Origin: Alphaproteobacteria bacterium
GTDB taxonomy: Bacteria; Pseudomonadota; Alphaproteobacteria; Rhodobacterales; Rhodobacteraceae
Assembly (NCBI GenBank): GCA_030429495.1
Contig: JAUIFH010000002.1
Span: 62,001-126,000 of the forward strand
Direction of reading: 5' to 3'
DNA: 64,000 bases
Shown here: piece after piece, positions 1 to 64,000 of the stretch
Numbering within the stretch: the stretch's first letter is position 1
Layout of the letters: every line of letters begins with the position of its first letter
Position numbers and translations under genes: made by a program
The notes under the pieces: model-generated
What the model was told of the DNA's origin: nothing
The model's database searches: none
What the model saw: the letters and a program-made list of their open reading frames with translations, nothing else

Positions 1-3000
1 GGAGGGAAAGATCGTCAGCTCCCCCTTATACATCCATTGGTTCGAGAACTGGATCAGCGCCGAGTGCCGCGAACGGTAGTGCCAGCGGAGCTGGCGCACT
101 GGCATAAACGCAACGTTCGCCATGTCGAGAATGCTCTCACTGTCCTCCCGCAGGTCGTCGTCGGTGTCGCTGTCGTCGAGCACCTTCTGGAAGAAGCTCG
201 TAGGCGGTAGCTGCTTGGTGTCGCCGACGATCACCGACTGATCGGCGCGGCTGACTGCCCCGATCGCGTTCTCAGGTGTCATCTGCGAGGCCTCGTCGAT
301 CACGACGAGATCGAACCGCATTTCTTGTTGCAGGTATTGGGCCACGGCCAGAGGCGACATCATCCAACAGGGTTTCAGCTCAAGGAGCGCGTGCCCGGCG
401 CGACTTGTCAGTTCTCGAATGCTGATGCGCCGCTTCTTCTTGTACAGCTCGTTGTAAATCAGGCTCATGTCGGTGAAGCTCGACTTTCGTCCGATATTGT
501 TGCCGGCCGGCGGATGAGCGTTCTCAAGGAGCTCCTGGACTACAACCGCCCGTGATAGCTCGATCAGTTCGCGGTCCTTCGAGCGGATCTCGCCGCGGAT
601 GCGGTCGAAGTCCGGGCCGTCGTAGCCTTGTAGCGCAGCTCCCCACTCCTGGTAGGCAAGATCCGCCATCGAGCGTGCGATGAGCGCGCGGACGATCGGC
701 GCAAGCCGCGCGGGGTCGAAGCCCTCGCCTTCGGCGACAGCCCAGTCGATCAGATCGCCTAGCCCCTGCCCCCGCAGACTGTCCTCGGCGCGTTTCAGCT
801 GCGCCCTGTCGAGTAGTGACCGCGGATCGGCCGCGGCCTCCTTGAGCTCGCTCACGCGCACCGCGAGGCCGGCCAGGGTGGAAAGGTCTTCCGGCAGCCC
901 GAGGTCGGAGGCGAAGTTCGCGACGCGGGTCTCGAGTCCACTGCGCCGCGCAGCGAAGCTCTCGAATTCCTGCGCCATCGCACCCACGCGGACGGAGCGG
1001 ATTGCCGTCAGCGCGAGATCCGCGTTATCGCTGGCGGCGATCGCCTCGGCGAGGTCGCACTCGACCCCGAGCACATCCGTGGGGGTGGTGATACCTGAAA
1101 AGCGCGAGCCGAGCACGCTCTGGGCAGAGCTCTTCTCGATCTCGCGGGTGAGTTCGGCCTCTGATGATTTCCTGGACAGTATCTCTTCGATGTCAGAAAG
1201 CGGCAGGCTGGTCTTGTCTCGGAAGAGTTGGAGATGGCTCTCCGCCTCTGTGATGTAGCGTTTCTCCGCCTCGGCCATGTCCTTAAGTTCACGGAGCTTC
1301 CGCTCGGCTTCGGCCAGGGTCATGGGAGGCGTCTCCTCCACTGCGGCAAAGACAAGCACCGGATCGAGTTCGCCTGTTTCAAGATAGGCCTTGAGATCGA
1401 CGCTGGAGCCGGCGACCTCCTTGCAGATCGCATGGAAGGTCACTACCCGGCCGATGGCGTCCATGTCGGTGTTGAAACCGCGAAAATGCGGTCCGAACCG
1501 TTCAGCGTACCGCGCCTCATTGTCGAAATTGCGCCGGCTATCGAGCCAGTCGGCGTATTCGCGCATCCGCCGCGCCATATCAGCCTGGCTATCCTCGCGC
1601 CGACCTCCGAGGGCGTTGGCATAGGTGTTTCGGGACGCCTTATAGGTGGAGCCCATGCGCCCGAAAAAGCCTGCGCGATGGATCGCGTCAGCGGCAGTCC
1701 TGAGCTCGCCAGCGTTGTGGGTACCGTCCGCTGAGGGCAGCGCTTGCCGAATGCGGCCGATGTCGCTCGACAGGCGCGACAGATGGCTCTCAATCTCGAC
1801 GGCGATCGCGGTGACCGATCCCATCGGGTCGCCGCGCCGCAGGGCCAGCACATCCGGCGCTTGAGCAGCGATCCTTTGCGCCGCGGTACATATCTCTGCA
1901 AGCGTCCGGCTCATGCCAGTCCAGCTCTGCGGCAGTCTTTGAGCCGCGGCCAGCACCTTGGTCGCGGCCGAGATCGCTTCCTCGATCTCGGCGAGGCGGT
2001 TACGGTGCCTCTCTGGGTCGAGCACTTTGCCCCGCGCTTTCGCGAAATCCGCTGCGGCCGTAAGGCGCTTCTCAATATTCCATCCTTCGGCATCGCGAAG
2101 GCTGTGACCGAGCCGGGCCACCAGTGTCTGTCTTTCGCTGATCTGTCCGCACAGGTCGCGCGCGGCCCGCCTCGCGGAGGGGTCTGTCAACGCCTCTATC
2201 AGATCGGGATCGATCCGCCCCTCCTCGCGGGCGGCAGCGGCAAGCAGCGCACCAACTTTTGCCATGTCGATCACGAAGGGGTTCGCAGTCATGAAGACAG
2301 CAATCGCGGAACCGGCGATGTCCTCCTCGAAACGCACCAAGGCGTCGGCAAGTTCGTCGGCGGTCTGGGCATGGTCCTCCGCGACGTCGTGGGACGTGAT
2401 CGGCGCTGTGGAGGTGCGCCAAAGGGAGGGCATGCTGGCAATACGTCCGAGCCGGGAGCCAAAGGCACCGGCCTCTGAGACGAGGGCTTCGACCTCGGTT
2501 TCGCCCATGGCGCCGACCCGCGGGATCGGCAACCGGCGGATGTGACGCGGAAGACCTTCCCGAAGCTCTGCGGTGGCGATGGCATGGCCGATGACCTGAT
2601 GTACGGTCAGCCCCGTCGCGCCGAGCATCGAGCCAAGTGCGTCGAGATATCCCTGCAGGATCGCGCGATCCTTCTCGAGGGCGCGCTGGCGGGAGTTGAA
2701 ACTGTGGCGCCCGGGGCCGGGCGACCGGTTCATCTCGAGACGTGCCTCGATGCTCTCGTAGACCGCCTCGGTGGTGCCGCGCCCGGCCTGGAGCGGCAGG
2801 ATGAAGTTGCCAAGGCCCGCGGCGTCGAGGCGATTTTTCACGACGTCGAGCGCAGTCAGCTTCTCGGCGACAAAGAGCACCTTCTTGCCGTCGGCAAGCG
2901 CGGCAGCGACCAGATTAACGATGGTCTGGGATTTGCCCGAACCCGGAGGGCCCTCAATCGACAGGTTCTTTTGATCGGCGATATCGACGAGAGCCGAATA

Positions 3001-4128
3001 CTGCGAGGCGTCCGCGTCCATGACGACATAGGGCACCTTCTCCACGATCTCGGGATCGTCGGTGCCATACGTCTCCGCATAAGCGCCGTCGCCGACCCCG
3101 GTGCTGGCAAGAAGCCGGACGACCACTTCCTCTTCGGCCAGGGGTCGTTTTTCCGGGTCGAGATCGTGATACATCGCGATCTTCGAAGAGGGGAAAATCC
3201 CGAAGCAGACCTCGCGACGAACCTTCCAAAGCCAGCCGGCGGGTGCCGCCTTGTCGATTTCGTCGACGTAATCCTCGACGCTGCCGCCTTCATAGGCCGG
3301 CAGGGTCAGCTTCTTTTCGCTCTGGAGCTTGAGTGCCAGGTTCGTGTTGACTGCAACCTGATCGACGCCGCGGATATAGAATTCGGCCCCATGCGGCGAC
3401 TGCCGGCGTTCGATCCGGATCTCGAGTAGAAGGAGCGGAGAGACGAAGCGGTCTTGCTCGTCGGGGCTCTTCCACTCGAGGATGCCGAAGGCCGCGTGAA
3501 GGACGTTGACCCCGGTTTCGCGCTCGAAGGAGCGCCCCTTCTCGAGGATCGACTTGGCCGACCGCTGCAGACGATCCGGCAAGAGTAGCGTCTGGATATC
3601 ATCGTCGCCATGCCGGCCGTCGTGATGCTCCTCGCCCGGCAAAGGCAGGATGTAGCTTGGCTCGACGCCATGAAGGCGCGCGTGCTCGACGAGCGACGGC
3701 GCATCCTTGGTCTGGCGCGGCGGCAGGCCAAGCTCTTCGCGCAACCGATCCTTCAGGGCACGCTCGGCCCTCATCATCTTCTCTTCGGCCTTGGCGCCGT
3801 CAGGACCGATCCCGTCGATTTCGGCGCGGTAAACCTCGTCCTCCTGGCGGGCGATGAAAAACGCGTCGCGGAAGCCGTCGGTCTGCTCGTCGGGCAGTTC
3901 GTCCTCGAGCGCTGGCAACGGCACAAGCCGCATCTGGCGCCCTTGCGAGAGTCTGTGGCGTAGGATGTCCGGCAGTTCATCCACGACACGGATGAAGGAG
4001 GTTGAAGCCGGGCTGAAGCGAATGTTTATCAGGGGGTTGCGGCGGGTAGAATCGAGAAGCCTGAGGCGGAGTTCCTGAAGCTTTGCGGATACAAGTTCAA
4101 TGTTTTCCGGTGAAATCAATTCGGTCAT
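1..4128 (-). CDS. DUF4011-containing superfamily 1 helicase, 3' end outside the window
   Basis: One reading frame stays open from the ATG at 4128 to the left edge, 1376 codons, so the protein is truncated only by the window. The N-terminus (about residues 10-50) has the DUF4011 signature LLDSTRRNPLINI. Near residue 390 is helicase motif I, EGPPGSGKSQT, preceded by the typical DADASQ. A long, probably helical insertion follows. Near the left edge come motif II (VVIDEASQM), motif III (GDTKQLPPT) and a motif IV-like RWHYRSRHSAL, as in UPF1/COG1112 helicases. The missing C-terminus should hold the rest of RecA domain 2 and, in many relatives, a Vsr/DUF559-type nuclease. DUF4011-helicase-Vsr proteins are, to my knowledge, among those reported as antiphage (Hhe). 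The gene lies 245 bp downstream of the element's replication-like operon in the same direction, so it looks like cargo. The helicase call is firm; the defence role is inferred. Confidence 0.9.
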   Translation of the reverse strand, partial: MTELISPENIELVSAKLQELRLRLLDSTRRNPLINIRFSPASTSFIRVVDELPDILRHRLSQGRQMRLVPLPALEDELPDEQTDGFRDAFFIARQEDEVYRAEIDGIGPDGAKAEEKMMRAERALKDRLREELGLPPRQTKDAPSLVEHARLHGVEPSYILPLPGEEHHDGRHGDDDIQTLLLPDRLQRSAKSILEKGRSFERETGVNVLHAAFGILEWKSPDEQDRFVSPLLLLEIRIERRQSPHGAEFYIRGVDQVAVNTNLALKLQSEKKLTLPAYEGGSVEDYVDEIDKAAPAGWLWKVRREVCFGIFPSSKIAMYHDLDPEKRPLAEEEVVVRLLASTGVGDGAYAETYGTDDPEIVEKVPYVVMDADASQYSALVDIADQKNLSIEGPPGSGKSQTIVNLVAAALADGKKVLFVAEKLTALDVVKNRLDAAGLGNFILPLQAGRGTTEAVYESIEARLEMNRSPGPGRHSFNSRQRALEKDRAILQGYLDALGSMLGATGLTVHQVIGHAIATAELREGLPRHIRRLPIPRVGAMGETEVEALVSEAGAFGSRLGRIASMPSLWRTSTAPITSHDVAEDHAQTADELADALVRFEEDIAGSAIAVFMTANPFVIDMAKVGALLAAAAREEGRIDPDLIEALTDPSARRAARDLCGQISERQTLVARLGHSLRDAEGWNIEKRLTAAADFAKARGKVLDPERHRNRLAEIEEAISAATKVLAAAQRLPQSWTGMSRTLAEICTAAQRIAAQAPDVLALRRGDPMGSVTAIAVEIESHLSRLSSDIGRIRQALPSADGTHNAGELRTAADAIHRAGFFGRMGSTYKASRNTYANALGGRREDSQADMARRMREYADWLDSRRNFDNEARYAERFGPHFRGFNTDMDAIGRVVTFHAICKEVAGSSVDLKAYLETGELDPVLVFAAVEETPPMTLAEAERKLRELKDMAEAEKRYITEAESHLQLFRDKTSLPLSDIEEILSRKSSEAELTREIEKSSAQSVLGSRFSGITTPTDVLGVECDLAEAIAASDNADLALTAIRSVRVGAMAQEFESFAARRSGLETRVANFASDLGLPEDLSTLAGLAVRVSELKEAAADPRSLLDRAQLKRAEDSLRGQGLGDLIDWAVAEGEGFDPARLAPIVRALIARSMADLAYQEWGAALQGYDGPDFDRIRGEIRSKDRELIELSRAVVVQELLENAHPPAGNNIGRKSSFTDMSLIYNELYKKKRRISIRELTSRAGHALLELKPCWMMSPLAVAQYLQQEMRFDLVVIDEASQMTPENAIGAVSRADQSVIVGDTKQLPPTSFFQKVLDDSDTDDDLREDSESILDMANVAFMPVRQLRWHYRSRHSALIQFSNQWMYKGELTIFPS

Positions 4129-4373
4129 TGGGGCATTTCTTCAAATCAGTCTTGTTCCAGTCTGTCTCAGTGTCAATGTCGGCGCGCCATATTTCAGAAA
4201 CGACTTATTTCTGAAATACTTGTCCCATGATCGGCGACTTGTCCATCGACATCCACAGATTGATTGATCAGCGAGCTTCATTTGCGGCCCAAAGTTTGCA
4301 ATTAAGGTTAGGTGCAACGCGGACGCTCGTGTCGGACGCAGGGTAGAGCTGCTTTGCGTCCCTCGATTCGCCA

Positions 4374-5033
4374 TCATCGCCCGATCCACGGCCGCACCCT
4401 CGGCATCGCAGCAGTCACCTCCACCTCCCGCAGCATCCCGCCCGCGATGAGCCCTTCGCGCACCCAGCCCAGCGCCTGCCACCAGTCGTCATAGACGCGG
4501 TGCGCGGCTTCGATCTGTTGCGGGTGCGGCGAGAAGGTGACGGGGCAGGCCAGGATCTCGACCGTCCGCCACTTGCCGCGGGAGAGAACGCGCTCGGTCC
4601 CGATGACGATCGTGGTGGCGCGCTCACCATGCTGGTTGCGCTTCACCTCGACCGGGACGCAGCGCGGGACGGCGCCGGGCATCCAGTCCGGCGTGAGCCC
4701 GGCGCGCGCCAGTTCTGCCACGCGGACCGCCATGCGTTTGCCGCCGAGGTTGTCGGGTAGGCCGGCGACGGTTGCGGCGATGATCTCGGCGTCTTCGTGG
4801 GTGTAGGTGCCGATCTTGTGCTGGCCGCCGTCGATCCTGCAGCCCAGCGCCGCGCGTTGCAGCAGGACATATTCGAGGCCGAAGCCAAAGCCCTCCTCGG
4901 TCACGTCCTGGGGCGGTGGCAGATCCAGCTGGGCCTTCTCGATGCGGAACGCCCATTCCAGCGCAGCCTGCACGCCCAGCGCGCGTCTGACTTTCGTCCC
5001 GCCGTTCGGGTTGATCCGTCTCTGCAGGGTCAT
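4374..5033 (-). CDS. Hypothetical protein, last gene of the element operon
   Basis: This is a 219-residue protein that I do not recognise. Its ATG overlaps the stop of the upstream initiator-like gene as ATGA at 5030-5033, which supports both its reality and its start. No membrane segment or signal peptide is visible. The N-terminal half is basic and then Gln/Gly-rich (RCRIDGG-like, GTYTHEDAE); the second half has PVEVKRNQHGER and ends in a mixed helix-rich region. It carries no nuclease or polymerase motif I can name. Its position as fifth gene of a translationally coupled operon suggests a role in replication or maintenance of the element, but that is inference. Confidence 0.75.
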   Translation of the reverse strand: MTLQRRINPNGGTKVRRALGVQAALEWAFRIEKAQLDLPPPQDVTEEGFGFGLEYVLLQRAALGCRIDGGQHKIGTYTHEDAEIIAATVAGLPDNLGGKRMAVRVAELARAGLTPDWMPGAVPRCVPVEVKRNQHGERATTIVIGTERVLSRGKWRTVEILACPVTFSPHPQQIEAAHRVYDDWWQALGWVREGLIAGGMLREVEVTAAMPRVRPWIGR

Positions 5034-6076
5034 CGCACACCCCTCATCTGGAGCCGCTCGGGCGTGACCAAACCCCGCGCCAACATGGTGTCGCGCATGC
5101 TGTTGGAGATCGCGCTGAGGGGCAGGAAGCGGTCGGAGTTGACGAGCTCGGCGTAGAAGGCCGGCAGGTCGGTGATCGGCGTTGGGGCCGCCGCCGTCTC
5201 CGCCCTTGGCTTGCGCCGTTTCCGGCTGGCATCCTCCGCCTTGCGCTGGGCGGCGCGCTGCATCGATCGGTCGAGCGCCTTCGGCCCATCGGGTGGTTCG
5301 GGATGGTCCTGGCGCGAGGCTTGGGCCGTGGCGATGATCTCCGCCTCGGTCAGCCCCAGTTCGTCACGCCAGCGCTGGACGTGGAGCCGCGCCGGCCAGC
5401 CCTGCCACCAGCCAGGTAGGGCGGAGGGATCGAGGCCAAGTGCTGCAAGCAGTTCCCCGAAAAACTGATCCGAGATCGTCTCGCGCGCGGGCGCGCCCTC
5501 CTCCTCCTTTACTGGTTTACTTACTGGTTCTCTTACAAGGTTAGTGTCGCAATTTGAGACACGGGAATCGCGTTTTTTGAGACACGGGATTTGCCCCAAA
5601 TGAGACACGGAGCCCTGTCCGGAACTGAGACACGGGCACGGGCAGAATTCGTCATCCAGACCGCTGTCATTGTTGCAGGAAACCTCCTCCTCCCCGTGTC
5701 TCATTTTCGGACACGGGGTCTCCGGTTCAGGTACGCCGAAGAGCGGGCTCGTTGCGGAACTGCTCGGGTCCTCTGTTCGGCTGTTGAGGTGCGCGGCGAA
5801 GCCCTCCTCGAAGCCCAGCACATAGCGTGTCGGTCGCTGCTGACCGCTCTGTGCATCGATCATGCGGATGCGGCGGATGAGCCCGGCGCCCTCAAGATGA
5901 TCGAGGTGGCGGTTGAGCGTCGCCCGACTGATCTCGCAATCATGCGCCAGCCGGACCTGCGAGGGGAAACAGCCATAATCCGGGTTGAACCGGTCACAGA
6001 GATGCCAGAGCACGATCTTCGTCGTGGGCTTCAGCCCGCGCTGCTTGATCGCCCAGTTGGTGGCGTCATGGCTCAT
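5030..6076 (-). CDS. Winged-helix replication-initiator-like protein (lambda O-like arrangement)
   Basis: The 348-residue protein begins MSHDATNWAIKQRGLKP. The ATG at 6076 is chosen over upstream in-frame codons because it overlaps the stop of the VRR-NUC gene as ATGA. Residues about 15-85 read as a winged helix (ATLNRHLDHLEGAGLIRR is the recognition and wing segment), as in phage and plasmid initiators. Codons about 120-174 contain an array of 12-bp iterons, followed by a T-rich tract. The C-terminal half is charged and rich in Glu, Lys and Pro and probably binds a partner. In lambda, the O gene encodes a winged helix that binds four iterons inside the same gene, beside an AT-rich unwinding region. 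The layout here matches, so an origin-binding role is likely. No search was run for the family name. Confidence 0.72.
   Translation of the reverse strand: MSHDATNWAIKQRGLKPTTKIVLWHLCDRFNPDYGCFPSQVRLAHDCEISRATLNRHLDHLEGAGLIRRIRMIDAQSGQQRPTRYVLGFEEGFAAHLNSRTEDPSSSATSPLFGVPEPETPCPKMRHGEEEVSCNNDSGLDDEFCPCPCLSSGQGSVSHLGQIPCLKKRDSRVSNCDTNLVREPVSKPVKEEEGAPARETISDQFFGELLAALGLDPSALPGWWQGWPARLHVQRWRDELGLTEAEIIATAQASRQDHPEPPDGPKALDRSMQRAAQRKAEDASRKRRKPRAETAAAPTPITDLPAFYAELVNSDRFLPLSAISNSMRDTMLARGLVTPERLQMRGVR
5507..5717. other. Candidate replication origin inside the initiator-like gene
   Basis: The interval joins a T-rich, low-GC tract (about 5507-5553, with TTACTGGTT twice) to the iteron array at 5554-5717. 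Read in the gene's own direction, the order is winged-helix codons, iterons, then AT-rich segment, the same order as in lambda ori. The low GC stands out against the GC-rich surroundings. Function as an origin is inferred from arrangement only. Confidence 0.6.
5554..5717. repeat. Iteron array, consensus TTGAGACACGGG
   Basis: Four direct copies of a 12-mer start at 5554, 5577, 5600 and 5625, giving steps of 23, 23 and 25 bp, about two helical turns. Copies 1 and 2 are identical; copy 3 is ATGAGACACGGA and copy 4 CTGAGACACGGG. An inverted copy (CCCGTGTCTCAT) lies at 5693-5704, and a degenerate direct copy (10 of 12 matches) at 5706-5717. Regular helical phasing argues for a protein-binding array rather than chance repetition in coding DNA. 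Confidence 0.85.
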
Positions 6077-6468
6077 GGCGCAGACCTCCCAGCCGGTCCG
6101 GCAATGCGCGTGGTGAAGCCGTGATCGGCCAGCGCGCCCAGCGCGTCGTCGAGGCTGCGCACCAGCGCCCAAGCAAAGCCCTGAGCCAGCACCGCATCGC
6201 GGAACGCCTCCTGATCCGGGCTGAGGCGACCCTTCGGGGATTTCAGTTCGAGGAAGAGCACGCGCCCGTCGCAGAGCAGGATCAGATCGGCGAAGCCGCG
6301 ATGGACGCCCATGCCCACGAGGATCGCCTGACGCTTGGCGCCCCGGGGCCCGGGCTCCGTCACCTCGTTGGCGGAATGGTGGATGATCGCCGTGCGGGGC
6401 AGAATGAGGCGTAGCGCCTGCACCACCGCGCGCTGCAGATCGGCCTCGGGAGTGCCGCGACGCTTCAT
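6073..6468 (-). CDS. VRR-NUC domain nuclease
   Basis: The 131-residue protein matches the VRR-NUC fold, a PD-(D/E)XK nuclease found in phages and in eukaryotic FAN1. Visible core elements are an N-terminal EADLQRAVVQALRL helix, GFADLILL with the catalytic Asp, and LFLELKSPKGRLSPDQ with the E-x-K pair. Length fits stand-alone phage versions. Its ATG overlaps the previous stop at 6465-6468, and its own stop overlaps the next start at 6073-6076. In phage-like operons such enzymes are thought to act on branched DNA during replication or recombination; the substrate here is unknown. Confidence 0.88.
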   Translation of the reverse strand: MKRRGTPEADLQRAVVQALRLILPRTAIIHHSANEVTEPGPRGAKRQAILVGMGVHRGFADLILLCDGRVLFLELKSPKGRLSPDQEAFRDAVLAQGFAWALVRSLDDALGALADHGFTTRIAGPAGRSAP

Positions 6469-6746
6469 AGCCCGCCCCTCCCGCTGTCCTCGCGCTGGGC
6501 ACTCCGCAGCGGTCGCCGGGCGTCGAGCACCACCAGGAGCCGCTCCGCATCCTCGCGCTCCTCCGTGGTTTCGCCGTGCCGGACGAGTACCCTGCAGGCG
6601 AGCCGGATCAGGGGATCGCAGTGATGGGCGACATCGGCGATGACGGCGCGGGCCTCGGCAAGTCGGTCACGACGCCATTCGTCGAAAGCTGCGCCGGGCG
6701 CGCAGTGCAGGCCGGCGCGCGGGTTGGGCAGGGACTCGCCCGTCAT
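6465..6746 (-). CDS. Small hypothetical element protein
   Basis: This 93-residue protein begins MTGESLPNPRAGLHCAPG. Both ends overlap neighbours as ATGA (6743-6746 and 6465-6468), which fixes the frame and start. It is helical and charged with several Arg and His residues, and has the segment HCDPLIRLACRVLVRHGET. I see no signal peptide, membrane span or known domain. It probably acts with its operon partners in element replication or regulation, but no function can be named. Confidence 0.7.
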   Translation of the reverse strand: MTGESLPNPRAGLHCAPGAAFDEWRRDRLAEARAVIADVAHHCDPLIRLACRVLVRHGETTEEREDAERLLVVLDARRPLRSAQREDSGRGGL

Positions 6747-6988
6747 CTCCGGCCTCCGGACTTTCCGACGCGGGGCATCTCCTGTGCGGCGAGCCAATCC
6801 TGCACCGCCCGGCGCCGGTAGAGCACCTTGCGGCCGGCCCGGACGCAGGGCGGTCCGCAGCGCCGGGCCTCCCAGCGCCCGAGCGTGTCGACCGAGACGC
6901 TGAGTGCCTCGGCCAGGTCCTTGCGGCTGATCCAGCCCGCGAGCAGCGCCGCGCCGCCCGCCTCCGGTTCCATCGGTGAATGATCCAT
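6743..6988 (-). CDS. AlpA/excisionase-like helix-turn-helix protein
   Basis: The 81-residue protein starts at the ATG at 6988, which follows a strong ribosome site (CAGGAGG, 5 bases away). The core ISRKDLAEALSVSVDTLGRWEAR is a MerR/AlpA-type helix-turn-helix, followed by the usual beta-hairpin wing (RAGRKVLYRRRAVQDWL). This is the 'helix-turn-helix DNA-binding domain' that recognises excision and operator sites in prophages and satellites. As first gene of the operon, and the only small DNA-binding protein near the integrase, it is a good candidate for excisionase and/or operon regulator. Which of the two cannot be told from sequence. Confidence 0.82.
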   Translation of the reverse strand: MDHSPMEPEAGGAALLAGWISRKDLAEALSVSVDTLGRWEARRCGPPCVRAGRKVLYRRRAVQDWLAAQEMPRVGKSGGRR

Positions 6989-7050
6989 CTCTGCCTCCTG
7001 AGTGCCGTCCGCTGCGGACGGGTGTCGTCGGCAAGCGAGAGCAGACCCGA

Positions 7051-7107
7051 AGGGGTGGCGGGGTGGCAGAGGGTGGCGGTCATTCGCCGCCCCCGGCGCC
7101 ACCCCTT
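7051..7107. repeat. GGGTGGC cluster, left copy of a 30-bp repeat with inverted arm
   Basis: Positions 7051-7080 contain three GGGTGGC units and match 9411-9440 in 28 of 30 positions. An 11-bp inverted partner of 7050-7060 (AAGGGGTGGCG) lies at 7097-7107. The site is in the intergenic region upstream of the AlpA-like gene's operon. It could be a regulator or recombinase arm site. Confidence 0.7.
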
Positions 7108-7263
7108 GTTTTGTTGATGGTTTCCGAGGGGGTGACCGGCGTGGCATCGCGCCACACATTGCGACCTCACGTTAGGCCGGAAGCCGGATTGCATCGGCCG
7201 GATTTCGGCGCTTACATCCCGCGGACGAGTCGCAACGGACGCCTGCAGGAAGGGAGGGTGGTT

Positions 7264-7338
7264 ATGAACGAGATCATTTTCGAACTGCGCCTGATCTCCC
7301 AGCTGCCGCCTGCCGACGCAGTGCTCGCGTTCGGCTGA
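7264..7338 (+). CDS. Possible 24-residue leader or small protein
   Basis: An ATG at 7264 is preceded by AGGAAGGGAGGGT and opens a 24-codon frame starting MNEIIFELRLISQ and ending at TGA 7336-7338. It lies between the divergent element operon and the 198-residue gene at 7443. The strong ribosome site is the main support. It may be a leader peptide, a small protein or chance. Confidence 0.35.
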   Translation: MNEIIFELRLISQLPPADAVLAFG

Positions 7339-7442
7339 TCCCCTCCCAAATTCCCGAATTCCAGGACTGAGGCCGCCTCCCACCGGAGCGCGGTCCGGGA
7401 CCTCGTGTTCAAAGAACAAAGAACAAGAAAAGGAGTTGAGGC

Positions 7443-8039
7443 ATGGCCCTGCCACCTCGGGTGTATTTCACATTGCACGAAGCCGCGGCCCGCTGGGACT
7501 GCACGCTGGCCGACATCGCCGGCTGGGCCTCGATCGGACGCTTCGACATCGTGACGGCGATCGCGCCAATCACCGCCGGGCTGCAGATCGTGGCCGGTTA
7601 TGTCGTCGTTGCAGTGACCGACATCCTGCAGATGTTCCGCCGCTGCGGCACCGGGCCAACGAGAAGCCTCCTGCGGCGCGTGCGGCCGAAGGACCAGCAG
7701 GACTGGATCATGATCGCGGACCCGGGCGAAGGCATCGAGGTGACGCTGGCCGATCTCCTGATCATGGCCGAGGATGTGCGGCGCTTCGAGGCGGATTGCG
7801 ATCTCCTGCGCCGCCCGGCCTCGCATATCGGATCATCCGCACGCTACGACTGGGACGGAATGTACATCGCGCTGATGGTGCGGATCCATGACCAGGGCCT
7901 GCCGGCGACGCAGGCCGAATGGCTGGGCGAGGTGCAGGACTGGTTCGTCGCCACCAGCGAGACCGGGGAGGTGCCGGATGAGCGCACGATCCGCCGCAGG
8001 CTCACGCCCATCTGGAAGGCGCTCAGGGGATCAGGATGA
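7443..8039 (+). CDS. Hypothetical element protein
   Basis: This is a 198-residue protein with no domain I can name. The start at 7443 follows AAGGAGTTGAGGC, a good ribosome site. The N-terminus (VYFTLHEAAARWDCTLADIAGWA) resembles the helix-turn-helix entry of phage proteins that bind DNA, and the C-terminus ends PDERTIRRRLTPIWKALR, a segment typical of proteins found beside integrases in alphaproteobacterial elements. The gene converges on the integrase, with 42 bp between stops. A DNA-binding or regulatory role is possible but unproven. Confidence 0.7.
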   Translation: MALPPRVYFTLHEAAARWDCTLADIAGWASIGRFDIVTAIAPITAGLQIVAGYVVVAVTDILQMFRRCGTGPTRSLLRRVRPKDQQDWIMIADPGEGIEVTLADLLIMAEDVRRFEADCDLLRRPASHIGSSARYDWDGMYIALMVRIHDQGLPATQAEWLGEVQDWFVATSETGEVPDERTIRRRLTPIWKALRGSG

Positions 8040-8081
8040 TCACCGGTGTGATTGCTGCAGATGGCGGGCGCTGGGGCTCGT

Positions 8082-9341
8082 TCAGGCCGACTTCCGCGCC
8101 TCGCCAGCGTCATGCACCAGCTTCGGCTTGGGCCGGAAGGCGCTGGCCACGGCATCGACGCCGGCGCGCAGAGGCGAGTCCATGAGGTGCGCATAGCGCT
8201 GCGTGGTCTGCATCTGGCTGTGGCCCAAGAGCTTGCCGATCATCTCGAGCGAGGCGCCGCCGCTGACGAGGAGCGAGGCGAAGGTATGGCGGAGATCGTG
8301 GATGCGCACATCGGGGATCCCGACCACCTTCTGGATCCCCGCCCAGAAGCGGCGGATCTCCTTGACCGGCTGGCCGGGCACATCCCCGGGAAAGAGCAGC
8401 GGAGAGCCGCGTGGCACCAGAAGCTGGCGCTGCCGCACGATCGCCGCCGCCTCGTCCGAGATCGGCAGGCGGTGGACCTTGCGCTGCTTGGTCATGCTGG
8501 CAGGCTTCGACCAGCTGAGATGCTCGAGGTCGAAATGCTCGAACCGCGCCTGGCGCACCTCGCCCACCCGCGCGCCGGTCAGCATGCAGAGCCGGATGAT
8601 GTCCGCCGCGCGGCGATCCTCGGCCGCCTCCAGCGCCTCGGCCAGCCTGCGGATCTCCTCCTGGCTGAGGAAGCGCTCGCGCGGGTTCTCGATCCGGCGG
8701 CGGAACCCGGAGGCCGGGTTGTCCTCGCGCCAGCCCCAGCTGACGGCATAGGTGAACATCTTGCGCAGCACCTCGCCGGTGCGGTTGGCGCGCACCGGGG
8801 TGGGCTTGGCACCCTGCAGCTTCCGCGCCCGGTTGTTTGGCTTCGCCTTCGAGGGTCGAGCCCGGCCGGCCGCCACCTTGTTCAGGAGCTTCTCGACATC
8901 ATAGGGGGTGATTTCCGTCACCAGCCTGTTGCCCCAGTCGGGCGCCACCATTTTCGCCAGCATCGATTTCTGATCCGAGGCGTTCAGCGCAGACAGGTGC
9001 GGCAGGTGCACCTCCGCATAGCGCTCGATCAGGTCCCGGAACCGCGGCGCCTCGCGGCTGGTCTCCTTCTGTCCCAGCGGATCACCGCCGGCGTCGATCT
9101 CGCGCCGGAGCTCCTTGGCCCGCTCCCGCGCCGCCGTCACCGACCATTCCGGCCAGCGCCCGATCGTCATCCGCCGCTGCCGGCCGGCATGGCGGTAATC
9201 GATGGTGAAGGCGCGGTTGCCGGAGCGGTAGACGCAGACCGCGAAGCCCCGCACCTCGCTGTCGAAGATCTGGTAGTCCCGTCCCTCGGCCGGCTCCGAC
9301 TCGCGGACGGATTTCTCGTTCAATCGCAATCTCTTGACCAT
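8082..9341 (-). CDS. Tyrosine recombinase (phage-type integrase)
   Basis: The 419-residue enzyme has the P4-type layout. An N-terminal arm-binding domain (about 1-90, IFDSEVRGFAVCVYRSG) is followed by a SAM-like core-binding domain (about 100-200) and the catalytic domain. Catalytic residues are visible: Arg in LTGARVGEVR, HxxR in HDLRHTFASLL, His in LLGHSQMQTTQ and the Tyr nucleophile in QRYAHLM. ATG at 9341 is preferred to an in-frame GTG at 9350 because AAGGGTGAG sits correctly before it. It should integrate and excise this element. Its target is not proven: no tRNA directly adjoins it, and the nearest tRNA fragment is at 17301-17348. Confidence 0.95.
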   Translation of the reverse strand: MVKRLRLNEKSVRESEPAEGRDYQIFDSEVRGFAVCVYRSGNRAFTIDYRHAGRQRRMTIGRWPEWSVTAARERAKELRREIDAGGDPLGQKETSREAPRFRDLIERYAEVHLPHLSALNASDQKSMLAKMVAPDWGNRLVTEITPYDVEKLLNKVAAGRARPSKAKPNNRARKLQGAKPTPVRANRTGEVLRKMFTYAVSWGWREDNPASGFRRRIENPRERFLSQEEIRRLAEALEAAEDRRAADIIRLCMLTGARVGEVRQARFEHFDLEHLSWSKPASMTKQRKVHRLPISDEAAAIVRQRQLLVPRGSPLLFPGDVPGQPVKEIRRFWAGIQKVVGIPDVRIHDLRHTFASLLVSGGASLEMIGKLLGHSQMQTTQRYAHLMDSPLRAGVDAVASAFRPKPKLVHDAGEARKSA

Positions 9342-9730
9342 GCAACTCACCCTTCAGTCGTCATCCCATGAGGCGTGGATTCGCGCCTTTATCAAGCGAT
9401 GCATGACGACAGGGGTGGCGGGGTGGCGCAGGGTGGCGGTGAAAGAGCGGGTGTGTGCCGGTCGGAGGTTCATCTCGGACTGGACGACGGAACGCGACCT
9501 AACGGCGCCGTGGCATTGCGTCCGCAGGATGCGGCAATATCGGCCGTTCTCGGTTCGGGTCTCGAGCGACTGGACCATGGGACGGAACCGCCTTTCGTTG
9601 CATCGGCCTGATCGGCGGGAAAATTGCGGTATGATTCAGCAGCGACTAGATCAATGAACCACTTGGCTGCATTGGGCACGGAGATCTCCGTAACCTCGAT
9701 TTCTTCGGACTCGTTTCGATGTTCACGTTC
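9342..9730. other. Intergenic region between integrase and GntR gene
   Basis: No open frame here has a convincing start, length and family likeness. The only clear structure is the 30-bp repeat at 9411-9440. An attachment site could lie here, but I see no tRNA sequence. Confidence 0.6.
9411..9440. repeat. Right copy of the 30-bp GGGTGGC repeat
   Basis: The segment matches 7051-7080 at 28 of 30 positions, differing only at two central bases, and has the same orientation. It lies 69 bp upstream of the integrase start. Two near-identical copies bracketing the integrase and the 198-residue gene suggest binding sites for an element-encoded protein. Confidence 0.7.
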
Positions 9731-10483
9731 TCAGATCGTCTTTTTTGCAGGATTTTGGAACACCACCATCCTTGGATGGTTAACAGAATGCAAAAACTCC
9801 ATCGGCCGATTGTTAACGTCGAGCGAGACCGCCTGAAACAACAGCACGGAGGTATCGCGCCCAAGTTCCAGAAGACTCGCTTCCTGGGGGCTCGCGGTGG
9901 TCACGCTGATAACGCCCTCGCCGCCGTGCATGCGGATGCCGTATCGCTGCTCCAGGAGGTCGTAGAAGGACCGCTGGCCCAGAAGGTCGTCGGCGACGAG
10001 GCCGGGCACACGGGTATCGGCCATGTGGGTGGTCTCGATGCAGAAAGGTTGACCGTTCACGGTGCGTAGGCGACGCATGACGATGACCGGGTCGCCAGTC
10101 TTGATCCCGAGCCGTTCTGCAACCCTTGCGTCGGCAGCGTGCCGCTCGAACACCAGGAGCCGGCTTCCCGGCTCGCCACCGCACTGCCTGACGATCTCGG
10201 ATATCCCGTGTGAGAACATGCCCTCGGAGACTGGGCGCTTGATCACCGCGGTGGGCAGGAACGTGCCGGCTGTGCCCCGGCGCTCGAGGACTCCCCTGTC
10301 GACGAGGTGGCCGATGGCCTTTCGGACCGTCATCCTGCTGATGCCGGTCATCTCTGACAGCTCGCGCTCCGATGGGATCCGGTCACCGGCCCGGTATCCG
10401 GGGCCCTTTACGAGGTCGAGAATGAATTGTTGTGCCTTCTCGTAAACGAGAGGGACCTCGCTTGCGTTCACTGATTCGTCCAT
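9731..10483 (-). CDS. GntR/HutC-family regulator with UTRA domain
   Basis: The 250-residue protein has an N-terminal winged helix (about 12-80, RELSEMTGISRMTVRKAI) and a C-terminal UTRA effector domain (about 90-240, with VIVMRRLRTVNGQPFCIETT and DLLGQRSFYDLLEQRYG). HutC-subfamily members sense sugar phosphates or related catabolites. The start at 10483 is preceded by GGAGAGGACG. The gene is divergent from the fructosamine operon at 10766, and a candidate operator lies over that operon's promoter. It is therefore probably the local repressor, relieved by a phosphorylated fructosamine (compare FrlR). The effector identity is inference. Confidence 0.9.
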   Translation of the reverse strand: MDESVNASEVPLVYEKAQQFILDLVKGPGYRAGDRIPSERELSEMTGISRMTVRKAIGHLVDRGVLERRGTAGTFLPTAVIKRPVSEGMFSHGISEIVRQCGGEPGSRLLVFERHAADARVAERLGIKTGDPVIVMRRLRTVNGQPFCIETTHMADTRVPGLVADDLLGQRSFYDLLEQRYGIRMHGGEGVISVTTASPQEASLLELGRDTSVLLFQAVSLDVNNRPMEFLHSVNHPRMVVFQNPAKKTI

Positions 10484-10700
10484 CGTCCTCTCCGCTCATG
10501 CTGCGGCTGCATGATGCTTGGTCTAGTAGTTAGTCGATGAGTATCGGCAAGCGCTAATCCCGAATCCAAAGGGATTCCGACACTCGGATCATCAAATTGG
10601 TGCCGTATACCAGATTGCATGTCAAGTTTGCGATTTTCGCAACATTTTATGCTGCAACTGCAAAGGATTCAGCCAATTCTTGCTGACTTTCGAAAAAGTA

Positions 10701-10738
10701 TTGACACTAGGTAGATATACCAAGACATCTATTGGTAT
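10701..10738 (+). promoter_or_regulatory. Promoter and operator of the fructosamine operon
   Basis: A consensus -35 box TTGACA lies at 10701-10706. The -10 region is weak and lies around 10724-10732. A perfect 7-bp inverted repeat, ATACCAA...TTGGTAT with an 8-bp spacer, covers 10717-10738 and so overlaps the -10 region. A related half-site (TATACCAG) occurs near 10607. Placement fits repression by the divergent GntR protein. Confidence 0.62.
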
Positions 10739-10765
10739 GTTAATCATGCACCGATAGGAGAAGAG

Positions 10766-11779
10766 ATGGCGACCGACGTGGACAGGCAGGCGATCGTGGC
10801 CGGGCTCGAGCAGTCGACGAAGACGATGAAGGAAGCGGCCAAGTTCGGACGCGAAATTGCGGACAAGGTCGACCGGGTCTATCTGGTGGGATGTGGCGCG
10901 CCGAACCGCATCATGCTCGGGCTGGAGTATTGGCTTCAGCACTACAGCCCATCGATCGAGGTGCGGCGCTACTTCCCGGCGGAATTCATGGCGCAGGACC
11001 CCGCGCGGTTCGACGAGAAGACATTCGTCCTCCTCGGATCCAAATCCGGGACCACGCCGGAGACGGTCGCAGCCGCGGAATTCGTGAAGAATCGTCCCTG
11101 CATCACTGCGGGCGTCACTCAGACGGAGGACCTGCCGCTCGCCAAGGCGGTTCACCATCCCTTTCTGATGGGCGAGACCGAACAATCGCACACCGGCATG
11201 TTCATGGTCATGCAGGCGCTGATCGGCGGCCTGATGGCTGCTAAGGATGGTTGGAAGCTCCAAGATAAGCTGATGTCGTCTTTGGCCGCCCTTCCCGACG
11301 CAATGGTCGAGACTCAGCTTGCCACGGAGAAACGTGCGGCCGAGGATGCGCGGTTACTGAAGGACGACCGCAATCTTTACCACGTGGCCTCCGGCCCGAT
11401 GTTCAACACCGCCTACGTGATTGGTGTCTGCATTCTGATGGAAATGCAGTGGATGCATTCCTACCCGATTGAGGCAGCCGAGTTCTTCCATGGCCCGTTC
11501 GAGATCCTCGACGAGACGACGCCCTTCGTGCTGATGCTCGGTGAAGATCCGTCGCGGCCGCTGATGGAGCGCGTGGTGCGGTTCGCCAAGAAATATACCG
11601 AGCGCCTCTTTATCTACGACTCGAAGGACTATCCGATGACCGGGATCGACCCCGATATTCGACCGATCATTGCACCCTATATTGTTGAGGCAGCGCTTTA
11701 TCGCATCTGCGTCCGGCTCGCTGTCTGGCACAACCAGCCGCTTTCGACCCGCCGCTACATGTGGAAGACGGAATACTGA
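10766..11779 (+). CDS. frlB: FrlB-like SIS-domain fructosamine-6-phosphate deglycase
   Basis: The 337-residue protein contains two SIS domains (about 30-170 and 195-325). Recognisable parts are YLVGCGAPNRI, LLGSKSGTTPET (phosphosugar loop), SYPIEAAEFFHGPFEIL and a C-terminal RRYMWKTEY. These match the FrlB/AgaS-like branch rather than glucosamine-6-phosphate synthase, since the glutaminase domain is missing. FrlB cleaves fructoselysine-6-phosphate to lysine and glucose-6-phosphate. The ribosome site is AGGAGAAGAG. An adjoining FrlD-like kinase at 11783 strongly supports the assignment. The true amino-acid partner of the substrate is not known. Confidence 0.85.
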   Translation: MATDVDRQAIVAGLEQSTKTMKEAAKFGREIADKVDRVYLVGCGAPNRIMLGLEYWLQHYSPSIEVRRYFPAEFMAQDPARFDEKTFVLLGSKSGTTPETVAAAEFVKNRPCITAGVTQTEDLPLAKAVHHPFLMGETEQSHTGMFMVMQALIGGLMAAKDGWKLQDKLMSSLAALPDAMVETQLATEKRAAEDARLLKDDRNLYHVASGPMFNTAYVIGVCILMEMQWMHSYPIEAAEFFHGPFEILDETTPFVLMLGEDPSRPLMERVVRFAKKYTERLFIYDSKDYPMTGIDPDIRPIIAPYIVEAALYRICVRLAVWHNQPLSTRRYMWKTEY

Positions 11780-11782
11780 GGG

Positions 11783-12658
11783 ATGGCGCGGATTCTCGGC
11801 ATCGGTGACAACACCGTCGACATCTACGTCGATCAGGGGGTGCAGTTCCCCGGCGGCAACGCAGTAAACGTCGCCGTGCTGATGAGGCGGCTCGGCGCCG
11901 AGGCAGCCTATCTCGGCTGCGTCGGCGACGACTTTCTGGGTGATATCGTTCGGGACGCGCTGGTCGCCGAGGAGGTGGACTGTTCTCACCTGCGGCGCGC
12001 GACGGGCGGCAATTCCTGGTCGCGCATCCGCCACGTTGGCAACGACCGCGTCTTCGATGGCAACCATCCGTCGATGCGGGGCGATTACCGCCTGACCGAC
12101 GCGGATCTTGCATGGATCGCCGGCTTCGGCCTCGCACATTCCAGCGTCTATTCGAAACTCGAGGACGATCTGCCGGCGATCCGGGCGGCAGGACCGGTAC
12201 TGAGCTTTGATTATTCGTCCGAATACGACGACGCATATATTGCCCGGACCGCACCTCACCTCGACATTGCCTTCCTGTCTGCAGCCGAACTCGGCGATGC
12301 CGATTGCTCCACGCTGGCATTGAAGGTCGCGGCGCATGGGCCGAAGCTTGTCGTCATCACGCGCGGCGCGAAAGGCGCACTGGCGCTCGAAGAGGGCGTC
12401 GTGGACACCACGAGGATCGAGCCGGCGAAGGTCGTCGATACTCTCGGCGCCGGCGACGGCTTCATTGCGGGACTCCTGATGGCGCGGCTGACGGGGGCGG
12501 ATCTGCCCGCTCAACTTGCCGCCGGCGCCCGCAATGCCGCGCGCGTCTGCGAGGAGCGCGGGGCCTTCGGCCATGAGACCCCGATACGACCCGGACAACC
12601 GGGACTTCGGCGCCCGGCGACGGATGCCGGCAAAGACAATGACACAGCTATCAACTGA
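11783..12658 (+). CDS. frlD: FrlD-like PfkB-family fructosamine kinase
   Basis: This 291-residue ribokinase-family enzyme begins with ILGIGDNTVDIY, characteristic of fructoselysine 6-kinases, followed by FPGGNAVNVAV. The C-terminal ATP and anion-hole motif is DTLGAGDGFIAG with the catalytic Asp in GAGD (about residue 220). It would phosphorylate a fructosamine at C6 to feed FrlB. The gene starts 3 bp after the frlB stop. The last 35 or so residues are an unusual Pro/Arg-rich tail beyond the kinase fold. A different fructosyl-amino-acid substrate is possible. Confidence 0.85.
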   Translation: MARILGIGDNTVDIYVDQGVQFPGGNAVNVAVLMRRLGAEAAYLGCVGDDFLGDIVRDALVAEEVDCSHLRRATGGNSWSRIRHVGNDRVFDGNHPSMRGDYRLTDADLAWIAGFGLAHSSVYSKLEDDLPAIRAAGPVLSFDYSSEYDDAYIARTAPHLDIAFLSAAELGDADCSTLALKVAAHGPKLVVITRGAKGALALEEGVVDTTRIEPAKVVDTLGAGDGFIAGLLMARLTGADLPAQLAAGARNAARVCEERGAFGHETPIRPGQPGLRRPATDAGKDNDTAIN

Positions 12659-12668
12659 GGAGGATGGA

Positions 12669-13958
12669 ATGCGACACCTGAAACTGACTGGTCTTCTGCT
12701 GGCGACGACGGCAAGCCTTGGCCTTGCCACGTCGGCAATGGCCGAAGTCACGCTGAGCTTCCTGCACAAGTGGCCGGAACCCGAGAACATGGCTTACTTC
12801 GAGCCCGCAGTCGCGGAGTTTGAGGCGGCCAACCCAGACATCAAGATCAAGATGGAAGCCGTCGCGGACGAACCCTACAAGGACAAGATCCGCGTGCTGA
12901 TGGGGTCGAACGAAGTGCCCGACATCTTCTTCTCGTGGTCCGGCGAGTTCGGAAAGAACTTTGCCCGCAACGGCCGCGCGCTCGACATCACGGACGCGGT
13001 CTATGGCAGCGACTGGAAGGAAGCCTTTCCCGAAGCGGCGCTTCAGCCATTCAAGTATCAGGACCGGCTCTACGGCGTGCCGATCAACGTCGACGCGAAG
13101 TTCATGCTCTACAACAAGCAGATCTTCGCGGATAACGGGATCGACGTGCCCCAGACCTACGGCGACTTCTTCGCCGCCTGCCAGACGCTGAAAGAGGCCG
13201 GCTATGAGCCCATCGCGTTCGGCAACCAGTATCCCTGGGCCGCATCGCACTATATCGGTGAACTCAACGCAAAGCTTGTTCCGAACGACGTGCGTCTGGC
13301 GGATTACGAGCTGACGAGCGAACCCGACACGCTCTACACGCATCCGGGTTACGTGCTGGCCCTGGAAGAGTTCAAGAAGCTCAACGACGAGGGGTGTTTC
13401 AACCGGGGCTCCAACGCGCTGACCCATTCCATCGCGCGCGGCAGCTTCGTCGCCGGTCGCAACCCGATGATGTATATGGAACTTGTCGAGTTTACCGAGA
13501 TCGGCCCCGACACGCCCCTTGGCCAGGCCGGCTGGGGGTTCTTCTCCTTGCCGCCGATCGAGGGCGGCGAAGGCGAAGCGGGGCTCCTTACCGGCGCACC
13601 GGACGGGTTCATGCTTTCGGCTGCGACCGAACATCCCGAAGAGGCGATCAAGTTCCTCAAATTCCTGACGTCGCCGGAACAGGCGCAGAAATACGTCGAG
13701 ATCACGGGGATGACGAGTTCGGTCAACGGTTCGGTCACGCCGGATAAGGCGAGCGAGCAGGCGATCGAAGGACTCGAGGCGATCGACGCGGCCACGGGTC
13801 TTGCCCTCTGGCTCGACACCGATATGGATGCACGGTCAACCGAAGTGCTACTGGCCGGGTCGCAGGCGCTCCTGAACGGCACTGACACGCCGGAAGCAAT
13901 CATGGAGCGCGTGCGCGAGACGGCGCTCGCCGTGCAGAAGGAACGTGGCAACAACTGA
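12669..13958 (+). CDS. ABC transporter periplasmic sugar-binding protein
   Basis: The 429-residue protein has a signal peptide (MRHLKLTGLLLATTASLGLATSAMA in outline, cleavage near residue 25). A family 1 solute-binding fold follows, with LSFLHKWPEPENM, YGVPINVDAKFMLYN and GAPDGFMLSA. The ATG at 12669 follows GAGGAGG 4 bases after the kinase gene's stop. It belongs to the CUT1 group that binds oligosaccharides and glycosides. Together with two permeases and an ATPase downstream it should import the fructosamine used by FrlD and FrlB. In E. coli the frl operon uses a single permease instead, so this is a different uptake route. Confidence 0.9.
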   Translation: MRHLKLTGLLLATTASLGLATSAMAEVTLSFLHKWPEPENMAYFEPAVAEFEAANPDIKIKMEAVADEPYKDKIRVLMGSNEVPDIFFSWSGEFGKNFARNGRALDITDAVYGSDWKEAFPEAALQPFKYQDRLYGVPINVDAKFMLYNKQIFADNGIDVPQTYGDFFAACQTLKEAGYEPIAFGNQYPWAASHYIGELNAKLVPNDVRLADYELTSEPDTLYTHPGYVLALEEFKKLNDEGCFNRGSNALTHSIARGSFVAGRNPMMYMELVEFTEIGPDTPLGQAGWGFFSLPPIEGGEGEAGLLTGAPDGFMLSAATEHPEEAIKFLKFLTSPEQAQKYVEITGMTSSVNGSVTPDKASEQAIEGLEAIDAATGLALWLDTDMDARSTEVLLAGSQALLNGTDTPEAIMERVRETALAVQKERGNN

Positions 13959-13984
13959 GCCGCGGGCCAAGGGAGGGAAACAGG

Positions 13985-14866
13985 ATGAAAGCTCAGACGA
14001 TGAGGCGGATCGCTCCCTATCTGTTCCTGTTTCCCTCGCTTCTCCTTCTGATCTCCTTCGTCTACGCGCCGGCACTGGAGAACATGGTCTACAGCCTTTT
14101 CTCCTGGAGCTCGGTTCGCATCGAATCCCGCTTCGTTGGGCTCGACAATTATCGCGAACTCTTTGCCAGCCAGATCTTCTGGCGCGCACTCGTCAACAAT
14201 GCTCTTTACGCGGTCATTTCGATTGTCTTTCAGGTATTCTTCGCGCTGGTGATCGCGGCCGTTCTCGTCGCCGGCGTCTTTGGACCGCTATTGCGGAACT
14301 TCTTTCGAACCGCGTTCTTCCTGCCCTCGATCCTGCCGGTCACTGTCGTGGGTCTTCTGTGGCAACTCATATACCAACCGACGATCGGCCTGATCGACCA
14401 ATTGCTGTTCGCCACAGGGCTTCAGAGCCTGTCGCACGTTTGGCTCGGAGAGGAGGCGACCGTGATGATGTCCGTCATCATGGTGTCACAATGGCAGTGG
14501 ACTGGCTACATGATCGTCCTCTTCATGGTCGCGATACAAGCCATCCCGAGCGACCTCTACGAGGCGCTCAGGATGGAGGGTGCTAGCCGCATCCAGCAGT
14601 TCTTCTACATAACAGTGCCGGGCGTACGCGAATCCACGCTGATCCTGGCAATCATCACGATCTTCGGTGCGTTCAAGGTCTTCGACATCATCTGGGTGAT
14701 GACCGCAGGCGGACCGAACAACGCCTCGGAAGTTCTCGGCACCCACATGTATCGCTCGGCGTTTCGCAATGACGTCTCCGGCTATGCCGCAGCCGTCGCC
14801 ACGGTCATTTTCTTCATCACTCTGGCGGTGGGCGCCGTCCAGATCAGGTTGCAGCGGCAGGACTGA
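13985..14866 (+). CDS. ABC sugar transporter permease (MalF-like)
   Basis: The 293-residue integral membrane protein has six predicted transmembrane segments. The EAA loop that docks with the ATPase is visible as YEALRMEGASRIQQFFYITVPG (about residues 188-210). It is typical of CUT1 permease 1 in length and topology. The gene starts 26 bp after the binding-protein gene, behind GGGAGGG. It works as a heterodimer with the next gene's product. Confidence 0.92.
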   Translation: MKAQTMRRIAPYLFLFPSLLLLISFVYAPALENMVYSLFSWSSVRIESRFVGLDNYRELFASQIFWRALVNNALYAVISIVFQVFFALVIAAVLVAGVFGPLLRNFFRTAFFLPSILPVTVVGLLWQLIYQPTIGLIDQLLFATGLQSLSHVWLGEEATVMMSVIMVSQWQWTGYMIVLFMVAIQAIPSDLYEALRMEGASRIQQFFYITVPGVRESTLILAIITIFGAFKVFDIIWVMTAGGPNNASEVLGTHMYRSAFRNDVSGYAAAVATVIFFITLAVGAVQIRLQRQD

Positions 14867-14869
14867 GTG

Positions 14870-15718
14870 ATGGACAAGCTCTCGCGTCAGACGGAAACTG
14901 GATCGGAGCGCGCCGCGCGCTATGGCACGCTTTCCCTGTTCTGGATCTTCGCCCTCGTTTCGATCTATCCGATGATCTGGCTGACGCTCTCATCGTTTAA
15001 GTCCTCGTCGGAGATGTTCGGGAACAGCTGGGCACTGCCGCAGCGATGGCGATGGGAGAACTACGTTGCCGCGTGGGACTACGGCGTATCGCAATACCTG
15101 ATCTCGAGCGTTATCGTCACCGTCGCTTCGACCGCGATTATCGTGATCCTGGCTTCTGCAGCAGCCTATGCACTCGTCGCGTTGAAGCTTCGGGGCCGGG
15201 CATTTCTCTACATGGCCATCTTGGGCGGATCGATCCTGCCGCCGGAAGTGAGCCTTCTGCCGCTCTTCCGCACTGTGACTGCGCTTGGCATCTACAACAC
15301 CTATTGGGCGCTGATCGTGCCCTACGTCGCCTTCGGCCTGCCGTTTACGACCTTCCTGATCCGCGCCTACATGGTGAAGATACCTCTGGAACTGGCTGAG
15401 GCGGCAGAAATGGATGGGGCGGGGCCGTTCTGGACGTTCTGGAACGTGTATCTGCCGCTTTCGCGACCGATCCTTGCTTCGGCAGCGCTGATTTCGGCCA
15501 TGAGGGTGTGGAACGAGTTCATCTTTGCCCTAACGTTCGTCGAAAGCGAGAGCGTGAAGACGATTACCATCGGAATGATGAGCTTCGCCAATGCGCTCAG
15601 GGGCGACTGGGCGGTGATGATGGCCGGGATGGTGATTTCGGTCTTGCCGATCTTTGTTGTCTTCCTTGTCCTGCAGCGGCAGTTCATCGGGGGGCTCACC
15701 CAAGGTGCGGTGAAGTGA
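14870..15718 (+). CDS. ABC sugar transporter permease (MalG-like)
   Basis: The 282-residue protein has six predicted transmembrane segments and an EAA loop (ELAEAAEMDGAGPFWTFWNV region, about residues 175-195). Length and order match CUT1 permease 2. The ATG at 14870 is 3 bp after the upstream stop; an in-frame GTG at 14867 is a possible alternative. It forms the membrane channel with the 13985-14866 product. Confidence 0.92.
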   Translation: MDKLSRQTETGSERAARYGTLSLFWIFALVSIYPMIWLTLSSFKSSSEMFGNSWALPQRWRWENYVAAWDYGVSQYLISSVIVTVASTAIIVILASAAAYALVALKLRGRAFLYMAILGGSILPPEVSLLPLFRTVTALGIYNTYWALIVPYVAFGLPFTTFLIRAYMVKIPLELAEAAEMDGAGPFWTFWNVYLPLSRPILASAALISAMRVWNEFIFALTFVESESVKTITIGMMSFANALRGDWAVMMAGMVISVLPIFVVFLVLQRQFIGGLTQGAVK

Positions 15719-15734
15719 TGAATGGAGGCACGGG

Positions 15735-16784
15735 ATGAGTGAACTCAGGCTGCAGAGGGCAACCAAGCGCTTCGGCAATCTGACCGTCATCGAAAAGTTG
15801 GACCTTGAGGTCCACGACAGGGAGTTCGTCGTTCTGGTCGGTCCTTCCGGCTGCGGGAAATCTACGCTCTTGCGCATGATTGCCGGGCTGGAGGACATCA
15901 CCGATGGCGATCTCATCATCGACGGCCAGCGCATGAACGAGATCCCGGCCGCGCGTCGCGGTCTCGCAATGGTGTTCCAGTCCTACGCGCTCTATCCGCA
16001 TATGACGGTTGCACAGAACATGTCGGTGGGACTGCGTATCGCGGGCGAAAACAAGGCGACTATCCAAAACAAGGTAGCGGAAGCTGCGCGCATCCTGCAG
16101 CTCGAGCCGATGCTTGATCGCAAACCCAAGGCGCTCTCCGGCGGCCAGCGGCAGCGTGTTGCGATTGGCCGTGCAATCGTGCGTAATCCGCGGATATTTC
16201 TCTTCGACGAGCCCTTGTCGAACCTGGACGCCGCGCTGCGGCTTCAGATGCGCCTCGAACTCTCGAAGCTTCACGATGAACTCGCCGCGACGATGATCTA
16301 CGTAACCCACGACCAGGTGGAGGCGATGACGCTCGCCGACCGCATCGTGGTCATGAATGCCGGGAGGATCGAACAGATTGGCACGCCGGAGGAGCTCTAC
16401 CAAAGGCCGGCGAACCTTTTCGTGGCGGGGTTTATTGGCAGCCCGAAGATGAACCTTGTCGAGGCGCACTCGGACGGGAATGTTATCGATTCCGCCATAG
16501 GCCGATACCCAATTCGGGTTGCCGAAGGTCCGGTGACGCTCGGCGTGCGCCCCGAGGTAATACGGATTGGCTGCCAAGATTGCTCAACGACGCATTCCGG
16601 GCATGTGCAGGTCGTGGAGCGGCTAGGCGCAAACAGCTTCGCATATTTGGACGTCGGGGATCGCACGTTGCTGACAGTCGAACTGCCGGGAATGACCTCG
16701 ATCAAGGCTGGGGAAGACCTCCAAATCTCGATTCCGGCGGACAAAGTTCTGGTCTTCGGGGGCAACGGAGAGAGACTCCGCTAA
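15735..16784 (+). CDS. ABC sugar transporter ATP-binding protein (UgpC/MsmX-like)
   Basis: The 349-residue ATPase contains Walker A GPSGCGKSTLLRM (about 36-48), a Q-loop (VFQSYALYPHM), signature SGGQRQRV, Walker B IFLFDEPLSNLD and an H-loop (YVTHDQVEAM). A C-terminal TOBE/MalK-type domain begins near residue 240 and contains VTLGVRPEVIR. The gene starts 16 bp after the second permease, with GGAGGCACGGG before it, and closes the operon. It powers uptake through the MalF/MalG-like pair. Confidence 0.95.
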   Translation: MSELRLQRATKRFGNLTVIEKLDLEVHDREFVVLVGPSGCGKSTLLRMIAGLEDITDGDLIIDGQRMNEIPAARRGLAMVFQSYALYPHMTVAQNMSVGLRIAGENKATIQNKVAEAARILQLEPMLDRKPKALSGGQRQRVAIGRAIVRNPRIFLFDEPLSNLDAALRLQMRLELSKLHDELAATMIYVTHDQVEAMTLADRIVVMNAGRIEQIGTPEELYQRPANLFVAGFIGSPKMNLVEAHSDGNVIDSAIGRYPIRVAEGPVTLGVRPEVIRIGCQDCSTTHSGHVQVVERLGANSFAYLDVGDRTLLTVELPGMTSIKAGEDLQISIPADKVLVFGGNGERLR

Positions 16785-16786
16785 GC

Positions 16787-16818
16787 CTGTTCCGTGCGCT
16801 ATACACGTGCAGGAACAG
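16787..16818 (+). terminator. Stem-loop after the fructosamine operon
   Basis: CTGTTCC at 16787-16793 pairs with GGAACAG at 16812-16818, three bases after the ATPase stop. There is no T-run, so it may be a 3' end processing or mRNA stability hairpin rather than an intrinsic terminator. Confidence 0.4.
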
Positions 16819-17300
16819 CTCCTGAGTTCGCGAGACTAGGGTTCCGTGGATGCTTTCTTTGTTGTGCGGTAGCCATGCGGCATCTGATCAATATTGCAGC
16901 GGGAGATCGGACGATTCAATCTGGCGCGGTTTTGGATAATGGACCGGTTGTTTCGGCTTGCTAAGGACGATCTGCGCATATCGCGGACGTCGGTGCGAAC
17001 CTTAGCATCAGGCAAGAAGGGCTCGCTCGGATCTTTCGCTGCGCCGGGCTTGAGCTGCCGCCTAAAGGAATGCCGCGACCACAGGCCGACCGTCTACATG
17101 GGACCGGTCTCAATTATGATCCGGCTTGGCTCGGAATCCGCTACATCAACGCCACATCAACCTGCTACTGGGGGTTTCGTGCTGATTTTGCAGGTGAATC
17201 CGCGCGAGTGCGGGCGGGTGTAGGGACGAAAATCGCGCGGGATCAAAGGCTTGTCGCGTAAGTGATTGGTTTTTCTAAATTATTGGAATCTCAAGGCTAT

Positions 17301-17349
<49 letters not shown>

Positions 17350-17368
17350 CGAAATCCGACTCGCAGAT

Positions 17369-17396
17369 AAAAGAGCCTCCTTCGGGAGCTTTTTGC
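17369..17396 (+). terminator. tRNA-type intrinsic terminator
   Basis: A short hairpin with CTCC-TTCG-GGAG at its tip is followed by CTTTTTG, 20 bp downstream of the tRNA fragment. This is the terminator expected behind an initiator tRNA and was probably carried along with the tRNA 3' half. Confidence 0.6.
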
Positions 17397-17914
17397 GTAT
17401 CCCCTTCGCCTGAAACGAAAATCCGCGGCAGCTCGCTATGGATCTCGATCACGGCGCCATCCCTAGCGGTAGGGCCGGGGCGCATGACGACGTGACCTGC
17501 CATTGAACTTTCATCCTGCCGCGACCGGAGTCCGGTTGGTATTTACGCCGGTTGGCGCAGGTTGAGCAATCGCCCGACCCCGGAGCTTTCATGCCATGCA
17601 GCGGGGGCGGCGTTTCGGTGCAGACCTTCAGCGGCGCATCACTGTGCGAGGCCTGCGAAGGCGGCCCGACCTGCATGACCCGCCCGGTGCTCCGCGCGCC
17701 ACTTCAATAATCAGATCGAGAACGCTGCTCGGCAAAATAGGACCCCGCACGGCTTGTAGTCCGGGCGTTATTCAGCCCTTATCTGGGCTCCGTTGCACAG
17801 AGCCCCTAGGCGGACCTCTATCTCCGGGAGTACGGAAAGGCCATGCTCGTCTTAAGCCGGCGAATTCCCCGAGGATCTGCTTTCCGGATGCCGGGCATTG
17901 CCGAAGGAGTCGGC

Positions 17915-19177
17915 CTATCGACCATAAATGTCGGCATGGGCGGGTATAAGCTGTCCGGTGCAGTCGCCGAAGCCGATCCGGTAGCCGTCGCCGTGCGCAG
18001 CACCGGACAGCGTCAGGGTGTCGCCATCCTCGATAAAACTGCGGCTTGCGCCACCAGCGAGTGTGAGCGGCTCCTTCCCGCCCCAGCTCAGTTCCAGCAG
18101 TGAACCCCGGCTGTCCCTTGTCGGGCCGGAGATCGTGCCCGATCCAAGCAGATCGCCGACATTCATCGGACAGCCGCTGATGGTGTGGTGGGCGAGTTGC
18201 TGGGCGGCGGAGTAATACATCTCGCTATAGTTGGTTCTGGCGATGGTCGTTGCCGTCTGCCCCTCGGGCGCCAGCGTGACAGCCAGATCGATATCGTAGA
18301 GCATCGGCCCCGGCTCGGCGAGATAGGGAAGAAGCGGGCGCTCGCGCTCGGGCGTCGCGATGCGGAACGGTTCCAGCGCAGCGCGGGTCACGATCCAAGG
18401 GCTGATCGTGGTCGCCGTCGCCTTGGCTTGGAATGGGCCCAGAGGCTGGTATTCCCAGGCCTGAATGTCGCGGGCGGACCAGTCGTTGAGCAGGACATAG
18501 CCGAAGATCATCGCATCTGCCTCGGCGACCGTCATCGGATCGTCAGACGCCTGGCCGACGACAGCGCCAAGTTCCAGTTCGATATCGAACCGCGCCGACG
18601 GGGCGAAGCGCGGCAGCGTCTCGTCCGGTGCCTTGATCTGGCCCCAGGGGCGGCGCACCGGCGTGCCCGAGACGACGATGGAGGAAGCGCGGCCGTTATA
18701 GCCGATCGGGATCGAGAGCCAGTTCGGCGGCAGGGCGTTCTCTGCCCCTCGGAACATGGTGCCGACGTTCTCGGCATGGTGCCGGCCGGCGTAGAAATCG
18801 GTGTATTCGGAGACAAGAAAAGGCAGATGAAGATCGGCCTGTGCTGCCGGAACGAGGTGCGGCTCCAGAGCGGCACGGACGTCCATTCCGGTACCTTCGG
18901 CAAGAAGCGCCTGGAGCTTCGTGCGGTAGGCGGCCCAAACCTCCGGCCCGAGTTCCATGAAATCGTTCCAGAACGGAACATCGAGAACGGGATCCTCTGC
19001 GGCGGCGAGGATGCCCTCTTCCTCGAGTGCAGCGAGGTCGAGGATCATGGTCCCGATCGCCGTGCCGCAGCGCGGTTCCGTGCCTTCGGTGGAGAAAACG
19101 CCATAAGGCAGGTTGTTGAGCGGGAACGACCCTTCCGGGTCGTTGGCGCTGTTGATCCAGGATTTCAGAAGCGGCAT
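17915..19177 (-). CDS. fahA: Fumarylacetoacetase
   Basis: The 420-residue enzyme hydrolyses fumarylacetoacetate to fumarate and acetoacetate, the last step of homogentisate breakdown. It has the N-terminal SH3-like domain (about 1-120, NNLPYGVFS) and the C-terminal FAH domain. Metal and catalytic residues lie in FDIELELGAVVG, VLLNDWSARDIQAWEYQPLGPF and SWGGKEPL-type segments. The start at 19177 lies 9 bp after the maiA stop with AGGAATCCCC before it. With maiA and hmgA it forms a complete lower tyrosine/phenylalanine pathway. Confidence 0.97.
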   Translation of the reverse strand: MPLLKSWINSANDPEGSFPLNNLPYGVFSTEGTEPRCGTAIGTMILDLAALEEEGILAAAEDPVLDVPFWNDFMELGPEVWAAYRTKLQALLAEGTGMDVRAALEPHLVPAAQADLHLPFLVSEYTDFYAGRHHAENVGTMFRGAENALPPNWLSIPIGYNGRASSIVVSGTPVRRPWGQIKAPDETLPRFAPSARFDIELELGAVVGQASDDPMTVAEADAMIFGYVLLNDWSARDIQAWEYQPLGPFQAKATATTISPWIVTRAALEPFRIATPERERPLLPYLAEPGPMLYDIDLAVTLAPEGQTATTIARTNYSEMYYSAAQQLAHHTISGCPMNVGDLLGSGTISGPTRDSRGSLLELSWGGKEPLTLAGGASRSFIEDGDTLTLSGAAHGDGYRIGFGDCTGQLIPAHADIYGR

Positions 19178-19186
19178 GGGGATTCC

Positions 19187-19834
19187 TCAGGGGCTGGGCG
19201 CGTCGGGTTGCATCTCCGGCGCAGCATCGGCAAAGGCAGGCAGCGCGCGGGCAGCGGCGTCAATGATGGCGAGCCGCGGCCAGGGCGCAAGGTCGAGGCC
19301 CCAACGGCGGGCGTTGTAGAGCTGAGCGACGATGCAGATGTCGGCAAGCGTCGGGGCGTCGGAGAAGGCGAAGGGTGTGGCAGGATCGACCATATGGTCG
19401 AGCGCATCGAACCCGATCCGCATCCAATGGCGCATCCAGTCTGCCCTGTCCTCGCCGGTGGCGTCGAAGCGGCGGCCGAGTTCCTGCACCACGCGGAGGT
19501 TGTTGACCGGGTGTATGTCCATCGCGACGAGATGCGCGGCAGAGAGGACGCGGGCGCGAAGGAGCGGGTCGACCGGCAGAAGCGGCGGTTCGGGCCGCGC
19601 CGCATCCAGCCAGTCGATGACCGCGAGCGACTGGGTGAGCGCGGTGCCGTCGTCGAGGACGAGCGTCGGCACGAGATGCGCGGGGTTGAGGACGGCGTAG
19701 TCCGGCGCGTGTTGCTCTCCACCATCCTTTGCGAGGTCGACGGAGGCAATCTCGTAATCCACGCCCTTCAGGTTCAGCGCGACGCGAACGCGGTAGGCGG
19801 CGGTGGAGCGCCAGTAGGAGTAAAGCCGCATCAC
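19187..19834 (-). CDS. maiA: Maleylacetoacetate isomerase (zeta-class GST)
   Basis: The 215-residue protein begins [21 protein letters not shown], containing the SSC/STAAYR-type glutathione active-site loop of zeta-class transferases. The N-terminal thioredoxin-like domain spans about 1-80, the helical domain the rest, with [12 protein letters not shown] typical of MaiA. It isomerises maleylacetoacetate to fumarylacetoacetate. Its ATG overlaps the hmgA stop at 19831-19834, so the two are translationally coupled. Confidence 0.95.
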
Positions 19835-21162
19835 TTCGTGCCGGGCGTGCCGTCGAACTTCTTTTCGAGTGAGGTCCAGCAGTCGATGTAGTCGTCCTGA
19901 AGCGGCGCCTCCTTCGCGGCGAATTCGGTGAGGTGCTGGGGAAACCGCGTCTCGAACATGAAGGACATAGTGTTGTCGAGTTTCTCTGCCTTCAGCTCTG
20001 CGTTCGAGGCGCCTTCGAACGCCTGCCGGTCGGGGCCGTGGGGCAGCATCATGTTGTGAAGCGACATTCCGCCGGGGACGAAGCCCTGAGGCTTCGCGTC
20101 GTACTGGCCGTAGATGTTGCCCATGAGTTCCGACATGATGTTCTTGTGATACCAGGGCGGGCGGAACGTGTTCTCCGCCACCATCCAGCGTTCACGGAAC
20201 AGCACGAAGTCGATATTTGCTGTGCCCGGAACGCCGGAGGGCGCCGTCAGAACGGTGAAGATCGACGGGTCGGGATGATCAAACAGGATAGCGCCGACCG
20301 GGCAGTAGGTGCGCAGGTCGTATTTGCACGGCGCGTAATTGCCATGCCAAGCGACGACATCGAGCGGGCTGTGGCCGATCTTGCAGAAATGGAACTGGCC
20401 GCACCACTTGATCGTGACGGTCGAGGCCGCCTCGCGGTCCTCATAGGCCGCGACCGGGGTCTTGAAATCGCGCCGGTTGGCCATGCAGTTCGCGCCGATG
20501 GGGCCACGGCCCGGCAGTTCGAACTTCTGGCCGTAGTTCTCGCAGACGAAGCCGCGGGCCGGGCCTTCGATCAATTCCACGCGATAGAGAAGCCCGCGCG
20601 GAAGGATGGCGATTTCCTGCGGGCCGAGGTCGATCACCCCGAGTTCCGTCGCGAAGCGCAGACGTCCCTCCTGCGGGACAACAAGGAGTTCGCTGTCGGC
20701 GGAGTAGAAATAGTCATCCACCATCGAGCCGGTGACGAGATAGATGTGGGACGCCATGCCCACCTGCGTGTTCACGTCGCCCGCCGTCGTCATGGTGCGC
20801 ATCCCCGTTAGCCAGGTAAGCGTATCGCCTGAATGCGGCACGGGGTCCCAGCGGTACTGACCGAGCGAGATCACGTCGCCGACGACGTTGGGAGCGGTCT
20901 TCCAATAGGGCAGGTCGATCTTCTCGTAGCGGCTGGAATGCTTGACCGACGGGCGGATGCGATAGCACCAGGTTCGTTCATTCTGATGCGAGGGCGCGGT
21001 GAAGGCCGTGCCGGAAAGCTGTTCGCCATAAAGCCCGTAGTTGCATTTCTGTGGCGAATTCATGCCCTGTGGCAAGGCGCCTGGCAGAGCTTCCGTCTCG
21101 AAGTCGTTGCCAAAGCCCGGCATGTAGCCTTCATGCGGCCGCGAGTTCGCTTCTGGTTTCAT
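19831..21162 (-). CDS. hmgA: Homogentisate 1,2-dioxygenase
   Basis: The 443-residue non-haem iron dioxygenase opens the ring of homogentisate to maleylacetoacetate. It starts [20 protein letters not shown] at 21162 behind GGGAGGAGATAA; longer in-frame extensions lack a ribosome site. Family motifs include [11 protein letters not shown], the cupin core, and iron ligands near [13 protein letters not shown] and [14 protein letters not shown]. It is the first gene of the hmgA-maiA-fahA operon. Transcription probably starts in the 21163-21338 region shared with the MarR gene. Confidence 0.97.
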
Positions 21163-21226
21163 CGCGGTTATCTCCTCCCTCGATTTTCCGGGGCATGCCG
21201 GACTGCCGATCGCCGCCGCAATTGTG

Positions 21227-21268
21227 GTTTCAAATGAAACTTTGTCAACCGAAGATTTCAAAGGAAAC
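21227..21268. promoter_or_regulatory. Twin operator of the hmg operon
   Basis: GTTTCAAATGAAAC (21227-21240) is an inverted repeat, and ATTTCAAAGGAAAC (21255-21268) is a near copy 28 bp further on. Both lie in the divergent hmgA-marR intergenic region, as expected for a MarR dimer binding two sites that control both promoters. Confidence 0.72.
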
Positions 21269-21338
21269 TACTTTTCAGGCCGGGAATGGGTGGATAATCT
21301 GGTGCCGGTACGAACGGGACCCGGGAAGTTCAGGCAAA

Positions 21339-21857
21339 ATGGAACGGAATGCTGAGACCAAGGACGAAACCCCCCGGGGTGGCGCAAGCGCCCCGAACCC
21401 GGACTTTCTGCTACAGCAGTTCTTTCCCTACCTCGCGCGGGTCTTCTACACCCGCATTAGCAACGCGGTATCGCTGATCTACGAAGAACGCTTCGGCATG
21501 AAGCGCTATGAGTGGCGAACGATGGCCATTCTCGGCCAGTGCCCCGCCCTCACCGCGAGCGAGATCGTGGCCGCGTCGAGCATGGACAAGGTATCCGTAA
21601 GCCGGGCGATCGCGTCCCTGCGGCGTCGCGGCTGGATTATCGAGAGAACGAACAAGAACGATGCGCGTAGCCGCGTTCTGAAGCTTTCGCGCGCCGGCAG
21701 GGATGTCTACGAAACGCTCGTACCAGAGATGGTCGGTCTGGAATGCAAATTGCTGGCCGACCTGAGCGGCGCAGAGGTTGCCACCCTGAAGTCGCTCATG
21801 GCCCGCGTCGCCGGCACGGCCGAGTCGCTTGATACCGGTCGCGCCGCGGAAGCGTAA
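21339..21857 (+). CDS. MarR-family regulator, probable HmgR
   Basis: The 172-residue protein has the MarR winged helix (about 60-130): YEWRTMAILGQCPALTASEIVAASSMDKVSVSRAIASLRRRGWI in outline, with the wing at TNKNDARSRVLKLS. The start at 21339 is the first ATG with the MarR N-terminal helix in frame. Divergent placement beside hmgA and the twin operator indicate that it represses the homogentisate genes and is released by a pathway intermediate. That effector is inferred from known HmgR proteins. Confidence 0.85.
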   Translation: MERNAETKDETPRGGASAPNPDFLLQQFFPYLARVFYTRISNAVSLIYEERFGMKRYEWRTMAILGQCPALTASEIVAASSMDKVSVSRAIASLRRRGWIIERTNKNDARSRVLKLSRAGRDVYETLVPEMVGLECKLLADLSGAEVATLKSLMARVAGTAESLDTGRAAEA

Positions 21858-21917
21858 GCAGAACGTGCCGTGCAGGATATGCTCGCCGTCGGCAAACCGA
21901 ATGGCGGCAGACGAGCT

Positions 21918-23468
21918 TCACGCCCCGCGTGCCGTCGATCTCGGAACCCCTGCCTGCGCCACAAGCTCATCCGGACCGGAAGGCTGGCCCACGGCCTCTG
22001 CCGCGTCGCGCTGTTTCGGCATCACCAGGACCAAACCTGAGACCAGACATGCAAGCGCCGCCCAGACCCAGAGGGTCATCTGTTCGTTGAGCAGAACGAC
22101 ACTCCAAAGGATGCCGCCCGCTGTCATGGCATAGCCCGCTTGGCTGGCGAAGACTGCGCCGGTGGAACGGATCGTATAGACCAGAAGGACTGTTGCGAAC
22201 GCACTTAGCGCGGCGATCAGAAGAAATGCCCAACCATAGCCAGCCAATGCTTCGTCAACCGATATGAACGACCCGGTCGCCAGCGTCACGGGTGTCAGGA
22301 TTGCGGCAGCAGCGATGGTGATGCCAGTTGCTGCGCCGAGGATGTCGACATCGCCTTCGGGCAGCGCGGCGATGACGATGTCCTCGACCGCATAACAAAA
22401 CGGCACCGCCAGGGTCACGAGTATCCAGACCCAGTTGTCCACACCTGTGCCTTCGCTACCGGGCACCATGATAAGGACGACGCAGCCAAGCCCGAGGCTC
22501 AGACCCAGGAAACGCTTGAGACTCGGCGCTTCGAGGCCCATTGAGGCGGCGAGGACGAAGACAATGAAGGATTCCGCGGCAAGAATGATCGCGATGATCA
22601 TGGCTGGAACGCTGGCCGCGACCCAGAACAGAAACAACTGCGGCAGCACGCCGCCAACAAGGCCAAGTATCAGGTACCGCCTCACCTCTGCAGCACTTGT
22701 GCCAGGATAACGTCCCGTCAGGATCGACGCGGCGATCATCAGAACGGCGCTGAGGCCGAGCGTCCAGAAGGCAACGCCAAGAGGATGCAATCCCTCGACC
22801 ATGATGATCCGCGACAGCGACGGAATAAGCCCCCATGTCGCACCGAGCAACATCAGGAGCATACCGCCCTTGAGTAGGCTGATCTGCAATCTGAGGTTCT
22901 GTTCGCGTCGATAGACCTCGCCCGCCATCTGCAGGAACACGCGGGCGAGGTTGCCCAACCGGTCATCCCGGGCGGCTATGTCCTCAAGACCAAGGCCGGC
23001 GGGATCGAACGCCTTGCCCTCGACGATACCCGATGCTGCGGCCAGACGGTCAACCTGGTGCAAGTACTCCAGTTCCTTGTCACGTAGCCATTTGCGCTCC
23101 AGGCCAGCCCCCACACGCGCCTTCAGAAGTACCGGGCTGAAGGGCTTGGTCAGAAAGTCATCAGCGCCAAGTTCGATTGCGCGAACCGCGTCTTCGGCTT
23201 CTTCCAGCGATGAAATGACGATGACCGGAATGTCACGCAGTGCAGGGTCTGCCTTGATCTCCGCCAACACCTGGAACCCGTCCATTTCTGGCATCATGAT
23301 ATCGAGGAGTACGATGTCGAATCGCTCACGCCGCAGCGCCTCAAGGCACTCCTTTCCGCCCACGGCCGACTCGACCTCGTGACCGAGGTTCTGCACGGCA
23401 AGCGCCAGTTTCATCCGGTTCGTCTTGTGGTCGTCGACCACAAGGGCGCGCCCCTGTTGTGTCCCCAT
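21918..23468 (-). CDS. Receiver domain fused to an EamA (DMT) transporter
   Basis: A 516-residue protein joins two domains that are seldom linked. Residues 7-125 form a response-regulator receiver: acidic D12 and D13, phospho-acceptor D56 (LLDIMMPEMDG) and K108 (LTKPFSP). A linker of about 70 residues leads to roughly ten hydrophobic segments (about 195-490) with the two EamA repeats of drug/metabolite transporters (for example LLMLLGATWGLIPSLSR and WSVVLLNEQMTLWVW). The start at 23468 lies 17 bp after the stop of the hybrid kinase gene, giving tight coupling. Phosphorylation would probably gate or localise transport directly. The substrate is unknown. The fused frame has no stop or shift, so the fusion appears genuine. 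Confidence 0.88.
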   Translation of the reverse strand: MGTQQGRALVVDDHKTNRMKLALAVQNLGHEVESAVGGKECLEALRRERFDIVLLDIMMPEMDGFQVLAEIKADPALRDIPVIVISSLEEAEDAVRAIELGADDFLTKPFSPVLLKARVGAGLERKWLRDKELEYLHQVDRLAAASGIVEGKAFDPAGLGLEDIAARDDRLGNLARVFLQMAGEVYRREQNLRLQISLLKGGMLLMLLGATWGLIPSLSRIIMVEGLHPLGVAFWTLGLSAVLMIAASILTGRYPGTSAAEVRRYLILGLVGGVLPQLFLFWVAASVPAMIIAIILAAESFIVFVLAASMGLEAPSLKRFLGLSLGLGCVVLIMVPGSEGTGVDNWVWILVTLAVPFCYAVEDIVIAALPEGDVDILGAATGITIAAAAILTPVTLATGSFISVDEALAGYGWAFLLIAALSAFATVLLVYTIRSTGAVFASQAGYAMTAGGILWSVVLLNEQMTLWVWAALACLVSGLVLVMPKQRDAAEAVGQPSGPDELVAQAGVPRSTARGA

Positions 23469-23485
23469 CGTTTTCGGCTTCCCCC

Positions 23486-26400
23486 TCAGGCACCTATCAT
23501 TTGGCGCAGGCTCTTTTGCGCCTCGCCATAAACGACTGCCGCGCGTCCAGACATAGTTGCCGCGCCACTGATATTTCCGTTGCGGCCCATGGCTTCCAGT
23601 TCCCGGCACAGCCGCGAAAGCTCCATGGCGCCGAAATCCGCAGCACTTGATTTCATCGTATGTGCCGCGTGCCGAAGGCCCGTGGCATCGCCGACCTTCA
23701 CGGCGGTTTCGATGCGGGCGATAAGGTCCGGCCCCTCCTCCAGAAAGCTTTCGACCAGTTCCCGCAGTGCTTCGCGGTCGCCTCCAATAGTATCGAGCAA
23801 TGTGTCGAGTGCAGCCGGGTCGAACACCGCCATCGGTTTCTGATTGTCCATTTTGGTCGTCCCCTTTGACTTTCCGCCACAACAGGATTGCAGCGTTTCG
23901 ACCAGCGCCTCGACACGGATCGGCTTGCTGACATAGCCACTCATACCCGCCGCGATGAATTTTTCCCGATCGCCGTCCATCGCGTTTGCTGTCACGGCAA
24001 TGATCTTCGGGCGTTTGTCCTCGGGATAGTCCGCAATGATGCGGCGCGTAGCCTCCATCCCATCCATCTCGGGCATTTCGATATCCATGAGGACGACATC
24101 ATAGGGCTGGCGGGCCACGGCCTCGATCACCTCAAGGCCATTGCCCGCGATATCTGAGGTGTAGCCTAGACGCTTCAGTATCATACGGCCAAGCTTCTGG
24201 TTTGTGGCGTGGTCATCGGCCAGGAGAATGCGCAACGGCAGTCTACTGGCCAGCGATTCATCGTATGCAGGCTTCTTGCGCTGGACCCGGTCGATGACGC
24301 GGATCGGCCTGCCTGCGAATAGGCTGACAAGCGTGTTCAGAAGCGGCGACGGTTTGACCGGCTTGGCAAGAACTTCGACGAAATCGGCTTTTGCAAGCTC
24401 CTCGGGACTGTGATCCATCGACTGGCCAAGCGACGAGAGAAGGACCAGCGGCAGATTCTTGCCCGCTGCGGTGCCGCGCAGTTTCTGCGCCAGATCAACA
24501 CCGTCCATTCCGGGCATGTGCATGTCCAGGATCGCCACATCGAAGCGCTCGCCACCAGCCACCTGCCGAAACGCTGCATCCGGCTCTTCCACGCTTACCG
24601 GCTCCATTGCCCAGCTTGCCGTCTGTCGCGACAGCAGCATTCGGTTCGTTGCATTGTCGTCGACGATCAGCACCCGCTTGCCTTCCAGGTCGGGGCGGGC
24701 CTCGTTCAGATCGACTGCGCCGATCGTTTCCCCCACCGGAGCGGAAAGCGTGAAGTGGAACGTGGTGCCCTCGCCCGGCGCGCTTACGACCCAGATCCGG
24801 CCGCCCATGAGATCGACAAGCCGCTGGCTGATCGCGAGGCCAAGCCCGGTTCCTCCGTATCGCCGCGTCGTGGTCGCATCGACCTGGCTGAACGACTGAA
24901 ACAGCCGGTCGAGCCTGTCGGCAGGAATGCCAATCCCGGTGTCGCGCACGGTGAAAAGAAGCCGGCATTGACCATCGGTTTCGCTCGACGCTTCGGGCGA
25001 AACCGTCAACACGACCTCGCCCTTCTCGGTAAACTTGATCGCGTTGTTGATCAGGTTAAGAAGAACCTGACGTAGTCGCGTGACGTCCGAAACGATGGTC
25101 TCTGGCACGCCCGGCTCTATGTAATAGGCCAGATCGAGTCCCTTGCGCGCCGCCGCCATCGCCACGAGGTCCAGCGCACTTTCGACGCAGTCGCGCAGAT
25201 TGAACAACTGCCTTTCCAGTTCCAGCTTGCCCGCCTCGACCTTGGAATAATCGAGGATATCGTTGATCACCGTCAGCAAGCTTTCCGCGCTTTCGTTTAT
25301 CGTCCGCGCAAAATCCATCTGTTCGGGCGAAAGATCAGTGTCCATCAAAAGGTTGCTCATCCCGATGACGCCGTTCATCGGTGTGCGGATCTCATGGCTC
25401 ATGTTGGCGAGGAACTGGCTCTTTGCCGTGGTCGCCCGCAAGGCTACGTCGCGCGCTTCGGCCAGGCTTTCGACCAGTTCCTGCAGTTGAACCTCGCGCG
25501 CCTTGGATTCGGTGATATCGGTGAAGACGCCGACGATCCCGCCCGCGTCAGTCGGTCGTTCGCTGATCTTCATCCAGCTACCGTCGCGGCGTTTCTGTTC
25601 GAAGGGACTTTCGGGATTGCGGTGTTGGGCGATGCGCCGCTCCTGCCAGTCCGGCCCTGCATCCTCGACAATGCCTGATCCCGCTACATGTTCGGTGATC
25701 TCTGCAAAGCGGCAGCCGGGTGCGATGTCGAAACCGATCCGGGAATACATCTGCCGGTAACGTTCGTTGCAGATCACCAGGCGGTCTTCCGCGTCGAAAA
25801 GCGCAAAACCTTCGCTGATCGCCTCGATCGCCTCGGTCAGCTGCACCTGCATCCGCTTGACCTCGCGGTCCGCGGCTTCCTGCGCGGCCGCGAGTTTTTC
25901 ACGCTCGGCCAGGCTGTCGCGGAAAAGGCCAAGCGTCCGGGTCATTGCGCCAACCTCGTCATGGCCGGGTTTCGGCAGGCTGGCAGCAAGGTTGCCATCG
26001 GTAATTTCTTTCATCGCCACCAGCAACCGTCGAAGCGGCGACGTGATCGACCCGACGACAAGCAATGTCAGCAACAGTCCGACCAGCCCGGCGACGATGA
26101 CAGTCCAGTTCGATAATCGGACCGCACGCTCGGCCTCGGTAAGGGCGGCATCGCTCTTTACCTTGGCCTCGGTTTCCAGTTCGGCTACCAGCGCGCCGAG
26201 CTCCGCATCGACCCGGCGGATGTGTTCCTGCCCCTTGGCGACCAGCGAATTGCCGAGAACGCGCTGATCTTCAGTGTAGGCATCGACCGCGAGGAATGCC
26301 TGTTCCAGAAGTCCCCCGACCTGCTGTCGAATGACCGCGACGCGATCGGCCGCGACCGGGACCAACGCCTCGAGCTCTGCCTCAAGCGCCTCGCGTGCGG

Positions 26401-26647
26401 CAAGCGCGTTCTGCTCCGAGCGCATCAGCAGACTGACGGAGAGGTCCGACAGCCAGTACTTCAATTCACCGAAATGGGTGCTCGCAGCATTGGCGTGGGC
26501 AAGGATGCCAATCGCGGCCGCCCCCTCTGAGATCGCCTCGGCATTGCGTGACAGTCGCGCGGACAGGAAGGCGTTGGTGGCAACCAGAAACGCCAGCAGC
26601 ACCGCCGAGAGGAAAACCAGGCGCCCGAGGATCGAGAATCTAGCCAT
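23486..26647 (-). CDS. Hybrid sensor histidine kinase with two receivers and an Hpt domain
   Basis: The 1053-residue kinase has, in order: a transmembrane helix (about 8-30); a periplasmic helical region (30-180); a second helix (180-202); HAMP (202-255); PAS (270-390, with AIEAISEGFALFDAEDRL); HisKA with FLANMSHEIRTPMNG; HATPase with NLINNAIKF, RDTGIGIP and GGTGLGLAIS; receiver 1 (VLIVDDNATNR, AILDMHMPGMDG); receiver 2 (LLADDHATNQ, VLMDIEMPEMDGM); and a C-terminal Hpt with RHAAHTMKSSA. This is an ArcB/BarA-like phosphorelay that needs an external receiver. The downstream receiver-EamA protein is the obvious partner. A haem-binding sensor gene lies 65 bp upstream. Confidence 0.95.
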   Translation of the reverse strand: MARFSILGRLVFLSAVLLAFLVATNAFLSARLSRNAEAISEGAAAIGILAHANAASTHFGELKYWLSDLSVSLLMRSEQNALAAREALEAELEALVPVAADRVAVIRQQVGGLLEQAFLAVDAYTEDQRVLGNSLVAKGQEHIRRVDAELGALVAELETEAKVKSDAALTEAERAVRLSNWTVIVAGLVGLLLTLLVVGSITSPLRRLLVAMKEITDGNLAASLPKPGHDEVGAMTRTLGLFRDSLAEREKLAAAQEAADREVKRMQVQLTEAIEAISEGFALFDAEDRLVICNERYRQMYSRIGFDIAPGCRFAEITEHVAGSGIVEDAGPDWQERRIAQHRNPESPFEQKRRDGSWMKISERPTDAGGIVGVFTDITESKAREVQLQELVESLAEARDVALRATTAKSQFLANMSHEIRTPMNGVIGMSNLLMDTDLSPEQMDFARTINESAESLLTVINDILDYSKVEAGKLELERQLFNLRDCVESALDLVAMAAARKGLDLAYYIEPGVPETIVSDVTRLRQVLLNLINNAIKFTEKGEVVLTVSPEASSETDGQCRLLFTVRDTGIGIPADRLDRLFQSFSQVDATTTRRYGGTGLGLAISQRLVDLMGGRIWVVSAPGEGTTFHFTLSAPVGETIGAVDLNEARPDLEGKRVLIVDDNATNRMLLSRQTASWAMEPVSVEEPDAAFRQVAGGERFDVAILDMHMPGMDGVDLAQKLRGTAAGKNLPLVLLSSLGQSMDHSPEELAKADFVEVLAKPVKPSPLLNTLVSLFAGRPIRVIDRVQRKKPAYDESLASRLPLRILLADDHATNQKLGRMILKRLGYTSDIAGNGLEVIEAVARQPYDVVLMDIEMPEMDGMEATRRIIADYPEDKRPKIIAVTANAMDGDREKFIAAGMSGYVSKPIRVEALVETLQSCCGGKSKGTTKMDNQKPMAVFDPAALDTLLDTIGGDREALRELVESFLEEGPDLIARIETAVKVGDATGLRHAAHTMKSSAADFGAMELSRLCRELEAMGRNGNISGAATMSGRAAVVYGEAQKSLRQMIGA

Positions 26648-26712
26648 ACCGCATCCTTTCGGCCGGGTCAGAACATGGCAAAGCCTTGCCGCCCTGACAG
26701 GACCGCCGCATC

Positions 26713-27483
26713 TCAGCGAAACAGGCTGATACTGATGACGCCGCCCAGATCGCCGAGTTTGCCGCCTTCCTTCGGATAGCCGGTAACGTCGATTTCACCC
26801 TGCGGTTCGCCGTGGCAGGCGAGGCACCCTTCGCCGTAGTATTCGGGCACCAATACCCGGTAGGCGGCCCGGGCATCATGTTCGGCTTCGGCGGCAAAAA
26901 CCTGGCCGTTCGGCCAGTCAGCAGCAGCAAGATTGCTGCGGATGATCTCGGTTTCCCAATCGTCCGGTCGCGCCTTGCGGTTGCGGATCAACTCCGGTGG
27001 CGCTGTCACCTTGATGACCGCCTCGTCCCCGACGAGTTCGGAAAACCGCTCGTTGACCAGTCGCCCGAATACTGCGGGGACGAAACCTTTGAAACCTACG
27101 CCGTCCTGATTGATCGTTGCCTGATTGGTTTCCATCACCTCCCGGATGGCCGTGATCTGGGCCGAAAGCAGCCGCGCCTCGCGCGCGTCCTGACCTTCAA
27201 AAAGCGGCGCGGTGCCGTTTGCCGCCAGAAAAGTCTCGGAAGCCAATCTCAGGACGTGATCACCGTTCAATCCCTTGTCACCCCCCGCTGGATCATTGAT
27301 CAGATCCTGGCTTGCAGCGATGACTGTCCGGGCGGATCTGAGCAGCGATGCCAGCTTAAGTGCCGTCTCCATATCCTGGTCCGCGCTACTCTGAGCACTG
27401 GCAATTCCCAAAGGAACGGCCAGCCCGCCGACCGAGATCGCGATTGCAATGACTCCGAGAAATCGAATTGTTTGTTCGCGCAT
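26713..27483 (-). CDS. Periplasmic Tll0287-like (DUF3365) c-type haem sensor
   Basis: The 256-residue protein has a signal peptide (FLGVIAIAISVGGLAVP, cleavage near 30) and a Tll0287-like/DUF3365 domain with a single c-type haem site, C220-L-A-C223-H224, near the C-terminus. The fold binds haem in the periplasm and is proposed to sense redox or gas ligands; some are fused directly to kinases. Here it is a separate gene in front of the hybrid kinase. It ends LGDLGGVISISLFR, typical of the family. The ATG at 27483 has GAGGGGACT before it. A longer in-frame start lacks a signal peptide. Confidence 0.85.
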   Translation of the reverse strand: MREQTIRFLGVIAIAISVGGLAVPLGIASAQSSADQDMETALKLASLLRSARTVIAASQDLINDPAGGDKGLNGDHVLRLASETFLAANGTAPLFEGQDAREARLLSAQITAIREVMETNQATINQDGVGFKGFVPAVFGRLVNERFSELVGDEAVIKVTAPPELIRNRKARPDDWETEIIRSNLAAADWPNGQVFAAEAEHDARAAYRVLVPEYYGEGCLACHGEPQGEIDVTGYPKEGGKLGDLGGVISISLFR

Positions 27484-27938
27484 AGTCCCCTCGCTTTCAT
27501 CGTGCGCGTAAGGACCGCGCTTCAGCCTTCGTCGAGAGTTCAATCCGGCAATACTGAGGATGGTGCACGACCCTGTCAACTTGCGTTGCCTGACGTCAGC
27601 GCCAATGGGACGTCTTGGCTTGTACCCTGGCTTGATAACGGGTTGGACGATAGGAGAGCGGGCCAAACCGTTGCGACTGTCGCAGCGAATTGCTTGCGAT
27701 GCGTGCGGTTCCCGTAGTTTCCAAGCTCAGCATCCGTGCCGCAGGAAGTCAATAACAGCGCCCGGCGCCCTGCCCGAAAACCGTGTCGCGCCAGATGCCA
27801 AGTGGAGACTTGGGTCGTTTTTGGCAGATATTTCACCTGTGATTTCAAGTCTCTATGGGGCAGAACGCCTCGCATGTCGCGGAGATCCCGCTACAATACG
27901 AGGGGCATAATTTCCTTTAAATTCAATGGCTTATATGG
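27484..27938. other. Intergenic region upstream of the haem-sensor operon
   Basis: About 455 bp without a supportable gene. It should contain the promoter of the DUF3365-kinase-transporter operon. I see no clear operator palindrome. Confidence 0.5.
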
Positions 27939-28028
27939 TGGCGGAGTGGAAGGGATTCGAACCCTCGAGACGGTTTCCCGTCTGCACCCTTAGCAGGGGT
28001 GTGCCTTCGACCACTCGGCCACCACTCC
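27939..28028 (-). tRNA. tRNA-Ser (GCT)
   Basis: Ninety bases, with a long variable arm, encoded CCA and anticodon GCT in the loop CTGCTAA. The acceptor stem GGAGTGG pairs with CCACTCC. The T-arm carries GGTTCGAATCC. The tRNA is complete. Confidence 0.97.
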
Positions 28029-28212
28029 GCCGACCCGTTTAATGGCCTGCGACGGGCTGGGCAAGGGGAAAGGCTGTCGGTTTCGCGTCGGTTTCCCGTA
28101 GTTTTTCCGTAGCTACAGGGACGGTGCGGTCGGATCGGGGATTTGCACCCGAGGAACGGCCACCACGGTTGCCCACCCCGCTGCGCCGGAGCGGCGTAAA
28201 ATGGTCCGGTCC

Positions 28213-29310
28213 TCAGGCGTTGAAGAGGAAGTGCAGGACATCGCCGTCCTTCACTTCGTAGGTCTTGCCCTCGACGCGGAACTTGCCGGCCTCGCGGGCG
28301 CCGGCCTCGCCGTTGCCGGCGATGTAGTCGTCATAGGCGATGGTCTCCGAGCGGATGAAGCCGCGTTCGAAATCGCCGTGGATGACACCGGCGGCCTGCG
28401 GGGCGAGGGTGCCCTTCTCGATCGTCCAGGCGCGGGCCTCCTTCGGGCCGACGGTGAAGTAGGTCTGAAGGCCCAAGAGGTCGTAGCCCGCGCGGATCAG
28501 CCGGTCGAGGCCCGCCTCTTCCAGCCCCATCTCCTCAAGGAACATCGCGGCGTCGTCCGCGTCCATCTGCGCCAGCTCTTCCTCGATCTTGGCCGAGATC
28601 ACGACCGACCCCGCGCCCTGCGCGGCAGCCATCTCGGCCACCTTCGCGGAAAGCGAGTTGCCGGACGCGGCCGAGGCTTCCTCGACGTTGCAGACGTAAA
28701 GCACGGGCTTCGAGGTCAGAAGCTGGAGCATGCGCCAGGCCTTCTCGTCTTCCTCGGCGACCGTTACCGTGCGCGCGGGCTTGCCGGTCTCAAGCACGGC
28801 CAGCGCCTGCTTCATCAGCTTTTCCTGCGCCACGGCTTCCTTGTCGCCGCCCTTGATCTTGCGGGCGATGTTGGCCAGCCGTTTCTCGATCGATTCCATG
28901 TCGGCGATCATCAGCTCTGTCTCGATCGTCTCGGCGTCGGCGATCGGGTCGATCCGGCCCTCCACATGGGTCACGTCGCCGTCCTCGAAGCAGCGCAGCA
29001 CATGGGCAATGGCGTCGACCTCGCGGATATTGGCAAGGAACTGGTTGCCGAGGCCCTCGCCCTTCGAAGCGCCGCGCACGAGGCCGGCGATGTCGACGAA
29101 GGTTATCCGCGTCGGGATGATCTGTTTCGACCCGGCGATGGCGGCGAGCTTCTCGAGCCGCGGGTCGGGCACGGCGACATCGCCGACATTCGGCTCGATC
29201 GTACAGAACGGGAAGTTTGCGGCCTGCGCCGCCGCGGTTTTCGTCAGCGCGTTGAAGAGCGTGGATTTGCCCACGTTCGGCAATCCGACGATGCCCATCC
29301 TGAAGCCCAT
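28213..29310 (-). CDS. ychF: Ribosome-binding GTPase/ATPase YchF
   Basis: The 365-residue P-loop NTPase starts [22 protein letters not shown] (Walker [10 protein letters not shown]). It also shows the YchF G2-G3 region ([27 protein letters not shown]), NVEE in place of the usual NKxD, and a C-terminal TGS domain (about 280-365). The OBG-like family prefers ATP and binds the ribosome under stress. ATG at 29310 follows GCAGGAGAG. It faces trpA head to head with a 159-bp shared promoter region. Long open frames on the opposite strand are high-GC shadows. Confidence 0.97.
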
Positions 29311-29469
29311 GATCCGCTCTCCTGCAAAGGTCGGGCGCATGTAGGGGGCAAGGCCCGCCCCGGTCAAGCCCCGGTCGGGCCCCAGCAAGGCCCCGCGCGG
29401 GAACACCGATGCCCATTGATTTCCGGCGGCCTTTTCTGCAAGACCGCCGGAACGGACGAGGAGACAGCC

Positions 29470-30261
29470 ATGACCCGGATCGAGAAGAAGTTCGCCGCCC
29501 TCCGCGCCGAGGGCCGCAAGGCCTTCGTCTCCTATATCATGGCGGGCGATCCCGACCTTGCCACCTCGCTCGAACTGATGCGCGGATTGCCCGATGCCGG
29601 TGTCGACGTTATCGAGTTGGGAATGCCCTTCACCGACCCGATGGCCGACGGGCCGACGATCCAGCTTGCCGGTCAGCGCGCGCTGGAAGGTGGACAGACG
29701 CTGCAGAAGACGCTCGACATGGTGGCAGAGTTCCGCAAGGGCGATGCCGAGACGCCCATCGTGATGATGGGCTACTACAACCCGATCTATTCGCGCGGCG
29801 TGGACACGTTCCTGGCCGATGCCAAGGCAGCCGGGGTCGACGGGCTTATCGTTGTCGACCTGCCGCCGGAAGAGGATGTGGAGCTTTGCATCCCGGCGCA
29901 GAAGGCAGGGATCAACTTCATCCGTCTGGCAACGCCCACCACCGATGACCGGCGACTCCCGAAGGTTCTCCAGAACACGTCCGGATTCGTCTACTACGTC
30001 TCGATCACCGGCATCACCGGTGCCGCCGCCGCGCAGGCCACCGATGTCGGCCCCGAAGTGGCGCGCATCAAGGCCGCGACCGACCTGCCGGTCATCGTCG
30101 GCTTCGGCATCCGCACGCCCGAGACGTCGCGCGCCATCGCGTCGGTTGCCGATGGCGCGGTCGTCGGCTCCGCCATCGTCAAGATGGTCGAGGAAGGAAA
30201 GCCGGTTCCTGAGATACTGGCTTTCGTCGCGGGCCTTGCCGAGGGCGCGCATTCGGCCTGA
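29470..30261 (+). CDS. trpA: Tryptophan synthase alpha chain
   Basis: The 263-residue TIM barrel cleaves indole-3-glycerol phosphate to indole and glyceraldehyde-3-phosphate for TrpB. Motifs include [28 protein letters not shown] (catalytic Glu and Asp), VVDLPPEE and VGFGIRTPE. The start at 29470 lies 5 bases past GAGGAGACAG-like sequence. There is no trpB or trpF beside it, so trp genes are dispersed in this genome. The frame continues upstream, but nothing there resembles TrpA. Confidence 0.97.
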
Positions 30262-30272
30262 CGTGGCCGGGA

Positions 30273-31046
30273 TCAGCCCAACGAGACGTCGAGAAACATC
30301 ATGAGGACGAGGCCGATCGTCAGGCCCGTCGTCGCGGCGTTCTGATGGCCGTGGCGGTGCGTTTCGGGGATGATCTCGTGGCTGATGACGTAGATCATCG
30401 CGCCGGCGGCGAAGGCCAGACCCCAGGGCAGGATGGGTTCCGAGACCGAGACGGCGGCGACGCCGATCAGGCCCCCAACCGGTTCGATCAGGCCGGTCAG
30501 GACCGCGATGCCGAAGGCGCGAAGCTTCGAATAGCCCTGTCCGCGAAGTGCGACCGCGACGGCAAGCCCTTCGGGCGCGTTCTGCAGTCCGATCCCGGTC
30601 GCGAGCGACAGACCGTTGGTGATGTCCCCGCCGCCGAAGCCGATCCCGACGGCCATGCCTTCGGGGAAGTTGTGGATCGTGATCGCAAAGACGAAAAGCC
30701 AGATCCGCGCCAGCGCGCCCGGGTCGGCGCCTTCAAGCCCCTCGACGAAGTGCTCGTGCGGGAGAGCCTTGTTCAGCCCGGCGACTGCCGCGGCGCCAAG
30801 CACCACGCCGCCGGCCGCGATCAGGGCGGCGATCGCGGCGCTGCCATAGCGCGTCTCGGCCGCTTCGATTCCGGGAATGAGGAGCGAGAAGAACGATGCC
30901 GCGAGCATGACGCCCGCCGCGAATCCCAGAAGCCTGTCGTTCCAGAGCCGGCTGATCGAGCGGCCGAACAGGACCGGCACCGCGCCGACGCCGGTCATCA
31001 TGCCGGCGGCCAGACTGCCTGCAACACCCCAGACGATTGTATTCAT
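30273..31046 (-). CDS. ZIP-family metal transporter
   Basis: The 257-residue integral membrane protein has about eight hydrophobic segments. Metal-site helices are HNFPEGMAVGIGF and QNAPEGLAVAVAL (about residues 135-195), as in the GufA/ZupT branch. A His-rich loop (HRHGHQNA) lies near the C-terminus. It probably moves zinc or another divalent metal into the cytosol. It converges on trpA (11 bp apart) and is divergent from lldD. No Fur- or Zur-like box is evident. Confidence 0.9.
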   Translation of the reverse strand: MNTIVWGVAGSLAAGMMTGVGAVPVLFGRSISRLWNDRLLGFAAGVMLAASFFSLLIPGIEAAETRYGSAAIAALIAAGGVVLGAAAVAGLNKALPHEHFVEGLEGADPGALARIWLFVFAITIHNFPEGMAVGIGFGGGDITNGLSLATGIGLQNAPEGLAVAVALRGQGYSKLRAFGIAVLTGLIEPVGGLIGVAAVSVSEPILPWGLAFAAGAMIYVISHEIIPETHRHGHQNAATTGLTIGLVLMMFLDVSLG

Positions 31047-31122
31047 GCCGTTTCTCCCGTTCCCGCGCAGTCGACACGCGGGGCTGGTCGAGCGCAAGCT
31101 GATTGTGGTTGCGCGGGACCAT

Positions 31123-31153
31123 CAAAATTGGTAAATTAATTTTACCAATTTTG
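31123..31153. promoter_or_regulatory. LldR/FadR-type palindromic operator before lldD
   Basis: CAAAATTGGTAAA and TTTACCAATTTTG form a perfect 13-bp inverted repeat around a 5-bp centre, ending 12 bases before the lldD ATG. The TTGGT...ACCAA core resembles operators of the lactate-responsive GntR regulators LldR and PdhR. No regulator gene is adjacent. Confidence 0.75.
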
Positions 31154-31165
31154 CGAGAGAGTGCC

Positions 31166-32329
31166 ATGCCCGTCATCACCTGCCTTGACGATCTGAAGAA
31201 AATCTATCGCCGGCGGGTGCCGCGGATGTTCTACGACTATGCGGAATCGGGAAGCTGGACGGAACAGACTTTCCGCGAGAACTCGGCCGATTTCGCAGAT
31301 ATCCGGCTTCGTCAGCGGATCGCCGTGGACATGACGGGCCGTACCACGGCGTCGGCGATGATCGGGCAGGATGTGGCGATGCCCGTGGCGCTTGCCCCCG
31401 TCGGGCTGACGGGAATGCAAAGCGCCGACGGCGAGATCAAGGCGGCGCGGGCGGCCGAGAAGTTCGGCGTGCCCTTCACGCTGTCCACGATGTCGATCTG
31501 TTCGATCGAGGATGTGGCGGCGCATGTCTCGAAACCCTTCTGGTTCCAGATCTACACGCTGAACGACGACGACTTTAACCGCAAGATCATCAACCGCGCC
31601 AAGGCCGCAGGATGCTCGGCGCTGGTGATCACCGTGGACCTGCAGATCCTCGGCCAGCGCCACAAGGACCTGAAGAACGGCCTTTCGGCGCCGCCGAAGC
31701 TGACCATTCCGACGATGCTGAACCTTGCCACGAAATGGGGCTGGGGGCTTGAGATGCTGGGCACCAAGCGGCGGTTCTTCGGCAATATCGTCGGCCATGT
31801 CGAGGGCGTCAGCGATCCGGCCTCGCTGTCCGCATGGACTGCGGAGAAGTTCGACCATGCGCTGAACTGGGACAAGATCCGCAAGCTGATGGACATGTGG
31901 GGCGGCAAGGTCATCCTCAAGGGTATCCTGGACACCGAGGATGCCGAGCGCGCCGCCGGGATCGGTGCCGATGCGATCGTCGTGTCGAACCATGGCGGGC
32001 GGCAGCTTGACGGCGCACTGTCGTCGATCCGGATGCTGCCCGAGATCGCCGCTGCGGTCGGCGACAAGACCGAGGTCTGGATGGACGGTGGCATCCGGTC
32101 GGGGCAGGACGTGTTGAAGGCGCTGGCGCTGGGCGCGAAGGGCGTCATGATCGGCCGCGCCTTCGTCTACGGTCTTGGTGCGATGGGCGAGGCCGGCGTG
32201 ACCAAGGCGCTTGAGGTCATCCACAAGGAGCTTGACGTGTCGATGGCGCTTTGCGGGCAAACCCGCGTGGCCGATGTCGGGCGGCACAACGTGCTTGTTC
32301 CGAACGGGTTCCTCGGCGGGTTCGCCTGA
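31166..32329 (+). CDS. lldD: FMN-dependent L-lactate dehydrogenase
   Basis: The 387-residue alpha-hydroxy-acid oxidase folds as a TIM barrel. Motifs are MFYDYAESGSWTEQTFREN, PVALAPVGLTGM, FQIYTL, VITVDLQI and SNHGGRQLDGA with the catalytic His, then DGGIRSGQDVLKALALGA. It oxidises L-lactate to pyruvate and feeds the quinone pool. The start at 31166 is the first ATG after the operator. Related enzymes use glycolate or mandelate, but overall length and motifs fit LldD. Confidence 0.92.
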   Translation: MPVITCLDDLKKIYRRRVPRMFYDYAESGSWTEQTFRENSADFADIRLRQRIAVDMTGRTTASAMIGQDVAMPVALAPVGLTGMQSADGEIKAARAAEKFGVPFTLSTMSICSIEDVAAHVSKPFWFQIYTLNDDDFNRKIINRAKAAGCSALVITVDLQILGQRHKDLKNGLSAPPKLTIPTMLNLATKWGWGLEMLGTKRRFFGNIVGHVEGVSDPASLSAWTAEKFDHALNWDKIRKLMDMWGGKVILKGILDTEDAERAAGIGADAIVVSNHGGRQLDGALSSIRMLPEIAAAVGDKTEVWMDGGIRSGQDVLKALALGAKGVMIGRAFVYGLGAMGEAGVTKALEVIHKELDVSMALCGQTRVADVGRHNVLVPNGFLGGFA

Positions 32330-32462
32330 ACACGGCCCCTGCCGCCACGCAGCCTTCCGGGCCGCGAAGAATCAGCTTCCCTTCGCTCCAGAAGCCGTCT
32401 ATATGGCCCGCTTCGTGGGCATGCACCCTTGGAGGATGCCCGGCTAACCAATGGAGACACCA

Positions 32463-33104
32463 ATGGCCAAAGAGATCCCTGATCTTCAGGCCGAGGTACG
32501 GACGGGGACAGGCAAGGGGGCCGCTCGTCAAGCTCGTCGTGAGGGCTACGTACCCGGCATCGTTTATGGCGGCGGCGCAGATCCGCTTCCGATCAACGTG
32601 AACTACTACGCACTCCTGAAGAAGCTTAAGGCAGGCCGCTTCCTGTCGACGCTCTTCAACCTCAAGGTCGAAGGCCACGATGACGTCCGCGTCATCTGCC
32701 GCGGCGTCCAGCGCGACGTGGTGAAGGACCTTCCGACCCACCTCGACCTGATGCGGCTTAAGCGCACGTCGCGCATCAAGCTCTACATCCATGTCGAATT
32801 CGTGAACCACGAAAAGGCGCTTGGCTTCCGCAAGGGCGGAACGCTCGTCGTCGTGCGCCCGGAAGTCGAACTGGAAGTGACCGCCGGAGACATTCCCGAT
32901 CACATCACGGTCGACCTGACCGGCAAGGATATCGGTGAAGTTATTCACATCAACGATATCGAACTGCCGAAAGACGCGAAGCCGACGATCCATCGGAACT
33001 TCGTCATCGCTAACATCGCGGCTCCGTCGGGCCTGCGTGCTGACAGCGACGAAGAAGACGAGGATGGTGTCGAAGAGGAAGCCGAAACGGCCGACGCGGA
33101 ATAA
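32463..33104 (+). CDS. rplY: 50S ribosomal protein L25 (CTC type)
   Basis: The 213-residue protein has the N-terminal L25 domain (about 1-95, [22 protein letters not shown]) and the C-terminal TL5/CTC domain, then a very acidic tail ([18 protein letters not shown]). It binds 5S rRNA. ATG at 32463 has GGAGACACCA before it; an in-frame ATG 4 codons upstream is possible. Pth follows 126 bp downstream, the usual order. Confidence 0.97.
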
Positions 33105-33128
33105 CAGCCGCGTCGTCGCTGCAGTTTC

Positions 33129-33160
33129 AACGCGGGGCCTTTGGGCCCCGCGTTTCGTTT
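33129..33160 (+). terminator. Intrinsic terminator after rplY
   Basis: AACGCGGGGCC (33129-33139) pairs with GGCCCCGCGTT (33144-33154) around a TTTG loop, followed by TCGTTTT. The stem is long and GC-rich. Confidence 0.8.
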
Positions 33161-33230
33161 TGGGAGGTGCCGTGGTTGCGCGCGCCCGCGCGCACCCGTA
33201 ATTTGGCGCCGCATCAAGGCGGGAACGATC

Positions 33231-33920
33231 ATGCGTCTGTTTGTTGGCCTCGGGAATCCGGGCGCGAAATACGCGATGAACCGGCACAATATCGGCTTCA
33301 TGGCCGTGGACCGGATCGCCGAGGATCACGGATTCCCGGCCTGGCGGGCAAAGTTCCAGGGTTCGGTCAGCGAAGGCCGGATCGGCGCCGAGCGTGTTGT
33401 GCTTCTGAAACCCGAAACCTTCATGAACCTCTCAGGCCAGTCGGTCGGCGAGGCGATGCGCTTCTTCAAGCTGGAGCCCGCCGATGTGACCGTCTTTCAC
33501 GACGAGCTGGACCTTGCGCCCGGCAAGTGCCGTGTGAAGGCCGGCGGGGGCCATGCCGGGCATAACGGCCTGCGTTCCATCCACCAGCATATCGGCGATG
33601 CCTATCAGCGGGTCCGGCTGGGGATCGGCCATCCCGGCCACAAGGATCGCGTCGCGCCCTATGTCCTGTCGGATTTCGCCAAGGCCGATCAGGATTGGCT
33701 CGATGATCTTTTGCGTGGCATCTCTGACGGCGCACCGGCGCTGGCGTCGGACGAAGCGGCGCGCTTCATGAATGCCGTTGCTCTAAGGACCGCGCCGCCG
33801 CGGTCGTCCACAACACCGGAGGCGACCGCCACCGGATCGGTAAAACCATCGACGCCCGCGCCGGATGCCGGGGAGGACGCGCGCTCTCCGCTCCAGCGGC
33901 TCATCGACCGGTTCCGCTAG
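33231..33920 (+). CDS. pth: Peptidyl-tRNA hydrolase
   Basis: The 229-residue enzyme recycles peptidyl-tRNA. It starts [20 protein letters not shown] (active-site His within NRHNIGF). It also shows [19 protein letters not shown] with the catalytic Asp and [13 protein letters not shown]. It is longer than E. coli Pth (194) because of a Pro/Thr/Ala-rich C-terminal extension from about residue 185. The start follows GGCGGGAACGATC. Confidence 0.97.
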
Positions 33921-34036
33921 GGTTCCGGCGCGACTCTCGGCGGGCGGAAAACGTCGGTCGCGCGCTCCCCATCCCGCCGCGTCGTGATAGAATGGGGGCG
34001 TGAACACCTGTCGCCGCAGCAAGGGACAAGCCCCGG

Positions 34037-34408
34037 ATGGAGAAGGACCCCAGCGTCAATGTGCTCGGCCAGCCGCTTGAGCCGTGCTCGACCGAGCCGC
34101 GCACCGGCTTTTTCCGCGATGCGCATTGCAACACCTGCGCGCAGGATCGCGGCAGCCACACGGTCTGCGCGGTGATGACGGCCGAATTCCTCGCCTACTC
34201 GAAATATGTCGGCAACGATCTTTCCACTCCCCGTCCGGAATTTGGGTTTCCGGGGCTGAAGCCCGGCGACCGCTGGTGCCTTTGCGCGGCGCGGTTCATG
34301 CAGGCGCATGACGAGGGCTGCGCGCCCCGGGTCAACCTTTCCGCGACCCATCTCAGGGCTAGCGATATCGTGCCTCTGGCGGTTCTGAAGGACCACGCCG
34401 AGGAATGA
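34037..34408 (+). CDS. DUF2237 family protein
   Basis: The 123-residue protein is a member of a conserved cysteine-rich family of unknown function. Typical features are NVLGQPLEPCS, TGFFRDAHCNTC, GSHTVCAVMT, FLAYSKYVGNDL, GLKPGDRWCLCA and a terminal VPLAVL. The six Cys residues may bind metal. It is a single gene between pth and the rimP operon. Confidence 0.9.
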   Translation: MEKDPSVNVLGQPLEPCSTEPRTGFFRDAHCNTCAQDRGSHTVCAVMTAEFLAYSKYVGNDLSTPRPEFGFPGLKPGDRWCLCAARFMQAHDEGCAPRVNLSATHLRASDIVPLAVLKDHAEE

Positions 34409-34513
34409 GCCTTCCGGTGCGCGCATAGTGCTTGCAGACTCGCCCCGCTTCCCCTATATCCGCCTCAACAGCGGCGCTGCGGGGTCCACACTCGCAGCCC
34501 ACCGGACGAAGTG

Positions 34514-34536
34514 ACGGGCCGCAGGGCCCGTTTTTT
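34514..34536 (+). terminator. Leader hairpin with T-run before rimP
   Basis: A GC-rich hairpin (ACGGGCC-GCA-GGGCCCGT, roughly 34514-34531) is followed by six T's and lies 17 bp before the rimP ATG. As it sits in the leader rather than after a gene, it could be an attenuator of the rimP-nusA-infB operon, possibly answering to NusA itself. Confidence 0.65.
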
Positions 34537-34552
34537 GTTGCCTGAGAGAGCG

Positions 34553-35122
34553 ATGTCCGACCTGATCGCAAAAACCGCCATCGACCGGCGCCTGGCCGAG
34601 ATCGTGACCCCGACCATCGAAGGTCTGGGGTTTGAGCTCGTGCGCATCCGGCTGATGGGCGGCAACACAAAGACGCTGCAGATCATGGCGGACCGGCCTG
34701 ACGGCGGGATCGACGTGGACGATTGCGGCAAGATTTCCGTGGCCGTGTCGGCGGTGCTCGATGTCGAGGACCCGATCGAGGATCAGTATAACCTTGAAGT
34801 CTCGTCCCCCGGTATCGACCGGCCGCTGACGCGGCTGAAGGATTTCGACGCCTGGACCGGCTATGAGGTCAAAATCGAGACTTCGGAGCTGATCGACGGG
34901 CGCAAGCGCTTCAAGGGCCGGATCGCCGGAACCGAGGGCGACGAGGTTCTGGTCGAGATCGACGAAGGCACGATCGGCCTTCAGTTCGATTGGCTGGCCG
35001 ATGCCAAGCTGGTCCTGACCGATGACCTGATCACCGAAATGCTGCGGCAGAAGAAGGCCACCGCGCAGGTGGACGAAGCCGCGTTTGACACAATCGAAGA
35101 AGAGATTTCCGAGGAGGAATGA
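34553..35122 (+). CDS. rimP: Ribosome maturation factor RimP
   Basis: The 189-residue protein helps mature the 30S subunit. Characteristic stretches are [32 protein letters not shown] and [14 protein letters not shown], followed by the Sm-like C-terminal domain. It carries an acidic C-terminal tail. The start at 34553 is preceded by GAGAGAG, and nusA begins at the next base after its stop. Confidence 0.97.
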
Positions 35123-36745
35123 ATGGCGATTACCTCTGCCAACCAGCTTGAGCTGTTGCAAACCGCCGAGGCGGTCGCGCGCGAGAAGATGATCGACCCC
35201 GGTCTGGTCATCGAAGCGATGGAAGAAAGCCTCGCCCGCGCGGCGAAGTCGCGTTACGGCGCCGAGATGGATATCCGCGTGTCGATCGACCGCAAGACGG
35301 GTCGGGCGACCTTCACCCGCGTCCGCACGGTCGTCGAGGACGATCTGCTGGAGAACTATCAGGCCGAACTGACCGCTGAGCAGGCCAAGCAATATCTGGA
35401 CGACCCGAACGTCGGCGACGAGATCGTGGACGAGGTGCCGCCGGTCGACCTTGGCCGGATCGCGGCGCAATCGGCCAAGCAGGTCATCCTGCAGAAGGTC
35501 CGCGAAGCCGAGCGTGACCGCCAGTTCGAGGAATTCAAGGACCGCGCCGGGACGATCATCAACGGCGTCGTCAAGCGCGAGGAATACGGCAACATCATCG
35601 TCGATATCGGCCGTGGCGAAGCCATCCTGCGCCGGAACGAGAAGATCGGCCGCGAAAGCTACCGTCCGAACGACCGCATCCGTTGCTACATCAAGGATGT
35701 CCGGCGCGAGGCGCGGGGGCCTCAGGTCTTCCTGTCGCGCACCGATCCGCAGTTCATGGCGGAACTGTTCAAGATGGAGGTGCCCGAGATCTATGACGGC
35801 ATCATCGAGATCAAGGCCGTGGCCCGCGATCCCGGCAGCCGCGCGAAGATCGCGGTTATTTCGTACGACAATTCGATCGACCCCGTGGGCGCCTGTGTCG
35901 GTATGCGCGGTTCGCGCGTGCAGGCCGTGGTGAACGAGCTTCAGGGCGAGAAGATCGACATCATTCCGTGGAACCAGGATCAGGCGACGTTCCTCGTGAA
36001 CGCGCTTCAGCCCGCCGAAGTCGCGAAAGTCGTTATCGACGAAGAGGCCGGCAAGATCGAGGTCGTGGTGCCGGACGAGCAACTGTCGCTCGCCATCGGC
36101 CGGCGCGGCCAGAACGTGCGGCTTGCCTCGCAGCTGACGGGTCTCGACATCGACATCCTCACGGAAGAGGAAGAAAGCCAGCGTCGTCAGGCAGAGTTCG
36201 CGGAGCGCACCAAGCTCTTCGTCGATGCGCTCGACCTTGACGAATTCTTCGCGCAGCTTCTTGTTTCCGAAGGTTTCACCAGCCTCGAAGAGGTCGCCTA
36301 TATCGAGCTTGACGAGCTTCTGTCGATCGAGGGCGTCGACGAAGGCACGGCCGAAGAGCTTCAGGCCCGCGCCCGCGACGTGATCGAGGAACAGAACCGC
36401 AAGGCGCTGGAAAACGCGCGCGCGCTGGGCGCCGAGGACAGCCTGATCAACTTCGAGGGCCTTACGCCCCAGATGATCGAGGCGCTGGCCAAGGACGACG
36501 TGAAGACGATCGAGGACTTCGCGACTTGTGCCGACTGGGAACTGGCCGGCGGCTGGACGACGGTGAACGGCGAGCGGGTCAAGGATGAAGGCATCCTCGA
36601 AAAGTTCGATGTCAGCCTCGAAGAGGCACAGCACCTCGTCATGACCGCGCGCATCCAGCTTGGCTGGGTCGATCCGGCCGAGCTTGAGGCGGACGAAGCC
36701 GAGGACGGCGACGAGACCGAAACCAGTGAGGAGGCCGAGGCCTGA
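35123..36745 (+). CDS. nusA: Transcription factor NusA
   Basis: The 540-residue protein modulates RNA polymerase pausing, termination and antitermination. It has an N-terminal RNAP-binding domain (1-130), an S1 domain (about 135-200, [21 protein letters not shown]), two KH domains with [16 protein letters not shown] and [16 protein letters not shown], and two acidic C-terminal repeats (about 365-510) rich in helix-hairpin-helix-like segments. It ends in a Glu-rich tail. Start ATG directly abuts the rimP stop behind GAGGAGGAATGA-like sequence. Confidence 0.98.
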
Positions 36746-36768
36746 TATGGGCCTCGGAACGGTGCCAT

Positions 36769-37398
36769 ATGACCCGAGGGGGACGCGACAAGGACAGGGA
36801 TGAGCCCGAGCGGCGCTGCATCGTCACGGGTGATGTGCAGCCCAAGGCGGGGCTCATCCGGTTTGTCGTGTCGCCTGACGGGCAGGTGGTGCCGGACCTT
36901 GCCGGGAAGCTGCCCGGCCGCGGGATCTGGGTGACGGCCGACCGTGCCGCGATTGGCAAGGCCGCGGCAAAGGGACTGTTCGCACGCGCTGCGAAAGCGC
37001 CGGTGACGGCACCCGAGAACCTTGCCGATCTTGTCGAACAGGGGTTGGCGCGCCGCGTGGTAGACCTTATTTCATTGGCGCGGAAGGCCGGCCGGGCGGT
37101 CGCGGGATTCGAGAAGGTCAAGGGCTGGCTCGCCGACGGTAAAGCGAAGGTTCTGTTGCAGGCCTCCGACGGGTCCGATCGCGGCAAAGGTAAGCTCTGG
37201 ACGCCCGAGGGCGGGCGCTGGTTCGGGTGCCTCACGGCCTCGGAGCTCGGTATGGCCTTCGGGCGCGATAGTGTGATACACGGCGCGCTCGGTGCTGGCG
37301 GATTGGGCAATCGTGTTGTAGAGGAAGCGGCGAAGCTTACGGGCTTGCGCAAAGTTGACGGCGGCCAGTCTGCCGGGAAGGAAACGAAGTCGGCATGA
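36769..37398 (+). CDS. YlxR-family RNA-binding protein with L7Ae-like domain
   Basis: The 209-residue protein joins a YlxR/DUF448 domain (about 10-85, [19 protein letters not shown] and LPGRGIWVT) to an L7Ae-like domain (about 95-200, [18 protein letters not shown]). This fusion is usual in alphaproteobacteria and lies between nusA and infB. YlxR proteins have been linked to RNase P. Its stop overlaps the infB start (ATGA at 37395-37398). Confidence 0.93.
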
Positions 37399-39929
37399 GC
37401 GAAACAGACGGTAAGAAACCTCTCGGCCTTGGTGGCGGGCGTTCCGGCCAGGTGAAGCAGAGCTTCTCTCACGGCCGGACGAAGAGTGTCGTCGTCGAGA
37501 CGAAGCGCAAGCGTGTCGTCGTGCCGAAGCCGGGCGGGGGCGCGTCCTCGTCCGCTGGCGGCGGGTCCAGCGCCGGCGATCCGTCGCGCCGCCCGGCCGG
37601 GATTTCCGATGCCGAGATGGAGCGTCGCCTGAAGGCGTTGCAGGCCGCCAAGGCCCGCGAGGCCGAGGAGGCAGAGCGCCGCGCAGCCGATGAACGCCAG
37701 CGCGAGGAAGAGCGCGAGCGCCGCCGCGCCGAGGTCGAGGCCAAGGAACGCGAGGACCGCGAACGCGAGGAAGCGCTGAAGGCGAAGGCCGAGGAAGACG
37801 CCCGCCGCGCCGAGGAGGCCGAGGCCCGCGCCGCGCGCAAGGAAGAATTCAAGAAGCCGGCGGCGGCGAAGCCTGCGGCCGGTGTCGATCAGGCCGCAGC
37901 GCAGGCTGCCGCGGCGCGCGCCGAAACCAAGGGCGTGCCGGTTGGCGGACCGCGCAAGACCGACCGCGAACGTGACGACCGTGGCAATGACCGCGACAAC
38001 CGCGGCCGCGCCGGCGGCCGCGACGAGGGCCGCCGCTCGGGCAAGCTGACCCTGTCCGAAGCGCTTTCGGGCGAGGGTGGGCGCCAGCGGTCGCTTGCAG
38101 CGATGAAGCGCAAGCAGGAGCGCGCGCGCCAGAAGGCGATGGGCATGAGTGTCCGCGCCGAGAAGCAGGTGCGCGACGTGCAGCTGCCCGAGACGATCAT
38201 CGTCTCGGAGCTTGCCAACCGGATGGCCGAACGCGCCGCTGACGTGGTCAAGGCGCTGATGAAGATGGGCATGATGGTCAGCATGAACCAGCCCATCGAC
38301 GCCGACACCGCCGAACTGGTGATCGAGGAATTCGGCCACAAGGCGGTCCGCGTGTCGGACGCCGACGTGGAGCAGGTCATCGACACGGTCGAGGACAAGG
38401 AAGCAGATCTTCAGCCGCGCCCGCCGATCATCACGATCATGGGCCATGTCGACCACGGCAAGACCTCGCTTCTCGACGCGATCCGCAAGACCAACGTGGT
38501 GTCCGGCGAAGCTGGCGGGATCACCCAGCATATCGGCGCTTATCAGGTGCGGACGGAATCGGGTGCGCTCCTGAGCTTCCTCGACACGCCGGGCCACGCC
38601 GCGTTCACCTCGATGCGGGCGCGTGGCGCGCAGGTGACGGATATCGTCGTCCTGGTCGTTGCCGCCGACGACGCGGTGATGCCGCAGACGATCGAGGCGA
38701 TCAACCACGCCAAGGCCGCCAAGGTGCCGATGATCGTGGCGATCAACAAGATCGACAAGCCGACGGCCAATGCACAGAAGGTCCGCACGGACCTGTTGCA
38801 GCATGAAGTTGTCGTGGAAGCGATGTCGGGCGATGTGCAGGATGTCGAAGTTTCGGCCACGACCGGCAAGGGACTTGATCAGCTTCTGGAAGCGATCGCG
38901 CTTCAGGCCGAGATCCTCGAACTCAAGGCCAATCCCGGACGTGCCGCGATGGGCGCCGTTATCGAGGCCAAGCTCGATGTCGGCCGTGGGCCGGTCGCGA
39001 CGGTTCTGGTGCAGAACGGGACGCTGCGGCAGGGCGACATCTTCGTTGTCGGCGAGCAGTGGGGCAAGGTCCGCGCCCTGATCAACGACAAGGGCGAGCG
39101 GGTGAGCGAGGCGGGGCCGTCGGTGCCCGTCGAGGTGCTCGGCCTAAACGGCACGCCTGAGGCCGGCGACGTCCTCAACGTGGTCGAGACCGAGGCGCAG
39201 GCGCGTGAGATCGCGACTTATCGTGAGAACGCCGCCAAGGACAAGCGCGCCGCAGCGGGCGCGGCCACGACGCTTGAACAGCTCATGGCGAAGGCCAAGG
39301 AAGACAAGAACATCTCGGAACTGCCGATCGTGGTGAAAGCCGATGTGCAGGGTTCTGCCGAGGCGATTGTTCAGGCTATGGAAAAAATCGGCAACGACGA
39401 GGTTCGTGTCCGCGTCCTGCATTATGGTGTCGGCGCCATCACGGAATCCGACATCGGCCTTGCCGAGGCGTCGCAGTCGCCGGTGATCGGGTTCAACGTC
39501 CGCGCAAACGCGCCCGCACGGGCCGCCGCGAACCAGAAGGGTGTGGAAATCCGCTACTACTCCGTCATCTACGACCTGGTCGATGATGTGAAGGCGGCTG
39601 CATCCGGTCTGCTCAAGGCAGAGGTGCGCGAGAACTTCATCGGCTACGCCGAGATCCGCGAAGTCTTCAAGGTCTCCGGCGTCGGCAAGGTTGCCGGCTG
39701 CCTCGTCACCGAAGGCGTCGCACGGCGTTCCGCCGGTGTCCGCCTGCTGCGCGACAACGTGGTGATCCACGAAGGCACGCTGAAGACGCTCAAGCGCTTC
39801 AAGGACGAGGTCAAGGAAGTCCAGTCCGGCCAGGAATGCGGCATGGCCTTCGAGAATTACGAAGACATCCGCCAGGGCGATGTCATCGAAATTTTCGAGC
39901 GCGAGGAAGTCGAGCGGACGCTGGCGTAA
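37395..39929 (+). CDS. infB: Translation initiation factor IF-2
   Basis: The 844-residue GTPase positions initiator tRNA. A charged N-terminal region of about 270 residues (long Glu/Arg/Ala helix around 75-160) precedes IF2_N. The G domain has [23 protein letters not shown] and NKIDKP (about 350-520). Domains II, III and C-terminal IV end in REEVERTLA. It closes the rimP-nusA-ylxR-infB operon. A strong 15-bp hairpin follows at 39951-39985. Confidence 0.98.
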
Positions 39930-40013
39930 AGCGTTTCGGCCTTAAATCGGATCAGAATTCGAACCTGCCTGGTTCGAGTTCTGATGCCCCCGCCTGAATC
40001 GAAACCCGAAATG
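39929..40013. repeat. Palindromic intergenic repeat, copy 1
   Basis: Begins with the AAAGCGTTTC motif at the infB stop. Inside it, ATCAGAATTCGAACC (39951-39965) pairs with GGTTCGAGTTCTGAT (39971-39985) with one mismatch. It closes with GAATCGAAACCCGAAATGCT. A related element sits at 52499-52561. The position suggests an mRNA 3' end hairpin. Confidence 0.6.
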
Positions 40014-40104
40014 CTCTCGGCCCGCCGATCAAGAGCTTGGCCTGAAAATGAAAACGGAGGCGCAGCGCCCCCGAATTCAGGTCTTATGTGATCTGGCGCC
40101 GCGG

Positions 40105-40242
40105 TCAGGCGGCCTTCCTTTCTACGGGATAGCCTTCGAACAACAGCTTGCCGACGCGGACAAGAATCTTGCCGTTATCGAGTTGCTTTTCGAATGTCCC
40201 CTGAACGGACACACAACTTCCAAGAGTGATGGTACGCAGCAT
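40105..40242 (-). CDS. Small conserved-looking protein, 45 residues
   Basis: A 46-codon frame (with stop) begins MLRTITLGSCVSVQGTFEK and ends ERKAA. It starts at 40242 behind GGGGGAGATT, a good ribosome site, on the strand opposite infB. The composition is globular (mixed beta-like: VRVGKLLFEGYPV). I recall similar short proteins from Rhodobacteraceae but cannot name a family. It lies alone between infB and mutT. Confidence 0.6.
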   Translation of the reverse strand: MLRTITLGSCVSVQGTFEKQLDNGKILVRVGKLLFEGYPVERKAA

Positions 40243-40425
40243 CGCTCAATCTCCCCCAAACAGCGGGCTGCTATGTGACTAGTGGATGGTGGATAACAGA
40301 GCACTAATGACTTGAAGAAATGTAATACCCGGTTCGATGTCGATTTGGAAACGATATTTCGCGGCCGGAAGCAGGGCCAAGCGGCAACCCGCCGCAATCC
40401 TTGATTGAGTGTCCGTGGCGGCGTT

Positions 40426-40845
40426 CTACAGCCAGTCGCGCAGGATCGGGATCAGCGGCAGATCGGCGGGCGGCATCGGGTAGTCGCGCAGATCACGGGC
40501 CCGGACCCAGGCAAGTTCCTGCCCCTCGCGCGACTGCGGCGTTCCCTGCCATTTGCGGCAGGCGAAGACCGGCATCAGCAGGTGAAAGCCCTCATAGGCA
40601 TGGCTTGCAAAGGTCAGGGGCGCGAGGCAGCTTTGCCACGTCTCGATGCCAAGCTCTTCGTGCAGTTCGCGGATGAGGGCGGCTTCCGGCGTTTCACCCG
40701 GTTCGACCTTGCCGCCCGGAAATTCCCACAGCCCCGCCATCGACTTTCCCTCCGGCCGGCGCGCGAGAAGCACCCGCCCGTCCACGTCTATCAGCGCCAC
40801 GGCCGAGACGAGGACCAGCCTTGCAGGGGCCGAGGCGTCCCTCAC
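40426..40845 (-). CDS. mutT: 8-oxo-dGTP diphosphatase MutT
   Basis: The 139-residue Nudix hydrolase shows the full Nudix box, GKVEPGETPEAALIRELHEE (about 45-67). Residues before it (LLARRPEGKSMAGLWEFPG) and the short length are typical of MutT. It removes 8-oxo-dGTP from the nucleotide pool. The ATG at 40845 overlaps the argJ stop, so it is read with argJ. Confidence 0.93.
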   Translation of the reverse strand: MRDASAPARLVLVSAVALIDVDGRVLLARRPEGKSMAGLWEFPGGKVEPGETPEAALIRELHEELGIETWQSCLAPLTFASHAYEGFHLLMPVFACRKWQGTPQSREGQELAWVRARDLRDYPMPPADLPLIPILRDWL

Positions 40846-42206
40846 GACCGGTAGTCGGCGTTGATGTCGATGTAGCGATGCGTCAGATCGCAGGTCCAGA
40901 CGCTTTTCGACGCCTTGCCAAGGCCGAGATCGACATGGATCAGAAGCTCCTCGCCCTTCATGTAGGCAGAAGTATCGGCCTCCGAATAGTCGGGGCTGCG
41001 CCAGCCGTTCTCGGCCACGAGGATATCGCCGAAGCGGATCGCGATCCGGTCGCGTTCGGCGACACCGCCTGATTTGCCGATCGCCATGACGATGCGGCCC
41101 CAGTTCGCGTCCTCGCCGGCTATGGCGGTCTTGACCAGCGGCGAATTGGCGATGGCCAGAGCGATCTTCCGGGCGTTGTCGGTGTCCGACGCGCCCGTCA
41201 CCCGAACCTCGACGAATTTCGTCGCACCCTCACCGTCCTTCACGACCTGATGGGCAAGGTCCATCATCACGTCGCGAAGCGCCGCCTCGAACGCTTTCGC
41301 GGGCTTCGCGCGCAGATCGCCAATCGGGGCTGCCTTGGACTGACCCGTCGCAGCCACGATCAGCGCGTCCGATGTGGAGGTGTCGCTGTCGACCGTGATC
41401 GCGTTGAACGTCTCATCGACGAGGCGCCCGACCATCTTCTGAAGACCGGCCGCCGGGATCGCGGCATCAGTGAAGATGTAGACGAGCATGGTCGCCATGT
41501 CCGGCGCGATCATGCCCGAGCCCTTGGCGATACCGGCTATGCAGATCTTGCCGCCGTCGCCATCGACCTCTGCCGCGGCGCCCTTGGCGAAGGTATCGGT
41601 CGTCATGATCGCGCGTGCGGCGGCTTCGATCCCGTCGGCGGACAGCGCCGCCTTCAGGTCGGGAAGCTTCGCGGTGATCCGGTCATGCGGCAGGGGTTCC
41701 CCGATGACCCCGGTAGAGGAGGTGAAGACCCGCGACGCCGGCAGGCCAAGCGCGTCGGCCAAGCCGCCGCTGATCGCATTGACCGATTCCTGTCCAAGGA
41801 AACCGGTAAAGGCATTCGCGTTACCGGAATTCACGAGGATCGCGGCGCCGTCCTGCGGGCCGGCCTTCAGCGCCAGCTTGGCCTGGCAGTCATGCACGCA
41901 GGCCGCGCGGGTGGAGGAGCGGGTGAACGCGCCGGCAATAGCCGTGCCGGGCGCAAGGCGGACGAGCATCACGTCTGTCCGGCCCTTGTAGCGCACGCCG
42001 GCCTCGGCGGAGGCGAATTCCACGCCGGCGATGGCCGGAAGGGCCGGGAAGCCGCCTTTCGGGGCAAGGGGCGAAACCGGGTTGGCGGCTTTCGCCTTCT
42101 TCACGCCGGCATCGGGCTTCGCCGCGCCTTCGAGCTTTGCGCGAAGCGTCCGGACCTTGCCCTTCAGCTTCTTCGTCTTCGCCTTGAGATCGCTTTTCCT
42201 GGCCAT
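40842..42206 (-). CDS. argJ: ArgJ bifunctional ornithine acetyltransferase/N-acetylglutamate synthase
   Basis: The 454-residue proenzyme recycles acetyl groups in arginine synthesis. The self-cleavage site is visible as PDMATMLVY, with Thr as the new N-terminal nucleophile of the beta chain (about residue 234). Other marks are NSGNANAFTG, TSSTGVIGEPLP and the DLTHRYIDINADYRS C-terminus. About 40 residues at the N-terminus are an Ala/Lys-rich basic extension not usual for ArgJ (about 410 residues). The mutT start overlaps its stop. Confidence 0.95.
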   Translation of the reverse strand: MARKSDLKAKTKKLKGKVRTLRAKLEGAAKPDAGVKKAKAANPVSPLAPKGGFPALPAIAGVEFASAEAGVRYKGRTDVMLVRLAPGTAIAGAFTRSSTRAACVHDCQAKLALKAGPQDGAAILVNSGNANAFTGFLGQESVNAISGGLADALGLPASRVFTSSTGVIGEPLPHDRITAKLPDLKAALSADGIEAAARAIMTTDTFAKGAAAEVDGDGGKICIAGIAKGSGMIAPDMATMLVYIFTDAAIPAAGLQKMVGRLVDETFNAITVDSDTSTSDALIVAATGQSKAAPIGDLRAKPAKAFEAALRDVMMDLAHQVVKDGEGATKFVEVRVTGASDTDNARKIALAIANSPLVKTAIAGEDANWGRIVMAIGKSGGVAERDRIAIRFGDILVAENGWRSPDYSEADTSAYMKGEELLIHVDLGLGKASKSVWTCDLTHRYIDINADYRS

Positions 42207-42232
42207 TGCCCTTCTCCTTCCGCGTCTGCGCG

Positions 42233-43078
42233 TCAGTTATCCAAGAGCGCCGAGTTCTTCAGGATCGCGGGATCGATCCCCTCGACCGATTTCTCGATCG
42301 TCGCGGCCTTGGTCGCTTCCTCCAGTCTGGTCTCAACTGCAGAGGAACGTAATTCCTCGACAAGGTCCCCGCGCGCCTCGTCGATTGTCGGCATTGCGGC
42401 GGTGCGCACCTCGTTCAGCTTGATGATATGCCAGCCGAACTGAGTCTCGACCGGGTCTGACACCTGACCTGCTTCCATCGCCATCACCGCGTCCTCGAAC
42501 GGTTTGACCATCATGCCGGCGCTGAACCAGCCAAGGTTGCCGCCGTTCGGGCCAGAGGGGCCGGTGGATTTTTCGCGCGCGGTTGCTTCAAAGTCCGCAC
42601 CGCCCTCGATCTCGGCCTTGATCGCCTTCGCCTCGTCCTCGGTCTCAACGAGGATATGGGCGGCATTGAATTCCTTGAGGGGTTCGGCCGCGGCGAATTT
42701 CTCGTCGTAGAGCGCCTTTACCTGTTCGTCCGTTATGGCGCCCTGGGCGACCTCGTCGATGGCGGCACCGGCCAGATAGCTGCGCTTATAGTTTTCCAGC
42801 GCCAGCATGTCGCGCTTGCGAAGGTCGGTGCCGGTGGCATCAGCCAGGGCGGCCTGCTGGACGATCTGGTCGAGAATGGCATCGAACAGCGTCTGATCGT
42901 CAAGCTGGAGATATTGCTGTGGCAGGCTGTCGCGAAGCACGATCATATGGCCCAGCGTGATCTCGGTTCCGTTCACGGTCGCCACGACGGTATCGGCGGT
43001 CGGCTCTTCCGCGCGCGCCGTGGCGGCCAGCGCCAGCGAGAGCGCGATTGCGCCGAGGAAGGGGGCCGGTTTCATCAT
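42233..43078 (-). CDS. Periplasmic parvulin-type peptidyl-prolyl isomerase
   Basis: The 281-residue protein has a signal peptide (about 1-23, ALSLALAATARA), a SurA/PrsA-like N-terminal helical region and a PpiC rotamase domain (about 135-230: AHILVETEDEAKAIK, GNLGWFSAGMMVKPFEDA, TQFGWHIIKLNEVR). It should help fold outer-membrane or periplasmic proteins. It is 26 bp upstream of argJ in the same direction and divergent from secA, the export motor. Confidence 0.92.
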   Translation of the reverse strand: MMKPAPFLGAIALSLALAATARAEEPTADTVVATVNGTEITLGHMIVLRDSLPQQYLQLDDQTLFDAILDQIVQQAALADATGTDLRKRDMLALENYKRSYLAGAAIDEVAQGAITDEQVKALYDEKFAAAEPLKEFNAAHILVETEDEAKAIKAEIEGGADFEATAREKSTGPSGPNGGNLGWFSAGMMVKPFEDAVMAMEAGQVSDPVETQFGWHIIKLNEVRTAAMPTIDEARGDLVEELRSSAVETRLEEATKAATIEKSVEGIDPAILKNSALLDN

Positions 43079-43263
43079 CGTGACTACTCCTTGTTGTCCG
43101 CCCGTGGCGGCAGCGTTGACTATCGACCGGCAGACCCTTACATCGCGATGGTCCAGTGAAGGCCTGCCGCGCCTTTATTCGCCGCCGTTCTAGGCTTAGC
43201 GAGAGATGGCGGCAAGGCCGCGTTTCACCGGAGCGTATTCAGTCGAACCCGAGCGGAGAAAAA

Positions 43264-45993
43264 ATGCTGGGCCTCGGAACTATCGCGAAGAAGGTCTTCG
43301 GTACGCCGAACGACCGCATGGTCAAGTCGGTCCGCCCGCTGGTGGAAAAGATCAACGCGCTGGAAGCCGAATACCAGGCGCTGAGCGACGAGGGCATCAA
43401 GGACAAGACCGAGGAACTCGCCACGCGGGTTCAGAAGGGTGAGAGCCTTGACAGCGTTCTGGTGGAAGCCTTCGCGAACTGCCGCGAGGCGGCGCGGCGG
43501 GCTCTGGGCCTGCGCGCCTTCGACGTGCAGCTTGTCGGCGGCATCTTCCTGCATCAGGGCAACATCGCCGAGATGAAGACGGGCGAGGGCAAGACCCTTG
43601 TCGCGACGTTCCCTTCCTATCTGAACGCGCTGGCCGGCAAGGGTGTGCATATCGTCACCGTCAACGACTACCTCGCCAAGCGCGACGCCGAATGGATGGG
43701 GAAGGTCTACAACGCTCTCGGCCTGACGGTCGGCGTCGTCTATCCGTTCCAGGACGCAGAGGAAAAGCGCGCCGCCTACCGTGCGGACGTGACCTATGCC
43801 ACCAACAACGAGCTTGGCTTCGACTATCTCCGCGACAACATGCGCGCGACCATCGACGACATGATGCAGCGCGGACATTTCTTCGCCGTCGTGGACGAGG
43901 TCGACTCGATCCTCATCGACGAAGCGCGCACGCCGCTCATCATCTCTGGCCCAAGCCAGGACCGGTCGGAGCTTTACATCACGCTCGACAAGTTCATTCC
44001 CGAACTGGCCGAGGAGCACTACAAGCTCGACGAGAAGCAGCGCAACGCGACCTTCACCGAGGCCGGCAACGAATACCTCGAACAGCGCCTGACGGAGGCG
44101 GGCATCCTGCCCGAGGGGCAAACGCTCTACGATCCGGAATCGACAACCGTCGTCCATCACGTGTCGCAGGCGCTTCGGGCGCACAAACTCTTCTTCAAGG
44201 ACCAGCACTATATCGTCCGCAACGGCGAGATCGTGCTGATCGACGAATTCACCGGGCGCATGATGCCGGGGCGCCGGCTGGGCGACGGGCTGCATCAGGC
44301 GATCGAGGCGAAGGAGGGCGTCAACATCCAGCCCGAGAACGTCACGCTCGCCTCGGTGACGTTCCAGAACTACTTCCGGCTTTACGACAAGCTTGCCGGG
44401 ATGACCGGCACGGCGGCGACCGAGGCCGAGGAATTCATGGATATCTATCGGCTCGGCGTGGTGGAAATCCCGACCAACAAGCCGGTCGAGCGCAAGGACG
44501 ACCACGATCAGGTCTATCGTACGGCGCGCGAGAAATACGAGGCGATCATCCGCCGCATCCGGACCGCGAACGAAAAAGGCCAGCCGGTTCTCGTTGGCAC
44601 CACGTCGATCGAGAAATCCGAAATGCTGTCGGAGATGCTGAAAGCCGAAGGCATCGCCCATAACGTCCTGAACGCGCGCCAGCACGAACAGGAAGCGAAG
44701 ATCGTCGCCGATGCCGGCAAGCCCGGCGCCGTCACCATCGCCACCAACATGGCCGGTCGCGGCACCGACATTCAGCTTGGCGGCAATGTCGAGATGAAGG
44801 TGATGGAGGCGCTTGCCGCCGATCCGGAGGCCCATCCCGACGAGGTCCGCGCCAAGATCGAGGCCGAGCATGCGGACGAGAAGGCCCGGGTTCTTGAAGC
44901 CGGGGGCCTGTTCGTCCTTGCCAGCGAACGCCACGAAAGCCGGCGGATCGACAACCAGCTTCGTGGCCGGTCGGGCCGCCAGGGCGATCCGGGGCGGTCG
45001 TCCTTCTACCTTTCGCTGGAAGACGACCTGATGCGGATCTTCGGGTCCGAAAAGCTGGATGCGGTCCTATCGAAGCTTGGCATGAAAGAGGGTGAGGCGA
45101 TCATCCACCCCTGGGTCAACAAGTCGCTGGAACGCGCGCAGGCCAAGGTCGAAGGCCGCAACTTCGACATGCGCAAGCAGCTTCTGAAGTTCGACGACGT
45201 GATGAATGACCAGCGCAAGGTGATCTTCGGCCAGCGGCTTGAGATCATGGAGGCCGAGGATATCGAAGAGATCGTGCAGGACATGCGCCATCAGGTCATC
45301 GATGACATCGTGGACGAATACCTGCCGCCGAAATCCTATGCCGAGCAATGGAACGTCGAAGGACTCCACGCCGCCGCGATGGAGAAGATGTCGCTTGACC
45401 TTCCGGTCGTGGACTGGGCGAAGGAAGACGGCGTCGATCACGAAGAGATGCGCGAACGTCTCTACAAGGCGTCCGATGCGCTGATGGCCGAGAAGACCGA
45501 GCTGTTCGGTGCTGACACGATGCGCCAGATCGAAAAGCAGTTCCTGCTCCAGACCATCGACAGCAAGTGGCGCGAGCATCTGGTGACGCTGGAGCATCTG
45601 CGCTCTGTCATCGGGTTCCGTGGCTACGCGCAGCGCGACCCGCTTTCGGAATACAAGACCGAAGCCTTCTCGCTCTTCGAACACCTTCTGGAAGGGCTGC
45701 GCGCCGATGTGACGCAAAAGCTTGCCCAGGTGCGGCCGATGACGGAGGAGGAGCAGCGCGCGCTTCTCGCCCAGATGGACGAACGTCGCGCCGCCCTGAA
45801 CGCGCCGGTCGCCTCCGCCGCGGCAGCCCCTGCGCCCGAGGCCGGGGACGGTGATGTGGCCGTATCGGTTGCGCCGCTGGTCGAGGGGTTCGATGAAACC
45901 GATCCCGCGACCTGGGGCAATCCGGGCAGGAACGACCCGTGCCCCTGCGGGTCGGGCACGAAGTTCAAGCATTGCCACGGCCGGCTGGCCTGA
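43264..45993 (+). CDS. secA: Preprotein translocase ATPase SecA
   Basis: The 909-residue motor drives Sec export. It starts [21 protein letters not shown] at 43264. The Walker A region is [15 protein letters not shown] (about 100-115), followed by [13 protein letters not shown], preprotein cross-linking and helical wing domains, RGTDIQLGG, and the C-terminal zinc site [14 protein letters not shown] (binds SecB and zinc). All domains are present. The opposite-strand frame covering most of it is a shadow. Confidence 0.98.
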
Positions 45994-46204
45994 CCTGGCT
46001 GCCGCGCGTGGTGCGGCTGGGGCCAGATTGAGGCGGGATGGTGGCGGCGGAACGGGCCGCGACACCATATAGCGTATGTTCTGAATTCCACATCAATATA
46101 ATGTGTCGCATTCGATCGTTTCGCGATCGGATATTGTCACGCTCCGGCCACGCCGCCGCCGTCTTCCCCCACTACTCAGGGTAGGGAAGTCACTGGAGGC
46201 GACG

Positions 46205-47290
46205 ATGCAGATTCGGCGCAGAGCGGTCACGATTGGCACGACATTTTTCCTGGCGGCGGCGACCGGCCACCTGATGCAGAACGCCGATTCCATCGCGGCG
46301 TTCCTGCGCGGAGAGTCAAATGCCGAGATGCCGGTGGTCACCCATGTGGAACCGACATCGGCGGTGATCGCGCCTTCAGTGAAGGCGCCGATCCAGCCCG
46401 AGGCCGATACTTCGGGCCACCCATCGCTTACGAATATCCGCGCCGAGGCACCGGTCGCGGGCCGCACCGCGCCGGCCCTTCCGGACCTGCCGGCGGCCGA
46501 ACCGGACCCGTTCGGCGCCACGCAGTTGTCGCAGTCCGCTGCGCCGGTCGAGACGCCGACGCCGGAAGCCACAGCGCCGGAAGCGGATGCCACAGCCGGC
46601 GTGTTCGGGCTGCCCTGCGGCGCACCGGTGCTTTCGCTTGAACCGGCTGCACGCGGGATGCTGCGCGTCGCGCTCTCGGCACCGTGCTTCCCCGACCAGC
46701 GCATGACCGTTTCCCATTCCGGCATCGCCTTTTCCGCCATGACCGATCATGGCGGCGAGTACGAAACGATGCTGTCCGCACTCGCGCCCGAGGCCGAAGT
46801 CACGGTCGAGTTCTCCGGAGCGGAGCCTTTGACCGCCCGGCAGCGCGTGACCGGCCTCGATTCGCTGATCCGCGTTGCGGTTCAGGCAAAGGCCGATGCC
46901 GGTATTGAGTTTCATATCTTCGAGGACGGCGCCGGTTACGGCGATGCCGGCCATGTCTCGCCGCAGGCGCCGCGCGACCGCATGGCCGAACGCGGCGGGT
47001 TCCTCAACATACTTGGCGATCCGACGGTCGAGGGGCCGATCCTCACGCAGATCTATTCGGCGCCGCTGAACACGCAGATTGACACGCTTCAGGTCGAGGT
47101 GGCGGTCTCGCCGGCCAATTGCGACCGCATCCTCTCGGCTGAAACGCTGATCGCGATGCCGGGTTCCGCCCCGGTCTCCGAGGTGCTGACCATCGCCATG
47201 CCGGATTGCGCGGCTGTCGGCGACATCGTCGTCATGGACCTGTCGGCTCTGACTGCGGACCGCATCGTCTCTGCCCAGGCGATGAACTAA
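46205..47290 (+). CDS. Hypothetical exported protein with N-terminal anchor
   Basis: The 361-residue protein begins MQIRRRAVTIGTTFFLAAATG, an N-terminal membrane anchor or signal. A Pro/Ala/Glu-rich stretch (about 50-135) and a C-terminal beta-rich domain (about 145-360) with CGAPVLSLEPAARGMLRV and paired Cys residues follow. The start at 46205 has GGAGGCGACG before it, better than upstream in-frame starts. Close relatives in Rhodobacterales are often labelled translocase without evidence. The role is unknown; proximity to secA is not proof of a link. Confidence 0.75.
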   Translation: MQIRRRAVTIGTTFFLAAATGHLMQNADSIAAFLRGESNAEMPVVTHVEPTSAVIAPSVKAPIQPEADTSGHPSLTNIRAEAPVAGRTAPALPDLPAAEPDPFGATQLSQSAAPVETPTPEATAPEADATAGVFGLPCGAPVLSLEPAARGMLRVALSAPCFPDQRMTVSHSGIAFSAMTDHGGEYETMLSALAPEAEVTVEFSGAEPLTARQRVTGLDSLIRVAVQAKADAGIEFHIFEDGAGYGDAGHVSPQAPRDRMAERGGFLNILGDPTVEGPILTQIYSAPLNTQIDTLQVEVAVSPANCDRILSAETLIAMPGSAPVSEVLTIAMPDCAAVGDIVVMDLSALTADRIVSAQAMN

Positions 47291-47472
47291 GCGGCTAAGG
47301 TAGTTACCTTCACCAACAGGATTGCAGCCGGCCCGGGACAGCATACCCAGCGCCGGCATTCTGTCGCGCAAGGACGTGCCGGATGACGAGTCCGTTGTTC
47401 GAAGGCAGGCAAAGGCGGTAAGAAATGCCGGGCAGCACTCCGTCATCCGGCGGCGGACGGCAGGAACGCGAC

Positions 47473-48063
47473 ATGGAACTCGTGCCATTCTCGACAAGCC
47501 TTCGCAGTGGGCAGCGCGTCTATGTCCGTGAGGTCTGCCCGGCGGACCGTGGCCTGCTCACCATCGGATTCGCGAAACTATCCGAGCGGTCCAAGCATTT
47601 CCGCTTTCTCGCGGCACACAGCAGGTTGACCGAGGCCGAGCTTGACCAGTTCACCAGCACGAACGACGTCGATCACGTCGCCATCGGCGCCTTGGCCGAG
47701 AACGGGCAGGAGCGCGATCCGGCCGGCATCGCGCGCTATGTCCGCCTGAACCGGACAAGCTCCGCCGCCGAATTCGCCATCACCATCGTCGACCGCTACC
47801 AGGGGCAGGGTCTGGGCCTCCTGCTGTTCGGCGTTCTGGCGAAATTCGCGGTGATAAGCGGTCTGGATGAATTCATCGCGGCGGTGCATCGCGACAATGC
47901 CGCGATGCTTGGACTGTTCGATGAACTGGATGGCCGACGCGTGTTTCTTGGCGGGGCGGATGTCGAGGTTCGCGTGCCGATCCACGATGACCCCACGCTC
48001 TATCCCGACACGCCGAGCGGCGGCGCTGTTCGCGCCGCCTACCGCATCGCGGAAATCGGCTAG
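47473..48063 (+). CDS. GNAT-family acetyltransferase
   Basis: The 196-residue protein has the GNAT fold, with motif A visible as DRYQGQGLGLLLFGVLAKFA (about 100-120) and DEFIAAVHRDNAAMLGLFDEL after it. These are N-acetyltransferases that use acetyl-CoA. An in-frame ATG at 47425 would give 212 residues; 47473 is chosen because the conserved part starts soon after (ELVPFSTSLRSGQRVYVRE). The substrate is not evident. Confidence 0.85.
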   Translation: MELVPFSTSLRSGQRVYVREVCPADRGLLTIGFAKLSERSKHFRFLAAHSRLTEAELDQFTSTNDVDHVAIGALAENGQERDPAGIARYVRLNRTSSAAEFAITIVDRYQGQGLGLLLFGVLAKFAVISGLDEFIAAVHRDNAAMLGLFDELDGRRVFLGGADVEVRVPIHDDPTLYPDTPSGGAVRAAYRIAEIG

Positions 48064-48077
48064 CGGCTCTGCGACCT

Positions 48078-48236
48078 TCAGCCGGGCGCGCCCGGAACCG
48101 TCGTGCAGTCGGATACGTCAAGCACCGGGTCGGTGGCGGTGCATTCCTCGCCGCTGATCGGGTAGTGGCCCGGTTCGGTGCATCCCAGCAGCAGCAGGCT
48201 GAGCGCGAGGGCGGTGGGGGTGAGCAGCTTGGTCAT
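48078..48236 (-). CDS. Small lipoprotein, 52 residues
   Basis: The frame begins MTKLLTPTALALSLLLLGC, a lipoprotein signal with the Cys of LLLGC as the modified residue (about 19). A short mature part follows with three more Cys and the acidic ECTATDPVLDV. The ATG at 48236 is preceded by AAGGAGACG. It is convergent with the acetyltransferase gene. Function unknown. Confidence 0.7.
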   Translation of the reverse strand: MTKLLTPTALALSLLLLGCTEPGHYPISGEECTATDPVLDVSDCTTVPGAPG

Positions 48237-48467
48237 GGACGTCTCCTTGTGAATTGCACGGCCCTTGTTGCCGCGCTTCCCTATCTGCTTCGGCGGGAAC
48301 CGGCGCGGACGAAATGATCCAGATCAAGCCCGGAAGGCCGGGTGCCTTGTGACGTCGCGGCAATGCGCGGACCTCCGCGTCCGCACCGAACTTGACCAGG
48401 GTCAATGTGCCCAGTCGAAAGACTTCGGATACTATGGGGCGAGGCAATCCATGAGGGGGAGACTACC

Positions 48468-48893
48468 ATGGCAAAGTCCGGCAATTCTGCGAACGCGTTT
48501 TCGGACGTCACGAAGCTGACGGATGCACTGTTCGGTGCCTATTCGATGGTCGATCCGTCTGCCGTTCCGGGTCTGGACGTGCCCCGGAACATTTTGGGCG
48601 AGGCGGAAGAGTTTTCAAAACGCTGGCTGGCGCGGCGGCAGGATGCCGCGCGTTCGACGCTGACGACCAGCGCTGCCGTCATCGCCGGCGGGGTGGCCGA
48701 CCCCTCGGCCACGCTGCGGGCGCTTTCCGACTGGCAGGCACAGTCCGTCAGCCGCGCCACCGAGGATGTCCGCGACTGGTTCGAGTTCTGCAACCGCTGC
48801 GCCGCCCATTTTGCGAATTCGACACCTGGCGGTTCCGTGCCGGGGGCATCCTCTCGCGCGCGGCAGAAGGGCCGGCACGCGACGCCGCTGTAA
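48468..48893 (+). CDS. Phasin-like protein
   Basis: The 141-residue protein is mostly helical, hydrophilic and without membrane spans (LTDALFGAYSMV, WQAQSVSRATEDVRDWFEFCNRC). The amphipathic helix pattern and length resemble phasin-related proteins that coat storage granules. The start at 48468 follows GAGGGGGAGA. No polyhydroxyalkanoate gene is near, so the link is tentative. Confidence 0.55.
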   Translation: MAKSGNSANAFSDVTKLTDALFGAYSMVDPSAVPGLDVPRNILGEAEEFSKRWLARRQDAARSTLTTSAAVIAGGVADPSATLRALSDWQAQSVSRATEDVRDWFEFCNRCAAHFANSTPGGSVPGASSRARQKGRHATPL

Positions 48894-48915
48894 ACGCGCC
48901 AGGGCTCGGTGAGTG

Positions 48916-49137
48916 ATGGCGCTGAAGGTCTGGATCAAGCGGCGACTTGTCTGGATTCGGCGCAATGTGCCGCCCGGGGCACGGACGCTTCTGGGCCTTG
49001 TCCTGATTATCGGCGGGGTTTTCGGTTTCCTGCCGATCCTCGGCTTCTGGATGGTGCCGCTCGGCGTGCTTGTCGTCGCGCTCGACGTCCGGCCGCTGCT
49101 TGCCGCACTGCGGGCGCGGTGCGGTCGCGGCGACTAG
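48916..49137 (+). CDS. Small membrane protein with two hydrophobic segments
   Basis: The 73-residue protein has a basic N-terminus (LKVWIKRRLVWIRR), then hydrophobic stretches LLGLVLIIGGVFGFLPILGF and MVPLGVLVVAL, which look like a two-helix hairpin similar to PGPGW-type proteins. It sits 22 bp after the phasin-like gene and is probably cotranscribed. Function unknown. Confidence 0.7.
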   Translation: MALKVWIKRRLVWIRRNVPPGARTLLGLVLIIGGVFGFLPILGFWMVPLGVLVVALDVRPLLAALRARCGRGD

Positions 49138-49140
49138 GGC

Positions 49141-50175
49141 TCACCCCCGCCGGATCGTCTCGCCGGGCTGCAGGGTCGGCGTCAGTTCCACGCATTCGCC
49201 GCCGATCAAGCCGGTGTCCGACCGACCGGCGATAATTGCAGCAGCGCGGCGCCCGATTTCATGCCGGCAGGCATCCATCGTGGCGAGCCTTCGCGGCAAC
49301 CCTTCGAGCAGATCGACCCCGTTGAAGCCGGCAAGCCCGATTTTGCCCGGCACGTCGATCCCCTTTTCAAGGCAGTAGAGCAGCCCGCCTGCGCCAATCA
49401 TGTCGTTGGAGTAGTAGATGAAATCGAGATCCGGGTTGCGCTTGAGGATTGCCTCGGTCATCTCCCGCCCCTTTAGAAGCGCCGAGCCGCCCGAATAGAA
49501 CTCCCGGTCCGCCAGTTCGATCCCGGCTTCCGCCAGCCCCGCCTCGAACCCTTCAAGCCGCTTTCTCGCGCGGTGGTCGTAGGGCATTTTCGTCCCAAGG
49601 AAGCCGATCTTGCGATAGCCCTCGGCGATGATCGCGCGCGCCATCTCCAGCCCCGCGCGCCGGTGCGAGATGCCGACCACGGAATCGATCGGCGTTCCGT
49701 CCACATCCATGATCTCGACGATCGGAATCCCGGCGTTCTGAAGCATCGCGCGCGCCGCGTCGGTATGTTCAAGTCCGGCCACGATGACGCCGGAGGGCCG
49801 CCAGGACAGCATTTCGTATAGCACCGCCTCCTCGCGTTCGGCGGAATAGTTGGTCACGCCGAAAACCGGTTGCAGGCCGGTTTCCTCAAGCTCCTGCGAT
49901 ATCCCGCTCAGGACATCGGGAAAGACGAGGTTGGAGAGTGACGGGATGATAACGGCGACGAGGTTCACGCGCTGGGAGGCGAGCGCGCCGGCGATCTTGT
50001 TGGGGACGTAGCCGAGCTGCTTGGCGGCGATGAGGACCCGTTCGCGCGTCGCGGGGGAAACGTCGCCGCGGTTGCGAAGCACCCTGCTGACGGTCATTTC
50101 GGACACGCCGGACGCTTCGGAGACGTCGCGCAGGGTTAGCGCACGCTTGGATTCGGCTTCGCCGCTACTGCTCAC
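49141..50175 (-). CDS. LacI-family transcriptional regulator
   Basis: The 344-residue repressor has an N-terminal LacI helix-turn-helix (LRDVSEASGVSEMTVSRVLR, about 12-32), hinge KIAGALASQRVN, and a periplasmic-binding-like effector domain. The N-terminal GTG at 50175 follows GGGGGA; an ATG at 50199 is the alternative. The effector domain is most like gluconate-type GntR proteins. It is divergent from regA and has no sugar gene beside it, so its targets are elsewhere. Confidence 0.9.
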   Translation of the reverse strand: MSSSGEAESKRALTLRDVSEASGVSEMTVSRVLRNRGDVSPATRERVLIAAKQLGYVPNKIAGALASQRVNLVAVIIPSLSNLVFPDVLSGISQELEETGLQPVFGVTNYSAEREEAVLYEMLSWRPSGVIVAGLEHTDAARAMLQNAGIPIVEIMDVDGTPIDSVVGISHRRAGLEMARAIIAEGYRKIGFLGTKMPYDHRARKRLEGFEAGLAEAGIELADREFYSGGSALLKGREMTEAILKRNPDLDFIYYSNDMIGAGGLLYCLEKGIDVPGKIGLAGFNGVDLLEGLPRRLATMDACRHEIGRRAAAIIAGRSDTGLIGGECVELTPTLQPGETIRRG

Positions 50176-50345
50176 ATGGTCCCCCGTTTCAAGTGGCATC
50201 TTCTGATTAACGCCAAAGATTCTGGTTGTCCAAGCAAAGACGTGCCGCCGCATTCGTACCCGCGGGCCGGCATGGCGCGGCGTGCCAAATTGACCCCCGG
50301 CGCGCAAGGCCATAGAACCGGATGACACGATCGAAAGGGACGCCG

Positions 50346-50900
50346 ATGGCCGGAGAGGAATTCGCGGAGCTTGGGCCCGACCGGACATTGCTTCTGGTCG
50401 ACGATGACGCGCCGTTTGTAAATCGCCTCGCACGGGCGATGGAAAAGCGTGGCTTTTCTCCGGTGACGGCGGAAAGCGTCGCGGAAGGGCGTGCGGCGGC
50501 GATGGCCCGGCCTCCGGCTTACGCGGTGGTCGACCTTCGTCTGGGCGATGGTAACGGGCTGGATATCGTCGAAGTGCTGCGCGAAAGGCGGCCCGATTGC
50601 CGCGTCGTCGTCCTGACGGGCTATGGCGCGATCGCAACCGCCGTAGCCGCCGTTAAAATCGGTGCGGTCGATTATCTTTCAAAGCCGGCCGACGCCGAGG
50701 ATATTACAAAGGCGCTGTTGTCGCGCGGCGATGTCCTGCCACCCCCGCCGGAAAACCCGATGTCGGCCGACCGCGTCCGTTGGGAACATATTCAGCGCGT
50801 TTACGAGCTTTGCGATCGGAATATATCGGAAACGGCACGCCGCCTGAGTATGCATCGCCGGACGCTTCAGCGGATTCTCGCTAAACGCAGCCCCAAATGA
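50346..50900 (+). CDS. regA: Redox response regulator RegA/PrrA
   Basis: The 184-residue protein matches RegA/PrrA/ActR in length and content. The receiver has LLLVDDDAPF and the phospho-acceptor in YAVVDLRLGDGNGLD. The linker holds the Pro run LPPPPENPMSADRVRWEHIQR. The C-terminal Fis-type helix-turn-helix is NISETARRLSMHRRTLQRILAK. It controls photosynthesis, respiration and nitrogen fixation in relatives. The start at 50346 follows AAAGGGACG. The usual partners senC and regB are not upstream here. Confidence 0.95.
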   Translation: MAGEEFAELGPDRTLLLVDDDAPFVNRLARAMEKRGFSPVTAESVAEGRAAAMARPPAYAVVDLRLGDGNGLDIVEVLRERRPDCRVVVLTGYGAIATAVAAVKIGAVDYLSKPADAEDITKALLSRGDVLPPPPENPMSADRVRWEHIQRVYELCDRNISETARRLSMHRRTLQRILAKRSPK

Positions 50901-50994
50901 AGCTTTAATATCCAAGATTTAGGCCACGGCGCTTGCGTAATTCGTCGTTCCGTCATTAATTGACGGCGCTGTCTGTGAAATAAGGAAGCGAACT

Positions 50995-51309
50995 GTGAAA
51001 CTAGATCTGACCGCAATGTCACTGAAAGAACTGAAAGACCTTCAAAAACAGGTGGCGCGGCAAATTGAAGGGTTTGAGGCGCGCAAAAAGCGTGAGGCAC
51101 TCGCAGCGGTTGAAGAAAAGGCAAAAGCACTCGGCTTTTCATTGAATGAGTTGGTCGGTACGATTGCCACCCGGAAGAGAAAACCTGCCAAGCCGAAATA
51201 TGCCAACCCTGCGAACAAGTCTGAAACCTGGACCGGTCGTGGACGCAAGCCGCGCTGGGTTGAGGCCGCGTTGAAGGGTGGCAAGAAGCTGGACGACCTC
51301 GCGATCTAG
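50995..51309 (+). CDS. hvrA: H-NS-like regulator HvrA
   Basis: The 104-residue protein begins at GTG 50995 (AAGGAAGCG before it). A coiled-coil N-terminal helix (LKELKDLQKQVARQIEGFEARKK in outline) leads to the H-NS-type DNA-binding motif KYANPANKSETWTGRGRKPRWV. In R. capsulatus hvrA follows regA and tunes photosynthesis genes to light. The same order is kept here. Its stop overlaps the convergent LysR stop. Confidence 0.93.
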   Translation: MKLDLTAMSLKELKDLQKQVARQIEGFEARKKREALAAVEEKAKALGFSLNELVGTIATRKRKPAKPKYANPANKSETWTGRGRKPRWVEAALKGGKKLDDLAI

Positions 51310-52187
51310 TCGGTCGCGACAAGCCAGCGAAGAAATGTCCGCGCTGCCGGCCGCAGCGGGCCGGGCGGCGTGACGATGTGATAGCCGAAATTGTCGTCCT
51401 CGTTATCGAGGACGACGCGAAGCGTCCCGTTGCGAAGGTCGTTCTCAACAAGGGCCGCGCTTGCGACATGCAACCCGTAGCCTTGCCGCGCTGCCGACAG
51501 AAGCAGCTCTTCGGTCGGAAATTCGGTGATCTTCAGCAGCGCCGGGTCCAGCCCCGTGCAGCAGGCGATCCATTGGCGCTGCTCGGGCCAATCCGTCTCA
51601 AGCACCCAAGGAAGATCGGCCAATTCCTCTGGCGGGATCGCGGCACGGCCGCCGAACAGCGCGGGCGCCGCGACGATCATCTGGCGCGCCGAGGCCAGGA
51701 ATCGTGCATCGACGCCCGGCCACGTGCCGCTGCCATAGCGGATGCCGATGTCGATCCGTTCGCGCCGCAGGTCTAGAACGCGCGGATCGGGGCGCAGTGA
51801 TACGGTCAGCCCGGGATGACGCGACCAGAGCTTTCCAAGCCGCGGCATCAGCCAGTTGGTCGCGAAGGTCGGGGTGAGCGTGACGGTCACGGGCCTGTCC
51901 TCATCCTCGTCCCGAAGCGCGGCCAGCGCCGTCTGTATACCGCCAAAACCCTCATTCAGTGCCGACGCGAGCAGATGGCCCTCGGGCGTGACGGCAAGGC
52001 TGCGCCCGTCACGATGGACAAGGGCAAGGCCCAGATGGGCCTCAAGCCCGCGCACCTGTTGCGCAATGGCGGCATGGGTCACGTTGAGCGCGCGCCCGGC
52101 GGCGCTGAAGCCGCCCAGACGCACGGTCGCCTCGAATGCACGCAGTGCCGGCAGCGGCGGAAAGTGGAGCCAGTCGATCTCGTCCAT
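51306..52187 (-). CDS. LysR-family regulator (GcvA-like)
   Basis: The 293-residue protein has the LysR helix-turn-helix (about 10-70: LPALRAFEATVRLGGFSAAGRALNVTHAAIAQQVRGLE in outline) and the effector domain. The NVTHAAISQQ-type recognition helix is the GcvA subgroup, often linked to amino-acid or antibiotic-resistance genes. It is divergent from the DUF1127 gene, whose promoter it may control. Confidence 0.92.
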   Translation of the reverse strand: MDEIDWLHFPPLPALRAFEATVRLGGFSAAGRALNVTHAAIAQQVRGLEAHLGLALVHRDGRSLAVTPEGHLLASALNEGFGGIQTALAALRDEDEDRPVTVTLTPTFATNWLMPRLGKLWSRHPGLTVSLRPDPRVLDLRRERIDIGIRYGSGTWPGVDARFLASARQMIVAAPALFGGRAAIPPEELADLPWVLETDWPEQRQWIACCTGLDPALLKITEFPTEELLLSAARQGYGLHVASAALVENDLRNGTLRVVLDNEDDNFGYHIVTPPGPLRPAARTFLRWLVATD

Positions 52188-52284
52188 ATAAAACTACAGC
52201 TTACAATACAGAAATCCTTCTGACTCTGATCATAGCGATATTTCACCTATTCTGGCGATACAAAACGTAGCCGGAGAACATGAA

Positions 52285-52500
52285 ATGTTACAGACCTTTG
52301 CAGATGTGTTCCGTATCGCGACCTTCCAGCCGAAACCCGTGACGAAAGCGTCTGGCCCTCTTGAGCGGGACGAGGAACTACGCCGGTTGCGGTCGGAACT
52401 TCCCCATCTCGACGCTCATCTTCTGCGCGATATCGGTCTCGAGCCGGAGGAGCACGACGAGGAATACCACACGCCGATCTGGCGCTGGTCACCCCGCTAA
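52285..52500 (+). CDS. DUF1127 family small protein
   Basis: The 71-residue protein carries the DUF1127 core RRLRSELPHLDAHLLRDIGL (about 33-52), a short Arg-rich family (YjiS-like) that affects sRNA and phosphate or carbon responses in alphaproteobacteria. The tail PIWRWSPR is usual. The start at 52285 has GGAGAACATGAA-like sequence before it. A palindromic repeat follows the stop. Confidence 0.85.
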   Translation: MLQTFADVFRIATFQPKPVTKASGPLERDEELRRLRSELPHLDAHLLRDIGLEPEEHDEEYHTPIWRWSPR

Positions 52501-52561
52501 AGCGTTTCCGGTTTGGATCGAAACAGGTTCGAATTCGGATTCAGCTTGAATCCGAAACGCT
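52499..52561. repeat. Palindromic intergenic repeat, copy 2
   Basis: AGCGTTTC (52501-52508) pairs with GAAACGCT (52554-52561). Inside it, CGGATTCA (52536-52543) pairs with TGAATCCG (52547-52554) around a 3-base loop. It starts at a gene stop as copy 1 does after infB. The HD gene lies on the other strand at its end. Confidence 0.65.
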
Positions 52562-53159
52562 ATTGGCAGGCCGCCATGAGATCGGCGTGGCGGGCGACAA
52601 ACTCTGCGCGCGCCTCGACAGGTGCGCGCAGCTTGATCGTGAGACCCCGCGCCAGCGCCGGGTCGGGTACGCCGAAAAGTCGGCCGGCCTCCGCCCGAGT
52701 GAAGCCTGCGATCTGCACCGCTTCCAGCCATGCGGAGACCTTGTCGGCGCGCTTGATCTCCTTCCGGATTGGCGCTGGCAGGTCCACGGGAATGCCGAAC
52801 CGGATATGGACAGCCGCCGCAAGGCGTTCGTCCATTGCCTTGTAGTCGGGTCCGACCGCGGCCTTCACCGGGCTGATCATGTCGCCGATGACATATTCCG
52901 GCGCGTCATGCAAAAGCGCCGCCAGCCGCCAGCGCGCCGCGATGCCGGGATTGGCGCGCGCGAATATCTCTTCCACCAGCAACGAGTGCTCCGCGACGGA
53001 ATAGGGCCAATCCCCCAGGGTCTGCCCGTTCCACCGCGCGACGAAGGCGAGGCCGTGGGCAATATCCTCGACCTCGATATCAAGCGGTGACGGATCGAGC
53101 AGGTCGAGCCTGCGGCCCGAAAGCATGCGTTGCCACGCGCGGGTCTGCTTGGGGGGCAT
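52560..53159 (-). CDS. HD-domain phosphohydrolase (YfbR-like)
   Basis: The 199-residue protein has an HD fold: VAEHSLLVEEI (first His), ALLHDAPEYVIGD with the HD pair, and a later Asp in RADKVSAWLEA. This is the 5'-nucleotidase-like HD group. ATG at 53159 has AAGGACGATC before it; an in-frame ATG at 53186 adds 9 residues. The frame continues across ahcY but that part is a shadow. Confidence 0.85.
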   Translation of the reverse strand: MPPKQTRAWQRMLSGRRLDLLDPSPLDIEVEDIAHGLAFVARWNGQTLGDWPYSVAEHSLLVEEIFARANPGIAARWRLAALLHDAPEYVIGDMISPVKAAVGPDYKAMDERLAAAVHIRFGIPVDLPAPIRKEIKRADKVSAWLEAVQIAGFTRAEAGRLFGVPDPALARGLTIKLRAPVEARAEFVARHADLMAACQ

Positions 53160-53372
53160 CCGGGATCGTCCTTCACGTTTCGTCATTGCCGGACACAGGA
53201 CCGGTGAGTGCCGGATAAAATCCCTGACGGGGAATGGGCAAGCGTTTTTGAACCGGTGCCCGCGGTTTTGGACGGATTGATGCGCCAACCCGGCTGCGAC
53301 GCCTGATTGATTGCCGCGAGGCGGCGGCAATGCTATCTGACCGACAACGTAGATTTTCCGGGAGACCGGCTT

Positions 53373-54767
53373 ATGCCGAAAGATTTCATCGTCCGCGACA
53401 TCAGCCTTGCCGGCTATGGTCGCAAGGAACTCGATATCGCCGAAACCGAAATGCCGGGCCTGATGGCTTTGCGGGAAGAATTCGGATCGTCCAAGCCACT
53501 GAAAGGCGCGCGGATCGCCGGGTCGCTGCACATGACGGTGCAGACCGCCGTGTTGATCGAAACGCTGACGGCCCTTGGCGCGGATGTGCGCTGGGCGTCG
53601 TGCAACATCTTCTCGACCCAGGACCACGCTGCCGCCGCTATCGCCGAAAGCGGTGTGCCGGTCTTTGCCATCAAGGGTGAGACGCTGGAGGATTACTGGG
53701 CCTATACCGACAAGATCTTCCAGTTCGAGGAAGGCACCTGCAACATGATCCTCGACGACGGCGGGGACGCGACGCTTTACATCCTGATGGGCGCGCGGGT
53801 TGAGAATGGTGAGACCGGCCTGATCGAGACGCCGACCAGCGAGGAAGAGGTCTGTCTCTTCGCGCAGATCAAGAAGCGCCTGAAGGAAAGCCCGGGCTGG
53901 TTCACCAAGCAGCGTGACGCGATCAAGGGTGTGTCCGAGGAAACCACGACCGGCGTTCACCGTCTCTATGACCTGCACAAGAAGGGCCTTCTGCCCTTCC
54001 CGGCGATCAACGTGAACGACTCCGTCACCAAGTCGAAGTTTGACAACAAGTACGGCTGCAAGGAATCGCTGGTTGACGGTATCCGTCGCGCCACCGACAC
54101 CATGATGGCGGGCAAGGTCGCCGTCGTCTGCGGTTACGGCGATGTCGGCAAGGGTTCCGCCGCCTCGCTTCGCGGCGCCGGCGCCCGCGTTAAGGTGACG
54201 GAGATCGACCCGATCTGCGCGCTTCAGGCCGCGATGGACGGGTTCGAGGTTGTCGTTCTGGAAGACGTCATCGAAAGCGCTGACATCTTCATCACAACCA
54301 CCGGCAACAAGGACGTGATCCGCATCGAGCATATGCGCGCGATGAAGGACATGGCCATCGTCGGTAACATCGGCCATTTCGACAATGAAATTCAGGTCGC
54401 CGCGCTCAAGAACCACAAATGGACCAACATCAAGGACCAGGTGGACATGATCGAGATGCCGTCGGGAGCACGGATCATCCTTCTCTCCGAAGGCCGCCTC
54501 CTGAACCTCGGCAACGCCACCGGCCACCCCAGCTTTGTCATGTCGGCGAGCTTCACCAACCAGGTCCTCGCCCAGATCGAACTTTGGACCAAGGGCAAGG
54601 ACTACAAGCCCGGCGTCTACATCCTGCCGAAGCATCTCGATGAGAAGGTCGCGCGGCTGCATCTGGCGAAGATCGGCGTGAAACTGACGGAACTCCGCAA
54701 GGATCAGGCCGATTATATCGGCGTAACCGTGGCCGGCCCCTACAAGTCGGACCACTACCGCTACTGA
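53373..54767 (+). CDS. ahcY: Adenosylhomocysteinase
   Basis: The 464-residue NAD-dependent enzyme splits S-adenosylhomocysteine into adenosine and homocysteine. It has [27 protein letters not shown], the Rossmann motif [10 protein letters not shown] (about 255), GNIGHFDNE and the NAD-contacting C-terminal KSDHYRY. The ATG at 53373 is chosen over longer frames because the family begins near there. A strong terminator follows. Confidence 0.98.
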
Positions 54768-54772
54768 TCGGC

Positions 54773-54800
54773 AAAGGGGCGCTTATGCGCCCCTTTTTTT
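54773..54800 (+). terminator. Intrinsic terminator after ahcY
   Basis: AAAGGGGCGC and GCGCCCCTTT form a 10-bp stem with a TTAT loop, followed by a run of T's. It lies 5 bp after the stop. Confidence 0.9.
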
Positions 54801-54959
54801 CGTCATTTATGAGCGAAATGTTGGAAGTTTCCCCTCGAATTCCAGCGCCTGCCGAGTTTTACTTTGCCCGTCGGACCGCACGACGTTACCTTCGCCCCCG
54901 CCGGGCGGCGAACCTGCGTCCGGGTCCGGAATGATCAAATGGGATAGTGGGAGATACCT

Positions 54960-55301
54960 ATGGGCAAGCGTGACGAACTGATCGCGAAATATGCCGACGA
55001 TCTGAAGAACAAGTGCGGGATGACGCCGGACATGGCGCTCCTGACGAAGGTGACGATCGGCTGCGGTCCGTCGATCTACGACGCCGATGCCTCCACCGTC
55101 GCGGCGGGGCAGGAATCCGAACTCGAAACCGTGAAGAACAACTTCCTCGTCAAGAAACTGGGCCTGAAGGACGGGCCGGAACTGATGGCGGCGATCAATT
55201 CGGTGATCGAGACCTATGGCCGGTCGGAGCGTAACAAATACCGTGCCGTGGTCTACTACATGCTGGTGAAGCACTTCGGCAAGGAAGTCGTCTACGCCTG
55301 A
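54960..55301 (+). CDS. DUF2853 family protein
   Basis: The 113-residue protein shows the family's opening KRDELIAKYADDLKNKCG and the later LTKVTIGCGPSIYDADASTV, KNNFLVKKLGL and YGRSERNKYRAVVYYML. It is a cytosolic protein of unknown function. The start at 54960 follows AGTGGGAGATA. Confidence 0.9.
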   Translation: MGKRDELIAKYADDLKNKCGMTPDMALLTKVTIGCGPSIYDADASTVAAGQESELETVKNNFLVKKLGLKDGPELMAAINSVIETYGRSERNKYRAVVYYMLVKHFGKEVVYA

Positions 55302-55473
55302 CGTCACCGGCAAGGGTTAACGCATGGTTCCCATAACCAGCTGATTTTGAACGGTATTGTTGGAAGTCTCTGCTTGCTCCGCAGCCGCGTTGCATATAGC
55401 GTGATCCCAACAGGCCAGTACGGCCGAGACCTTTCAGTTTCACGCGTGGTGCGAAGGGAGCACGTGGGGTGGC

Positions 55474-55505
55474 AAAGGGTCCCGGTTGGGTGGCCGGGAC
55501 CCTTT
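55474..55505. terminator. Long hairpin terminator between convergent genes
   Basis: AAAGGGTCCCGG (55474-55485) pairs perfectly with CCGGGACCCTTT (55494-55505) around an 8-base loop. A T-rich flank is present on the plus strand (TTTGTATTTC), and an A-run on the other, so it may act for both the DUF2853 side and the DUF1761 gene ending at 55512. Confidence 0.8.
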
Positions 55506-55511
55506 GTATTT

Positions 55512-55904
55512 CTAGAACAACCCCAGCACCGCGCCGATGATCGCAGAGCCGATCACCGCATAACCGCCATCGATATAGACAAGCGCGCGCGGGCGGTCGG
55601 CATAGGCGTAGTTGATCACGATCCAGGGCAGGGCGATGAACGCGCCAAGCCCGAGGCCCGAGACAAGACCCTTAACGATCGTGTCGATGCCCGCCATTCC
55701 GAAGATGTGACGCATCATTCCTGAAACGACCAGCATCGCGGCGCCGGCCATGATGAACGGCGTCACGCTCTTGTTGGCGGGCTTTCCGTCGGCATCCACG
55801 GCGATGCCGGTGGCGGCGATCCACTCCTTCGCCCATTTCATGTACCAGAAGGCCCCGAAGGCGTAGCCGGCGGCGGCCGCGACGATCACGTTGAATAACT
55901 CCAT
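55512..55904 (-). CDS. DUF1761 family membrane protein
   Basis: The 130-residue protein begins MELFNVIVAAAAGYAFGAFWYM, with about four hydrophobic segments. It resembles DUF1761 proteins (short membrane proteins with an early WYM motif). The ATG at 55904 has AAGGAAACGCC before it; 11 residues more would be needed for the next start upstream. Function unknown. Confidence 0.85.
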   Translation of the reverse strand: MELFNVIVAAAAGYAFGAFWYMKWAKEWIAATGIAVDADGKPANKSVTPFIMAGAAMLVVSGMMRHIFGMAGIDTIVKGLVSGLGLGAFIALPWIVINYAYADRPRALVYIDGGYAVIGSAIIGAVLGLF

Positions 55905-55961
55905 GGCGTTTCCTTGCGCGTTGATCGGTAGCGCCATGATGCCGCCGATTCGCCCCGCGGT

Positions 55962-56375
55962 CTACAATCCGCCAAGCGCGCGGATGATGCCCCATTCTTC
56001 CTCGGTCACGGGCTGGACCGAGAGGCGGGAATTCTTGACCAGAACCATATCGGTCAGGCGCGGATCGGCCTTGATCTCGTCAAGCGTGACGGGCCGCTTG
56101 AACGGTTCAACCGCCTTGATATCCACGCAATCCCAGCGCGGATCCTCGGTCGTGCTGTCGGGGTGGCTCAGGGCACAGACCTCGACCACGCCAACCACCG
56201 CCTTGCCGATATTGGAATGGTAGAAGAACCCCCGGTCGCCCAGCTTCATCGCCCGCATGTTGTTGCGCGCCTGATAGTTGCGTACGCCGTTCCATTCCTC
56301 ACCGACCTCACCTTTAGCGACCTGCTGCTCCCAGCTCCAGGTGTCGGGCTCCGATTTGAAAAGCCAGTAAGCCAT
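55962..56375 (-). CDS. EVE-domain protein
   Basis: The 137-residue protein is a complete EVE domain: YWLFKSEPDTWSWEQQ, WNGVRNYQARNNMRAMK, GDRGFFYHSN and LTDMVLVKNSRLSVQPVTEEEW. EVE domains are PUA-like and bind modified bases in DNA or RNA. The start (56375) overlaps the upstream stop by one base. Confidence 0.95.
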   Translation of the reverse strand: MAYWLFKSEPDTWSWEQQVAKGEVGEEWNGVRNYQARNNMRAMKLGDRGFFYHSNIGKAVVGVVEVCALSHPDSTTEDPRWDCVDIKAVEPFKRPVTLDEIKADPRLTDMVLVKNSRLSVQPVTEEEWGIIRALGGL

Positions 56376-56650
56376 CAGCCGATCACCTTCTTCCATTCCG
56401 TGACGCTCACGCTCTCGAACAGTCCGGCGGCCTTGTAGGGATCGCCCGTCGCCCATGCCTCCGCTGCATCCAGGCTGTCGGTTTCAAGGACCACCAGCGA
56501 TCCGCACATCTCGCCCTTCTCCAGAAACGGGCCCGCCATCCGGACGATGCCGGTCTTCTCGATATAGGCCAGGTGCGCGGCGCGGGTGTCGAGCCGGGTC
56601 TGCAGGTGGCCGGGCTTGTCCCGGCAGATGATGGCGTACAGCATGGTCAT
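56375..56650 (-). CDS. YciI-like protein
   Basis: The 91-residue protein fits the YciI/YCII alpha-beta fold: [56 protein letters not shown]. Catalytic His-Asp pairs are used by some relatives, with Asp in CRDKPG. It sits between gpsA and the EVE gene, overlapping both. Confidence 0.93.
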
Positions 56651-57612
56651 TCCTTTCTGAGCGGGCGTGACAGAAGCGCGCTGACGGCCTCCGCCACGGT
56701 GATCTTGCCATCGACGAGTGCGGCGACCATTGTTGTCACCGGCATGTCTATTTCGTGCTTTTGCGCCAGAACAGACACTGCTTTAGCGGTTGCGGCCCCC
56801 TCGACCGTGATGCCGCTGTCGAAGGTCCGCCCCGCCCCCAGCGCCTCACCGAAGCGGAAGTTGCGCGATTGCGCGGATGTGCAGGTCAACACGAGATCGC
56901 CGAAGCCCGAAAGGCCGGCGAGCGTCTCTGCCCGCGCGCCAAGCGCCAGCGCCAGACGGTTCATCTCGGCAAAGCCCCTCGTCATCAGCGCCGCGCGCGC
57001 GCTGTCTCCGAGGCCGGCGCCGATGACCGTGCCGGCGGCGATGGCCACGACGTTCTTCAACGCCCCGCCCAACTCGGCGCCCAGCGTGTCGTCGGTCCGG
57101 TAAAGCCGCAAGGCCGGGGTAGAGAGCGCCGCCTGCAACCGTGCAGCGCCGGCCTCATCCGTGCAGGCAAGCGTCAGTGCGGTCGGAAGGCCGCGCGCGA
57201 TATCGGCGGCAAAGCTGGGTCCGGTCAGAACCGCCGGCAGCGCGGCGGGGCAGGCGGCGGCGATGATCGCGGTCGGGCCGCGACCGGAAGCCAGGTCCAC
57301 CCCTTTCGCACAGGCGACAAGGGCGCGGCCGTCAAGCTGGCGGGAATGAGCGGCGAGGAACCCGGCCATCTGCTGCATGGGAACAGCCAACAATACGATG
57401 TCCGCACTGTCGAAATTGCCGATTTCTGTTGAAACAGACACGGATTCCGGCAGGTCAACGCCGGGCAACCGCTTTTCGTTCAGCCGCGTTTCCTGCATCT
57501 TTTGTGCCTGCGCGGCATCGCGCGCCCAGAGGCCGACAGTCGCGCCGTCGCGCGCCAGTGCGACCGCCAGCGCGGTTCCGAATGCGCCGGCGCCAAGAAC
57601 CGCGACATTCAT
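56647..57612 (-). CDS. gpsA: Glycerol-3-phosphate dehydrogenase (NAD(P)+)
   Basis: The 321-residue enzyme makes sn-glycerol-3-phosphate for phospholipids. It opens with the Rossmann motif [14 protein letters not shown], has CAKGVD and [10 protein letters not shown], and the catalytic Lys in [13 protein letters not shown] (about residue 185). The start at 57612 overlaps the tsaD stop. An EVE-YciI-gpsA-tsaD cluster is conserved in Rhodobacterales. Confidence 0.97.
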
Positions 57613-58703
57613 GCCTTGGCCCCCTTCTTCCCGGCGCCCAGCAATGCCGGCGCCGTGCGGTCCAGCGGCCATCGTGGCCGTGCGACAAGATCGGACCCGT
57701 CGAAAAGGCCCAGCCGGAACCGTTCGATCCCGGCCCAGGCGATCATCGCGGCATTGTCGGTGCAAAGCGCAAGCGGCGGCGCGGTGAAGCGTAGCCCGGA
57801 CTCGTGACAAACAGTCTCTAATCCTGCCCGAATGGCCCCATTCGCCGCCACGCCGCCAGCCACCGCAAAGACCGGATCGGACGGGCCATGACCAAGATAG
57901 GCGGCGATCGCCCGGCGCGATTTCTCGGTCAGCACATCGGCAATGGCGGCCTGGAAGCCGGCGCAAAGGTCGGCGCGGTCGCCCGTGGTCAGGCCGCCCT
58001 TTTCGGCCACCACCGCATCGCGGGCACGCAGCAGCGCTGTCTTCAGCCCCGAAAACGACAGGTCGCAGCCGGGCCGGTCGAGAAGCGGGCGCGGGAAGGC
58101 GAAGCGCGCCGGGTCGCCCGCCTTTGCCGCGCGCTCGACCTCCGGCCCGCCGGGCTGAGGCAGGCCAAGCAGGCGCGCGGTCTTGTCGAACGCCTCGCCG
58201 GGCGCGTCGTCGATCGTGCCGCCGAGGCGGGTGAAATCATCGGGCCCGTCTACGATCAGGAATTGGCAATGCCCGCCGGAGACCAAAAGCATCAGATAGG
58301 GAAAGGGCAGCCCGTCGGTCAGCCGCGGCGTCAGCGCATGACCGGCCAGATGGTTTACGCCGATCAGCGGCAGTCCCGCGCCCGCCGCGATGCCCTTGGC
58401 ACACATCACCCCGGCAAGAACGCCGCCGATCAGGCCCGGTCCGGCCGTGACCGCTACGGCATCCATCGCCGAAAGCGGCAGGCCGGTCGCGGAAAGCACC
58501 TCCTCGACGCAGAGGTCAATCTTCTCGACATGGGCGCGTGCGGCGATCTCAGGCACGACGCCACCGAACTCGGCATGCAGGGCGGTCTGGCCATGGACCG
58601 AGGAGGCCAGGATCTCCCCCCGGTCATCCGACAGCCGGACGATCGCGGCGGCGGTATCGTCGCAGCTGCTCTCAAGGCCAAGGATGGTGATCGTCTCGCT
58701 CAT
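57609..58703 (-). CDS. tsaD: tRNA threonylcarbamoyladenosine transferase TsaD
   Basis: The 364-residue ASKHA protein begins [18 protein letters not shown]. The metal-binding HxxxH lies in [13 protein letters not shown], followed by [28 protein letters not shown] and [11 protein letters not shown]. It makes the t6A37 modification on tRNAs reading ANN codons. The start at 58703 is the first ATG of the family's N-terminus. Confidence 0.98.
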
Positions 58704-58781
58704 GGCTCTGCCGGTTGCGTGATGCCCTTCCGGCAGGTAACACCGGGAGGGATGCCGCACAATCCCGGGGGGATTTTGAAT

Positions 58782-59495
58782 TTGGCCCGGCCGACCCTGC
58801 TGCTGACACGGCCCGAGGCGCAATCGCGCCACTTCGCGACAATCTTCCGCGCGCGCTTTGGCGCGGATTGGCCGGTTGTGCTTTCTCCCTTGACCACGAT
58901 CCAGTTCCTTGACCCCGGTCCGCTGCCCAACGGCGCCCGCGACCTGATTTTCACCTCGCAGAACGCTGTCCTTGCCTATGCGCGGCTGACGGGTGCCCGC
59001 GCGGGAAAGGCGTGGTGCGTCGGAAAGGCGACGGAAGCCGCCGCGCAAGCGGCGGGCTTTGAAACCTGTGCGGGGCCGGGTGACGGCGCCGGGCTGGCGA
59101 AGGCGATCAAGGCGAATGGGGCGGGTCGCACCTTCGTCTATCCGCGTCCCGTCCATGCCGCCCGCGACGTTGCCGCTGAATTGAATTCCGCCGGAATAGA
59201 CACTGTTTCGCTTGTTGTCTACGATCAGGTCCTGTCGCCACCGACTGCCGAGGCGCAGGGTGTGATGCAGGCCGCCGCACCGGTTCTGATGCCGCTTTTC
59301 TCGCCCCGTTCGGCACGCGCGGCCGGGTTGGCTTTTCGCGATATTCATGCGCCGCTCTACGTTGCCGCGCTCAGTGACGCCGTTGCCGAGGCGTCCGGCC
59401 TGCCGGCCCGTTACATCGCCACGGCGGCCGAGCCGATCGGTGACGCGATGCTGGATGCGCTTGGCGCGCTCATTGACGCAGCCAACACGGCTTGA
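58782..59495 (+). CDS. hemD: Uroporphyrinogen-III synthase
   Basis: The 237-residue enzyme closes the tetrapyrrole ring. It opens [16 protein letters not shown] and later has [21 protein letters not shown] and [10 protein letters not shown], all typical of HemD. TTG at 58782 with GGGGGGA 8 bases before is the best start; ATG at 58752 would add 10 residues. The frame runs on upstream as a shadow of tsaD. It is divergent from tsaD. Confidence 0.92.
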
Positions 59496-59576
59496 GGGGT
59501 TGCCGTCCGGCGTCTAGATTGGTCGGGTGATGTCGCTTCGGCGGGTGGTCGCAACGATCCAGGAGGGGGAACGCCC

Positions 59577-60941
59577 GTGGCAAGACCGCGTAAGAGTAAG
59601 ACCGAGACCCTGAAGGACACGGACGAGGCCGCATCTGCGGCCGGGGACAAACCGGAGATCGAGGTGGCCGGCGCCCCGGCGGACGCGCCATCGGAGGCCG
59701 CGAAGGACGATGTGGTCGAGGCCGCACCTTCCGGGGACGCGATGCCGGACGAGGTTGCCGCGGCCGAAGAAGCGGCGCCTGCGATGACAGACGATGCCGG
59801 CATTCCCGACGCGCCGGAGCCAGAGCCCGAACCTCAGCCACAGACGGCACCGGAACGCGAACCTCAACCAGTTTCGGCGGCGACGCCCGCCCCGCGCGGT
59901 CCCGGATTCTTCCCGCTTGCGTTGGGCGGCGCGGTGGCTGCCGGCCTCAGCTTCGGGGCGGCGGCCTATGTGTTGCCGCCCTACCTGAAACCCTCGGTGC
60001 CGCCCGAGCAGATCGCGGCGCTGGTCGAGCAGGTGCGCGTCCAGAGCGAGCGTGCCGAGGCACTCGCGGCAGAGATCGAGACCCTGAAGGCGGACCCGGC
60101 GGCGGATGCGCAGGCCGCGCGTGTCGAAAAGGTATCGCGCGATGTCGATGCGTTGCGTGAAACGGCCGGAACGCTCGACGATCGGCTGGTCCAGCAGGCG
60201 CAGCGCCTTTCATCGGTCGATGCGCGCCTGAACACGGTCGAGAAGCGCCCGGTGGCCGATGGCGCGGCCTCGGCGACCGCGCTTACGGCGTTCGGGCGCG
60301 AAATGGCCGAACTGCGAGATCAGGTCGAGGCGCAGCGGCTGGAAACGAAATCCGCCGAGGACGCGATCGCGGCGGCCGTCGAGGCAGCGACGGCGCGCAT
60401 CAAGACGGCCGAGGATGAGGCTGCCTCCCTCCACGAGGAGGCCGAGGCCGCCGCCCGCTCCGCCGCGATGCGCGGCGCTGTCGGCCGCCTGCGCGCGGCG
60501 CTGGAAACCGGCACGTCGCTCGGCGACGGCCTGGCGGAGCTGAAGGCGGCCGGGGTGGAGGTTCCTCCGGCCCTCGCCGAGCAGGAGCAGGGCGTACCCA
60601 GCGTGGCAGCCTTGCGCGACGCATTTCCGCCCGCCGCCCGCGCCGCGCTGGCGGCGTCGTTGAAGGAAACGGCCGGCGGCGGCACATGGGATCGCGTGGG
60701 TGCGTTCTTCCGCAGCCAGTCAGGTGCGCGCTCCCTTAGCCCGCGTGCCGGCGACGACCCCGACGCGGTCCTGTCGCGCGCCGAGGCGGCACTGGGGGCC
60801 GGTGATCTTGCCATGGCGATCACGGAAATCGCGGCCCTGCCCGAAACTGGGCAGGCACGCATGGCCGAATGGGTGACCCTTGCCAACCGCCATATCGCCG
60901 CGTCGGACGCGGTGGCGGCGCTGGCCGAGAGTATGGAGTGA
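59577..60941 (+). CDS. Mitofilin-like inner membrane protein
   Basis: The 454-residue protein starts at GTG 59577 behind AGGAGGGGGA. An acidic Ala/Pro-rich region (1-105) is followed by one transmembrane helix (about 110-132), a long coiled coil (about 140-300) and the C-terminal mitofilin-like part (FPPAARAALAASLKET). Alphaproteobacterial homologues of Mic60, near hem genes, shape intracytoplasmic membranes. Position between hemD and hemY is conserved. Confidence 0.88.
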   Translation: MARPRKSKTETLKDTDEAASAAGDKPEIEVAGAPADAPSEAAKDDVVEAAPSGDAMPDEVAAAEEAAPAMTDDAGIPDAPEPEPEPQPQTAPEREPQPVSAATPAPRGPGFFPLALGGAVAAGLSFGAAAYVLPPYLKPSVPPEQIAALVEQVRVQSERAEALAAEIETLKADPAADAQAARVEKVSRDVDALRETAGTLDDRLVQQAQRLSSVDARLNTVEKRPVADGAASATALTAFGREMAELRDQVEAQRLETKSAEDAIAAAVEAATARIKTAEDEAASLHEEAEAAARSAAMRGAVGRLRAALETGTSLGDGLAELKAAGVEVPPALAEQEQGVPSVAALRDAFPPAARAALAASLKETAGGGTWDRVGAFFRSQSGARSLSPRAGDDPDAVLSRAEAALGAGDLAMAITEIAALPETGQARMAEWVTLANRHIAASDAVAALAESME

Positions 60942-60948
60942 TGCTGGT

Positions 60949-62436
60949 ATGATCTGGTCCTTCGTCAAGATTGTCCTCTTCGTCGCAGTCGTGGCCGCGC
61001 TTACGCTCGGCGCCGGGCACCTCGCTGAAACCGGCGGCGGCATCCGCGTCTCCTTCGCGGATACGGAGTTCAACCTGGGTCCCGTGCAGGCGGTCGTCGG
61101 CTTGCTGCTGCTGCTGCTCGCGATGTGGCTGTTCCTGAAGCTCCTCGGCCTCATCGTTGCGGTGATGCGGTTTCTCAACGGTGACGAGACGGCGGTCAGC
61201 CGCTATTTCGACCGCAACCGCGAACGCAAGGGATTTCAGGCACTGGCCGACGGTTTGATGGCGCTGGCATCCGGCGAGGGGCGCGCGGCGATGGCCCAGG
61301 CAACGCGGGCCGAAAAGTTCCTGCGCCGCCCGGAACTCACCAACCTGATCACCGCGCAGGCGGCCGAACTGACCGGCGACACCCGGCGCGCGACGGATGT
61401 TTACAAGCGCCTCCTCGCCGATGATCGCACACGGTTCGTCGGCGTTCGCGGCCTGATGAAGCAGAAACTGGCCGAGGGCGATACCGACACGGCGCTGAAG
61501 CTCGCGGAAAAGGCATTCTCGCTGAAGCCCCGGCACGAAGACGTGCAGGACACATTGCTGCAGCTTCAGGCGTCCAAGGGCGACTGGAAGGGTGCGCGCC
61601 AGGTTCTGGGTACCAAGCTGAAACAGGGTCTGTTGCCGCGCGATGTCCATCGTCGGCGCGACGCCGTTCTCGCGCTTCAGGAGGCCAAAGAGGTCTTCTC
61701 GGACGACGCGCCGATCGAGGCGCGTGAAGCCGCGATCGAAGCCAACCGCCTATCACCGGACCTGATCCCGGCGGCGGTTCTTGCGGCGCAGAGCTACATC
61801 CAGTCAGGCAAGCCGAAATACGCGGCGCGCGTGCTGAAGAAGGCCTGGGGCGCGCAGCCCCATCCCGATCTCGGCGCGGCCTTTGCGGCCATCGCGCCCG
61901 ACGAGACGCCGGCGCAGCGCCTGAAGCGGTTCGGGACATTGCTGTCAGCCGCGCCCGACCACGAGGAATCGCGTCTCTTGCGCGCCGAACTGAACATCGC
62001 GGCAGAGGATTTTCCCGCCGCGCGCCGCGCCCTCGGTGATCTGGCCGAAACCCATCCGACCGCCCGCAGCCTGACCATCATGGCTGCCATCGCACGGGGC
62101 GAGGGCGAGGACGATGCGCTGGTGCGCGGCTGGCTGACGCGGGCGCTGACCGCGAGCCGTGGCAAGCAATGGGTTTGCGACAAATGCCATGCGGTCCATG
62201 CCGATTGGGCGCCGGCCTGCGAGAATTGCGGCGGTTTCGACACGCTGAGCTGGCGCGAACCGCCGCAGAGCGCCACGCCGATGCCGAACGGGGCGGACAT
62301 GCTGCCGCTGATCGTCGGCCATCCGGCCGAACCCGATGTGCCCGAGCCTGAATCCCTGCCTGCCGAGGCCGTCGAAGAACCCGTGAGCGAGGCCGTGATC
62401 CTTGATGAGGAAGTCGGTCAAAAAGGCCGAAATTAG
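60949..62436 (+). CDS. hemY: HemY-like TPR membrane protein with C-terminal zinc ribbon
   Basis: The 495-residue protein has two N-terminal membrane helices (IWSFVKIVLFVAVVAALTLG; LLLLLLAMWLFLKLLG) with the HemY_N domain. TPR repeats (about 110-400) follow, then a rubredoxin-like ribbon CDKCHAVHADWAPACENCGG (about 412-431), and an acidic tail. It is the HemY of heme gene clusters, not protoporphyrinogen oxidase. The start at 60949 lies 7 bp after the mitofilin gene's stop. Confidence 0.9.
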   Translation: MIWSFVKIVLFVAVVAALTLGAGHLAETGGGIRVSFADTEFNLGPVQAVVGLLLLLLAMWLFLKLLGLIVAVMRFLNGDETAVSRYFDRNRERKGFQALADGLMALASGEGRAAMAQATRAEKFLRRPELTNLITAQAAELTGDTRRATDVYKRLLADDRTRFVGVRGLMKQKLAEGDTDTALKLAEKAFSLKPRHEDVQDTLLQLQASKGDWKGARQVLGTKLKQGLLPRDVHRRRDAVLALQEAKEVFSDDAPIEAREAAIEANRLSPDLIPAAVLAAQSYIQSGKPKYAARVLKKAWGAQPHPDLGAAFAAIAPDETPAQRLKRFGTLLSAAPDHEESRLLRAELNIAAEDFPAARRALGDLAETHPTARSLTIMAAIARGEGEDDALVRGWLTRALTASRGKQWVCDKCHAVHADWAPACENCGGFDTLSWREPPQSATPMPNGADMLPLIVGHPAEPDVPEPESLPAEAVEEPVSEAVILDEEVGQKGRN

Positions 62437-62479
62437 GGCTACACACCCGCGCGCGATGATGCTATCAGCCCGCCACCAG

Positions 62480-62520
62480 GCCGGTGTAGCTCAGCTGGTA
62501 GAGCACGTCATTCGTAATGA
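62480..62520 (+). other. 5' half of tRNA-Thr(CGT), broken in the anticodon stem
   Basis: GCCGGTG acceptor strand, TAGCTCAGCTGGTAGAGCA D-arm and anticodon CGT in TTCGTAA match a bacterial tRNA-Thr. Pairing in the anticodon stem holds for three pairs and then fails, and no T-arm follows. The break after tRNA position 41 is a usual crossover point for tyrosine recombinases. No intact copy of this gene lies in the window. Confidence 0.85.
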
Positions 62521-62565
62521 GTGACGCCGTGCGCGATTATACCAACAACATCAAGTCGTTAGGTG

Positions 62566-62591
62566 TTTTCGAGAATCCGGTTTTCGAGAAT
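62566..62591. repeat. Tandem TTTTCGAGAAT repeats
   Basis: Two exact 11-mers at 62566-62576 and 62581-62591 are spaced by 15 bp, with a partial third (TTTCGAGGAT) at 62592-62603. They lie 46 bp inside the tRNA break, where recombinase or excisionase arm sites are often found. Confidence 0.5.
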
Positions 62592-62779
62592 GTTTCGAGG
62601 ATTTGCAGGTGCGCGCCCATGAGCGACGCTATGTCATCGGGAAAATGGTTGATTCGGTGTTGGTTCGACTCACCAGCGCAGGCATAACGGGCCAAGCGCC
62701 TGAAATCGAATCACTTTAAGTCATTGAGTCAAGACCTATTTTTTGATTCAATATCAGCAGCTTCGGAGGGACATGCGGG

Positions 62780-63625
62780 ATGACGATATGCGTGGCAGTA
62801 AAGGTGCAGGACTGCATCGTATTCGCTGCCGACAGCACGTCTTCGCTTTCCGCAGTCGTGAACGGGCAACAGGTGACGATCAACACCTATGACCATGCCA
62901 ACAAGCTCTACAATTTGAGAAAAGGCTTACCAATCGCGGCAATGGTGGCTGGTATCGGCAACTTCGGAGCCTCTTCAATCGCGACAGTCTCAAAGGACTT
63001 CCGTGCGCTCCTATCGACGGAGGGGAGCGAATATTACGTAAATCCGGAGAACTACACGATAGAAGAAGTCGTGCAGTCGGCGCGCAAGTACTTCTACGAA
63101 GATCGCTTTAAGGCCATCACACCCACGCCAACGGGGACTTTCCAATGTTGGATTGGCGGCTACTCCCACGGCCAAGACATCGGCGAGATTTGGCGCTTCC
63201 AAATCGACAACGGCGCGCTGGGCGACGCCGTCTGTGAGGCCGATACGACTGTCACCTCAACCATCTCGTGGGGCGGCGCGCCAGAAGCCATCAATCGCTT
63301 GGTCTTGGGATACAGCCAAGAACTCGGAAAGGCTCTCGTGGCGAATGGAATGGAACAAGCGAAGGTCCCGCAGGCCATACAGGAGATCGGCAGGCACACC
63401 CAAGCCAATCTGGTCAATCCTGCAATGCCGACCGCGGACGCTATCGACCTTGCGAGGTTCTTGGCTGAAACGACAAAGCAGTTTGTCCGTTTTTTACCCG
63501 GCAGCAACTCCGTCGGCGGCAACATCGACATCGCGACCATCACGAAGCACGAGAACTTCAAGTGGGTTGCTCGAAAGCACTTCTACTCACCCTCTTTGAA
63601 TCCATTGGAGACGGACCATGCCTGA
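62780..63625 (+). CDS. Proteasome-fold Ntn-hydrolase-like protein
   Basis: The 281-residue protein starts MTICVAVKVQDCIVFAADS. It resembles HslV (TTIVxVRRxGxVVxAGDG): after Met removal the first residue is Thr, Asp falls at position 17, and a Lys-containing KLYNLRKGLPIAAMVAG follows (position 41, compare K33 of HslV), the catalytic triad of N-terminal threonine peptidases. The GGREGG at 62765-62770 supports this exact start (the ATG at 62773 is out of frame). The partner HslU-type ATPase is absent. It may be a peptidase or a related hydrolase; the role is unknown. A 57-residue gene overlaps its stop. Confidence 0.75.
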   Translation: MTICVAVKVQDCIVFAADSTSSLSAVVNGQQVTINTYDHANKLYNLRKGLPIAAMVAGIGNFGASSIATVSKDFRALLSTEGSEYYVNPENYTIEEVVQSARKYFYEDRFKAITPTPTGTFQCWIGGYSHGQDIGEIWRFQIDNGALGDAVCEADTTVTSTISWGGAPEAINRLVLGYSQELGKALVANGMEQAKVPQAIQEIGRHTQANLVNPAMPTADAIDLARFLAETTKQFVRFLPGSNSVGGNIDIATITKHENFKWVARKHFYSPSLNPLETDHA

Positions 63626-63791
63626 ACGTCTACCCATCGACCCTCAACCAAGACGTGACCTCGAACTCCCACCGCTGGTCAGCGCGCAACAAAAAGAAGG
63701 CGTCGCCTCAGCGAGAGAGCCGGAGCCGGTGAAAGGCGAGCCAAAGAATTTGTTTGCAGGCATGACCTTCGAAGGTGCGAACGGCTCCTAA
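63618..63791 (+). CDS. Overlapping 57-residue partner protein
   Basis: The frame begins MPERLPIDPQPRRDLELPPL at 63618, overlapping the Ntn-like gene's last codons, so it is translationally coupled. It is Pro/Glu-rich, probably unstructured except the C-terminal NLFAGMTFEGANGS. No membrane span or known domain. Coupling suggests that it works with the Ntn-hydrolase-like protein, for example as substrate, inhibitor or adaptor. Confidence 0.6.
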   Translation: MPERLPIDPQPRRDLELPPLVSAQQKEGVASAREPEPVKGEPKNLFAGMTFEGANGS

Positions 63792-63822
63792 GGAACGCGC
63801 GGTGCGGGACGGTAGGAAGATG

Positions 63823-63898
63823 TGGTGCCTCAAGAGGGACTCGAACCCCCGACCTACTATTTACGAAACAGTTGCTCTACCAGCTGAGCTATTGAGGC
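63823..63898 (-). tRNA. tRNA-Thr (CGT), element-borne
   Basis: A complete 76-base tRNA with acceptor GCCTCAA/TTGAGGC, D-arm AGCTGGTA, anticodon loop TTCGTAA (CGT), T-arm GGTTCGAGTCC and encoded CCA. Its acceptor stem differs from the broken tRNA-Thr at 62480, so it is an independent gene. It has the same anticodon as that broken gene. Confidence 0.95.
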
Positions 63899-63899
63899 G

Positions 63900-63930
63900 A
63901 CAGGCGCTCATTTAACGGCTGAGCGCCTGT
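63900..63930. terminator. Perfect 11-bp stem-loop
   Basis: ACAGGCGCTCA (63900-63910) pairs with TGAGCGCCTGT (63920-63930) around a 9-base loop. It lies between the partial minus-strand gene and the tRNA. No T-run is seen, so it may terminate or process the transcript. Confidence 0.55.
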
Positions 63931-63944
63931 CGCGCAAGGCAGAA

Positions 63945-64000
63945 TCAGAACGGGATTTCCTCGTCGCCATCACATGAGAAGACACCCACTTCCGCATCAC
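63945..64000 (-). CDS. 3' end of a gene with SSB-like C-terminal tail
   Basis: Only the last 18 codons are in the window. The reading DAEVGVFSCDGDEEIPF before the stop has the acidic D/E-x-I-P-F tip used by single-stranded-DNA-binding proteins to recruit partners. Its identity beyond that tail cannot be judged. Confidence 0.55.
   Translation of the reverse strand, partial: DAEVGVFSCDGDEEIPF

Follow-up and report, generated by a model that had tools for sequence, protein, structure and literature searches.

Response regulators are known to act through DNA-binding, enzymatic, or protein-binding outputs, and a gene cluster in an alphaproteobacterium of the Rhodobacteraceae raises the question of whether a membrane carrier can take this place. 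The DNA stretch analyzed here (the window; 64,000 nucleotides of contig JAUIFH010000002.1) had been read, from its letters alone, as encoding a phosphorelay directed onto the receiver domain of a transporter. The comparisons described below support this reading.

Organization of the locus

Three intact genes, as judged from the open reading frames (ORFs), are located on the minus strand of the window between positions 21918 and 27483. In agreement with the sequence-only reading, in which the three genes are read together, they share one strand and all ORFs are open; the 17 nt proposed to lie between the kinase stop codon and the ATG of the carrier gene (23468) correspond to positions 23469 to 23485. 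The stop codon of the haem gene and the kinase ATG are 65 nt apart. The window contains no ambiguous bases (N). A promoter/terminator scan returned 1 promoter-like site (1.4 in shuffles) and 11 terminator-like sites (6.3 in shuffles, sd 2.5). The following features were assigned (position, strand, feature, basis):

21918..23468, minus, receiver-HAMP-like-EamA fusion protein, 516 aa (P0001); Pfam, AlphaFold2 (pLDDT 88.4), conserved family
23094..23468, minus, receiver, aa 1 to 125 (D12, D13, D56, S86, K108); Pfam, alignment, structure match
23301..23303, minus, codon of phospho-acceptor D56; D conserved in every one of 44 aligned sequences
22869..23093, minus, HAMP-like linker, aa 126 to 200 (helix, connector, helix into TM1); hhalign, model
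22011..22868, minus, EamA/DMT carrier, aa 201 to 486, ten TM helices in two repeats; Pfam, model, Foldseek
23486..26647, minus, hybrid histidine kinase, 1053 aa (P0002); Pfam, two TM-like segments
25229..25426, minus, HisKA (SHEIRTP) of the kinase; sequence, Pfam
23891..24229, minus, second receiver of the kinase, aa 807 to 919; Pfam
23561..23761, minus, Hpt (HTMKS) of the kinase, putative donor of phosphoryl groups to D56; sequence, Pfam
26713..27483, minus, c-haem Tll0287-like (sCache_heme) protein, 256 aa (P0003), presumed periplasmic; Pfam, alignment, position
26812..26826, minus, CLACH haem c attachment motif, C220 to H224; CxxCH in 9 of 9 aligned rows

P0002 consists of a TM-like segment, a periplasmic loop (approximately aa 34 to 174), a second TM-like segment, and, according to Pfam, HAMP, PAS_7, HisKA, HATPase_c, two REC domains, and Hpt, as had been proposed for this 1053-residue kinase (HAMP, PAS, two receivers, Hpt). 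All modules of a hybrid-kinase phosphorelay (HisKA, HATPase, REC, and Hpt) are thus present with their catalytic motifs, and the Hpt domain is the presumed donor to D56 of P0001.

Architecture of the receiver-carrier fusion protein

Pfam places a Response_reg domain at aa 9 to 119 of P0001 (E = 2.4e-29). Its acidic pair, phospho-Asp, Ser/Thr position (S86), and Lys make up a complete receiver, and the residues named previously (D12, D13, D56, and K108) are all found. Fusion proteins were compared in an alignment of 44 rows, comprising 43 of 50 fusion ORFs and the window protein; left out were L060 (contig edge), five close relatives of kept rows (L059, L073, L078, L082, and L098), and the Jannaschia protein of L069, the ORF of which begins inside the receiver, so that its acidic pair was not read, and adjoins a separate 120-aa REC. 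D56, K108, and S/T86 are each kept in all 44 rows and D12 and D13 in 43, the exception being L074 at a contig start. Mean pairwise identity is highest for the receiver (0.57), followed by the linker (0.49) and the carrier (0.39). P0001 is presumed to be a terminal response regulator, and its phosphorylation by the relay is predicted. The nearest solved receiver by sequence is that of PleD, which is also among the structural matches to the window receiver, and a Rhizobium REC-cyclase (by Pfam) shows 53% identity with P0001 over aa 9 to 140; PleD and the REC-adenylate cyclase are REC-enzyme regulators, whereas the output in the window is a membrane carrier and no cyclase. Matches from the same genome covering the receiver alone were set aside, as were the plasmid matches H4, a REC-cyclase by Pfam, and H5. 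In viral contigs, six loci matched at 31 to 38%; these matches cover no more than the receiver, in some cases with part of the linker.

The receiver had been described as joined to EamA; both are indeed encoded by one fused ORF, but a 75-residue HAMP-like hairpin lies between them. In the AlphaFold2 model, which is monomeric and silent on gating, a helix of residues 170 to 223 covers linker and TM1. Using hhalign, the linker matched two HAMP stretches, one from a PP2C and one from a Cache protein, with 99% probability, a comparison that is not blind because both stretches, although recognized by Pfam, had been picked by BLAST with the linker. The value was 26% (E = 7e-4) against kinase HAMPs and 0.2% against a helical control. 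Pfam reported no family, including HAMP, for the linker at E values up to 10. With its profile homology to HAMP stretches and its helix-connector-helix arrangement, yet without a Pfam match, the segment is termed HAMP-like here rather than HAMP.

The carrier comprises two EamA stretches (Pfam, E = 4.7e-19) and a complete EamA/DMT fold with two repeats and ten TM helices. Foldseek aligned it with LicB (7paf, TMt 0.81) and TPT (5y78, TMt 0.74); it has the ten-helix DMT fold in common with the LicB choline importer and the triose-phosphate translocator, to which P0001 adds the N-terminal receiver and the HAMP-like linker. PDB sequence profiles gave no match for linker plus carrier. G209, E313, R319, G322, and G326 are present in 44 of 44 fusions, and in plain carriers E313 is found in 32 of 35 and each of the others in 35 of 35. 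These five residues lie outside the two motifs (approximately aa 437 to 446 and 453 to 462) one of which every locus of the genome-wide scan matched; conservation within the motifs is partly built in, since the scan demanded them. The fusion has core residues in common with stand-alone carriers; its transport activity is predicted. Fused and plain carriers are split on one branch of the tree (support 100/100), which is compatible with one fusion event. As for a substrate, no gene recurring among the neighbors (clusters, 48 loci) names one.

Recurrence and genetic linkage to hybrid kinases

A genome-wide scan was performed with linker and EamA as the query, the receiver being omitted, and the best 80 of 441 relatives were kept, which makes the family size a lower bound. 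Among these 80, the fusion was found in 46 loci and a stand-alone carrier in 34, a split specific to that list. Of the 21 other genomes of the same genus, five encode the fused ORF at 74 to 87% identity (query residues 121 to 516); fused relatives at 36 to 42% and nearly full length are encoded by two more genomes of this genus and by Mesorhizobium plasmids. One of the 46 loci, L061, belongs to a named cultured strain, Roseovarius halotolerans CECT 8110, and contains fusion and haem gene. Profile searches, in which the top 3 to 4 candidates per genome were scored and misses are therefore soft, matched 9 of 394 genomes of the family, 5 of 385 of the class, and 3 of 398 of the phylum, the own genome being included each time; the family set contains G379, with a 245-aa receiver-linker ORF that stops before the carrier, the other four class matches are carriers only, and all phylum matches belong to the same family. 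In the eight other family genomes, four of them new relative to the genome-wide scan, a kinase was nearby in 8/8 and Hpt in 7/8; G313, in which no Hpt was found, has a fusion ORF lacking the receiver start.

It had been proposed to inspect the neighbors of REC-EamA genes. Among the best 80 of 441 relatives, all 44 fusion loci with 5′ flank contain a histidine kinase in the same locus or the same ORF, and a hybrid kinase and Hpt are each found in 43 of the 44, so that the putative response regulator is genetically linked to both; L060 and L074 were not counted, their 5′ sequence being missing. In the same list, any kinase was found in 1 of the 34 stand-alone carrier loci, a control that is not independent of the query and has shorter loci (median, 14195 versus 17083 bases). 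The linkage counts are numbers of loci, among which several are near copies, and do not represent independent events. The SHEIRTP motif is present in 43 of 45 HisKA/HATPase ORFs of L056 to L099, and absent from a fragment in L099 and from a second, separate kinase of L067. In L099, the kinase is represented by no more than two fragments, which are encoded on the opposite strand, and an Hpt is missing. Clusters recurring in at least 3 of 48 loci comprise the fusion, the kinase, and Hpt, in addition to periplasmic proteins of three kinds and three further families. Because some loci encode additional response regulators, such as a REC-cyclase in L089 and a REC-GNAT in L090, the relay may have outputs other than the carrier.

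In Gemmobacter straminiformis (L088), one 1353-aa ORF reads receiver-linker-EamA-PAS-PAS-HisKA-HATPase-REC-REC. The direction of signaling is not fixed by sequence: the carrier precedes PAS-HK here, the usual place of a sensor.

The haem protein and its counterparts beside the kinase

P0003 was assigned to the Tll0287-like family (PF11845; E = 3.5e-17, 63.6 bits with a cut-off of 24.1), and this, together with its motif, agrees with the single-haem CLACH protein recognized earlier. By eye, its N terminus is signal-like. Pfam family and CXXCH are common to P0003 and the DUF3365/Tll0287 sCache_heme proteins (preprint PMC12889525). According to that source, canonical stand-alone proteins of the redox type have a Cys/His-ligated haem, with an axial Cys besides CXXCH; C220 and C223 are the only Cys residues of P0003, which thus differs from them and, although stand-alone, is genetically paired with a kinase. 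Because the axial Cys is lacking, the label of redox signaling given to the locus survives as one option only, a gas such as NO being no less likely as the ligand. PDB sequence profiles yielded no match for the haem protein, and its model had no Foldseek match at E ≤ 0.001, the top three being WalK-YycH (0.01), DcuS (0.048), and GSU0935 (0.077).

A gene for a periplasmic protein adjoins the kinase gene in 29 of the 44 fusion loci (best 80 of 441 relatives), encoding an SBP_bac_3-like protein in 15, DctP in 7, Tll0287 in 6, and SBP_bac_5 in 1. The underlying clusters (SBP3, 16 loci; TRAP, 9 loci; of 48) were reduced to the kinase-adjoining 15 and 7 by reading the layouts; members in L061, L070, and L071 are far from the kinase. 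Seven of the 15 SBP3-like proteins were scanned with Pfam (match to SBP_bac_3 in L065 and L096; no match in L075, L081, L083, L085, and L126), the other eight being assigned by sequence clustering, and DctP was confirmed by Pfam in three of seven (L084, L091, and L102). The partner gene of L089 and L096 neighbors the kinase gene in the opposite orientation, and that of L065 and L066 is located between kinase and Hpt. Kinases with a periplasmic partner are transmembrane. Fifteen loci lack a partner, namely 11 from Rhizobiales, L088, L090, L093 (kinase at a contig end), and L099. TM-like segments are absent from the 11 Rhizobiales kinases, and all seven of those scanned with Pfam are multi-GAF proteins; the L090 kinase is transmembrane by hydropathy, yet no partner gene appears in its layout. 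Pfam matches to TorS_sensor exceed the curated cut-off in L102 and L069 and fall below it in L084 and L092; the window kinase has no such match.

Since 29 of 44 loci place a periplasmic-protein gene beside the kinase, the haem protein probably fills the slot of a sensor subunit. The idea that it is the real input to the kinase gains positional support from other clades, in which a solute-binding-protein gene adjoins the kinase. Co-occurrence of the three genes in other genomes, the lack of which would have refuted the sequence-only reading, was confirmed within the genus: 6 of 22 genomes, the own one included, have both this Tll0287 ortholog and the receiver-carrier ortholog, and the remaining 16 have neither (G001 and G016 among the latter have divergent receiver-carriers without Tll0287). 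Tll0287 was found in only 6 of 46 fusion loci (best 80 of 441 relatives), all of them in the clade nearest the window. By gene content, the shared core is kinase, Hpt, and receiver-carrier.

Proposed mechanism and alternative explanations

The locus probably encodes a self-contained sensory phosphorelay with the carrier as its end effector, gated by phosphorylation. The periplasmic sensor subunit, here the c-type haem sCache protein, the place of which is taken in other clades by SBP_bac_3-like, DctP, or SBP_bac_5 proteins, would bind its ligand (in the window perhaps a haem ligand, NO, or a redox signal) and act on the periplasmic loop of the kinase. The phosphoryl group would then pass from His (HisKA) via Asp (kinase REC) to the His of a fused or separate Hpt and on to Asp56 in the carrier receiver. 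Phosphorylated receivers may repack, and the HAMP-like hairpin, the second helix of which is continuous with TM1, could relay the movement, to which the EamA carrier would respond by opening, closing, or altering its rate.

A chance fusion or an assembly artefact was excluded and deserves practically no credence: the frame error that would have separated receiver and carrier is not there, the same fusion recurs in other genomes (50 fusion ORFs in 46 loci, best 80 of 441 relatives), and the phospho-Asp is intact in 44 of 44 aligned rows. It is quite improbable that the receiver-carrier serves as a sink for phosphate or as a membrane anchor, with the receiver buffering the relay or placing the kinase and the carrier unregulated. 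Multi-receiver systems do include sink receivers, but the HAMP-like module and the helix into TM1 would then be superfluous, the linker is more conserved than the carrier (0.49 versus 0.39), and the core residues of the carrier are retained. Unlikely, though less so, is a carrier that serves as the input, sensing flux or substrate and draining or feeding Hpt phosphoryl groups via its own receiver, with the real output elsewhere. The sensor-like place of the L088 carrier, N-terminal to PAS-PAS-HK, would fit this explanation, as would the other response regulators in some loci and the existence of transporter-kinase fusions, i.e., SLC5/STAC CbrA and CrbS (PMC9100948); against it, the receiver-carrier of the remaining fusion loci is a separate protein without transmitter, 43 of the 44 aligned rows have a complete receiver, no second type of response regulator recurs (clusters in at least 3 of 48 loci), and input to the kinase already comes from the periplasm or from GAF domains.

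A further alternative concerns only the sensor and is compatible with control of the transporter: the haem protein might be a bystander redox protein, the kinase sensing via its own helical loop. Stand-alone sCache_heme proteins are given redox-related roles in PMC12889525, the same text against whose Cys/His-ligated redox type the window protein, without Cys outside CxxCH, stands apart. The identical presence or absence of haem and carrier orthologs in 22 of 22 genus genomes and the solute-binding proteins that hold the slot in other loci also make this alternative doubtful, even if it is the least improbable of those considered. Weaker evidence in the same direction comes from G043 of another family, in which a 45% relative of the haem protein precedes the start of a membrane protein at a contig end; that start matches no Pfam family and shows a modest similarity to the N terminus of the window kinase (27%, E = 7e-6 in one pairwise test).

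Relation to known systems and implications

Periplasmic proteins beside a membrane kinase, as in the window, are known from TorT-TorS, LuxP-LuxQ, and XylFII-LytS, in which, according to PMC6321045, the binding proteins TorT, LuxP, and XylFII stimulate the kinases TorS, LuxQ, and LytS; the window differs in its output, a carrier, and in its partner, a haem protein rather than a bilobal binding protein. In the SLC5/STAC kinases CbrA and CrbS, a transporter domain is likewise joined to two-component proteins (PMC9100948), but the fusion is to the kinase, whereas in the window the terminal receiver is the fusion partner of the carrier; L088 holds both. P0001 does not belong to that group, its carrier being EamA and Pfam finding no kinase domain in it. 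A comparable design is that of LacS of streptococci and lactobacilli, a lactose/galactose carrier to which a phospho-accepting EIIA-Glc-like domain is fused; this PTS IIA-like domain is phosphorylated by HPr, which alters transport (PMC10710835). The window fusion differs by combining an Asp receiver with a HAMP-like linker and a DMT carrier and by its linkage to a sensor kinase, and Pfam finds no EIIA-Glc-like domain in P0001. That 2023 review names LacS as the sole bacterial transporter under direct phosphorylation control, and the terms "two-component," "response regulator," "receiver domain," and "histidine kinase" do not occur in its main text. The earlier remark that no system of this kind is known to have been described is supported within this review and the open-access literature searched, in which no His-Asp phospho-control of a transporter was found.

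Somewhat less firmly than for the locus itself, we favor the existence of a family of phosphorelay-gated carriers in Alphaproteobacteria, with interchangeable periplasmic sensor subunits and a HAMP-like module used in reverse, from a cytosolic receiver to the membrane. If true, a transporter under His-Asp phospho-control would be without precedent, as far as the open-access literature search reaches. With the carrier as output, transport could be changed soon after a periplasmic signal, without a transcription step. The family offers 46 natural examples among the best 80 of 441 relatives, including the one in Roseovarius halotolerans CECT 8110; its varied periplasmic partners on a conserved core would constitute a natural experiment in sensor exchange, and stand-alone haem-Cache proteins gain a candidate role as kinase subunits.

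The receiver-carrier operon

The sequence-only reading had described a row of a haem protein with a CLACH motif, a 1053-residue hybrid kinase, and a receiver-EamA protein. This row was confirmed: three consecutive genes, all intact and with matching Pfam domains, occupy positions 21918-27483 on the minus strand of the window.

26713-27483, minus strand: P0003, 256 aa, Tll0287-like protein (Pfam, E 3.5e-17) with the haem c motif CLACH
23486-26647, minus strand: P0002, 1053-aa hybrid kinase with HAMP, PAS_7, HisKA, HATPase_c, two receivers, and Hpt
21918-23468, minus strand: P0001, 516 aa, receiver (residues 9-119) and two EamA repeats from residue 201

The intergenic gaps measure 65 nt (P0003/P0002) and 17 nt (P0002/P0001). 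The N terminus of P0003 is signal-like as judged by eye, and P0002 contains two TM-like segments. A tRNA-Ser (GCT) gene lies upstream of the operon (27939-28028, minus strand), and a plus-strand ORF (21051-21857) is convergent with the carrier gene. The later part of this ORF presumably represents a MarR-family regulator, and the minus-strand ORFs beyond it are taken to resemble homogentisate dioxygenase and fumarylacetoacetase. As judged from sequence, all parts of the operon belong to known families, P0001 being a response regulator by membership and a DMT carrier by sequence and predicted fold.

Receiver, linker, and carrier of P0001

In an alignment of 44 fusion proteins, every row has D56 and K108 of the receiver, 43 rows have D12 and D13, and position 86 is S in 43 rows and T in one; the first four residues had been named correctly from the sequence alone. 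The mean pairwise identity is 0.57 for the receiver versus 0.39 for the carrier. Two stretches that Pfam assigns to HAMP, one in an Azospirillum PP2C phosphatase and one in a Pseudanabaena Cache protein, match the linker (residues 126-200). Profile comparison gave 99% probability for these stretches, which had themselves been found via the linker, so that the comparison is not blind; the probability was 26% (E 7e-4) in the same register against eight kinase HAMPs and 0.2% against a helical control. Because the Pfam HAMP model did not match the linker, it is termed HAMP-like.

In the AlphaFold2 model of P0001 (pLDDT 88.4), the last receiver helix extends to residue 150 and is followed by two short helices, and a further helix (residues 170-223) takes in the second linker half and continues unbroken through TM1. 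Comparison of the carrier part with solved DMT carriers gave TMt values of 0.81 for LicB (287 columns) and 0.74 for the triose-phosphate translocator (310 columns). None of the 44 fusion rows varies at G209, E313, R319, G322, or G326, five positions outside the search motifs, and 35 stand-alone carriers show almost no variation there either; this shared conservation argues for the EamA part of the fusion being a working carrier.

Distribution of the fusion

When residues 121-516 of P0001 were searched against 61 genomes (its own and 60 relatives), an orthologous fusion was found in 5 of 21 other genus members (74-87% identity), with divergent copies in two more genus genomes (G001 and G016); three Mesorhizobium plasmids carry a fusion with 41-42% identity across 99% of the length. 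A genome-wide scan with a linker-EamA profile devoid of the receiver, from which the best 80 of 441 relatives were kept, yielded 46 loci with 50 receiver-linker-EamA ORFs and 34 loci with stand-alone carriers, a recurrence that answers the earlier concern about an assembly frame error at the receiver/transporter join. As labelled, the hosts are mostly members or relatives of the Rhodobacteraceae, or belong to the Rhizobiales (Mesorhizobium, Rhizobium, Devosia, Roseibium, and Aestuariivirga), together with one Geminicoccaceae MAG. The fusion operon of a MAG labelled Rhodothermales (L081) clusters with Roseibium, Limimaricola, and Defluviimonas copies, which may reflect a binning error or recent transfer. 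Profile searches matched 9 of 394 genomes at family level and 3 of 398 at phylum level, own genome included in each case, and at class level the fusion was found in the own genome only, of 385; misses in these searches are soft, as the top three to four candidates per genome were scored. The fusion family is thus patchy in distribution. In an unrooted carrier tree with long-branch warnings, one branch with 100/100 support splits fused (51 rows) from stand-alone carriers (35 rows), a pattern that one fusion event could have produced.

Linkage to kinase and Hpt

Two of the 46 fusion loci begin at a contig end and were left out of the linkage counts, which refer to loci, some of them nearly identical. 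Among the best 80 of 441 relatives, a histidine kinase is present in 44/44 fusion loci (hybrid in 43; L099 has kinase fragments only, on the opposite strand) and Hpt in 43/44, and a kinase accompanies 1 of 34 plain carriers (L107). In the eight further genomes matched by the family search, four of them new, a kinase is nearby in all eight and Hpt in seven; the ORF stops after the linker in genome G379, and the start of the receiver is missing in G313. Separate Hpt genes frequently abut or overlap the fusion ORF. Of the 45 kinase ORFs in loci L056-L099, 43 contain the motif SHEIRTP; it is absent from a fragment in L099 and from a second, separate kinase in L067. H-x-x-K occurs in 40 of 44 Hpt ORFs.

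Two receiver-carriers lie beside one kinase in L085 (9163-10677) and L086 (9151-10686), both convergent, and in tandem in L087 (4009-7175), so that one relay may drive two carriers. Locus L094 contains two intact copies and a third, probably decaying one (14904-16012), broken into REC-LINK and LINK-EAMA ORFs. Other non-DNA-binding response regulators in fusion neighbourhoods are a REC-adenylate/guanylate cyclase (L089:5941-6999) and a REC-GNAT acetyltransferase (L090:13066-14019).

The probable sensor slot

Among the best 80 of 441 relatives, the kinase gene of 29 of 44 fusion loci has a neighbour that encodes a periplasmic-type protein: SBP_bac_3-like in 15, DctP in 7, Tll0287 in 6, and SBP_bac_5 in 1, as counted from locus layouts with Pfam run on part of these proteins. 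The sequence-only reading had asked how often DUF3365 and hybrid kinase genes adjoin REC-EamA; a kinase is present in all 44 loci, Tll0287 in 6 of them. Within the genus, the 6 of 22 genomes with Tll0287 are also those with the carrier ortholog. By a hydropathy rule, 28 of 29 partner-bearing kinases have two or more TM-like segments (L084 has one), and none is found in 11 partnerless Rhizobiales kinases, of which all seven scanned with Pfam (L063, L064, L067, L071, L072, L076, and L079) are multi-GAF. An exception is the L090 kinase, which looks transmembrane, yet its layout contains no partner gene. Some partner-bearing kinases gave TorS sensor-domain matches: those of L102 and L069 scored above the cut-off, those of L084 and L092 under it. 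According to PMC6321045, TorT, a periplasmic protein, stimulates TorS. Judging from this partner-gene pattern and the TorS-type matches, the position held by the window Tll0287 protein is probably that of a ligand-binding subunit. In G043, from another alphaproteobacterial family (L158:3079-4471), a 45% Tll0287 relative is followed by the start of a membrane protein, at which the contig ends; this start resembles the window kinase N terminus modestly (27%, E 7e-6), and a Pfam scan of it returned no family.

As described in a preprint (PMC12889525), Tll0287-like proteins hold c-haem in a Cache fold; a signalling-type member from P. azotoformans lacking an axial Cys binds NO tightly, and a stand-alone P. 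putida member with Cys/His ligation has redox-like properties. The only Cys residues of P0003 are C220 and C223, so that an axial Cys ligand is excluded, a point in which the protein is like the NO-binding type; it is a stand-alone protein, yet paired with a kinase. Its input may be NO, another small ligand, or redox state, with a gas ligand slightly favoured.

A proposed phosphorelay ending in a carrier

The best reading is a ligand-to-transport phosphorelay ending in a gated carrier. A ligand at the periplasmic protein would act on the kinase, the phosphoryl group would pass from the kinase via its receiver and Hpt to D56 of the carrier's receiver, and the signal would reach transport through the HAMP-like hairpin and TM1. 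Established hybrid-kinase chemistry accounts for the steps up to Hpt; gene linkage suggests the transfer to D56, and gating is suggested only by the architecture. DMT carriers include exporters and importers. In the main, less likely rival explanation, the carrier would act as a sensor and not as output; a point for it is Gemmobacter straminiformis, in which receiver-linker-EamA-PAS-PAS-HisKA-HATPase-REC-REC form one 1353-aa ORF (L088:7605-11666), followed by an Hpt gene, so that the carrier precedes PAS and kinase; the same contig carries a second fusion elsewhere (L090).

The earlier statement that no described system of this form is known still stands: no description of a receiver-carrier came up in searches of the open-access literature for receivers or response regulators together with EamA, drug/metabolite transporters, or transporter domains, or for output-domain surveys. 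A review (PMC10710835) lists CBS, cyclic-nucleotide, PAS, and UspA domains as attached to transporters and gives LacS as the sole case of direct phosphorylation of a transporter. On these grounds, the carrier would represent what is apparently a new class of output for an otherwise known kind of system, the phosphorelay.
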